26,580 nucleotides of DNA from a virus, in the IMG/VR virus record IMGVR_UViG_3300020473_000108, positions 1 through 26,580 of that record. The stretch is one strand, 5' to 3'. Shown here one piece after another: positions 1-26,580 of the stretch. Each line of letters starts with the position of its first letter. Position 1 is the first letter of the stretch. A model generated the notes under the pieces. That model ran no database searches and had not been told where the DNA came from. It worked only from the letters and a program-made list of their open reading frames with translations. The position numbers were made by a program, and so were the translations under genes.

Positions 1-2599
1 TTTTCCAAGCTTCAAGTGAAGCGTCTATAGCTTCATTTACTTCATTTTCTTCTTTGTGGTATGATGCATTCATTTTATCTTTATGATATGAAGCATTCAT
101 CTTACCTTTCATCATCATCATATGAGATGCTTTGATAGGTTTTCCACCCTTGGAAATAATTCCGTTCATACCTTCTTTTTTGACTTGTGCCAAGAACTTT
201 TTTGCTTGTTCAAGGGATGGAAACTTACTGACTTTGATTGGACCTTTTTTTGAAGATGCATACTTGACTTCAAATGTTCCTTTTTTTGCAAGATAATCTG
301 CTGGACCTTCTTCAACATGATCCATTGCACCACATTCACCACAATGTTCTTGCATTTTGTTACGAAAATCTTTGAGTGTTCTCATATTCTCATCCATTTC
401 TGGTTTTAGATTTATTTTGTCCTTTTTCTTGGACTTTTTTGTTTCCAATGGTTCTAATTCTTCACCCATTGCCATTTTCGTGGCGGTTGCATACATAACC
501 TGTTTTGCTTTATCACCATATCTTTTGACGAACTCAGGCATTTTCTTCTTGAGTTTCATCACGATTTCTTCTCGTTTCTTCATCTCATTATCAGTCATCT
601 CTCGTTCAACGACCAACTCTTCATTTGCCATTCTCTTGACTTTGGTCTTGAGATACTGAAGTGTTCTCTTTGCAACTTCATCAGGCGTTTTACCACTGAA
701 CTCTTTTCTCTGATACCAATCGACCTTACCCTTGAGTGCAGGATTATTTGTTGAGGCCTCATTCACATATACAATCATCCAATGTTTATAATCAGCAGTA
801 TCAACGCCAGGTTCTAAAAATTTTGGGTCTGATGCTATTTTGCCAGGTTCTGGTCCTGCAAGAAAAATATGCACCTTATACTCAATAAACAATTTTGGTG
901 CAGAATCGCCAGGAAATGTAATTCCCATGCCTGGTATCAATCCATGATGTGCAAGTTTAAATTTATCATTTTGTAATTTTGCACCAGATATAATCTTCCC
1001 TAACCCACTTGTCAAAGACCTTGGAAACTTTTTGATATCTTTGATACTCACATAATCGGGAGTTCTATATTCTTTATCACTTGTTGCACTACCACCTTTC
1101 TGTTTACCAATATACCTTCTTTTTACTTCTGCATCTTTTTTAGCAAGTTCTCTTTCTTTTTTTCCCACATTTATCAGTGCTTTTCTAACTGCAGCAGTTT
1201 GTCTTTCTCCTTTTTTACTCAATCCAGGCTCAATCTTGGTAATCTTACCACCACCTCTCATAAACCTGTCAATTGCAGCTTGATTGGGAGAAGGCGCTTC
1301 TGTAAGTTCTACCTCTTCCTTCTTCATTTTGTCAAGATGTTTTTTGATTCTCTTTGACTGCCCCATATGCATTTTAGATGCACCTGCTAACTCTTTTGAA
1401 ATTTTTTCTAAATCCTCATCTTCTTTCACACTCTCAATATACATATTGAGTTCAAATCTTTTGTTGTCAAGATTTGCTACTTGAACGTGAAGATTCTGTT
1501 TCTTATCTGTTCCAAGAATGTAACGATTTGTTTTTCCCTTAGATGGTTTTCTTGGACCAGTTGCAACTTTATTGTCAATATCGTCTTTATCTACTGTGTA
1601 TCCTCTTTTCTTTGCAACTGCATATGCGTGCTGCATTGCACCTGAGAATGTCTTGTGATATAATTCATAATCAGAATGTTTTCTCTCATCTAGTTCAGTT
1701 TCTTCCTTCATCGTCTTCTTGATGTAATTGTCAACAGAAGGTGAAAGTCCTTTGAACGCAAGAAGAATCTCATCTCCAACAATTCCTGCCATCATTGAGA
1801 GAACTTTATCTCTTGGGTCTGTGTCACTTGGGATATCACTCTTGTCTGGTAACATTCCCTTCTTTGCGATTGCTGCGACTTTCATGAAATCGTCTTTGTC
1901 AATTCCACCACTCTTTTTCGCATACTTCTCTAACTCAACTCCAAACTTCTTGACGTTCTTAAAAAGTTCTGGTGTAAGACGAATACCTTTGTGCATTTTT
2001 TCTTCTAAATCTACTTCAACATCTTCTGGAATTCCTAATCTTTTTCTCAATGCAGCTCGTCTTGCAATATTATCTCTCTTCGCTTCTGCTCCAGATAATT
2101 TTTTTCTTCCGTCTTCTTTATCTTTGAAGATTTCTCTGCCCTTTATGATTGCTCTCCCTTCATCTGCACCATCCTTGAAAGTTCCTTTTACAAACTTCGT
2201 ATACTGGTCAAAATCAAGTCCTGCTTTCTTTGCACGTTTTGCAAAATCAGTCAATACCTTATCGGGGAAAGGAATGAGATTTGAATAGTCCCTTCTACGT
2301 TCATCTAAACCTTCAATCTCTTCTGCCATTTCCTTCATTGCTTTGGAAATCGCTTTTCTTCTCTTGTGAAGATACTCATCCGAACTATCTACATCTCCGT
2401 CATTGTCAATGTCTTTATCTTTTCGGTTTTTGAACTTCTTTTTGACTGCATCTTTGTTCACAGGGTCAAGAGCTTCGTCTGTCTGCCCAGGAGTCATTTC
2501 TTTGTATTCTTGTGATAATTCGTCTGTTCCTGTTTCTTTAGGTTTTCTTGACTGTTTCAGACCTTCTCTGATGGAACGAATAAAAGCGGTATCAATCAT
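1..2599 (-). CDS. Very large lysine-rich virion/core polyprotein-like protein (C-terminus beyond window)
   Basis: An uninterrupted frame starts at the ATG ending at 2597 and is open to the window edge, giving 866 codons without a stop. I see a perfect EF-hand/dockerin-like loop near residues 63-74 (DIDNDGDVDSSD), predicted to bind Ca2+. Other modules are a YGDKAKQVMYATATKMA segment (about 473-530), a CGECGAMDH segment, a GGGKITKIEPG segment and a tandem repeat of KMNASYHK[DE]. Several [LI]-x-E sites resembling prohead-protease sites lie between modules: GLDE near residue 100, ELDE, and ELTE-A near base 1300. From memory, similar DxDNDGDVDSSDEYLHKRR and ATATKMA modules occur in virion proteins of marine T4-like phages. 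I infer a head or core protein matured by proteolysis. Its start overlaps the preceding 38-residue gene by ATGA. The exact function is unknown. Confidence 0.75.
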   Translation of the reverse strand, partial: MIDTAFIRSIREGLKQSRKPKETGTDELSQEYKEMTPGQTDEALDPVNKDAVKKKFKNRKDKDIDNDGDVDSSDEYLHKRRKAISKAMKEMAEEIEGLDERRRDYSNLIPFPDKVLTDFAKRAKKAGLDFDQYTKFVKGTFKDGADEGRAIIKGREIFKDKEDGRKKLSGAEAKRDNIARRAALRKRLGIPEDVEVDLEEKMHKGIRLTPELFKNVKKFGVELEKYAKKSGGIDKDDFMKVAAIAKKGMLPDKSDIPSDTDPRDKVLSMMAGIVGDEILLAFKGLSPSVDNYIKKTMKEETELDERKHSDYELYHKTFSGAMQHAYAVAKKRGYTVDKDDIDNKVATGPRKPSKGKTNRYILGTDKKQNLHVQVANLDNKRFELNMYIESVKEDEDLEKISKELAGASKMHMGQSKRIKKHLDKMKKEEVELTEAPSPNQAAIDRFMRGGGKITKIEPGLSKKGERQTAAVRKALINVGKKERELAKKDAEVKRRYIGKQKGGSATSDKEYRTPDYVSIKDIKKFPRSLTSGLGKIISGAKLQNDKFKLAHHGLIPGMGITFPGDSAPKLFIEYKVHIFLAGPEPGKIASDPKFLEPGVDTADYKHWMIVYVNEASTNNPALKGKVDWYQRKEFSGKTPDEVAKRTLQYLKTKVKRMANEELVVEREMTDNEMKKREEIVMKLKKKMPEFVKRYGDKAKQVMYATATKMAMGEELEPLETKKSKKKDKINLKPEMDENMRTLKDFRNKMQEHCGECGAMDHVEEGPADYLAKKGTFEVKYASSKKGPIKVSKFPSLEQAKKFLAQVKKEGMNGIISKGGKPIKASHMMMMKGKMNASYHKDKMNASYHKEENEVNEAIDASLEAWK
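50..103 (-). repeat. In-frame 27-nt tandem duplication (KMNASYHKD/E)
   Basis: Two adjacent 9-codon units encode KMNASYHKD and KMNASYHKE within the large polyprotein. The units differ at several synonymous positions, so the duplication is not very recent. Confidence 0.8.
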
Positions 2600-2712
2600 T
2601 TTGAATCCTTATACCTTTTGGTAAGCCTCTTGAGTTGTTCTTTTCTGCGCTCTAAATCACGATTTTCTCTATCGTCAATGCGCTCGTCTATGTATTGTTG
2701 AAAAGTTTTCAT
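2596..2712 (-). CDS. 38-residue tag-only mini-protein
   Basis: The frame runs from the ATG at 2712 to a TGA at 2598-2596 and overlaps the next ATG as ATGA. It begins MKTFQQYIDER, almost the same as the capsid targeting sequence of T4 internal proteins (MKTYQEFI-x-E), with an I-D-E cleavage-type site. The remaining residues are a highly charged helix rich in Arg, Lys and Glu. After cleavage only about 28 basic residues would remain. It is too short for usual gene callers. The overlap with the polyprotein gene and the shared tag argue that it is real. Its role may be as a small internal head peptide or as a translational coupler for the polyprotein. Confidence 0.7.
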   Translation of the reverse strand: MKTFQQYIDERIDDRENRDLERRKEQLKRLTKRYKDSK

Positions 2713-2717
2713 ATTAA

Positions 2718-2725
2718 TATTTATA
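2718..2725 (-). promoter_or_regulatory. T4-type late promoter (TATAAATA)
   Basis: An exact TATAAATA on the minus strand, in an AT-rich gap just after the HAD gene stop. It lies only 5 bases before the ATG of the 38-residue gene, so a transcript starting there would have almost no leader for that gene and would mainly serve the polyprotein gene. Confidence 0.5.
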
Positions 2726-2727
2726 AA

Positions 2728-3240
2728 TTATCTATACCCGATTTTGCGTAATTCTTTGATGGTATTTGCAGCAGATGTATGAACGATACCCAAACCTCCC
2801 GCCCTTTTAAACGCATCAATGTTTTTTGCATGGTCATCTATCAATAAATTGGGTCTTCCATCCTTACCATCCTTTGCAAAGTTTGATTTGTTTTTACGCA
2901 TAACTGCATAAACTCTTGCATCATTTACACCAAAATGTTTTTTCATCCATCTTTTCTTGTCCTCAGCAGCACGTTCTGATATTGGTCCTCTACCACCTTT
3001 AGGAATAGCAGTCAATATGTTTGGATTATATCTTCCAATAAACCTCCATAATTGTTTTGCATCAGGCATTGGTGGTAATTGAAAAAACATATCGTGTGGT
3101 AAGTCATGCCAATTTTCATCGGTAAACTTCTGTCCAAGATGTTCTCTGGTAAACTTCTGGAAATCAGCAAGAACACCATCCATATCACAATAGATGGTTG
3201 GTGTATCAAACTCTACTAGATAATCTTTAAATTTTTTCAT
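2728..3240 (-). CDS. Capsid-tagged HAD-family 5'(3')-nucleotidase-like protein
   Basis: A 170-residue protein. Residues 1-10 (MKKFKDYLVE) are the capsid-targeting-type tag with an L-V-E cleavage site. HAD motif I follows at once: D19-M-D21-G-V. Motif II is probably T77 (ILTAIPK), a lysine-rich stretch follows (residues 115-127), and motif IV is LLIDDHAKN at 132-140. This layout matches short phage 5'(3')-deoxyribonucleotidases of the HAD superfamily, which remove phosphate from nucleoside monophosphates. The tag ends four residues before the catalytic domain, so cleavage would release an intact enzyme. An AGGA ribosome site lies upstream. The HAD call is strong; the substrate is inferred. Confidence 0.8.
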   Translation of the reverse strand: MKKFKDYLVEFDTPTIYCDMDGVLADFQKFTREHLGQKFTDENWHDLPHDMFFQLPPMPDAKQLWRFIGRYNPNILTAIPKGGRGPISERAAEDKKRWMKKHFGVNDARVYAVMRKNKSNFAKDGKDGRPNLLIDDHAKNIDAFKRAGGLGIVHTSAANTIKELRKIGYR

Positions 3241-3257
3241 GTTCCTGACTCTTTCCT

Positions 3258-4064
3258 TTATTTTTTCCTATTGATAAGAGAAACCAAATCTTTTTGTGAT
3301 TTCATAACAGCATTCTTCCACATTTCTTGTACAATGAGCAATTCATCTTCATATCGTAATACTTCTTTAACTACATATACATTTTTGATAGATATTTTAT
3401 TCATTACACTCTCATTATAATAATGTTGACCTTTTCCCTTTTCTACCGCTCTACCATATTTTCTCAATTCTTTCTGACCCATCTTATTTTTCTTGAGAAT
3501 TCCTTCACAATTATCAATATATTCTTTGATAAATTGTCCTTTCTCTTTCTGGGATAAAGTTTGTCCCAAATGATTAAATTCTATCGCTCCTTGTTTGGAG
3601 TTTTTTGAATATGATTTGCCACTAAATTTTTCATACATCTTCTTTACCATAAGTTCCATGTGACGAAACAAACTTGGAAAATCGGTTTTGTTGATGGGAA
3701 TTGCTCTTCTGCCTCCCTCTAATCTTTCCGACCATGCATCTTTATCATGGGACAATAATTCTGTACCTTCTAATTCTACTACAACTCCCCCCTGAGTTTC
3801 AACTCCAGCAAATGGAGTAGGATCAGTTGGTTCAATCTCTGTCATTACTGAAATTGAAGATTTTTTACCTTGTAACTTTATAAGTTTTCCCAATCCAACT
3901 TTATCAGTAACATGCCATGCTCTAATACGTTCAAGTTTACCAAATGCTCTTTCAAGTGCAGTAGAAGATAATATTAAAGCAGGAGTTTCAGCATTTGTAA
4001 AGATCATATCCTTAGTATTAAATAAGGCTTGATCTTCTCTAATGAAGGCCTTAAACTTTTTCAT
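3258..4064 (-). CDS. Capsid-tagged ADP-ribosyltransferase-like protein A
   Basis: 268 residues from the ATG at 4064. A longer frame exists upstream, but this start has an AAAGGAAG ribosome site and puts the tag MKKFKAFIRE first. It is clearly a distant paralogue of the gene at 5226-6146. Both have R-x4-H-[VL]-T-D-x2-GL-x2-L-x-K-x-Q-x2-K-x-SIS, then GV-x3-GG-x3-ELE, and near the C-terminus [NW]-[ED]-E-x-V-x-N-x-[IV]-SIK. An early R, a central SIS and a late E before a beta strand resemble the R-S-E signature of ADP-ribosyltransferases. T4 packages such an enzyme (Alt) in its head. The ART assignment is inference; the paralogy and the tag are visible. Confidence 0.55.
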   Translation of the reverse strand: MKKFKAFIREDQALFNTKDMIFTNAETPALILSSTALERAFGKLERIRAWHVTDKVGLGKLIKLQGKKSSISVMTEIEPTDPTPFAGVETQGGVVVELEGTELLSHDKDAWSERLEGGRRAIPINKTDFPSLFRHMELMVKKMYEKFSGKSYSKNSKQGAIEFNHLGQTLSQKEKGQFIKEYIDNCEGILKKNKMGQKELRKYGRAVEKGKGQHYYNESVMNKISIKNVYVVKEVLRYEDELLIVQEMWKNAVMKSQKDLVSLINRKK

Positions 4065-4266
4065 TCTTCCTTTGATGTTTCTTCTGACATTGTTCTGGCA
4101 TTGTATTTGCAAAAGTAGTAATCATCGTAAGATATTGTTGCCATTTTACCAGATTGATTCCCTTCTCCTGTGCCTTCTGAAGTGCTTTCAACGCAACATT
4201 TTTAGGAATATTCAGTTTCTTGGATACCTTGTTTGTGATATCTGTAAACTTTTTAAAAGAAATCAT
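4051..4266 (-). CDS. Small tag-like protein of unknown function
   Basis: 71 residues starting MISFKKFTDITNKV, a weaker version of the tag without a clear [LI]-x-E site. The rest is helical and basic with a Q-rich end. It overlaps the upstream gene by ATGA and the downstream tagged gene by 14 bases, which supports translation. I do not recognise a family. Confidence 0.55.
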   Translation of the reverse strand: MISFKKFTDITNKVSKKLNIPKNVALKALQKAQEKGINLVKWQQYLTMITTFANTMPEQCQKKHQRKNEKV

Positions 4267-4766
4267 TCCGATTCCCTTGTGATGGAATATACTTTCTCTA
4301 TCTGTTTTTCTAAAATAGGTGTGCGATTCGGCCAGTAGATGTACTCTTTGTCTGGATTCTTCATCAACCCCTTTAACATTGGAACAACTAACGTTTCCAA
4401 CTCTTTTAATCTTGTTGCAAATTTTTCATTAAGTTCACCTTTGCGTTCTTCAACTTCGTCAATGACTGCACGAATTGAATTACTCTGTTCTCCTAATGCG
4501 TTTGCAATCTGTGTTGACTCAATCTCTAAAATCTTGTCAACCTTTTCCTCTAAACGAGAAATCTTTTCTCCTGTCTCATCAAACAAACTTGTATCTTCTT
4601 TATCCCCAAGTGCTTGAATCAAACTTGAGATTGAGTCCATTTTCTTTTTGAGTTCGTCAAACTCATCAGACGAAACTGCTGATGGTTGGACTTCTGTTGT
4701 TGTCTGGGTCTTTTGAAACTCTTCAGTTGATACAGCACTAAACCCAAAATCAAAATCATCTGCCAT
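4263..4766 (-). CDS. Coiled-coil phage protein with EYIYWPNR motif, probable virion protein
   Basis: 167 residues. It starts MADDFDFGFSAVS, then has a Thr/Glu-rich linker, a long coiled-coil region (about 38-130, with heptad-like LxxKVDKILEIE) and a conserved-looking C-terminal segment KEYIYWPNRTPILEKQIEKV. From memory, small T4-like marine phage proteins share the MADxFDFGF start and the EYIYWP-R end, and these are often structural. It lacks the capsid tag although it sits among tagged genes, so it may be a scaffold, fibre or assembly protein rather than cargo. Confidence 0.6.
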   Translation of the reverse strand: MADDFDFGFSAVSTEEFQKTQTTTEVQPSAVSSDEFDELKKKMDSISSLIQALGDKEDTSLFDETGEKISRLEEKVDKILEIESTQIANALGEQSNSIRAVIDEVEERKGELNEKFATRLKELETLVVPMLKGLMKNPDKEYIYWPNRTPILEKQIEKVYSITRESE

Positions 4767-4770
4767 ATTA

Positions 4771-5229
4771 TTATACCTTTAACTTTTGATTACTTGTCTT
4801 AAAATCTTTTTTTCTCATCACTGTTTTCGCCACCATATCCAACATACCATCTCGATCACGCTGAAGTACAAAAGGCATATTAACATCAGTTTCCATATCG
4901 TGTATTACTGCTTGTGCATCTGGACCCATTTTTGGAATCTTCTTACCATGTTTTTTATACGTGAGCCTAAAAAGACGTATAAGTTCTGCCGTATTAATTG
5001 GTTTCTTGTTTCGCTCATCATTAACCCTATCCAGAAAATGACGAGTAAACTCAACATCAATACCAACAGCAGCGAATAACTTGTCTGCATATCTCTCTAT
5101 CTGGTCAAGGTCTGAACGAGAAACATCCTCTGAGATTTTTCGTATTTCCAATTCTTTTGCGAACAATATGTCGCCCCATTCTTCTTCCGTGAATGATTCT
5201 GTCTCTATGTAATCCTTGAACTTTTTCAT
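4771..5229 (-). CDS. Capsid-tagged protein with a BECR/RelE-type nuclease-like core
   Basis: 152 residues. The tag MKKFKDYIETE is followed by a Glu-rich helix, then VEFTRHFLDRVNDERN at 59-74. An F-T-x-H-x3-R-x2-[DE]-R pattern followed by several predicted strands (AQAVIHDM, MPFVLQ, LDMVAKTVM) resembles small toxin-like nucleases of the BECR fold, such as DUF4258-type proteins. The C-terminus is basic (MRKKDFKTSNQKLKV). The nuclease reading is only a fold-pattern inference. The start overlaps the upstream stop by ATGA. The first 19 bases are identical to those of the next tagged gene. Confidence 0.55.
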   Translation of the reverse strand: MKKFKDYIETESFTEEEWGDILFAKELEIRKISEDVSRSDLDQIERYADKLFAAVGIDVEFTRHFLDRVNDERNKKPINTAELIRLFRLTYKKHGKKIPKMGPDAQAVIHDMETDVNMPFVLQRDRDGMLDMVAKTVMRKKDFKTSNQKLKV

Positions 5230-5238
5230 TTCTTGTTT
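5211..5238 (-). repeat. 28-nt direct repeat, copy 1 (gene junction plus tag)
   Basis: Identical to 6128-6155. It covers the end of the upstream gene (codons ending in Asn/Lys and the stop), the ATGA junction and the first codons of the tag (MKKFKD). Confidence 0.85.
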
Positions 5239-6146
5239 TCTTTTACTTTTTTTGCAATATGAAGTGACATTTTATTATTGTTATCCCATACCATAATTGG
5301 TAATCCAAATAATTCTTTTTTATTTTTGTATTGTTTTGCAACCTCTGCACCGACATGAATCATTTTTATTGAAACATTATTTACTACCAATTCATCCCAA
5401 TCTGCAAAATCACCAGTAGCAGCATTAAATTTGAGTTTTCTATCTTTGGTGTAATCCAAAAACACAGAACGCAACACTTTTGCATTCTTTTTAATTACCT
5501 TCTCCATTCCATCCAAATAATCAGAAATTGCATTTTTCAAAACTTTGCCAGGTTCTGAAGCATTTTTCTTAATACCATCTCCAACCATTACCCAACCCAC
5601 CACTGGATTTATTTTTATTCTTTTTCGTAAATTTGGTTCTACATACTCTTTGTACTTATTAGAAACTGTAAATAACATTTTTTCTATATCATTTTCTATA
5701 CCCTTCACTTTTTTACCACCACCCATTCCTATTGGTAAATCATCTGGTCCGTTTATGATGTAAGCCCAGTTCGTATACCTTCTACCAGTTTTGTCTGGTC
5801 TAGTATTAAGGTCTTCGGGGGAAGCAATGAGAACATCTGCTTCTAATTCTGCAATAAAACCACCTTTTGATGCAACTCCATATTTTATTCTGTCTGGGTT
5901 CATATTATAAAATGCAGATATTGATTTTTTTGTTTTTTGTATCTTTTTTAATCTTTCCAAACCATCTAAATCCGTCAAATGGAAAACAATTGACCTTGTG
6001 GTTTCGGGAAATACTCTTTTGAAGATTGATGGTGATATTGGTATGATGACATCATTCATGCTAGACCTTGGCAAATCAAAAAGCAAAGATGATAAACTTT
6101 GTTGCCATGCAATGTCTTCATTAAGAAAATCCTTGAACTTTTTCAT
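5226..6146 (-). CDS. Capsid-tagged ADP-ribosyltransferase-like protein B
   Basis: 306 residues. The tag MKKFKDFLNE has an L-N-E cleavage-type site. The core aligns by eye with the 3258-4064 protein: TRSIVFHLTDLDGLERLKK, then KKSISAF, GGFIAELEADVL, GRRYTNWAYI, and late WDELVVNNVSIKMIHV. The order R, S-I-S, E fits the ADP-ribosyltransferase R-S-E layout. The D-x-x-GRR segment before a Trp is shared with paralogue A (GGRRAI). It is larger than A because of an insert with GMGGGKKVKG near the middle. Two such paralogues in a packaged set would parallel T4 Alt/Mod biology, but the family call needs a structure or profile search. Confidence 0.55.
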   Translation of the reverse strand: MKKFKDFLNEDIAWQQSLSSLLFDLPRSSMNDVIIPISPSIFKRVFPETTRSIVFHLTDLDGLERLKKIQKTKKSISAFYNMNPDRIKYGVASKGGFIAELEADVLIASPEDLNTRPDKTGRRYTNWAYIINGPDDLPIGMGGGKKVKGIENDIEKMLFTVSNKYKEYVEPNLRKRIKINPVVGWVMVGDGIKKNASEPGKVLKNAISDYLDGMEKVIKKNAKVLRSVFLDYTKDRKLKFNAATGDFADWDELVVNNVSIKMIHVGAEVAKQYKNKKELFGLPIMVWDNNNKMSLHIAKKVKENKK

Positions 6147-6155
6147 TTCTTGTTT
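6128..6155 (-). repeat. 28-nt direct repeat, copy 2 (gene junction plus tag)
   Basis: Identical to 5211-5238. It again spans the 3' end of the upstream gene, the ATGA overlap and the tag start of the downstream gene. Confidence 0.85.
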
Positions 6156-6466
6156 CTTTTCTTTGTAATTTCTTTCATCTTATTGATGTATGCACGATAC
6201 ACAGCTGCGGCACCTTTCTTTCCCATCACTCTCGCTCGTTGTTCCATTGCGATTGCAGCCTGTATTTTGTGTGCGTGTTTCTTTCCACTGTTCTCAATCT
6301 TTCTCACACTTGCTTCTGCATCTTTGACAGTTGCAAATTTTAGACCATGTATCGTTCCTTTTGGATTTTCATCTGTGTAAAGGTCAGAGTGTTTGTCACT
6401 ACCTGCTGGTTGTCCCTTCTTTCTGGGAATCCTTGGTGCCTCTGAAAACTGTTTAAATGTTTGCAA
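6143..6466 (-). CDS. Capsid-tagged basic protein, conserved marine-phage type
   Basis: 107 residues starting MQTFKQFSEAPR, a tag variant with F-S-E followed by Ala. The body has RIPRKKGQPAGSDKHSDLYT, then NPKGTIHGLKF, and a helical part with KIENSGKKHAHKIQAAIAMEQRA. I recall this as a conserved small domain in marine phages and some bacteria, without a known function. The high Lys/His content would suit DNA binding inside the head. It overlaps both neighbours (ATGA downstream, 14 bases upstream). Confidence 0.65.
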   Translation of the reverse strand: MQTFKQFSEAPRIPRKKGQPAGSDKHSDLYTDENPKGTIHGLKFATVKDAEASVRKIENSGKKHAHKIQAAIAMEQRARVMGKKGAAAVYRAYINKMKEITKKRNKK

Positions 6467-6884
6467 CCGAATCTCCTACCTTGCCCGTCTTATTTGCAAT
6501 CGATACATGAAACACTCTCTTCGGGTCTGGGTTTGATTGTAACAAATCTGTAACATAGTCCTTGAGTTGTCTCTGTTGTTTGACTTTCATATACCAAGAA
6601 ACCTTACCAGATGATTCTACCTTTTTTGGTTCTTCAAACTCCAATTGAAAATTTGGATCATCGAACTTTACATCCTTGAATTTTGAACTTATCTTTTTCC
6701 ACCCAGCTCCTCCTGCAAGTGTAACGTGTAACTTGTCATCTCCTATCGGTTTCATATCGGGATTCTTTTTAATCAACTTATGTCTGACTGATCTAATATA
6801 CTTGACTTCTCTAGGACTAGGATAATATTTTAAAATACTTTCTACCTCTACCTGTTCCTTTAAAAAATTTTTAAAACCTAACAC
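6453..6884 (-). CDS. Capsid-tagged 2H-family phosphoesterase-like protein
   Basis: 143 residues. The tag MLGFKNFLKE ends in L-K-E. Two H-x-[TS]-hydrophobic motifs are visible: H53-V-T55-L and H126-V-S128-I, 73 residues apart, each in a predicted strand. This is the defining signature of 2H phosphoesterases, which act on 2',3'-cyclic, 2'-5' or cyclic oligonucleotide phosphates. T4 Acb1, which destroys CBASS cyclic nucleotides, is a phage member of this superfamily. A packaged enzyme of this kind could act at the moment of infection. The family call rests on the motif pair and its spacing; the anti-CBASS role is inference. Confidence 0.65.
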   Translation of the reverse strand: MLGFKNFLKEQVEVESILKYYPSPREVKYIRSVRHKLIKKNPDMKPIGDDKLHVTLAGGAGWKKISSKFKDVKFDDPNFQLEFEEPKKVESSGKVSWYMKVKQQRQLKDYVTDLLQSNPDPKRVFHVSIANKTGKVGDSVANI

Positions 6885-7168
6885 TACTGTCCACCTCTAA
6901 CTTCTGTCAAATATTTGTGGTCCACATCTGATATGAACTCTTTGATGTATCCTTGTAACTCAGTCGCTTCTTCGTCATCTTTTATTTGATTGATTTTACC
7001 TTTGATTGAAATCAAACTATCTTCTATCTTCTTACACTCTTCATATGTTATCATTACTTGTGTCTCTAAGTCCACATGACAAACAAATAATTCATCCTCT
7101 TTTCTTTCTACTTTACTTGAACACCAGTAAGTGTAGAATTGAGAATGTGACCATCGTGAATAACTCAT
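6884..7168 (-). CDS. Conserved hypothetical phage protein
   Basis: 94 residues starting MSYSRWSHSQFYTYW, with two Cys in the first half and a C-terminal helical charged region. From memory, short proteins beginning MSYSRW-x-S-x-[FW]-Y-T-[FY]-W recur in T4-like marine phages. It has no capsid tag. It abuts the tagged 2H gene and overlaps the upstream gene by ATGA, so it belongs to the same transcript. Confidence 0.6.
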   Translation of the reverse strand: MSYSRWSHSQFYTYWCSSKVERKEDELFVCHVDLETQVMITYEECKKIEDSLISIKGKINQIKDDEEATELQGYIKEFISDVDHKYLTEVRGGQ

Positions 7169-7443
7169 TTAGCATTCCTTAGTTTGATTTTAGTTACTAG
7201 TTCATCTGTCAATCTCATCTGCTCAAGTTTTCTTGCAATTCTAGCAGATTTAGAATTTTCCTCCCTACGTTTTTCGTTTGCGTATGCAGTTTCATACTCT
7301 TTCCACAAAACATCACTATGTTTTCTATACAACTCATCCTCATGTTCCCATTCTATTTTCAGTATTCTTCTCAAGTCCTCATAAGCATAGTATTCAATCA
7401 AGACCTCATGCGCTGGTCTGTATTTCTCGTATACTGTTTCCAT
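7165..7443 (-). CDS. Hypothetical charged helical protein
   Basis: 92 residues, nearly all predicted helix and rich in Glu, Arg and Lys, with YEKYRPAHEVLIEYYAYEDLRRI at the start. There is no recognisable domain and no capsid tag. The ATGA overlap with the next gene supports expression. Confidence 0.6.
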   Translation of the reverse strand: METVYEKYRPAHEVLIEYYAYEDLRRILKIEWEHEDELYRKHSDVLWKEYETAYANEKRREENSKSARIARKLEQMRLTDELVTKIKLRNAK

Positions 7444-7449
7444 GTGTTA

Positions 7450-7626
7450 TCATGCAGGACCACCATACTTTTTTGATTTGACTTTTTTACCTTTGTATTC
7501 TCCACCTGTCCTTGCAACCTTTCCTTTAGCTTTACAAGATGCTTTGCAAGAAAAACCTTTTGGGTTTTTACAGTCACAATGACTCATGTCTTTTTCTTCA
7601 AGATAATACTCAACAAATCGTTTCAT
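7450..7626 (-). CDS. Capsid-tagged 58-residue Cys-rich basic protein
   Basis: The frame begins MKRFVEYYLEEKD, a tag with an L-E-E site. The mature part would carry a compact Cys cluster (C17-x-C19, C27-x3-C31, with His16) and a strongly basic Gly/Lys tail. The Cys spacing could bind one metal ion. The ATG overlaps the upstream stop by ATGA, as for most tagged genes here. I do not recognise the family. Confidence 0.7.
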   Translation of the reverse strand: MKRFVEYYLEEKDMSHCDCKNPKGFSCKASCKAKGKVARTGGEYKGKKVKSKKYGGPA

Positions 7627-8144
7627 TTATAATACTCATTCTTTGGGTCTGCATCACCTGTCTCATCTGGCCACCATTCTAATTCATACATATCACCATC
7701 TGCAAACATTTTTCTCATTCCAAGAATACGTTTCTCATACTCTTTCTTGGATGGTTTGACTCTCTCCGCAACGACATCAAGGACGTAGTTCAGAGTTGTA
7801 GCATTTGCAGTAATTGAACCACATCTTGCACCGACTTCACCTTTGAGAAAATCTATAAGTATACTTCCACTTGAATCTGCAAGAGGTTTTGCAAACTTCT
7901 CAGGAACTTGTAAGTCGATGTAACAATAGATGAAATCATAATGTGGTGCTGGTGAACCATGTAAAATATATTCATCCTTAACCACTATTCTTTTGAACCC
8001 ATCTTTCGCAAACCAACACAATTGACTATTGGTCATCTCATCTGGTTTACCAAATGTTTTTTCCAGATGTTTTGAATATTCAACTGGTTCTTCATTTTCC
8101 CAATTGTTATATGACTCTGTAATAAAGGACTTAAATGTTTTCAC
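7623..8144 (-). CDS. Capsid-tagged protein of unknown function
   Basis: 173 residues starting MKTFKSFITES, one of the closest matches in the window to the T4 tag MKTYQEFI-x-E, with I-T-E before Ser. The body has alternating strands and helices (FKRIVVKDEYILHG, HYDFIYCYIDL), a GARCGS segment and an acidic, Trp-containing C-terminus. No family is recognised. It overlaps both neighbours by ATGA. Confidence 0.7.
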   Translation of the reverse strand: MKTFKSFITESYNNWENEEPVEYSKHLEKTFGKPDEMTNSQLCWFAKDGFKRIVVKDEYILHGSPAPHYDFIYCYIDLQVPEKFAKPLADSSGSILIDFLKGEVGARCGSITANATTLNYVLDVVAERVKPSKKEYEKRILGMRKMFADGDMYELEWWPDETGDADPKNEYYK

Positions 8145-8443
8145 AACTTACCCTTTCCAAAGTTAGAGACATTGATTGGTTTACCTTTTCTGTCTGGATC
8201 TTTGTCATACTTTCTTTTTGCACGAACCGCAGCTGCACGTTGTTTCTTTGTGAGTTGTCTTATCTTGCGATTAGACATACATTTTGGTTTTGGTCCATCT
8301 GGCTCACCATCACCATCTTTGTCTGGTCTTGCACATGGACCCAAAACAGAACCATCTGTTCCTATTCGTTTCCATCCACCTTGGGGATCTTTCTTATCGA
8401 ACCACTTTCGTAGGTCTTCAGAAAACTCCTTAAACCTTTTCAC
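8141..8443 (-). CDS. Capsid-tagged Lys-rich protein with Cys pair and acidic loop (GTG start)
   Basis: About 100 residues from a GTG at 8443. A longer in-frame reading exists, but the GTG overlaps the upstream stop as GTGA and begins directly with the tag VKRFKEFSED. The body reads GGWKRIGTDGSVLGPCARPDKDGDGEPD, then KPKCMSNRK and a strongly basic end (QRAAAVRAKRKYDKDPDRKGK). This CARP...KPKCMS...SAVRRKR type arrangement is a short domain I recall from many phages and marine bacteria, with unknown function. The basic tail may bind DNA in the head. Confidence 0.7.
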   Translation of the reverse strand: MKRFKEFSEDLRKWFDKKDPQGGWKRIGTDGSVLGPCARPDKDGDGEPDGPKPKCMSNRKIRQLTKKQRAAAVRAKRKYDKDPDRKGKPINVSNFGKGKL

Positions 8444-8613
8444 TCTGACCTCCAAGTTCCACCCTTGGACTTGTACCATTTTGCTGCCCATCCATTTGCA
8501 TAAGCTGACGGATAAACATCAAACTTTTGTTTTGCAAGTGCTTTTGCTCTCGACCAAAGTTTAGGATTATTTGGAACATTTTTTTCTGTTATAAACTCTT
8601 TGAAATTTTTCAT
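8440..8613 (-). CDS. Capsid-tagged 57-residue protein with DVYPSAYANGWAAKWYK domain
   Basis: The start is the ATG at 8613, which follows the upstream TAA as TAATG and begins MKNFKEFITEKN with an I-T-E site. The rest is a single small domain, KLWSRAKALAKQKFDVYPSAYANGWAAKWYKSKGG. I recall this as a common stand-alone domain in marine phages and metagenomes, with no assigned function. Longer in-frame starts upstream would bury the tag and are rejected. Confidence 0.75.
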   Translation of the reverse strand: MKNFKEFITEKNVPNNPKLWSRAKALAKQKFDVYPSAYANGWAAKWYKSKGGTWRSE

Positions 8614-8954
8614 TAGTTGTCCACCTTTGCTGATGCTCTCCATTGAAAACAGCTCCAATACCTTGCTTTGTATTTAGGGCCTGGGTCTGAGCAGTTATGT
8701 CTTGCACGAAATGATTTTCTCCTTGCAGGATCATCTCGTTTGATTTCCATATTTGGATCTCCGAAATTTACTTTGACTACATTACCTTTTTCATTTTTTA
8801 CGTAAACTGAAAATTTCTTCGGACCTTTAGGAGTACGAAAAGGGTTGTTAAGTTCTACTTTTCTACCTTGATATTCCGCTTCAGTAATTACATGGTCAAA
8901 CTGGTCATCACATTCATCACAACATTTTTCAGAAAACTCTTTGAAGGATTTCAT
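8613..8954 (-). CDS. Capsid-tagged protein with internal propeptide-type site
   Basis: 113 residues from the ATG at 8954, which overlaps the upstream stop by ATGA. The tag MKSFKEFSEK is followed by a Cys/Asp-rich linker (CCDECDDQF). Then comes a clean prohead-protease-like site, I23-T-E25 before A26, exactly where the conserved domain AEYQGRKVELNNPFR begins. The domain contains KVNFGDPNMEIKRDDPARRKSFRARHNC and ends with YKARYWSC. I recall it from marine phages as a conserved, uncharacterised domain. Cleavage would remove 25 residues. Confidence 0.75.
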   Translation of the reverse strand: MKSFKEFSEKCCDECDDQFDHVITEAEYQGRKVELNNPFRTPKGPKKFSVYVKNEKGNVVKVNFGDPNMEIKRDDPARRKSFRARHNCSDPGPKYKARYWSCFQWRASAKVDN

Positions 8955-9142
8955 TTTTTGACTCTCCAAATATCATTGATACATTGTACTTTATCATAAA
9001 CTTGCAAGTGTTGTAACATTGAATTTACTGGTGTAACGTCTTCTCCAAGTTTATGAGAAAGTGCAAGTAAATCGCTTGGTTTCTTTTTAAGGGTTGATAA
9101 TACTTTTTCCTCAAAAGAGGAATATTCATTAAACTTTTTCAT
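8951..9142 (-). CDS. Capsid-tagged winged-helix-like protein
   Basis: 63 residues starting MKKFNEYSSFEEK, a shorter tag variant with no clear [LI]-x-E site. Residues 14-63 fit a small winged helix-turn-helix: helix VLSTLKKKPSDLLALSHKLG, recognition-type helix TPVNSMLQHLQVY, and wing strands DKVQCINDIWRVKK. A DNA-binding protein in this set could coat or mark incoming DNA, or act on host promoters. The fold is inferred from the pattern only. Confidence 0.6.
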   Translation of the reverse strand: MKKFNEYSSFEEKVLSTLKKKPSDLLALSHKLGEDVTPVNSMLQHLQVYDKVQCINDIWRVKK

Positions 9143-9314
9143 CTGTATCTTTCGTTTTTCTAACTGGCCAGTTGGTGCAGTATGGGTGTTTTGGATCGTA
9201 TTGTTTTATCATAGTAACTCCAACATACTTTTCTCTCCCAACTGGTTCATCCCATTCATCACCACACACATCAACTCCATGATCTACTTGAGGGAGCGGA
9301 CTCTTATAAGCCAA
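9129..9314 (-). CDS. Hypothetical 61-residue protein (TTG start)
   Basis: The first codon is TTG, seven bases after a strong AAAGGAG ribosome site. No ATG lies near it in frame until residue 35. The sequence has GVDVCGDEWDEPVG and YDPKHPYCTNWP, with two Cys and many Asp and Pro. It is the first gene after the promoter at 9335-9363 and overlaps the next tagged gene by 14 bases. It has no capsid tag and no known family. Confidence 0.55.
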   Translation of the reverse strand: MAYKSPLPQVDHGVDVCGDEWDEPVGREKYVGVTMIKQYDPKHPYCTNWPVRKTKDTDEKV

Positions 9315-9334
9315 CCTTTTTCTCCTTTAGAAGT

Positions 9335-9363
9335 ATTATAAGTTAAAACTGTTTCTAATTCAA
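9335..9363 (-). promoter_or_regulatory. Sigma70-type promoter TTGAAT-17-TATAAT
   Basis: The -35 (TTGAAT) overlaps the iscU stop codon, followed by a 17-base spacer and a perfect TATAAT. It sits in the only gap in this stretch and would drive the 9314-to-left gene series. Confidence 0.55.
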
Positions 9364-9746
9364 AGTCCTTGTTTTTCTTTGTAGTCATTTATTGCTGCCT
9401 TAATCGCATCCTCTGCAAGAACCGAACAGTGAATCTTGACAGGTGGAAGTGAAAGTTCTTCCACGATTTCCGTATTTGATAACTCCATCGCTTTATCAAT
9501 AGTTCTACCCCTAACCCACTCAGTAGCAAGGGAACTAGCAGCAATAGCACTACCACACCCAAATGTCTTAAACTTAGCGTCTTCAATAATTCCTGTTTCA
9601 TCATCTACCTTTATTTGAAGTTTCATTACATCACCACATTCAGGCGCTCCCACAAGACCAGTACCAACGTTATCATCAGTGGAATCAAAAGAACCCACAT
9701 TCCTTGGTTTTTCATAGTGATCTATTACCTTATCTGAATAAGCCAT
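9360..9746 (-). CDS. iscU: IscU-like Fe-S cluster scaffold
   Basis: 128 residues, full length for bacterial IscU. The three cluster-ligand cysteines are present at C37 (PECGD), C64 (FGCGSA) and C107 (HCSVLAED), with D39 as the usual Asp. The motif LPPVK at 100-104, recognised by the HscA chaperone in bacteria, is intact, so the protein could use host Isc partners. IscU builds 2Fe-2S and 4Fe-4S clusters and hands them to client proteins. It starts at the end of the 59-residue gene (TAATG) and shares a transcript with a thermonuclease and a Cys-rich peptide. No capsid tag. Confidence 0.93.
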   Translation of the reverse strand: MAYSDKVIDHYEKPRNVGSFDSTDDNVGTGLVGAPECGDVMKLQIKVDDETGIIEDAKFKTFGCGSAIAASSLATEWVRGRTIDKAMELSNTEIVEELSLPPVKIHCSVLAEDAIKAAINDYKEKQGL

Positions 9747-9925
9747 TATTTCTTTTTTTCTAACGTTTCATAAATTGGATCAGTCGTATGATGCTCTGTA
9801 TTTTTTAAAAGTGCCCTTGATGATGCAAGACGATCAAGGTTTTCGGGTGTTTGTGGAAATTCAATTACTTTACCATTCTCGACACCCGACATAATTTTTA
9901 ATCTCTTCTTAATCCACTCAATCAT
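9746..9925 (-). CDS. Hypothetical 59-residue protein upstream of iscU
   Basis: A frame of 59 residues starts MIEWIKKRLKIMSGVENGKVIEFP. It overlaps the thermonuclease gene end by 8 bases and touches iscU by TAATG, so it is well embedded in the operon. An amphipathic N-terminal helix is followed by a Leu/Ser/Thr region. No family is recognised. Confidence 0.6.
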   Translation of the reverse strand: MIEWIKKRLKIMSGVENGKVIEFPQTPENLDRLASSRALLKNTEHHTTDPIYETLEKKK

Positions 9926-10433
9926 TATCCCATTCTAGTAATTCTTGTTCACCTGTCTCTGCAAGGTATTCCCGATTCTTCCAATGTTCACCTTTGACAT
10001 CATCTTTGTTTTGACCCCAATAACCAACTGCATGACCATGTTCACACATCCATTGGTTTAAGTTAGTCCACCCTTCGTATTCATGACCTTCTTCGCCACA
10101 ATGTACCCAGAGTTCTCCAAGAATCCTACCAAATTTACCTCTTGAGTCGGCTTCAGGACATCGGAGTTCGATCTCTACATCATCCCTATCTGAATCAATC
10201 GCCCAGTGAACCCATTTCTTTAGGTTCTTTTTACTCAGAAGACCATAGACCTTCTCGTTCTTGTGTCGTGTTCTGGACTCTGGTGTATCAATACCAAGTA
10301 ACCTTACACGACTTTTGAACATAACATCAAACCCTAAATCAAAAACACAATCAACTGTATCTCCGTCTACTACTTTTGTCACTGCTTCTATTCTATAGAC
10401 AAAAGGACAATCCTCTTGTTTATACTCAGCCAT
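9918..10433 (-). CDS. Thermonuclease (staphylococcal nuclease-like) family protein
   Basis: 171 residues. The motifs are V22-D-G-D-T26, R44-LLGIDTPE52 and a later GKFGRILGEL. These give the catalytic set of the family (Arg and Glu eight residues apart, then a second Arg). Such enzymes cut DNA and RNA in a Ca2+-dependent way; phage copies may degrade host nucleic acid. Three Trp- and Cys-containing stretches in the C-terminal third are unusual additions. A strong GGGGGG ribosome site lies 4-5 bases before the ATG. No signal peptide, so it would act in the cytoplasm. Confidence 0.88.
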   Translation of the reverse strand: MAEYKQEDCPFVYRIEAVTKVVDGDTVDCVFDLGFDVMFKSRVRLLGIDTPESRTRHKNEKVYGLLSKKNLKKWVHWAIDSDRDDVEIELRCPEADSRGKFGRILGELWVHCGEEGHEYEGWTNLNQWMCEHGHAVGYWGQNKDDVKGEHWKNREYLAETGEQELLEWDND

Positions 10434-10450
10434 AATACCCCCCTTATTTG

Positions 10451-10561
10451 TTACACAGCTGCAACTAAATCTTCATCACATCCGCATAGATTTTCTGTTG
10501 TACACTCACATGGATCGCAAGTGCAATTTGTACATTCGCAACATTTTTCTTTTTCGTCCAT
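10451..10561 (-). CDS. Metallothionein-like Cys-rich 36-residue peptide
   Basis: The frame encodes 36 residues of which 9 are Cys, between residues 7 and 28 (CCECTNCTCDPCEC, then CGC), with acidic residues and no aromatic residue. Repeated C-x-C and C-x-x-C spacing is characteristic of metallothionein-type metal clusters. It lies 17 bases before the thermonuclease and 1 base after the NMNAT-like gene. Together with iscU downstream it makes a metal-linked group. It is too short for standard gene calling. Metal binding is inferred from composition. Confidence 0.65.
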   Translation of the reverse strand: MDEKEKCCECTNCTCDPCECTTENLCGCDEDLVAAV

Positions 10562-10562
10562 C

Positions 10563-11573
10563 CTAGTCCTTCTTCTTATTCATTGCTCGTCTTCGTTCAA
10601 CATCTTGTTTTCGTTTATCCTTGACAAGACGTTTTGCAAACCTAGCAATAACACCCTTTTTCTTTTTTACTATATCAGAAATCTTACCACGTTCTGCATA
10701 AGAAAGTTCTGTACGAGATTTCTTTTTCAGTTTTGGAAAAAATCTTTTAACAATCATGTTGATTGCTGCTTTTCTTGCACGTTGATCGAGTTTACCCTTC
10801 GTTGCAGCTTTCTTCAATGCAATCTGTCTCTTGCGAATGAAACCAGGCTTTCTCGCTTGTAGTTTCATTCTTATTGCCATTTTTCTTCGTTGTGCAGGAG
10901 TAAGTGCTTCGTAAAGTTCTAAATCAAAATCTTCATATTCATCAATCTCTTCTTTTACACCACTTACACCCATACCCTTTGCAACTGCATCGTAGAGTTT
11001 CTTACAATCTTTATCAGATACGCTTGCAGGGATTCCCATCTTAAAGACATCATAGTTTCCATCCACAACTGCCGCTCTCATCTTAGATGCAGACATTCCC
11101 TCCACACCTTCAGCATCTGGATCTCGTTCTCCGGCAGAAACCACTTTGATTTCGTCAAACTGATAGAATCCATGTTTGACATCTTCACCATTGTATCGGT
11201 TCAAGAGAGTATTGAAATCTGCAACTCTGTCACTTCCAACTACCATGACAACTCTTGAATATTTTTTCATGTCATGTAACTGAACAAGTGCTTCAAGTGC
11301 ATTTCGTGCTTTTGATTTGATCATTGTAGAACGATGTTTCGGAAACATCAGTTTCATGAACATCATCTTTTGGTCATGACTCAAAGGGTTTTTCTTTTTG
11401 TCTTGTGAATGACTCATGAATACATAGTAATCACCTCTTTGTTTAGAGGCGGTATTCATCAACACTTTGAGAAGTTTTTCATGGCCGGTTGTTGGGGGGT
11501 TGAACCTGCCAAACGTGAATACCGCCGTTCCTCCCTTTTGTTCTTTTAAAAATTGTTCGTATGTTTTACTCAT
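10563..11573 (-). CDS. Capsid-tagged NMNAT/cytidylyltransferase-like enzyme with basic C-terminal domain
   Basis: 336 residues from the ATG at 11573, which overlaps the upstream stop by ATGA. A TTG three codons earlier is less likely. The tag MSKTYEQFLKE has an L-K-E site. A nucleotidyltransferase core follows: GRFNPPTTGH (22-31, HxGH-type), GSDR (113-116) and S161-A-S-K-M-R166, like the SxTxxR motif of NMN adenylyltransferases. Residues about 215-336 form a separate Lys/Arg-rich domain resembling basic modules of other marine phage proteins, linked through acidic sites EEIDE and ELYE-A that look cleavable. Adenylyl transfer to NMN is possible, but substrate specificity is unknown. Confidence 0.75.
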   Translation of the reverse strand: MSKTYEQFLKEQKGGTAVFTFGRFNPPTTGHEKLLKVLMNTASKQRGDYYVFMSHSQDKKKNPLSHDQKMMFMKLMFPKHRSTMIKSKARNALEALVQLHDMKKYSRVVMVVGSDRVADFNTLLNRYNGEDVKHGFYQFDEIKVVSAGERDPDAEGVEGMSASKMRAAVVDGNYDVFKMGIPASVSDKDCKKLYDAVAKGMGVSGVKEEIDEYEDFDLELYEALTPAQRRKMAIRMKLQARKPGFIRKRQIALKKAATKGKLDQRARKAAINMIVKRFFPKLKKKSRTELSYAERGKISDIVKKKKGVIARFAKRLVKDKRKQDVERRRAMNKKKD

Positions 11574-12793
11574 TTTGTCCAATTCTTTGCAGCATTAAAG
11601 TTAGCTCTTGAAAACTCAAGGCGGTCAACCAGTTTGACAGCATTACCCATTCGGTCAATTGCAACAAAACCCTCTGGTGCAGTCACACGATATCCATTGT
11701 CTGTGCGTATGAAAGTATCCATTGCACCTTTTGCTTTTTCAAGTTTGCGTATCACCATATTCTTGGCGTCCACCAACAAGTTCTGCATATCAAAAATGTT
11801 CTTGAAATTGACTCTGTTCTTAGTAATGTAAGAAATCAACTCGTTCTTATTTTTTGTCTTGATCTCTCTGTTCTTTTCTGTCTTAATCTTATCAATGTCT
11901 TTCTGCAATTTAGCATTGATATACTTAATCATCTCTCCTGTGTGTTTCGTTGTGTTGGAAATCTTTTGTCCTTCTCTGACTTTAACGTTGTTGAATGTCT
12001 TCACCAAGATGAGAAGATTGTTGTCATTCATCAGTTCATTCATAAATGATGATTTCAGTTCACGAAACTTCTTGCCAGCAGAAGATAGAACCTTTGTGAT
12101 TGATGCAGTTTCCGCTTTGTTGAAATTGACTGTTCCAGAAGTGTCTCTGTAATCTGCATCTGTAAAATATACATCGTCCGTTTTTTTCAACCCACTTATA
12201 TTCGCACCGAAAGTGGCACGCATATCTTCAAGTTTCTCTCCTGAATAAGTGGTATGCCAGACAATACCCATTTTCGCTTTTTTAATCTTATTAGAACTTT
12301 CTTTTGGAACTGCGTATACGATTGTGTTGGGCTGGAAGGTGAGATACGATTTACCATCTATTGTCTCAGTTGACAAATCATCTTGTGTGAATAACATATC
12401 ACCTTGTAAAACATCTTTAATTCCTAACTTTGGTAAGTACTTGAGTGCAACTTTAAGTTTAGAATTAAGTCCTGGCGATGAATGATTTGCATCAATGTCT
12501 GCATTTGTATAGTTGACTTTTGGATTCTTGTTGAAAACTCCCTTGGTTCCTACAAAAAACTTCTTGTTCTCTGGGTTAATTCCTGCAAAAACAGCAGGAG
12601 CTCCATCCCATTTAACAGTCACATTGACACTTGACTTTGTACTTCCTGCAAGCATATCCCTCAATGATTGAAGGAAGTTGATTGCTGCCCGTGTTCCGTT
12701 GACTCCGTTATTCAACACCTCATCTTCAAGGTGTTCTAAATGTAAGTTCTTACCTTCTGCGCCTTCGGCAAGATACTCTGCGAATGTAATCAT
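11570..12793 (-). CDS. Capsid-tagged ligase/nucleotidyltransferase-fold protein
   Basis: 407 residues starting MITFAEYLAEG, with an L-A-E cleavage-type site before Gly. Motifs of the covalent nucleotidyltransferase (DNA/RNA ligase) superfamily are visible in order: motif I K61-W-D-G64, a GDMLF segment (131-135) like motif III, E374-G-F-V377 like motif IV and K387 (AVKLV) like motif V. I recall this as a conserved family of T4-like marine phages. The long Lys-rich helix between about 290 and 350 is unusual for a ligase. It could seal RNA or DNA, but activity is unproven. It is the first gene after the late promoter at 12837-12844. Confidence 0.65.
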   Translation of the reverse strand: MITFAEYLAEGAEGKNLHLEHLEDEVLNNGVNGTRAAINFLQSLRDMLAGSTKSSVNVTVKWDGAPAVFAGINPENKKFFVGTKGVFNKNPKVNYTNADIDANHSSPGLNSKLKVALKYLPKLGIKDVLQGDMLFTQDDLSTETIDGKSYLTFQPNTIVYAVPKESSNKIKKAKMGIVWHTTYSGEKLEDMRATFGANISGLKKTDDVYFTDADYRDTSGTVNFNKAETASITKVLSSAGKKFRELKSSFMNELMNDNNLLILVKTFNNVKVREGQKISNTTKHTGEMIKYINAKLQKDIDKIKTEKNREIKTKNKNELISYITKNRVNFKNIFDMQNLLVDAKNMVIRKLEKAKGAMDTFIRTDNGYRVTAPEGFVAIDRMGNAVKLVDRLEFSRANFNAAKNWTK

Positions 12794-12836
12794 TCTTCTA
12801 ATTTTTATTTTTTGTAGGTAGGGATAACGATATAAT

Positions 12837-12844
12837 TATTTATA
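12837..12844 (-). promoter_or_regulatory. T4-type late promoter (TATAAATA)
   Basis: Exact TATAAATA preceded by CT and followed by an AT-rich stretch, leaving a leader of about 35-40 bases before the ligase-fold gene. It is well placed to launch the whole tagged block. Confidence 0.65.
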
Positions 12845-12847
12845 AGA

Positions 12848-13183
12848 TCACGAAACTTTAGGTCCGTCATCTTCACCATTCTCTTCTATATCTTTTGCAA
12901 CTTGCATCAGAGCATATGCAAATTCGTCTTTATTTGAATAAACGAATCCATGTGGCGCTTCTGTATTATGGAAGGTAGCAAGATTTCCAAAGTGATCTTC
13001 AACCACAAAATGAATTTCATTGCCTCTTGTGTGCATCGGTTCTGTGACACCGATACAATGTAGATGCACACCCAACTCTGGATGTGCATAATATCCACCT
13101 ATTTTAATATCAAGTGCGTTCTTCTCATCACGGAAGTCCGCTAGATTGACAACCTTTTTAGGATCTCCACTCTTTTTGCTCAT
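12848..13183 (-). CDS. Hypothetical 111-residue protein
   Basis: Starts MSKKSGDPKKVVNLADFRDEKN; then strands GYYAHPELGVHLHCIGVTEP and EIHFVVEDHFGNLATFHNTEAP, with several His that could bind metal; acidic end. The start lies inside the last codons of bS21 (26-base overlap), suggesting translational coupling. No family is recognised and there is no capsid tag. Confidence 0.65.
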   Translation of the reverse strand: MSKKSGDPKKVVNLADFRDEKNALDIKIGGYYAHPELGVHLHCIGVTEPMHTRGNEIHFVVEDHFGNLATFHNTEAPHGFVYSNKDEFAYALMQVAKDIEENGEDDGPKVS

Positions 13184-13388
13184 TCTCTATTTGCCTAATC
13201 AATTTGATTTCATCCTTCATTCGTTGTCTTTGTGCAGCTTCTCTTTTGAGTTTCTTTTTGAGAGAGGGTTTGACGTAGTGAGATTTATCATTCACTGTCT
13301 TGATTATACCTTCATTCAAAACTGCGGATTTGAAACGAGACAAGGCTCGGTTAATGTTCTCGTTTGGTTTTACACGAACAGATATCAT
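13158..13388 (-). CDS. rpsU: Ribosomal protein bS21 homologue
   Basis: 76 residues: ISVRVKPNENINRALSRFKSAVLNEGII, followed by a long basic helical part ending in charged residues. This is the usual bS21 plan (V-x-V-x-x-x-E-x-x-x-x-A-L-x-R-F-K, then K/R-rich helices). bS21 sits near the mRNA anti-SD end of the 30S subunit and is the ribosomal protein most often carried by phages, including pelagiphages. An AAGGAG ribosome site precedes the ATG. Two promoters lie upstream, an early type (13434-13462) and a TATAAATT box (13421-13428). It probably replaces or competes with host bS21 to favour phage mRNAs; that role is inference. Confidence 0.85.
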   Translation of the reverse strand: MISVRVKPNENINRALSRFKSAVLNEGIIKTVNDKSHYVKPSLKKKLKREAAQRQRMKDEIKLIRQIENEQKEWRS

Positions 13389-13420
13389 AACGACTCCTTA
13401 GAGGTTTATTTTATTTTAAT

Positions 13421-13428
13421 AATTTATA
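13421..13428 (-). promoter_or_regulatory. Late-like promoter box TATAAATT
   Basis: One mismatch from TATAAATA, 32 bases before the bS21 ATG. It overlaps the expected start region of the early promoter next to it. Confidence 0.4.
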
Positions 13429-13433
13429 AGACC

Positions 13434-13462
13434 AGTATATCAAGACAGTGACGATATGTCAA
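13434..13462 (-). promoter_or_regulatory. Early-type promoter TTGACA-17-TATACT
   Basis: Consensus -35, 17-base spacer, and extended -10 (TGA before TATACT). It has the same design as the series between 18.4 and 23.0 kb. It faces bS21. Confidence 0.7.
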
Positions 13463-13528
13463 GTCATTAAATCGGAAACAATAAAAACAAACAAAAAACG
13501 ATCATACTGTAAGATAACATCAATTTTT

Positions 13529-13888
13529 TCATGCTAATCCCCATCTGTTTCCTCTCATTATATTTCTCTCTCTTTGTTCTAGGTCAAACCTATCCCTTGA
13601 TTGAGAAAGATATTGATGGACAGATAAAAATGTAACATCCATTTTAAAAGTATCAAAAGTCAATGCGTTTTTTATTCTTGAGAGTAAGGAAGGTTTTCCC
13701 CCTTTTGATTGATAATTATGGAATGCTTCTTCAGCATCGGACAAGTTACGATATTCTGCTCGTAACCAAGGCACAATTTCTGGATCATAATCTCTCACTT
13801 GTGCATAAAAAGATTGTTCATCTAAAGCATGGGAGTGTGGGTTGAACACTCTGTTCCTTTCTTTTTTTAGAGATTGGAGAAGAGGCAC
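13529..13888 (-). CDS. Hypothetical 119-residue protein with sequestered GTG start
   Basis: Begins MPLLQSLKKERNRVFNPHSHALDEQ. It has YDPEIVPWLRAEYRNLSDAEEAFHNYQSKGG and a basic helical end. The best start is a GTG at 13888; in-frame codons upstream soon reach a stop. The GTG lies in the 3' arm of a perfect 8-bp hairpin whose loop holds the purine-rich ribosome site. No known family. It is downstream of the Na/Pi-like gene with an 88-base gap. Confidence 0.55.
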   Translation of the reverse strand: MPLLQSLKKERNRVFNPHSHALDEQSFYAQVRDYDPEIVPWLRAEYRNLSDAEEAFHNYQSKGGKPSLLSRIKNALTFDTFKMDVTFLSVHQYLSQSRDRFDLEQRERNIMRGNRWGLA

Positions 13889-13905
13889 TCCCTTTTTGTG
13901 CCTCT
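13881..13905 (-). promoter_or_regulatory. Hairpin over ribosome site and start codon
   Basis: 8-bp perfect stem AGAGGCAC/GTGCCTCT with a 9-base loop AAAAAGGGA on the minus-strand RNA. The loop resembles a ribosome site and the start GTG is part of the stem, so folding should limit initiation. No U-run follows, which argues against a terminator. Confidence 0.5.
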
Positions 13906-13976
13906 CCTGTTGTCATAAAGACCATATACTGTATATATTCTAATCACTATTTTCGTGATTTTTTAATCGGTGATGA

Positions 13977-14459
13977 TTAAAATTTAGACACAAACTTTGC
14001 AATATGTTGAGCAAAAGGAAGGAATAAAACTGCCATGAAAAGATTCACACCAGTATGAACCATTGCGATATGTTTTGTGATACCTGTTGGCATTCCATCT
14101 GATACAAGAAGTCCTGCAAGCCAGATAGTTCCAGTAGTTCCAATGTTAGCACCAAGAACTGCACCAATCGCAGCTGGTAAAGGTAATGCACCACCAGCAA
14201 CCAGACCAATGATTGCAGTTGTTGATAGTGATGAAGATTGCCAAAGAAGAGTCATAATGATTCCACCGAAAAACATATAGATTGGATTTCCAAGAAACCA
14301 CTGAAGATGGTCAATATTTCCCATCGCTTTCATACCACCTGAGAACATCTTTAGACCAATGTAAAAAACAACCAAACCAATGAGTGTCTGAACAACAGGA
14401 TTTGACAGTTCCATTTTTTGGACCCTTTTTATGAGTTTTGCTTTCTTTGATACTTTCAT
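13977..14459 (-). CDS. Half-length Na+/phosphate cotransporter-like membrane protein
   Basis: 160 residues with about four or five hydrophobic segments (about 22-39, 58-73, 80-98, 99-120, 131-150). The hallmark motifs of the Na/Pi-cotransporter family are present once: QSSSLSTT (74-81) and GANIGTT (103-109). Cellular members carry two such repeats; this protein carries one, so it would need to dimerise or pair with a host subunit to form a transporter. A phosphate-uptake role in infected cells is plausible for a marine phage, but a signalling or PhoU-like role cannot be excluded. An AT-rich promoter-like region (TATAAAATA at 14472-14480) lies upstream. Confidence 0.75.
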   Translation of the reverse strand: MKVSKKAKLIKRVQKMELSNPVVQTLIGLVVFYIGLKMFSGGMKAMGNIDHLQWFLGNPIYMFFGGIIMTLLWQSSSLSTTAIIGLVAGGALPLPAAIGAVLGANIGTTGTIWLAGLLVSDGMPTGITKHIAMVHTGVNLFMAVLFLPFAQHIAKFVSKF

Positions 14460-14557
14460 GCAAGTATATATTATTTTATAAAGTCACATTGTTAGACAAA
14501 TGTTAAAATTCAAGTTTTTATATATAAAAAGAAATCGCTAAGCGATGGAAAGGAAAA
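14460..14557. promoter_or_regulatory. Divergent AT-rich intergenic promoter region
   Basis: The gap between the minus-strand Na/Pi-like gene and the plus-strand synthetase-like gene. It contains TATAAAATA on the minus strand, TATATATAAAAAG on the plus strand, a short inverted repeat ATCGCT-A-AGCGAT and a GGAAAGGA ribosome site for the plus gene. No consensus -35 was found. Confidence 0.4.
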
Positions 14558-15436
14558 ATGACGAGTTTAATCTCTCCAAAAGATTTTACCTCTGTCACCC
14601 ACCAAATGAGATCCTTTTTTCTGGAAAAAGGATTTCTAGAAGTTCACACTCAAAATCGTCTATCTATTCTTGCTGCTTGTGAAGACCCAACAACAGTCAC
14701 CACTTACGAGTATGCAGAACAAATTTGGCCTCTTCCTCAAACTGGTCAGATGTGGTTAGAATACGAACTACTTACAAACCCATCACTTCCCGGCTGTTTC
14801 TGTGTCTCTACTTCTTATCGTCAAGAAGAAAATCCTATAGACGGAAGACACGAACTCATCTTCCCAATGTTTGAGTTTGAAATGCCTGGAACCTTTGATG
14901 ATTTGTTGCAAATGGAAAATGACCTTTGCAAGTTCCTTGGATTTAAGTGCGACCATGGCAGGGCACGACTCACAGAAGATTTCCCTGGCGGAAACTACTT
15001 GAGTATGTGCGGTAAGTATACAGCATCTGACAACTTACTTACCGCTAAACATGAGTCAGATATGTATGATGAATATGGAGATGTTTTCTTCCTCACCCAC
15101 TTCCCTTATAATACCTCACCATTCTGGAATATGAAAAAGTCACCTGTCAAGGGATCAACAGGCGATGATGTAGCACTAAAATGTGATGTCATAATGGGCG
15201 GTATGGAAACCATCGGGTCCGCTGAAAGAGCAGACGATGTAGATGAGATGAGAGAACAGTTTCATACAATATCTGATGGTGGTTATGCAAAATTGTTATA
15301 TAACCTATTTGGTAAAGAACGAGTACTTAAAGAACTTGATGAGTTTCTACAACATGATTTTATTCCAAGATTTGGTGGTGGAATCGGTGTAACAAGAATG
15401 ATTTCTGCTATGAAGAAAGCAAATCTCATTGATTGA
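14558..15436 (+). CDS. Class II aminoacyl-tRNA synthetase core, AsnRS / asparagine-synthetase-like
   Basis: 292 residues on the plus strand, against the direction of nearly every other gene. The parts fit a class II catalytic core: motif 1-like FFLEKGFLEVHT (20-31), motif 2 with Y87-R-Q-E90 and FPMFEFE (102-108), and motif 3 GGGIGVTR (273-280) at the C-terminus. There is no N-terminal OB-fold anticodon-binding domain. That size and layout match the archaeal asparagine synthetase related to AsnRS (about 294 residues), and also stand-alone aminoacyl-AMP ligases. A tRNA gene with an Asn anticodon follows after 61 bases, so tRNA charging is also possible. The superfamily is well supported; the substrate is open. 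Confidence 0.75.
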   Translation: MTSLISPKDFTSVTHQMRSFFLEKGFLEVHTQNRLSILAACEDPTTVTTYEYAEQIWPLPQTGQMWLEYELLTNPSLPGCFCVSTSYRQEENPIDGRHELIFPMFEFEMPGTFDDLLQMENDLCKFLGFKCDHGRARLTEDFPGGNYLSMCGKYTASDNLLTAKHESDMYDEYGDVFFLTHFPYNTSPFWNMKKSPVKGSTGDDVALKCDVIMGGMETIGSAERADDVDEMREQFHTISDGGYAKLLYNLFGKERVLKELDEFLQHDFIPRFGGGIGVTRMISAMKKANLID

Positions 15437-15497
15437 GATAGGATTTGTAGTTCTTAATCTGTATGTTGCATATTTAATATTGACAAGTTAATCTGAC

Positions 15498-15597
15498 TCT
15501 GGGGTGGTGAAATTGGTAGACACGGCACGTTGTTTGCGTGTTGCACACTGTGGGCGACTAAGTGTGTATGTTGGTTCGAGTCCAACCCCCAGAGCCA
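15498..15597 (+). tRNA. Unusual class II tRNA: Leu-type body with GUU (Asn) anticodon
   Basis: Full cloverleaf: acceptor TCTGGGG/CCCCAGA, D arm GTG...CAC with AATTGGTAGACAC (a typical tRNA-Leu D arm), anticodon stem GCACG/CGTGT with loop TTGTTTG (anticodon GTT), long variable arm CACAC/GTGTG, T arm GTTGG-TTCGAGT-CCAAC, and encoded CCA. The U1-A72 pair and G73 match tRNA-Asn rather than tRNA-Leu (A73). Position 37 is U rather than the usual purine. I see no other placement of the anticodon stem that gives a Leu anticodon. It sits behind the synthetase-like gene on the same strand. Confidence 0.8.
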
Positions 15598-15607
15598 AAT
15601 TGAAACA

Positions 15608-15738
15608 AAGAGTGCAAGTTTTCATACATCAATTTAAAATTGATTTTCCTTTGTACGAAAATCTGAGCGGGTGACTAGTTCCGCCGGGTGAGATGGTGCA
15701 AAGTAGTCAGCTTTACGACTCTCACTTCCAACACTCTT
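15608..15738 (+). ncRNA. Predicted four-way-junction structured RNA
   Basis: A perfect 7-bp closing helix (15608-15614 with 15732-15738: AAGAGTG/CACTCTT) encloses three arms. The arms are a long hairpin 15617-15664 (AGTTTTCATAC with GTACGAAAATCT, plus inner ATCAATTT/AAATTGAT), a GCGG/CCGC hairpin 15667-15684, and a GTGAGA/TCTCAC hairpin 15688-15725. It begins 10 bases after the tRNA CCA end, so co-transcription on the plus strand is likely. The pairings also exist on the minus strand, so the strand is inferred. No tRNA T-arm is present. Confidence 0.5.
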
Positions 15739-15743
15739 ATCTC

Positions 15744-16205
15744 TTAAATTGGGTCTACTGGAATTTGAGTTTGTTGGTCCATCAATTCTTGCATTTGTTT
15801 CTGCAACCATATCTGTGAACAACCATAAGAGATATTCCAAATAAGTCCCTGAACTTCTGGATTTGCTTGTCCAGTAGAATTACCTTGAACCTTTTCTTCA
15901 AACTCTTCTAGTTTAAACATCCTCTCAAATTCATCAATAATACAAACACAAACTCCGTGAAGATTGTGTGGTAAAAATCTTTGTCTCAAATTTGGGTCAT
16001 GAGACATTCTAGCAAAATAAACTGAAACCCAAAAATTTTTTCTATTTTCATCCCACGGAACAAGAACCTGTGACTTGACTTCTGAAGTTTTGTTATCTGT
16101 TTCTTGCTCTACAGCAGGAGTGCTTACAACCTTGGTTTCTTTAGTACAACCGAAACCAGACATCAGTAACATAACGAACACCATTACATAAAGTAACTTT
16201 TTCAT
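15744..16205 (-). CDS. Predicted lipoprotein of unknown function
   Basis: 153 residues with a classic secretion signal: MKKLLYVMVFVMLLMSGFGC. The Cys at position 20 is probably lipidated, although the lipobox (GFGC) is not ideal. A Thr/Val/Glu-rich linker follows, then a helical domain with NFWVSVYFARMSHDPNLRQRF and a Gln-rich end. It would sit in the bacterial membrane or periplasm of the infected cell, where phage lipoproteins commonly act in superinfection exclusion or lysis. Which applies here is not visible. Confidence 0.65.
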   Translation of the reverse strand: MKKLLYVMVFVMLLMSGFGCTKETKVVSTPAVEQETDNKTSEVKSQVLVPWDENRKNFWVSVYFARMSHDPNLRQRFLPHNLHGVCVCIIDEFERMFKLEEFEEKVQGNSTGQANPEVQGLIWNISYGCSQIWLQKQMQELMDQQTQIPVDPI

Positions 16206-16228
16206 GCTCGTATTTTTTCTTGGAAAGG

Positions 16229-16255
16229 GAGAGTAAGAAACTCCCCCTTACTCTC
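16229..16255 (-). terminator. Hairpin between small membrane protein and lipoprotein genes
   Basis: 9-bp perfect stem GAGAGTAAG/CTTACTCTC with a 9-base loop, just after the stop of the 16270 gene. No strong U-run follows (CCCTTTCC), so it may stabilise the 3' end rather than terminate fully. Confidence 0.45.
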
Positions 16256-16269
16256 AAATTATGATAAAA

Positions 16270-16491
16270 CTATTTTTTGGAATAGATGCCCCATAGTACC
16301 CATACGGCAACTAAACCAACTAACCCTTCACTTCCGAATTGTTTTACCAGTGCAACTACCGAACCTACAATGTCCAATCCTAAGAATGGAACAGCTGCAC
16401 CGAAAATGACTTGTAGAACTACGCCTAAAGCAATGATTGCAAGACCTAATTCTGTGAGTTGGCGAATCCAACCCAACACTTTGTCTACCAT
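16270..16491 (-). CDS. Small membrane protein
   Basis: 73 residues from the ATG at 16491 (MVDKVLGWIRQL), chosen because a GGAGG ribosome site lies 6 bases before it. An ATG 4 codons earlier overlaps that site. Three hydrophobic stretches are visible: LGLAIIALGVVLQVIFGAAV, FLGLDIVGSVVALV and LVGLVAVWVLWGIY. The last two residues are Lys. It could be a pinholin-like or other phage membrane protein; there is no lysis gene next to it to support that. Confidence 0.6.
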   Translation of the reverse strand: MVDKVLGWIRQLTELGLAIIALGVVLQVIFGAAVPFLGLDIVGSVVALVKQFGSEGLVGLVAVWVLWGIYSKK

Positions 16492-16523
16492 ATAAACCTC
16501 CATGATAGTTTAGAATGTAGTTA

Positions 16524-16531
16524 TATTTATG
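16524..16531 (-). promoter_or_regulatory. Late-like promoter box CATAAATA
   Basis: One mismatch from TATAAATA, overlapping the end of thyX and about 32 bases before the small membrane protein start. Confidence 0.4.
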
Positions 16532-17177
16532 TGTTTCGTAGTTCTTCCCATGATATCGGAAACAGTTCTTTACATTCATCGTTTATTAAATTTGCAACAA
16601 TACGTGTTTCGTATTGTGCATCCTCAGCACACCTTAGATTGCAAACCCTAGCAAATGCATAAAGTGTACCACTCCAATACCACTCAGTCATCATACTTTG
16701 TGGTAAGATCATTCGTGCTTGTTCTGGTGCAACACCAGCTCCAATCATCAAATTGTAATTAGAGAGTGCAACATTTTCTACTTGAGATTGTAATGCACCT
16801 GTTCTAATACTTCTGTTAATCCACTCAACATCTTTTTCACTTGACCCTTGTTTCTTGTCTACTGGTCTACCTCTCCATTTCTCTACACCATAAAACTCAA
16901 CTTCAGAGTCAACGTATCTGCGAGAGATTTCGTTCCACGTTAAACCAATCTGATGTTTGACAAGTTGTCTTGCCACAAAGATAGGTGCCTTGATATGAAA
17001 TTGAACTGAACAATGGCCAAATGGCGACCAGTGTCCGTGTTTTGCAAGATATCGTATCAACTTAGTATCTTTTTCTGACATCTCAGATACAGTTTTACCA
17101 AAAGATACTCTCGCTGCATTAACCACTGTTAGATCACTTCCCATGTGGTCAACTACTCTTACTGTCATTTCACTCAT
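16527..17177 (-). CDS. thyX: Flavin-dependent thymidylate synthase ThyX
   Basis: 216 residues, normal ThyX length. It contains AARVSF (21-26), HWSPFGH (49-55), and the signature region RQLVKHQIGLTWNEISRRY (70-88). The canonical RHRx7S is here K74-H-Q-x8-S85-R-R, a conservative variant as seen in some phage ThyX. Later come VAPEQARMILP and the C-terminal CAEDAQYETR. ThyX makes dTMP from dUMP using FAD, NADPH and methylene-folate, feeding phage DNA synthesis. It overlaps the upstream 52-residue gene by ATGA. Confidence 0.93.
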   Translation of the reverse strand: MSEMTVRVVDHMGSDLTVVNAARVSFGKTVSEMSEKDTKLIRYLAKHGHWSPFGHCSVQFHIKAPIFVARQLVKHQIGLTWNEISRRYVDSEVEFYGVEKWRGRPVDKKQGSSEKDVEWINRSIRTGALQSQVENVALSNYNLMIGAGVAPEQARMILPQSMMTEWYWSGTLYAFARVCNLRCAEDAQYETRIVANLINDECKELFPISWEELRNT

Positions 17178-17332
17178 CTTAATCCGCTCCAGTTCAAGTC
17201 AGGGTCATCAAACATATCTTGTTGTTCTGAACGATACATCCGTTCAATTGCCTCTTCTACCTTACGTTCATCAATTACATGATCCTCAAAAGTTTCAGGC
17301 AAAGGTTTCTCCGATTTCTTTTTCTTGTCCAT
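17174..17332 (-). CDS. Hypothetical 52-residue acidic protein before thyX
   Basis: Starts MDKKKKSEKPLPETFEDHVID, has a short helix KVEEAIERMYRSEQQDMF and ends DDPDLNWSGLR. It overlaps thyX by ATGA and the upstream gene by 38 bases. The sequence is clean and translationally coupled, but no family is recognised. Confidence 0.6.
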   Translation of the reverse strand: MDKKKKSEKPLPETFEDHVIDERKVEEAIERMYRSEQQDMFDDPDLNWSGLR

Positions 17333-17759
17333 AAGCTTTTGTTTGTTCTAATTGTTTTTTGGGTTGTGCTCTGTCTCTTAGATTGCTCAACTTTTTAATT
17401 ACCTGTTTTTTATGACTTTCTCTCCTATCTAAAAGATTGTCAATAATCTCATCCATGTCTATATTTAATTTAATTTTCTTTTCTTTCTTAACAGAACCTT
17501 TGTTTTCAAGAATGGTGACTCTATTGAGATAAGTCAATTCAGAACCATCATAAGAACTTATCCTATGATCTGCGATGGTTGCTTTCAGTTTGACACAATC
17601 ACCTTCGTCAAACGATTCTCCCTTATAGTTATAGAACATCGCTTTTTGGCCCTCACGATTTTCTAGGATGTGGACAGTATATTCAGGCCTTTGAACTCGT
17701 TTCAGAAGTTTTAGAAACAACTCTGCTTTTGACTTCTTTGGTCCCATGTATCCTGACAT
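17295..17759 (-). CDS. Hypothetical protein with OB-like strand region
   Basis: 154 residues. Residues about 25-85 are strand-rich, with YTVHILENREGQKAMFYN, DCVKLKATIADHRIS and LTYLNRVTIL, a pattern seen in small OB-fold nucleic-acid-binding proteins of phages. The C-terminal half is charged and helical (KKEKKIKLNIDMDEII, RRESHKKQVIKK). OB fold is inference. It starts right at the end of the upstream gene. Confidence 0.55.
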   Translation of the reverse strand: MSGYMGPKKSKAELFLKLLKRVQRPEYTVHILENREGQKAMFYNYKGESFDEGDCVKLKATIADHRISSYDGSELTYLNRVTILENKGSVKKEKKIKLNIDMDEIIDNLLDRRESHKKQVIKKLSNLRDRAQPKKQLEQTKAYGQEKEIGETFA

Positions 17760-17992
17760 TATTTCTCCATTAGTTCTTGTTCGTCATCCTCTGCCATCAT
17801 GAGGAACATCATGTCCTCTTTCTCATTTTGAGCAATCATTTCTTCAGTCAATCTAAAAGAAATTTCTTCATCCGATTTAAAGTAACTTCTTGCTAACTCT
17901 GCAATATCTTCAGTTGCTTCTCTCAGATTCTCTCCACCCATCCAACGTGAAAGAACCATTGCAACCAAATGTTCTAATCTTTCTTCTTTCAT
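17759..17992 (-). CDS. Hypothetical acidic helical protein
   Basis: 77 residues, mainly helical, Glu/Met-rich, with MKEERLEHLVAMVLSRWMGGENLREATEDI and an acidic end MMAEDDEQELMEK. No family is recognised. It touches the downstream gene. Confidence 0.6.
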   Translation of the reverse strand: MKEERLEHLVAMVLSRWMGGENLREATEDIAELARSYFKSDEEISFRLTEEMIAQNEKEDMMFLMMAEDDEQELMEK

Positions 17993-18008
17993 AATATTTT
18001 CTTCTTTA

Positions 18009-18167
18009 TCAATCTATTATATTTCCACCATCATCAAAATTAGAAACCCCAAGAATCTCTCTAAGGTCTTCAATACGAGATTTCATATTTCTTATTTCAT
18101 CTTCTCGCAACTCAACCTTTTCTTCCAATTTTTCTATTTCACTTAAAATTTTATCAGCGTCATTCAT
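18009..18167 (-). CDS. 52-residue coiled-coil peptide
   Basis: A frame of 52 residues, MNDADKILSEIEKLEEKVELR..., with a clear heptad pattern (I, L, V, L, I, M, I, L spaced 3-4) across residues 7-39: a short parallel or antiparallel coiled coil. It overlaps the upstream gene by ATGA. Function unknown. Confidence 0.6.
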   Translation of the reverse strand: MNDADKILSEIEKLEEKVELREDEIRNMKSRIEDLREILGVSNFDDGGNIID

Positions 18168-18418
18168 AACACCACCTCATTATCTATAATTTCAAATTCC
18201 ATATGTTCATCTTCTGGAACATCCAACCAACGCCAGTTATCACGGCGTTCATCATTCAAAGGAATCACACAAATCTTAGTAGAGAGAATTGAACTCTCAC
18301 CACCATCAACTGTAATGATTTCCCAGAACTCACCATTCTCACGAACACGATTCTTACCATGCCTGGTTTTTCCAGACAACCGAACCACATCACCGACAAA
18401 GAAAGAATTAAGATTCAT
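18164..18418 (-). CDS. Hypothetical 84-residue protein, SH3/KOW-like
   Basis: The ATG at 18418 is preferred over an in-frame TTG four codons earlier. The sequence begins MNLNSFFVGDVVRLSGKTRHGKNRVRENGEFWEII. The VGDVVRLSG...GEFWEIITV pattern resembles small SH3/KOW-like beta barrels. The C-terminus is acidic. It is the first gene after the promoter at 18458-18486. Confidence 0.6.
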   Translation of the reverse strand: MNLNSFFVGDVVRLSGKTRHGKNRVRENGEFWEIITVDGGESSILSTKICVIPLNDERRDNWRWLDVPEDEHMEFEIIDNEVVL

Positions 18419-18457
18419 AATCAATCTCAATAAAGGTTATCATTAACTCACAGTTAT

Positions 18458-18486
18458 ATAATACCAAAGTATAACTTTAATGTCAA
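18458..18486 (-). promoter_or_regulatory. Early-type promoter TTGACA-17-TATTAT
   Basis: Perfect -35, 17-base spacer, TGG extended -10, then TATAACTGTGAG, a downstream block shared with the promoters at 19973, 20685, 21914 and 22159. Confidence 0.8.
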
Positions 18487-18489
18487 GTT

Positions 18490-18622
18490 ATTTGCAGGAA
18501 AGTTTGGGACTTCCGGCCTACCATCCTTCGCATCCCTTCCCCCCTAACTTGAAGCGAACCAGCCATATAATTGAAAACTGGTGTTAGGACAGAACATGGG
18601 TAGAATGTCACCTTCCTGCAAA
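18490..18622. other. Structured segment bounded by an 11-bp inverted repeat
   Basis: ATTTGCAGGAA (18490-18500) and TTCCTGCAAAT (18612-18622) are perfect inverted repeats about 110 bases apart. Inside are CCTAAC/GTTAGG and ACCAG/CTGGT nested pairs plus purine-rich GGGGGGAAGGGATG on the minus strand. The right arm overlaps the last codons of the 18608 gene and the left arm ends just before the -35 of the next promoter. It could be a structured RNA, a processing site or a small mobile remnant. Confidence 0.45.
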
Positions 18623-18808
18623 TCCCCCTTTTATCTCGACCTTTTCTGCTGAACCACAATGTGGACAGTAGTAATCGATGTTTTCTGGAAGAGAGTTGTA
18701 TTCAATACTTCCAGACAAACAATTAGGAGTGGTAGCATAACTCCACCAGTTTTGACAAGTATCACAATTGAAGTGAAACAATAGTTCAACTGTATATTGA
18801 TGTTTCAT
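18608..18808 (-). CDS. Small zinc-ribbon protein
   Basis: 66 residues with two Cys pairs, C15-x2-C18 and C48-x2-C51 (CPHCG), separated by a Trp-rich strand segment NWWSYATTPN. This is the plan of a zinc ribbon. Similar short proteins occur in T4-like marine phages as far as I recall. An AAGGAG ribosome site precedes the start. Zn binding is likely; the target is unknown. Confidence 0.7.
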   Translation of the reverse strand: MKHQYTVELLFHFNCDTCQNWWSYATTPNCLSGSIEYNSLPENIDYYCPHCGSAEKVEIKGGFAGR

Positions 18809-19105
18809 TCACTCCTTCAAATCATCTTTGGGAACAACTTGATACCCGCCCTTGTTGTATGCCACAGTCACAGTAAAATCTTGTGGCATCTTGACTTCTT
18901 TATTCAATCCACCAGATTCCACTTGACCCATACTCATCATACGAGAAGCAAAGTCATCTGGAATATCTTCAAGTTCAGACCTTCTACGATACAGAGTATC
19001 ATCAAAGTCAACCGAACCTTTTTTTCTACCAACTATAGGATTGGGAACAACTTCTTCTTCTGGTTCAAAGAAACAACCAGACGCTACCATATGTCGTTTA
19101 GGCAT
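18809..19105 (-). CDS. Hypothetical 98-residue protein
   Basis: The ATG at 19105 is chosen because it overlaps the upstream stop by 8 bases; an in-frame GTG 17 codons earlier would lie deep in the upstream gene. It has MPKRHMVASGCFFEPEEEVVP, a DFDDTLYRRRSELEDIP stretch, and a C-terminal FTVTVAYNKGGYQVVP. No family is recognised. Its stop is directly followed by the zinc-ribbon start. Confidence 0.6.
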   Translation of the reverse strand: MPKRHMVASGCFFEPEEEVVPNPIVGRKKGSVDFDDTLYRRRSELEDIPDDFASRMMSMGQVESGGLNKEVKMPQDFTVTVAYNKGGYQVVPKDDLKE

Positions 19106-19421
19106 AAACTCTTTGGAGTTTAGAGATTGCAGAAAGAACACGTTTGGAACCACCACTCTTACTCATCTGAAACATACCAGATTGAATGGCACTGATTGCA
19201 CCAACACCACCACCATCAGTTCCCCAGACGGAGCCAGGTTCAGTTGACGGCAACAAACTGAGTATTTCGTAATACTCCATATCACACTCAACAAACTCTT
19301 CCATACTGCCTGGAGTAAAACGTTTGGTGATACGCAACATACCAGCATCGGCACTCACATCCCAACCCAACTCTTTAGCAGTTTCCAGAAGTTTGACTGC
19401 TTTTGCTTTCGCTTGACTCAT
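19098..19421 (-). CDS. Hypothetical 107-residue protein
   Basis: Starts MSQAKAKAVKLLETAKELGWDVSADAGMLRITKRF, followed by an acidic helix and a Gly/Ser-rich segment WGTDGGGVGAISAIQSG. An alpha-beta plan is likely, with a GGAG ribosome site. The leader (AACCTTCTTTTGGAGATTTG) resembles those after the early promoters. No family is recognised. Confidence 0.65.
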   Translation of the reverse strand: MSQAKAKAVKLLETAKELGWDVSADAGMLRITKRFTPGSMEEFVECDMEYYEILSLLPSTEPGSVWGTDGGGVGAISAIQSGMFQMSKSGGSKRVLSAISKLQRVYA

Positions 19422-19445
19422 AACAAATCTCCAAAAGAAGGTTAA

Positions 19446-19622
19446 TTATAATACCAGTTCACCTCTATCAATGGCATCAATTGCCCTTGCACGAATTCTA
19501 GCAATTTCCAGAGAATCTAAATCACGTTCCTCTGCAATCTCTGCTATGCGAGCATCTAAACGAGCTTGTCTTTCAATTGCAAATTCTCTTGCAATACTTT
19601 CTGCGATTTCTAAACTTTCCAT
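19446..19622 (-). CDS. 58-residue helical Arg/Glu/Ala-rich protein
   Basis: MESLEIAESIAREFAIERQ, then alternating charged helical residues to RGELVL. Probably one continuous helix. It has a GGAG-type ribosome site (AAGGAGATTGTT). Too short for many gene finders, but its codon use and spacing fit its neighbours. Function unknown. Confidence 0.6.
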   Translation of the reverse strand: MESLEIAESIAREFAIERQARLDARIAEIAEERDLDSLEIARIRARAIDAIDRGELVL

Positions 19623-19636
19623 AACAATCTCCTTGA

Positions 19637-19933
19637 TTAGAGTGAAGTATACATTCCAGTGTGGGACTCAAAAATACTGACTAACATATCATTGTAAACA
19701 TTGTCGTAGGTCTTGACCGACTTCATCTCGCCCATCTTAGTGACTTTTGCGAAAGTGATGTCGTAAAGGTCCAAACCATTCAGGGTCACTTCCATGAAGT
19801 TTGCGTTGGTCTTGTTACGACCAATCCGCATACGAATACCATTCTCAGTTGACACCATCATTTTGGCACCAGTCATAACACGAAACCTGTTTCCGCCAAG
19901 TTGTCTGTAAATTTCATTCGCTACGTGACTCAT
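19637..19933 (-). CDS. Conserved small phage protein (MSHVANEIYRQLGGNRF type)
   Basis: 98 residues. The sequence MSHVANEIYRQLGGNRFRVMTGAKMMVS...MRIGRNKTNANFMEVTLNGLDLYDITFAKV...DMLVSIFESHTGMYTSL belongs to a family I recall as widespread in phages and some bacteria, without a proven function. It is the first gene after the early promoter at 19973-20001, with a CGGAGAT ribosome site. Confidence 0.8.
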   Translation of the reverse strand: MSHVANEIYRQLGGNRFRVMTGAKMMVSTENGIRMRIGRNKTNANFMEVTLNGLDLYDITFAKVTKMGEMKSVKTYDNVYNDMLVSIFESHTGMYTSL

Positions 19934-19972
19934 ATCAAATCTCCGAAAGGGTTATCTCAATCACTCACTTAT

Positions 19973-20001
19973 ACTATATCAAAAGATTCATAGAATGTCA
20001 A
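19973..20001 (-). promoter_or_regulatory. Early-type promoter TTGACA-17-TATAGT
   Basis: Consensus -35, 17-base spacer, TGA extended -10 and a downstream TATAAGTGAG block. It lies 10 bases beyond the tRNA-Cys CCA end. Confidence 0.8.
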
Positions 20002-20011
20002 ATTATTTTTT

Positions 20012-20086
20012 TGGAGTGTCTGACAGGATTTGAACCTGCATGATACGGATTTGCAGTCCGTTGCCTCACCATTCAGCCACAGACAC
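20012..20086 (-). tRNA. tRNA-Cys (GCA)
   Basis: Acceptor GTGTCTG/CAGACAC, U73 and encoded CCA; anticodon stem ACGGA/TCCGT with loop CTGCAAA (anticodon GCA); T arm GCAGG-TTCAAAT-CCTGT. U73 and GCA are the identity elements of tRNA-Cys. Its 5' 21 bases overlap the 41-residue frame upstream. Confidence 0.95.
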
Positions 20087-20191
20087 ACGTTTACGGCAGA
20101 GTTTACGAGAAAGGTGTTTCTTATCACAACCTTTTCGTTTGGTTGCAAAACGCTTTCTGCGAAGCAGGGCGTCTAGTGTTTCTAATCTCAT
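20066..20191 (-). CDS. 41-residue very basic peptide overlapping tRNA-Cys
   Basis: MRLETLDALLRRKRFATKRKG, then CDKKHLSRKLCRKRVSVAEW. Its ATG overlaps the upstream stop by ATGA, which supports translation, and its last 7 codons lie within the tRNA-Cys gene. About 40 percent of residues are Lys or Arg, with two Cys; RNA or DNA binding is plausible. Alternatively it is a chance frame in a tRNA leader. Confidence 0.5.
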   Translation of the reverse strand: MRLETLDALLRRKRFATKRKGCDKKHLSRKLCRKRVSVAEW

Positions 20192-20454
20192 GTTGCAAAT
20201 CCTTTTTTGATTAGGTCAATCTTCTCATGAAGAGTCAAAGGTTCATCATCTTCCAGTATAGATTCAAGATCCACACCAGCTTCCAGAAGTTGAATTTTTT
20301 GAACCAGTTCCCATTTTGTTTTACGAGCACCATCAAGGTCACTTTCCAGAATAGCGATTCTGGATGCGACATCTATCAAATCTTCTTTTGCCATCTCTAA
20401 CATGATGTCACGTTTACCTCTAATATATTCGTCATCAGCTGTCCATTCTTTCAT
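20188..20454 (-). CDS. Hypothetical coiled-coil protein
   Basis: 88 residues from the ATG at 20454, which has a GGAG site; an ATG 8 codons earlier is possible but buries that site. The sequence begins MKEWTADDEYIRGKRDIMLEM, with heptad-like LIDVASRIAILESDLDGARK and a Leu/Glu-rich end. Function unknown. Confidence 0.6.
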   Translation of the reverse strand: MKEWTADDEYIRGKRDIMLEMAKEDLIDVASRIAILESDLDGARKTKWELVQKIQLLEAGVDLESILEDDEPLTLHEKIDLIKKGFAT

Positions 20455-20455
20455 A

Positions 20456-20644
20456 TTACTCTCCAATTGATTCTTCATAGTGATTCATTACTAATTCTTC
20501 ATCCTTGTAGAAACCATTCTCAAGAATACTCATTGCGGTTTCTCTCGCCCAAGCAAGTCCCTCATCCATAGTCGCAAAAGATTTGCGATGGTGAAAGGAA
20601 CCAAGTTTTCTACCTTTTTTTGTCTTGACCTCTGATACCCACAT
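20456..20644 (-). CDS. Hypothetical 62-residue protein
   Basis: Starts MWVSEVKTKKGRKLGSFHHRKSF after a CGGAGATTGAAT ribosome site; a TTG two codons earlier is rejected. The pattern is two strands then helix (DEGLAWARETAMSIL) and an acidic end. First gene after the promoter at 20685-20713. No family is recognised. Confidence 0.65.
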   Translation of the reverse strand: MWVSEVKTKKGRKLGSFHHRKSFATMDEGLAWARETAMSILENGFYKDEELVMNHYEESIGE

Positions 20645-20684
20645 ATTCAATCTCCGAAAAGGATTATCATCAACTCACATTTAT

Positions 20685-20713
20685 ATAATACCAAGATGTC
20701 TATCGGATGTCAA
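20685..20713 (-). promoter_or_regulatory. Early-type promoter TTGACA-17-TATTAT
   Basis: Consensus -35, 17-base spacer, TGG extended -10, downstream TATAAATGTGAG. The leader that follows (GATAATCCTTTTCGGAGATTG) is nearly the same as that of the 19973 promoter. Confidence 0.8.
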
Positions 20714-20722
20714 GTTTTTTTC

Positions 20723-20962
20723 TCACTTTATTCCGTAAGCTCTTGCAAGAGTTCCGTAGTCCTTGTATCCCAACTTGCGCCATTTGGCATATCCTTCTTT
20801 ACCAAGTTCCCAGAACACTCTGCGATTGACAGCAAGTTCTATTCTGTTTCTCTCTGCAATATGTTCTGCACTTGGTTGAAGTTTGGGTTTGACTTTAGCG
20901 CCTTTCTTACTCAAGACGTTCAGACGCCAAAAGAACTGCTTGTTGGATTTGAATTTCATCAT
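20723..20962 (-). CDS. Hypothetical 79-residue basic protein
   Basis: MMKFKSNKQFFWRLNVLSKKGAKVKPKLQPSAEHIAERNRIELAVNRRVFWELGKEGYAKWRKLGYKDYG. Basic, with repeated aromatic residues. The start looks a little like the capsid tag but lacks the second aromatic position and the [LI]-x-E site, and it is in the early-type region, so it is not counted as tagged. It begins 2 bases before the end of the upstream gene. Confidence 0.6.
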   Translation of the reverse strand: MMKFKSNKQFFWRLNVLSKKGAKVKPKLQPSAEHIAERNRIELAVNRRVFWELGKEGYAKWRKLGYKDYGTLARAYGIK

Positions 20963-20963
20963 A

Positions 20964-21314
20964 TTAACCTACCCAATGAGATTGGTGAACTGATTCACAC
21001 CCATCATAGTCATCAATATGCCAACCATGAACCTCAACCACTTCATCAGGCACATCAACGATTCTGAGTTCTGCATATTTACCCGAGGCCTCCTTGACAC
21101 CAAGTTCCTCAACAACTGAAATCAGACGTTTATCCATCCGATAGGCATCATGACTTTCATCCACAATTCCAAAATCTTCGTTGTCAACATATCCATGTTC
21201 TGAATCAATATCAAGACCATGTTTGTCAATCAACATTTTGATTGCCTCTTTTGACAATCCAAACCCACCAAAACATGAGTTTAGAACCACTTTATAACCT
21301 TTTGACTTTTCCAT
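20964..21314 (-). CDS. Conserved phage protein (VVLNSCFGGFGLS type)
   Basis: 116 residues starting MEKSKGYKVVLNSCFGGFGLSKEAIKML, a start I recall from many unrelated phages. It then has an acidic middle, an ELRIVDVPDE strand and an end with VHGWHIDDYDG. Function unknown. AAGGAG ribosome site. Confidence 0.75.
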   Translation of the reverse strand: MEKSKGYKVVLNSCFGGFGLSKEAIKMLIDKHGLDIDSEHGYVDNEDFGIVDESHDAYRMDKRLISVVEELGVKEASGKYAELRIVDVPDEVVEVHGWHIDDYDGCESVHQSHWVG

Positions 21315-21335
21315 AATGTATCTCCTTGAGAATTG

Positions 21336-21503
21336 TTAAACAAAATAAGGAAAATGTTTTTTAGATTGTGGATACTTCTCAAAGTAATGAGAAGAGAAGG
21401 AAGAACTAGGAAGTACTTCCCTTGACTTCGGTTTCCAATCTTTACTCCAAGCGGCACTTTTCAGGAACACTTGGAAATGTTTTTGTATTGATTGTTTTCT
21501 CAT
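21336..21503 (-). CDS. 55-residue basic protein
   Basis: MRKQSIQKHFQVFLKSAAWSKDW, then a Ser/Lys/Phe-rich tail ending HFPYFV. The ATG overlaps the stop of the upstream gene by ATGA, and the frame fills an otherwise empty gap. No family is recognised. A short hairpin CTTCTC/GAGAAG (21375-21394) lies inside its coding sequence. Confidence 0.6.
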   Translation of the reverse strand: MRKQSIQKHFQVFLKSAAWSKDWKPKSREVLPSSSFSSHYFEKYPQSKKHFPYFV

Positions 21504-21754
21504 AATAAACTTTGCTCCCAGAGTCCTAATCTTTCAATTTCAGATTCTCTCATAGAGTAACATTCCGGCCACCGATAAGCATAATCTCTTCCCTCTTTGA
21601 GTTCTATGAGTTCCAATATCTCATCGTATTGACGAGAGAAGGATTTCTCATGTTCAGGAGAGAGTGCATACTCAATCTCGTAGGCCATGAACTCAAGTTC
21701 TTCACGGAGTTCTGCAACACTTAGTGATTTGTAGTAGTCGCTGAATACTTGCAT
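21500..21754 (-). CDS. Hypothetical 84-residue acidic protein
   Basis: MQVFSDYYKSLSVAELREELEFMAYEIEYALSPEHEKSF, helical and Glu-rich, then YAYRWPECYSMRE. It has a GAAAGGAACGAT ribosome site. Its leader of about 150 bases is unusually long and structured. Function unknown. Confidence 0.65.
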   Translation of the reverse strand: MQVFSDYYKSLSVAELREELEFMAYEIEYALSPEHEKSFSRQYDEILELIELKEGRDYAYRWPECYSMRESEIERLGLWEQSLL

Positions 21755-21837
21755 ATCGTTCCTTTCGATAAGGTTGAGAAAAAACAGTTTTGAGTTTTCG
21801 ATTTGTTTTCAGTAAATAAAAGTTTCTCTCACTGGGC

Positions 21838-21882
21838 GGTCGTGCTACTCCCCCACCCCCCGCTGACGGAGGGGCTCCATCG
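21838..21882 (-). promoter_or_regulatory. GC-rich leader element with an 11-residue uORF
   Basis: In the leader between the 21914-21942 promoter and the 21754 start, the minus strand holds a very G-rich stretch (GGGGGGTGGGGG) opposite a CCCCTCC, able to form a strong hairpin. The same stretch is covered by ATG (21880) to TAG (21845), encoding MEPLRQRGVGE. Its base composition is unlike its surroundings. It could be an attenuator, leader peptide or small RNA. Confidence 0.45.
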
Positions 21883-21913
21883 AAAATCTTTTCTCTCTCA
21901 ACCTCACATTTAT

Positions 21914-21942
21914 ACTATATCAAAGTTTCAAAGGAATGTCAA
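21914..21942 (-). promoter_or_regulatory. Early-type promoter TTGACA-17-TATAGT
   Basis: Consensus -35, 17-base spacer, TGA extended -10, downstream TATAAATGTGAG. The upstream A-tract, -35 and spacer are almost identical to those at 22159-22187. Confidence 0.8.
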
Positions 21943-21947
21943 ATTTT

Positions 21948-22115
21948 TTATACCAACGAACTTTCTGGTAGGATGATACGAGAAACATCCAAACCATTTT
22001 CTGAACAAAGATTTAAAAATCCGTACATATTATCAAGATCGGGAAAACTAAGAGTTTCATATTCTCCTGGCTCATCATCCAACGGAATTGAAATCACATA
22101 TTTAAAATCACTCAT
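21948..22115 (-). CDS. 55-residue protein of unknown function
   Basis: MSDFKYVISIPLDDEPGEYETLSFPDLDNMYGF, one strand-turn-strand then helix, ending SRIILPESSLV. It is directly downstream of the promoter at 22159-22187 and ends just before the next promoter, so it forms a one-gene unit. No family is recognised. Confidence 0.6.
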   Translation of the reverse strand: MSDFKYVISIPLDDEPGEYETLSFPDLDNMYGFLNLCSENGLDVSRIILPESSLV

Positions 22116-22158
22116 AATCATTTTTTTTATTAGAGGTTATTCTCATCATCACATTTAT

Positions 22159-22187
22159 ACTATATCAAAGATTCAAAGGAATGTCAA
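22159..22187 (-). promoter_or_regulatory. Early-type promoter TTGACA-17-TATAGT
   Basis: The TGA stop of the upstream acidic protein gene is part of the TTGACA -35 box. TGA extended -10 and downstream TATAAATGTGA. Confidence 0.8.
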
Positions 22188-22456
22188 ATTTTTTCTCCAA
22201 AAAAGATTTCATCTTCGTCATCTTCATCTTCATCATATTCATCTTCAAGTTCAGGCATCACAGGATCATCTTCAAATTCCCAACCCATAACAAACTCATC
22301 TGTCTCTTCCATCGTATCATCACGTAGAATGAATGGATCACACAAAACGTGCCACACACGAAAGTCACCAGAAGAGTAATAACCATGACTGTCATTTTCA
22401 CGACGGCATGGTGGACCAACTAGAACCTTATGGTTCTTGTATTTCTTTGGAATCAT
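22184..22456 (-). CDS. Hypothetical protein with long acidic tail
   Basis: 90 residues. MIPKKYKNHKVLVGPPCRRENDSHGYY, strand region FRVWHVLCDPF, then an Asp/Glu run (DEYDEDEDDEDE) close to the C-terminus. Acidic tails of this type can mimic nucleic acid, but no role is shown. It starts at the end of the metallopeptidase gene. Confidence 0.6.
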   Translation of the reverse strand: MIPKKYKNHKVLVGPPCRRENDSHGYYSSGDFRVWHVLCDPFILRDDTMEETDEFVMGWEFEDDPVMPELEDEYDEDEDDEDEIFFGEKI

Positions 22457-22975
22457 TTACTCCTTTTCTTCAAAATATTTTTCAACATTGGATTTCCAAA
22501 AGTCAATGAAGTTCAACCAGAGATATCTCTCAAGTCCATACGCTTCAATCTCCCAAGGGCTCTTGAAATACTCCATCATGTTATCAATCTTCGTCAACTC
22601 ACCTTTCCAATACATACCTTTGGAACGCATTGACAGATCACCGACAACATACTGTTTTACATGGACCAGTTCATGACCAAGAACCTTGAACATCTCGTTT
22701 GCGTGTTCTTCGTCACTCATCTCACGACCATAGTCATCGATACGAGTTTTGTAAGGATCAATCACCACACGAAACATTCTGGGTTTTGAACGAAACTCAT
22801 TCTCATGAATCATCGCCTCACCATTGTCTGCATGGTGACGAAAGTGAATGTCGATTTCGAGATTCTTGATGACTCTGCTCTTTCCAAGAAGATCACGAAG
22901 AGTCAACTCAGTCATAGCATAGGCACCAAGACGAAATTTCTTGGGAAGATTTTTTCCGTGAACTCTAATTTTCAT
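22457..22975 (-). CDS. SprT-like zinc metallopeptidase
   Basis: 172 residues. The active-site motif H101-E-L-V-H105 lies in a helix and is followed by a PWEIEAYG segment (about 140-147) that may supply the third ligand. The first half has strands IHFRHHADN and FRVVIDPYKTR. This fits short HExxH metallopeptidase domains encoded by T4-like phages. Substrate unknown; a role in protein turnover or DNA-protein crosslink processing is only a guess. First gene after the promoter at 23003-23031. Confidence 0.75.
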   Translation of the reverse strand: MKIRVHGKNLPKKFRLGAYAMTELTLRDLLGKSRVIKNLEIDIHFRHHADNGEAMIHENEFRSKPRMFRVVIDPYKTRIDDYGREMSDEEHANEMFKVLGHELVHVKQYVVGDLSMRSKGMYWKGELTKIDNMMEYFKSPWEIEAYGLERYLWLNFIDFWKSNVEKYFEEKE

Positions 22976-23002
22976 AAGTCCTTTCTCTCAATGTTGAACC
23001 AT

Positions 23003-23031
23003 ATTATCTCACATTGAAGGACGAATGTCAA
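23003..23031 (-). promoter_or_regulatory. Early-type promoter TTGACA-17-GATAAT
   Basis: Consensus -35, 17-base spacer, TGA extended -10 (GATAAT), preceded by an A-tract. It faces the metallopeptidase gene. Confidence 0.75.
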
Positions 23032-23041
23032 GTTTTTTTTC

Positions 23042-23224
23042 TTACTCTTCGTCAGCTGGTGTGATGGTAAGAGTTCCTGCTTCGACTTGTTGTATGATTT
23101 CTGCGTAGTGGTGATTATTGGGATCTAGTGGGATAATCACATCTTTCTCATCAATTTCTGCTTTTATATAAAGAGATTTCCCAGTGATAAAATTATTTAC
23201 ATATTTAGCGTTAGTTATACTCAT
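23042..23224 (-). CDS. Small protein following the tail-fibre-like gene
   Basis: 60 residues: MSITNAKYVNNFITGKSLYIKAEIDEKDVIIPLDPNNHHYAEIIQQVEAGTLTITPADEE. The PLDP-x-N-x-HYAEI...V-x-x-GTLTI pattern is one I recall from small phage proteins encoded next to tail or fibre genes. It starts 2 bases after the fibre-like gene stop. Confidence 0.7.
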   Translation of the reverse strand: MSITNAKYVNNFITGKSLYIKAEIDEKDVIIPLDPNNHHYAEIIQQVEAGTLTITPADEE

Positions 23225-23226
23225 GA

Positions 23227-24231
23227 CTAAAGTTCCGCAATTAGTAAATAATCAGCACCAGACGTACCAGAATATACATACCCATACCCCCCACTTGCAT
23301 TCAGTGAGAGATTTACAATATTCTTAGAATTTCCAGAAGCATATAATGTAAAGCTACTAGAACTATTGTGTAATATTGAACCAGAATGTAAACTTGTCGT
23401 TGGTGCTGCTCGCATTTCGTTAATTCTAATAATTTCATATTCACTGGTATTCCAATTTCCACCTAATATTACCTGATCTGCTGCAAACCTAACCAGTTGT
23501 GCGTATCTTTGGCATCTTAGCAACTCATCTCCAAAAGATCGATGCTCAAACGGAGTTGTGGTATTTCCTCTTTCCAACTGACAATCAGTCACATAAAGAA
23601 AATGTCCTGCTGTCGTATCAGTAACATCAGACCAGATAAAGACAATGATGTTGTTTGCACCTGAAGTATCAATGTTTGCAGAGACAGAGTAAGTTGCATA
23701 AGATGTTGTCAAACTTAGATTTGCAGGAGTGTTCTCGTAAGTTGCATTTGCAATAAGAGTAGGATTGGTTCCTTCGTTTCCCCAAGCAGAAATAATGTCA
23801 GAGGTGACTGAATCTTCAGTTCCACTCCAAGAAACAATTGCAGCTTTCACGTTGTCAAGTTTACTGGTATCGGAAACTTTTGCTTTGAAAGAAAACGTAA
23901 TTGTATCTCCGATCAACCCGACACAATCCTTACCTTCTATAATCTGTGCAATACCAAACTTCTTGTTTGCAGTTTCTACGTCAAGTGCAATTGCATACTT
24001 GCCGTTTGTAGGAATGGTAGAGGTTTCTTGAGAAACGTCAATGATATCGTTACCATCTGATAGAATATACCAACGATCAAGAACATAAGTGTCATCGTTG
24101 TTCGCAGAACTGGAACTTGTAAATGAAGTTCCACGTTGTGCAACAGCAAAGGCTCCGTTAATGAGATGATTGCGATTACTCAGAGGTGCATCACCAACCT
24201 GAATGTTTGCTCGATCTAATGCTCGTGTCAT
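23227..24231 (-). CDS. Tail-fibre / carbohydrate-binding virion protein
   Basis: 334 residues. The N-terminal part has NHLINGAFAVAQRGTSF and YVLDRW, the usual opening of phage receptor-binding jelly-roll proteins. A beta-rich middle has FSFKAKVSD, and then the typical closing CQLERGNTTTPFEHRSFGDELLRCQRYAQ. The Ser/Thr/Gly-rich C-terminus (NLSLNASGGYGYVYSGTSG) suits a surface adhesin tip. The protein probably contacts the host surface. An AATAAATA box lies in a GTAGAA/TTCTAC inverted repeat just before the start. Confidence 0.8.
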   Translation of the reverse strand: MTRALDRANIQVGDAPLSNRNHLINGAFAVAQRGTSFTSSSSANNDDTYVLDRWYILSDGNDIIDVSQETSTIPTNGKYAIALDVETANKKFGIAQIIEGKDCVGLIGDTITFSFKAKVSDTSKLDNVKAAIVSWSGTEDSVTSDIISAWGNEGTNPTLIANATYENTPANLSLTTSYATYSVSANIDTSGANNIIVFIWSDVTDTTAGHFLYVTDCQLERGNTTTPFEHRSFGDELLRCQRYAQLVRFAADQVILGGNWNTSEYEIIRINEMRAAPTTSLHSGSILHNSSSSFTLYASGNSKNIVNLSLNASGGYGYVYSGTSGADYLLIAEL

Positions 24232-24252
24232 AGTAGAACTATTTATTCTACA

Positions 24253-24396
24253 TCACGAAGGCCTCATGCGATCATTATTCATGTCAGTAAACCCTGAAAG
24301 GATACCTATCACTAATGCTTCGAAGAGAACATTCTGTCCATACATTGCAAGTAAAAAAAGAAAAGGAACACCAAAGATATATCGTAATTTAATCAT
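24253..24396 (-). CDS. 47-residue membrane peptide
   Basis: MIKLRYIFGVPFLFLLAMYGQ, then NVLFEALVIGILSGF, then a polar end. Two hydrophobic segments. The ATG overlaps the mazG-like stop by ATGA. Probably an inner-membrane peptide; function unknown. Confidence 0.6.
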   Translation of the reverse strand: MIKLRYIFGVPFLFLLAMYGQNVLFEALVIGILSGFTDMNNDRMRPS

Positions 24397-24698
24397 TCAT
24401 CCTCATTTGCTAGAATCTCCTGCCAGGTTTGTCGTTCAGGAATCAGATCGGACCATTTACGTAACTTCTCTCTTTTCCTCTCGATTCCTTCAACAATGTC
24501 ATCATGTTTCACCAGACCATGCTCAGTCATCAGTTCAATCATGCACATAACGTCTGCGACTTCACTAGTAAGTTTTTCGATTGTCTCGGCACTTATCTCT
24601 TTGTCAGTATGACGTTTTCTCAACAACTTCGAGCAAACTTGTGTCAGTTCACCACACTCTTCCATCGTTATAATCATCAGTTGTGTTGTTCTATCCAT
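24393..24698 (-). CDS. MazG-like nucleotide pyrophosphohydrolase
   Basis: 101 residues. The metal-binding pattern E13-E14-x2-E17 followed by E46-x2-D49 (TSEVADVMCMIELM) is the MazG/all-alpha NTP pyrophosphohydrolase signature. Such enzymes hydrolyse (d)NTPs to monophosphates, and phage copies have been linked to nucleotide pools or ppGpp. It overlaps the upstream DHODH-like gene by 8 bases, which suggests joint expression of two nucleotide-metabolism proteins. Confidence 0.85.
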   Translation of the reverse strand: MDRTTQLMIITMEECGELTQVCSKLLRKRHTDKEISAETIEKLTSEVADVMCMIELMTEHGLVKHDDIVEGIERKREKLRKWSDLIPERQTWQEILANEDE

Positions 24699-25410
24699 TG
24701 GTTAGTTTCCTCACTAGAGTTCTTGTTTTCAGGGGATTAAAACAAATCGATCCTAAAGATAAATGGTTTGCGCCCGCCGCAAGATAGTCCGACGCTACTC
24801 CAAACGAATCAATACCACCGCCCGCAATTAATTCCAAGCTGTCACCCCATTCGTTCCTTATGAATTCTAAGTGGTTAAGAACGTAGGGGATCAACTCTTT
24901 TCCCGAAAGACCACCCTTGAGAACTGGAAGTGTATTGCAGAGGTGAAGCTGAGTAAACCCCACTTCGTCTATCAGAAAACTTAATTGTTCTGGTGTAATT
25001 AACGGAGAAACTTTGGCGATGCACCACTCACGTTTATTTCCCAGAAAGAAAACGGGCAAGTCATTCCATACTGTTCTTTCTGAAACGTTAGGACATGAAA
25101 GGTTTAGTTCAATTGATTGTTTTTCTGGTATTTTTGATTCTAACTGAATCCAATCGTTTCTTTCTATTCCTGCGATTGAAAGAATTTGATCTGGAAAAGT
25201 TTTTTGAAGACCAACCTCTATTCCTTCATTTGGTAGTCCAAGTGCATTGACCCATCCTTTCAGTTTGAAGTCATAACGTAATGAAGATGCGATTCTCCAT
25301 AATCTCTTCATGACTCCTGCACGATGTTTCAGAGTCCAAGTTCCTGTGACTGAAATTGTATTGTTGAATGAAAGGTAATTACCGAAAGGTGCTGCGATGA
25401 AGATTTTCAT
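24691..25410 (-). CDS. Dihydroorotate dehydrogenase-like flavoprotein
   Basis: 239 residues, shorter than the usual 300 or more. Family motifs are present in order: GLPN (58-61), N103-L-S-C106-P-N108 with the class 1 catalytic-type Cys, K133, CNT (158-160), GGLSG (166-170), AGGGI (196-200) and GANHLSLGSI. These are FMN- and substrate-binding positions of dihydroorotate dehydrogenase, which makes orotate for pyrimidine synthesis. The N-terminal part is reduced: the usual TASG region is replaced by VTGTWTLKHRAGVM. It may therefore be an active short enzyme or a diverged relative. Confidence 0.75.
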   Translation of the reverse strand: MKIFIAAPFGNYLSFNNTISVTGTWTLKHRAGVMKRLWRIASSLRYDFKLKGWVNALGLPNEGIEVGLQKTFPDQILSIAGIERNDWIQLESKIPEKQSIELNLSCPNVSERTVWNDLPVFFLGNKREWCIAKVSPLITPEQLSFLIDEVGFTQLHLCNTLPVLKGGLSGKELIPYVLNHLEFIRNEWGDSLELIAGGGIDSFGVASDYLAAGANHLSLGSICFNPLKTRTLVRKLTNG

Positions 25411-25417
25411 AACTGCC

Positions 25418-25636
25418 TCAAGAGATCATGTTCGTTAGTTCCAGTATGTCATTGTGTTTATCTTTACTCAGATTCAGAGAGTTCAGTAGTGTGAAAAATT
25501 CTTCTCTCTTGCCATTGAGTGCAAGACGTTGTAATAACTGTAGAGATTCATGCTCATTTACGTGTTGTCTTTCGACTTCATTTTTGCCTGGAACGTACCA
25601 GTGATTTGCTCTTTCTTTTTTGCTAATGTTTTCCAT
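25418..25636 (-). CDS. Hypothetical 72-residue protein
   Basis: MENISKKERANHWYVPGKNEVERQHVNEHESLQLLQRLALNGKREEFF, then Leu-rich helix to NMIS. Mostly helical. It ends 7 bases before the DHODH-like start. No family is recognised. Its 5' part overlaps another short frame by 79 bases, so the exact gene structure here is uncertain. Confidence 0.55.
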   Translation of the reverse strand: MENISKKERANHWYVPGKNEVERQHVNEHESLQLLQRLALNGKREEFFTLLNSLNLSKDKHNDILELTNMIS

Positions 25637-25710
25637 GATAAGTTCAACTCTTGTCTGATGATTTTGTCAATGATGTGTCTTCCGTAGTTTTCTCTTGATA
25701 ATAGTGGCAT
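25558..25710 (-). CDS. Possible 50-residue protein overlapping the next gene
   Basis: MPLLSRENYGRHIIDKIIRQELNLSWKTLAKKKEQITGTF..., basic and helical. It fills the space between two better-supported genes but has no clear ribosome site and overlaps the 72-residue frame in another phase. It may be real, or part of a frameshifted longer gene. Confidence 0.35.
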   Translation of the reverse strand: MPLLSRENYGRHIIDKIIRQELNLSWKTLAKKKEQITGTFQAKMKSKDNT

Positions 25711-25719
25711 GAATTGTAA

Positions 25720-25893
25720 TTAACTTAAAAATGCTTTCTTTTCAGATTTTGTTGGTAAAACAGGACAATCATATTTCCCTGGCCCGATCCTGTGTGGTTT
25801 TTTCCATTTAGAACTACAATGATCCCAACAAAGAACACAACCACTGCTGAGATATCTTGCATAACGTCTTGCTAAATATTCTTTATTTGTCAT
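25720..25893 (-). CDS. 57-residue Cys-containing protein
   Basis: MTNKEYLARRYARYLSSGCVLCWDHCSSKWKKPHR, then IGPGKYDCPVLPTKSEKKAFLS. C19-x2-C22-x3-C26 with a later C43 and nearby His could bind one zinc. The frame is clean and has no competing gene. No family is recognised. Confidence 0.5.
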   Translation of the reverse strand: MTNKEYLARRYARYLSSGCVLCWDHCSSKWKKPHRIGPGKYDCPVLPTKSEKKAFLS

Positions 25894-26159
25894 GATGTAT
25901 GTATATGAAAAGGTTGTAAGTGTTGTGCCATAGGGCGAAAAATTTTCTTGGCAGATGACATGGAAATCTTTTTTGAAAATCCTATAGCAAAATGTCTCTC
26001 AAAAAAGTGATGTATAATCAGCACGATTCCTATATGCACATCCCCATAAGTGCTTTTGCATGCTATGATACACCCCTGCAAGCATCATACCAAAGTGACA
26101 CTTGCAAGAGGCGTACCACAAAGAGAATGTTTTACATATATTTTACAACTTGTGTGAAT
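25894..26159. other. Gene-poor segment without convincing coding content
   Basis: Short frames on both strands here look random in composition and lack ribosome sites. Visible are several small inverted repeats around TGCAAG/CTTGCA and TATGAT/ATCATA (about 26060-26100). Near the right end is an AAAGGAGAT with no start codon in reach. It may be the promoter or flank of the structured segment that follows. Confidence 0.4.
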
Positions 26160-26580
26160 TCTGAAAGGAGATCCCTAATCCACAAAAGCGTGGTGGGTGT
26201 TTGATTATCCTGCCACCTCCCACTGGGCAGTACCATAATTCATAGTGGTGAACCACCAAGACAGTCACCACTCTGTCCGCCTCTTTCGAAGCTCATGAGA
26301 AAAAATCTCATTGAAGAACTGTAATGTGTGTCCGTTTTTTTATTTTGACAGAGTTCTACGGACAAACCCTGTGTGTCTGTCGGGCTTGTTCCCCGACTTG
26401 CATCTCCCCACTTATCGTCTGTGCGCTGTGTGACAACCAGCCGTACTGTCTCCGAATCGTCCTCACTCGTACGCTTAACCAAAGGTCTTATGTGAGCATT
26501 TAGTTTACTCACCCCTCTTCGGAATTCCACAGGTCACCAGCGGGGAAGGTGGGAGTGTCACCCTTCCCTATTGTCATAAG
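26160..26580. ncRNA. Candidate large structured RNA (runs off the window)
   Basis: This stretch is richer in G+C than the rest and holds many perfect inverted repeats: CCAC/GTGG near 26180, CTGCC/GGCAG, CTCTGTC (about 26271) with GACAGAG (about 26348), ATGAGA/TCTCAT around an A-loop, GTCCGT with ACGGAC, GTCGGG/CCCGAC, GTGAG/CTCAC and GGGAAGG/CCTTCCC at the edge. The one longer frame inside (26240-26530 minus) has no ribosome site and unusual composition. The density of helices over 400 bases is that of a large ornate phage RNA. Strand and family are not determined. Confidence 0.5.

Follow-up and report, generated by a model that had tools for sequence, protein, structure and literature searches.

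The closest described relatives in size and layout are the asparagine synthetases AS-AR (3P8T, 3REX) and AsnA, stand-alone cores of about 290 aa that derive from asparaginyl-tRNA synthetase (AsnRS) and have a metabolic role. The closest in gene order is a pair identical in arrangement to the one studied here (PHROG 29758) in the Prochlorococcus phages P-SSM2, P-SSM5 and P-SSM7, where the enzyme is annotated as 'tRNA ligase' with a tRNA-Asn gene just downstream. This pair stands in the databases without function, and its public annotation is silent on the type II arm and the odd anticodon loop of the tRNA and on the link to pyrimidine genes. In the open-access literature, a scope that makes such an absence weak, we found no described phage AsnRS/tRNA pair and no asparagine route to pyrimidines. 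Pyrimidine synthesis is generally considered to begin, in all organisms, with carbamoyl phosphate and aspartate transcarbamoylase.

The window analysed here is a stretch of 26,580 nucleotides of viral DNA (IMG/VR record IMGVR_UViG_3300020473_000108). The features used below are:

14558–15436, plus strand: AsnRS-like catalytic core, 292 aa, without the anticodon-binding domain (Pfam, fold, active-site residues)
15498–15597, plus strand: private type II tRNA with anticodon GUU and encoded CCA (cloverleaf and covariation)
15608–15738, plus strand: lineage-specific folded RNA, 131 nt (fold prediction; 8 viral contigs)
16527–17177, minus strand: ThyX thymidylate synthase, context only (Thy1, E=2.9e-48)
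24694–25410, minus strand: dihydroorotate dehydrogenase-like protein, 239 aa (Pfam DHO_dh, 7e-14; PDB DHOD matches)

In the list of open reading frames the enzyme gene starts with ATG at 14558 and its stop codon ends at 15436. An earlier note, made from the letters alone, had called this the sole plus-strand transcript of the window, and the ORF layout agrees: the other family-matched ORFs and a tRNA-Cys gene all lie on the minus strand. The minus strand also encodes an IscU/NifU-like Fe-S scaffold protein (9360–9746, minus strand) and a Na+/phosphate cotransporter-like membrane protein (13977–14459, minus strand).

The enzyme is an AsnRS-like catalytic core

The enzyme matches Pfam tRNA-synt_2 (E=2.5e-19) and PHROG 29758, a family without assigned function. 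Against the NCBIfam model of full-length AsnRS (TIGR00457) it scores 32.4 bits, the cut-off being 342.6. Structure prediction with AlphaFold2 from 23 relatives gave a model (mean pLDDT 89) whose top structural matches are to AsnRS, with Z up to 27 and several of them holding Asn-AMP or its analogues, while AspRS, LysRS, GenX/EpmA and AS-AR (Z 23) rank below. The model aligns solely to the part of AsnRS past the OB domain; the N-terminal OB domain is missing, and motif 1 starts near residue 8. Pfam, fold and alignment thus confirm the earlier reading of an AsnRS/AS-AR-like core devoid of an anticodon domain.

Residues R88, E90, E106, E108, R224 and R280 align with AsnRS residues and are invariant in the family; R88/E90 of motif 2, E106 and R224 of the pocket and R280 of motif 3 were traced across 26 relatives. 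The pocket Glu and Arg presumably act as in the AsnRS structures known to us. The enzyme therefore shares with AsnRS (class IIb) the catalytic fold (Z 27), motifs 1–3, the pocket pair E106/R224 and the EHE segment. It differs from AsnRS in lacking the OB anticodon domain, in a motif 2 loop one residue longer (NPxxGRH), in carrying PFWNM where AsnRS has KAFYM, in extra helices near residues 228–264 and in being found alongside a full AsnRS in cells. It appears nearer to AsnRS than to AS-AR, AsnRS ranking higher in both sequence and fold (Z 27 vs. 23), and it differs from AS-AR in a genome context of pyrimidine rather than asparagine synthesis.

A protein of Pithovirus LCPAC304 (BFVD A0A481Z9R2, 340 aa) showed 44% identity to the enzyme model in a structure alignment, so the family may extend to eukaryotic viruses. 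The enzyme of a jumbo phage (L086) returned no relatives when used as a query.

A chimeric private tRNA is linked to the enzyme in marine phages

The tRNA body occupies positions 15498–15594, followed by CCA at 15595–15597. It folds into a cloverleaf with the anticodon GUU at 15532–15534 and a variable region of 28 nt, that is, a long arm of type II. The Rfam tRNA model recognises it with 42 bits in a local search; ARAGORN numbers its anticodon wrongly. The D arm and the variable arm are Leu-like, while U1-A72, G73 and GUU are Asn-like, which upholds the earlier description of a chimeric tRNA with an Asn anticodon. Unlike tRNA-Leu and tRNA-Asn, whose features it combines, the private tRNA is relaxed in the rules of U33 and of purine 37 (the window copy keeps U33 and carries U37), and it lacks the short (type I) variable loop of bacterial elongator tRNAAsn.

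In an alignment of 40 diverse private tRNAs, 99.5% of the pair cells were standard and 20 of the 24 pairs had changed on both sides. Double-changed pair cells numbered 287, compared with 72 in shuffles, and none of 500 shuffles reached as high a value. This covariation indicates that the cloverleaf, the variable arm included, is under selection. U1-A72 and G73 were invariant in the 40 aligned tRNAs. The anticodon GUU is near-universal, and GUC was found at three loci (L028 and L029, which carry an identical tRNA, and L060).

The enzyme gene is present in at least hundreds of viral contigs among the matches listed. Downstream DNA was parsed for 206 distinct enzyme genes, and loci with at least 250 nt downstream were counted (L005 and L243 were read by hand). 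A marine clade of 157 distinct enzymes, that of the window among them, was recovered with a support of 0.92. In this clade the tRNA was present at 139 of 149 distinct loci, usually about 10 nt past the stop codon, and beyond it the private tRNA was found at none of 47 loci (clade difference p ~1e-35). A separate maximum-likelihood tree gave one tRNA-bearing marine clade with scattered losses. The tRNA at L103 was rejected as a candidate, being an ordinary cellular tRNA-Asn of type I.

The earlier note had suggested that enzyme, tRNA and folded RNA form one linked system, against which enzymes standing without the tRNA in related phages would speak. The tight linkage of enzyme and tRNA is borne out in the marine clade; on the other side, the enzyme is carried with no linked tRNA by related freshwater phages and by a number of bacteria (0/47), so that it has a function apart from the tRNA. 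When the freshwater records were searched with a tRNA model, most matches were tRNA-Leu, further tRNAs of ordinary type or unusual tRNA-like elements, not the private tRNA.

Some private tRNAs depart from the common form. In the close relative L005 (3940–4036) a hairpin is inserted into the D loop of the tRNA; its variable region is short, as it also is in L015–L017 and L011. L024 has a truncated copy just 3' of the enzyme gene, and at L092 only joined acceptor ends remain there, as if left by a recombination deletion or an assembly break.

The anticodon loop of the private tRNA

The ribosome requires U33 in a tRNA and, in tRNAs decoding ANN codons, t6A37. Among 104 distinct private tRNAs with GUU, position 33 is U in 82 (79%) and another nucleotide in 22. 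Position 37 is U in 88, A in 11, C in three and G in two, so that a pyrimidine occupies it in 91 of the 104. The other tRNAs encoded at the same loci have U33 together with a purine at position 37 in all distinct cases (28/28); the two groups differ with p=5e-19 at position 37 and p=0.004 at position 33.

Charging with Asn or Asp is directed by the anticodon and G73, and GatCAB amidation of Asp-tRNAAsn by U1-A72; in yeast t6A37 hinders aspartylation, and bacterial LeuRS requires A73 (PMC9976931). The positions retained in the private tRNA are those read by the charging enzymes and the amidotransferase, and the relaxed positions are the ribosomal ones. This pattern argues against a purely decoding tRNA, although 79%, including that of the window, keep U33. 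With its loop free of ribosomal rules, the tRNA is more readily seen as an acceptor, store or shuttle of Asn than as a plain decoder. Three readings of it remain: an Asn acceptor used in decoding, a store or regulator competing for Asn-AMP, and a shuttle that is loaded in the host by AspRS/AsnRS and GatCAB and unloaded by the phage enzyme, this last one agreeing best with the position pattern. Charging by host LeuRS, which the earlier note had weighed, is unlikely given G73, since the bacterial enzyme needs A73.

Cellular relatives adjoin pyrimidine genes

Phage and cellular enzymes are 50–60% identical and share the invariant residues of the active site, among them those of the AsnRS-type pocket, which makes a common reaction likely. 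At 12 cellular loci the enzyme gene adjoins a class 1A DHOD gene (pyrD) and/or an OPRT-OMPDC fusion gene (pyrEF). These are Aureispira (L087, L089), other Chitinophagales (L088, L091, L093, L349, L350, L352, L355), a flavobacterial MAG (L095) and two Myxococcota-like genomes (L099, L100); the identities of selected neighbours were confirmed with NCBIfam. Pyr neighbours are absent at L096–L098, L101 and L103, and in the first three, flavobacterial genomes, the enzyme gene lies near pckA. A full AsnRS is also present in most cellular carriers. Judged by its genome context in cells, the enzyme is more likely to act in pyrimidine synthesis than in asparagine synthesis or in tRNA charging alone; this pyrimidine link comes from the genomes of relatives, beyond the window.

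Neither the model nor the pattern search found the private tRNA in cellular carriers, except for a related tRNA in two enzyme-bearing Chitinophagales (L301 and L302, ~1501–1615). This is an unlinked type II tRNA with anticodon GUC, U1-A72, G73 and U37. It has a very long variable region and is located away from the enzyme gene.

As to phages, P-SSM7 encodes pyrE. DHOD was found in none of 30 other phage records and was rejected as a regular companion of the enzyme. The DHOD-like protein of the window contains the motifs NALGLPN and NLSCPNV and is possibly the next enzyme of the same pathway. At 239 aa it is smaller than known DHODs, and no relatives of it were found in the viral contigs scanned.

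Early pyrimidine genes are mostly missing in carriers

PyrB, scored with TIGR00670, was missing in 10 of 13 enzyme carriers and present in all 14 controls. A larger sample of 249 Chitinophagales genomes, eight of them with the enzyme, gave a complementary distribution: PyrB was absent in 8/8 carriers and present in 225/241 others (Fisher p=2.2e-9). CarB was absent in seven of these eight carriers and above the cut-off in 12/12 PyrB-positive controls; it was absent also in carriers G001 and G011–G013. In the flavobacteria with the pckA neighbour (L096–L098) PyrB and PyrC are missing, and CarB is missing where looked for.

For PyrC, eight matches to TIGR00857 in PyrB-minus carriers were rejected by NCBIfam: the weak matches are allantoinases in G001, G002, G005 and G007 and dihydropyrimidinases in G002, G003, G007 and G013. 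No dihydroorotase was recognised among the examined full-length matches in these PyrB-minus carriers.

There are exceptions. Two carriers from outside the Chitinophagales retain early genes: G015 keeps PyrB and a PyrC and has no pyr cluster, and G009, where PyrB, CarB and PyrC are all present and 18 fragments match the PyrC model, looks like a mixed MAG. CarB is kept in G003 and G014, the latter having also a weak transcarbamylase match of 148 bits, under the cut-off. Some Chitinophagales devoid of the enzyme are also devoid of PyrB and CarB, so the losses may partly reflect auxotrophy or lineage. Since carriers keep PyrD/PyrEF, mostly without the preceding three steps, and the enzyme is always there, it appears to feed pyrimidine synthesis.

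Proposed function and alternative explanations

From the observed gene family, conservation of the tRNA, linkage, genome context and complementary distribution we infer a substrate and a chemistry for the enzyme, a benefit for the phage and a role for the tRNA. It can be hypothesized, with a little less than even confidence in the whole, that the family descends from an AsnRS core and performs, as its main function, an early step of pyrimidine synthesis in place of CarAB, PyrB and PyrC, the gain for phages and the tRNA role being part of the proposal. Like these canonical enzymes, it would supply dihydroorotate to PyrD; it differs from them in being unrelated, in occurring mostly where they are absent and in a proposed route that dispenses with carbamoyl phosphate.

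Dihydroorotate is asparagine plus one carbonyl that bridges the alpha-amino and the side-chain amide nitrogen, and Asn-AMP is the normal intermediate of AsnRS. The enzyme may thus bind asparagine and ATP and form Asn-AMP, as AsnRS does, after which Asn-AMP and CO2 or bicarbonate would give an N-carboxyanhydride. The side-chain amide nitrogen would then attack its C2 carbonyl, yielding dihydroorotate and freeing the alpha-carboxylate, and PyrD, PyrE and PyrF would turn the product into UMP. Aminoacyl adenylates are described to react via N-carboxyanhydrides when CO2 is present (PMC6462974). A variant chemistry, in which the enzyme makes carbamoyl-aspartate, is also possible. In phages the enzyme would yield pyrimidines past the feedback-controlled step of the host.

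The tRNA is absent in most cells and in freshwater phages and would be dispensable for the pyrimidine role, so that the pyrimidine step alone leaves it unexplained. The marine clade may have gained a tRNA derived from a Leu-type tRNA and carrying Asn identity elements. The phage enzyme or the host probably charges this tRNA with Asn, and it would serve the enzyme as acceptor, store or shuttle. The most specific version, in which dihydroorotate arises straight from Asn, bicarbonate and ATP and the enzyme of marine phages is fed by a non-decoding tRNA with Asn made and loaded by the host, seems to us rather improbable.

Several other explanations have to be weighed against this proposal. It is unlikely, though it deserves serious attention, that a minimal AsnRS charges the private tRNA with Asn to decode AAC/AAU as an orthogonal translation pair, perhaps as a way of withstanding host anticodon nucleases or of increasing the supply of Asn, the pyrimidine link in cells being a later recruitment. 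Such a pair agrees with the tight one-to-one linkage, with GUU in nearly all private tRNAs, with the AsnRS-like pocket and fold and with U33 being retained in 79%, but not with pyrimidine 37 in 91/104 and non-U33 in 22/104, when nearby tRNAs are normal in 28/28 cases, nor with the presence of the enzyme, but not of the tRNA, in clades of freshwater phages and in cells already having AsnRS. We regard as quite unlikely a shuttle in which host AspRS/AsnRS and GatCAB load the tRNA and the phage enzyme, running in reverse, recovers the Asn as Asn-AMP; this Asn-AMP would then give dihydroorotate in hosts whose Asn is formed on tRNA. Here the split between retained and relaxed positions is exact: G34, U35, U/C36 and G73, on which AspRS/AsnRS depend, are kept, as is U1-A72 for GatCAB, and the few anticodon exceptions are GUC, the Asp anticodon. 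The reported roles of U1-A72 in amidation and of the anticodon and G73 in charging, and the hindrance by t6A37 in yeast, favour it as well (PMC9976931).

The size and domain layout of the enzyme are those of AS-AR, which is among the fold matches (Z 23); an archaeal-type asparagine synthetase (AS-AR/AsnA-like) converting Asp and ammonia to Asn, with the tRNA as a neighbour or a user of Asn, is nevertheless very unlikely, because both fold and sequence appear nearer to AsnRS (Z 27) and because it leaves unexplained the pyrD/pyrEF neighbours and the loss of PyrB, CarB and PyrC. Finally, the cellular carriers could be pyrimidine auxotrophs in which the enzyme is a relic or has a regulatory role, with gene neighbourhood and gene losses explained by coincidence of lineage. 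Relatives that lack PyrB and CarB and have no enzyme speak for this explanation; the adjoining PyrD and PyrEF, however, are kept and look intact, and the same cluster recurs in unrelated phyla, so we find it highly improbable.

If the preferred proposal of an early pyrimidine step is true, the conversion of asparagine in one step would constitute a new pathway, shared by free-living bacteria and abundant ocean phages, and phages would get past the classic feedback-inhibited step of pyrimidine synthesis. In its most specific version, a tRNA would also act as metabolite carrier in nucleotide synthesis. The private tRNA, which is conserved except in the features that the ribosome needs, would allow non-translational tRNA functions to be tested, and together with the enzyme it is possibly a natural orthogonal synthetase/tRNA pair.

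Other RNA elements at the enzyme loci

The folded RNA of the window is closed by a helix at 15608–15614/15732–15738 (fold z = -2.2), and a pseudoknot between 15672–15677 and 15704–15709 is possible. It had no Rfam match, and its occurrence is confined to 8 viral contigs, where it shows a conserved hairpin and the possible pseudoknot; in some of these it lies 1.2 kb away from the tRNA. Its suggested part as the third member of the system was therefore not borne out: not being a steady neighbour of the tRNA and belonging to no Rfam family, it is a local, lineage-specific add-on.

Freshwater phages bearing the enzyme contain several tRNA-like elements whose ends are nearly constant (AGTCAGGTGGCGGAAT...GGTTCGANTCCTGTCCTGACT) and whose middles vary strongly. 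These have no normal anticodon arm and are not called by ARAGORN. They are located as follows:

L281, 1490–1625 and 640–1425, minus strand: tRNA-like elements
L283, 1490–1645, minus strand: tRNA-like element
L285, 1490–1600, plus strand: tRNA-like element
L299, 1501–1592, plus strand: tRNA-like element

At six further loci (L063, L065, L075, L076, L080 and L081, ~990–1480) the enzyme gene is preceded, at a distance of about 2 kb, by phage tmRNA genes for which tags were predicted, and genes for tRNA-Ala/Glu/Asp come after these tmRNA genes.

Follow-up and report, generated by a model that had tools for sequence, protein, structure and literature searches.

The window analyzed here, a linear virus record of 26,580 bases, ends on its right-hand side in a stretch for which an initial annotation had claimed a raised G+C content, many perfect stems and no credible gene, and the question raised by this locus is what that stretch encodes. 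Nearly all genes of the window are on the (−) strand, and their content resembles that of marine T4-type myoviruses; a 407-aa DUF6267 protein, for example, matched 466 phage records, mostly from cyanophages, with Methylophilales phage Melnitz as the best match. The G+C content is 0.446 at 26001–26500 versus mostly 0.32–0.42 in the rest of the window. The only ORFs in the candidate stretch are a 96-aa GTG frame ((−) strand, 26240–26530), which has no match in PHROG or Pfam, and a 70-aa frame ending at 26204, and the description of a G+C-richer region devoid of a credible gene was thus borne out. The nearest downstream reading frame (72 aa; 25418–25636, (−) strand), also lacking a PHROG or Pfam family match, lies more than 700 bases past the conserved hairpin P6 described below. 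Farther away, at 22457–22975 on the (−) strand, the window encodes a 172-aa protein with a metalloprotease-like motif, GHExVHxKQ, which belongs to a PHROG of unknown function; in several relatives, its gene directly follows the RNA.

We propose, with a probability of roughly 85%, that the (−) strand of 26244–26580 encodes most of a large, free-standing non-coding RNA that acts in trans; this estimate covers the identity of the RNA and its free-standing, trans-acting character, while the protein-binding step proposed below lies outside it. The assignment of this segment draws on two covariance model matches (R1 and Ocean-VII), a blastn match to a related contig (L045) and a 3′ hairpin common to two relatives (L045 and L071). 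The stems seen in the window are real, including CTCTGTC at 26271 and GACAGAG at 26347, but their number does not exceed chance as judged by dinucleotide shuffles. Specifically, the stretch contains 9 complementary pairs of 7-mers (6.1 in shuffles; 70 of 300 shuffles as high), 35 pairs of 6-mers (23 in shuffles; 15 of 300 as high) and three 6-bp hairpins (1.2 in shuffles; 41 of 300 as high), and its folding energy is slightly better than that of the shuffles (z = −2.0 on the (+) strand and −2.5 on the (−) strand). Given these values, the stems that had prompted the initial annotation would be insufficient on their own, and it is the comparative evidence that suffices.

Searched against Rfam at the gathering threshold, the whole window returned only a tRNA. 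At a permissive threshold, Ocean-VII (RF03092, 41 nt) matched 26414–26375 on the (−) strand with 23.3 bits (E = 1.1e-4), which is under its gathering score of 53.5 bits; the Ocean-VII signature, a 6-bp stem with the loop GAACAAG followed by AGAC, is nonetheless present at 26397–26375. R1, a covariance model of the 5′ domain built from type I relatives with the window and the Ocean-VII core left out, matched the window once and over the full model length, at 26580–26424 on the (−) strand (E = 2.7e-5). Since the R1 and Ocean-VII matches are adjacent and do not overlap, two independent models agree on place, order and strand. (A further model, R2, includes the window, so the 57 bits that it assigns to the window are circular.) Over 207 bases (blastn, 26575–26369; E = 3e-71), the window shows 88% identity to L045, a virus contig that stems from a different metagenome, and homology in the window extends over 26369–26575 plus the hairpin at 26244–26272. 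The R1 match on the bases adjoining the motif, together with two contigs intermediate between the window and the Ocean-VII group (L048 and L050), shows shared descent with full Ocean-VII members. Judged by homology, the window RNA belongs to a family that occurs in T4-type phages, mainly marine ones, and represents a divergent form of it (“type II”); the (−) strand holds a real structured RNA gene whose 5′ end runs off the contig. Beyond the contig end lie the missing 5′ end and, to judge from the relatives, the promoter; neither a promoter nor a terminator is visible in the window itself, and the 3′ end of the RNA is undefined there. The larger conserved unit around the motif implies that the 41-nt Ocean-VII entry is the core of a far larger modular RNA.

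We found 27 relatives with approximately four architectures, on T4-type phage contigs and one bacterial metagenome-assembled genome (MAG) contig. The Ocean-VII hairpin pattern returned 19 virus contigs, in 14 of which the motif sits within a much longer conserved stretch preceded by a promoter; the 12 contigs scanned among these 14 score 61–69 bits with Ocean-VII. L021 was added through another pattern and L029, a contig of a Flavobacteriales MAG, by a scan of bacterial genomes, while a pattern common to the family and the window yielded L045 to L050 (n = 6). Contigs gathered through the 172-aa protein of the window supplied two further layouts, namely a short form (L057, L058 and L059; R1 E-values of 1e-6 to 3e-4) and two large contigs, L071 and L072 (R2 E-values of 1.5e-12 and 5.6e-12), in which the RNA is located elsewhere than the protein gene. 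L071 and L072 were chosen by protein and not by RNA and therefore provide independent confirmation. A number of pattern-only matches (L003, L006, L013, L017, L020, L022–L028, L030 and L031) were missed by R1 and taken as chance. Several searches were negative: blastn of the window region, L016, L050 and L059 against 50,697 phage records gave no match, the pattern GGGGAACAAGCCCNNCAGAC found nothing beyond the window, and a protein search with a 239-aa neighbor gave no relatives. Among 12 named T4-like phages, R2 detected no member in a run with stricter filters and without a positive control; R1 was also negative in five of these phages (only E-values of 0.56 and 1.78), with five family contigs matched in the same run.

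The relatives also supplied the strong covariation that the initial annotation had named as a check on the stems. In an alignment of 13 relatives, the ones whose 5′ domains went into R1, that was not fitted to the model structure (A2), 19 of the 43 consensus pairs carry compensatory changes. A second alignment (A9; 20 sequences, 18 distinct) was fitted to the model structure, which favors that structure; in it, 98.2% of cells form standard pairs, both sides have changed in 20 of the 33 pairs, and the covariation amounts to 0.463, compared with 0.181 ± 0.013 in shuffles and at most 0.098 with partners slid. These comparisons strongly support the predicted structure of the 5′ domain. The stretch thus combines a covariation-supported multi-helix structure with the lack of a conserved ORF, as a large structured phage non-coding RNA should, and the proposal of such an RNA is supported by homologues and covariation alike.

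All helices named here, P1 to P6, were checked base by base in the window and are on the (−) strand. P1 (26543–26568) is a hairpin of 7 verified pairs (26568–26562/26549–26543) that follows a conserved AATAGGG, and 7 of its 8 pairs changed on both sides among the 18 distinct sequences. It is followed by P2, a long-range helix spanning 26424–26542 with 13 verified pairs in three segments (26542–26539/26427–26424, 26537–26533/26434–26430 and 26532–26529/26449–26446), in which 99–100% of cells are paired and five pairs changed on both sides. Facing P2 is a conserved unpaired strand (26435–26444) that reads ACGGCUGGUU in the window and RCNGCYGRU in the alignments of relatives. P3 (26451–26523; 6 verified pairs, 26523–26518/26456–26451) shows changes on both sides at every pair modeled and leads toward the tip into P4 (26492–26512; 7 verified pairs), a hairpin with changes on both sides in 4 of 8 pairs (helix 6 of A9). 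The 7-nt loop of P4, AACUAAA at 26505–26499, is GACUAAG in other types, giving the family form RACUAAR. The Ocean-VII core (26375–26414; the RF03092 match) contains P5 (26397–26392/26384–26379) with the loop GAACAAG at 26391–26385, for which the family form is RAACARR. P6 (26348–26372; 8 verified pairs, 26372–26365/26355–26348) has a counterpart of different sequence at the same place in relatives. The family core thus runs in the order P1, P2 with the RCNGCYGRU strand, the P3–P4 arm, P5 and a variable P6, with lineage-specific additions on its 5′ and 3′ sides. A 3′ hairpin in the window, AGTGGTGA-CTGTCTTGGTGGT-TCACCACT (26244–26272, (−) strand), is shared with L045 and L071, in which the loop GTCTTGGTGG is kept and the stem sequence altered.

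The long-range pair CTCTGTC/GACAGAG singled out in the initial annotation is present, but it lies outside the family core, and its strand at 26347 makes up the 3′ arm of P6. The pair is contained in a possible longer helix (26354–26347/26277–26270, spanning 26270–26354 on the (−) strand; P = 0.01 in the window) that may compete with P6. In L045, the same P6 arm pairs with a different 10-bp partner downstream at a similar place (P = 0.001), and the competing helix is absent in most type I members. Two further pairings were considered. A pseudoknot between the P1 loop and the strand before P5 had suggestive support among type I members (P about 0.03), found no backing in the window (P = 0.24) and was set aside. 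Pairing of the P5 loop (GAACAA) with a strand of the P4 stem (UUGUUC) was discarded, since this loop is retained in the window although the P4 strand there reads GUGAGUA.

Next to the structure, the surroundings of the RNA bear on how it is expressed. A near-consensus sigma-70 promoter (TTGACA/TATAAT, at least 11 of 12 bases) lies no more than 400 nt upstream of the core in 21 of 24 loci, which are related sequences and hence not independent counts, whereas such promoters occur at 0.24 per kb overall. The RNA of L029 ends in a terminator with a 12-bp stem followed by a T-run, and intrinsic terminators were recognized by reading the sequence in L004, L007, L014, L016, L018, L019, L021 and L050. 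The predicted transcripts range from ~330 nt (L004) to ~770 nt (L029), and the neighboring genes differ among loci. Taken together, these features predict that the RNA is a free-standing unit in the relatives. Its genes often have tRNA genes within a few kilobases. Bases 358 to 434 of L045, after the core, are 94% identical to bases −602 to −526 of L050, before the core; such blocks recurring on either side of the core across phages indicate either a modular make-up of the surroundings or the presence of several RNA genes there. The block GTGATTAAGAGATGGTYACGG...TAGCAGTRACACGC, which precedes the core in L071 and L050 and follows it in L045, is possibly a second RNA family. Upstream of the RNA in L002, L009 and L012, near-consensus sigma-70 promoters follow one another in arrays of two or three, separated by hardly any coding sequence or none, which suggests islands of several small RNA genes.

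How might such an RNA work? Its function is probably that of an early, trans-acting structural RNA. The host RNA polymerase would transcribe it early and alone, starting at a strong promoter of the sigma-70 type and stopping at the RNA’s own terminator, and the RNA would then fold and act in trans. The likely working surface consists of the RCNGCYGRU strand and both seven-base hairpin loops, which are near-constant while the surrounding stems change freely. Our first choice, at somewhat less than even odds, is a scaffold or decoy role in which this surface would bind a protein of the host or the phage. The second choice, possible but doubtful, is that the RNA assembles with itself into an RNA-only homo-oligomer or nanocage, by analogy with GOLLD and ROOL and outside both families. 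GOLLD and ROOL form cages, and one half of GOLLD is conserved and the other less so (PMC12286853); the RNA described here shares the same habit of a large phage RNA with conserved and variable parts, often a few kilobases from tRNA genes. The conserved CGGCYG strand, moreover, is self-complementary in most members, but this property is lost in L029 (CAGCCG) and L057 (CUGCCG), and the conserved core, at about 200 nt, does not reach the size of GOLLD or ROOL. Dimerization through CGGCCG was set aside, the sequence not being kept in those two members.

Base pairing to other RNAs comes third. An antisense regulator acting on host or phage messages through its unpaired loops would account for the invariance of the exposed loops and for the sigma-70-type promoter; we regard it as unlikely, as the elaborate conserved helices exceed the needs of an antisense RNA. 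A riboswitch-like or attenuator leader acting in cis on the downstream gene is still less probable. In L007, L014, L016, L018, L021 and L059, the same 172-aa gene comes right after the RNA, and an ORF starts soon after it in L004, but an intrinsic terminator separates RNA and 172-aa gene in those of the loci that are type I, and the downstream genes differ elsewhere; the window has more than 700 nt between the RNA and the nearest ORF and ~3.6 kb between the RNA and the 172-aa gene. No single class of downstream gene was constantly associated with the RNA within one transcript. A small protein gene such as the open 96-aa frame is very improbable, since, beyond the lack of a family match, gaps of 2, 1 and 1 bases relative to L045 break any reading frame and the changes keep pairing and not codons; a frame running through the region, which would have contradicted an RNA, was accordingly not found, and a coding identity of the stretch is in practice refuted. 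Chance hairpins in a G+C-richer intergenic stretch, to which the near-shuffle stem counts of the window alone would be compatible, have a negligible probability given the covarying homologues and the direct homology to L045.

The preferred reading, a large trans-acting structural RNA, can be compared with known systems. Ocean-VII has the same P5 hairpin with the loop GAACAAG and the ensuing AGAC, and type I relatives exceed its gathering score (55–69 bits), whereas the window, L045, L048 and L050 are under that score or not listed. The Rfam model, however, spans only the 3′ core of the transcript, while the unit of the window family is ~330–770 nt long and includes five or more additional conserved helices. 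GOLLD, likewise a large structured phage non-coding RNA with a conserved core and variable parts, and ROOL, another large structured phage RNA, are often found near tRNA genes and tRNA islands, respectively (PMC12286853). Membership in either, as initially suggested, finds no backing: neither family matched the window or its relatives in Rfam, even at permissive thresholds, the core of the window family is smaller than GOLLD with other conserved sequences, and ROOL differs in sequence and layout. Scans of the window and relatives with other Rfam families gave no match for this RNA besides Ocean-VII. The lytic phage ICP1 of an aquatic bacterium produces an abundant non-coding transcript of ~800 nt (PMC7567579), which is similarly long and ORF-less, a likeness of description; ICP1, in contrast, is without tRNAs.

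The literature that we searched, which leaves out most subscription journals and the original Ocean-VII report, contained no mention of Ocean-VII or RF03092, and its titles and abstracts gave no description of the larger RNA, which is likely to be new. On balance, we favor the view that these RNAs form a superfamily not described before, in which large modular RNAs of phages share a single core, combine it with interchangeable 5′ and 3′ domains and adopt four or more architectures; a 41-nt piece is all of it that has been catalogued. Its members may build RNA-only assemblies or phage ribonucleoproteins and would then add to GOLLD and ROOL a third system based on large RNAs, present in uncultured marine phages of the T4 type. 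What was an orphan motif of 41 bases thereby turns into an entire RNA gene whose ends, structure and hosts (T4-type phages) are defined and which can be synthesized, probed and imaged. These findings suggest that tailed phages make recurrent use of large structured RNAs, of which GOLLD and ROOL are not the only cases.

Other genes of the window also drew our attention. The (−) strand encodes a protein resembling a shortened dihydroorotate dehydrogenase (24691–25410) and a tRNA-Cys (20012–20086). Among the few (+)-strand genes, in the segment 14558–15597, is one for a 292-aa class II tRNA-synthetase-like protein, which belongs to Pfam tRNA-synt_2 and has asnS/aspS as its best NCBIfam match, far under the cut-off. 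After it, in the same segment at 15498–15597, follows a tRNA with a long variable arm and an anticodon not assignable by ARAGORN, and a phage synthetase-like gene next to such an odd tRNA deserves a look.
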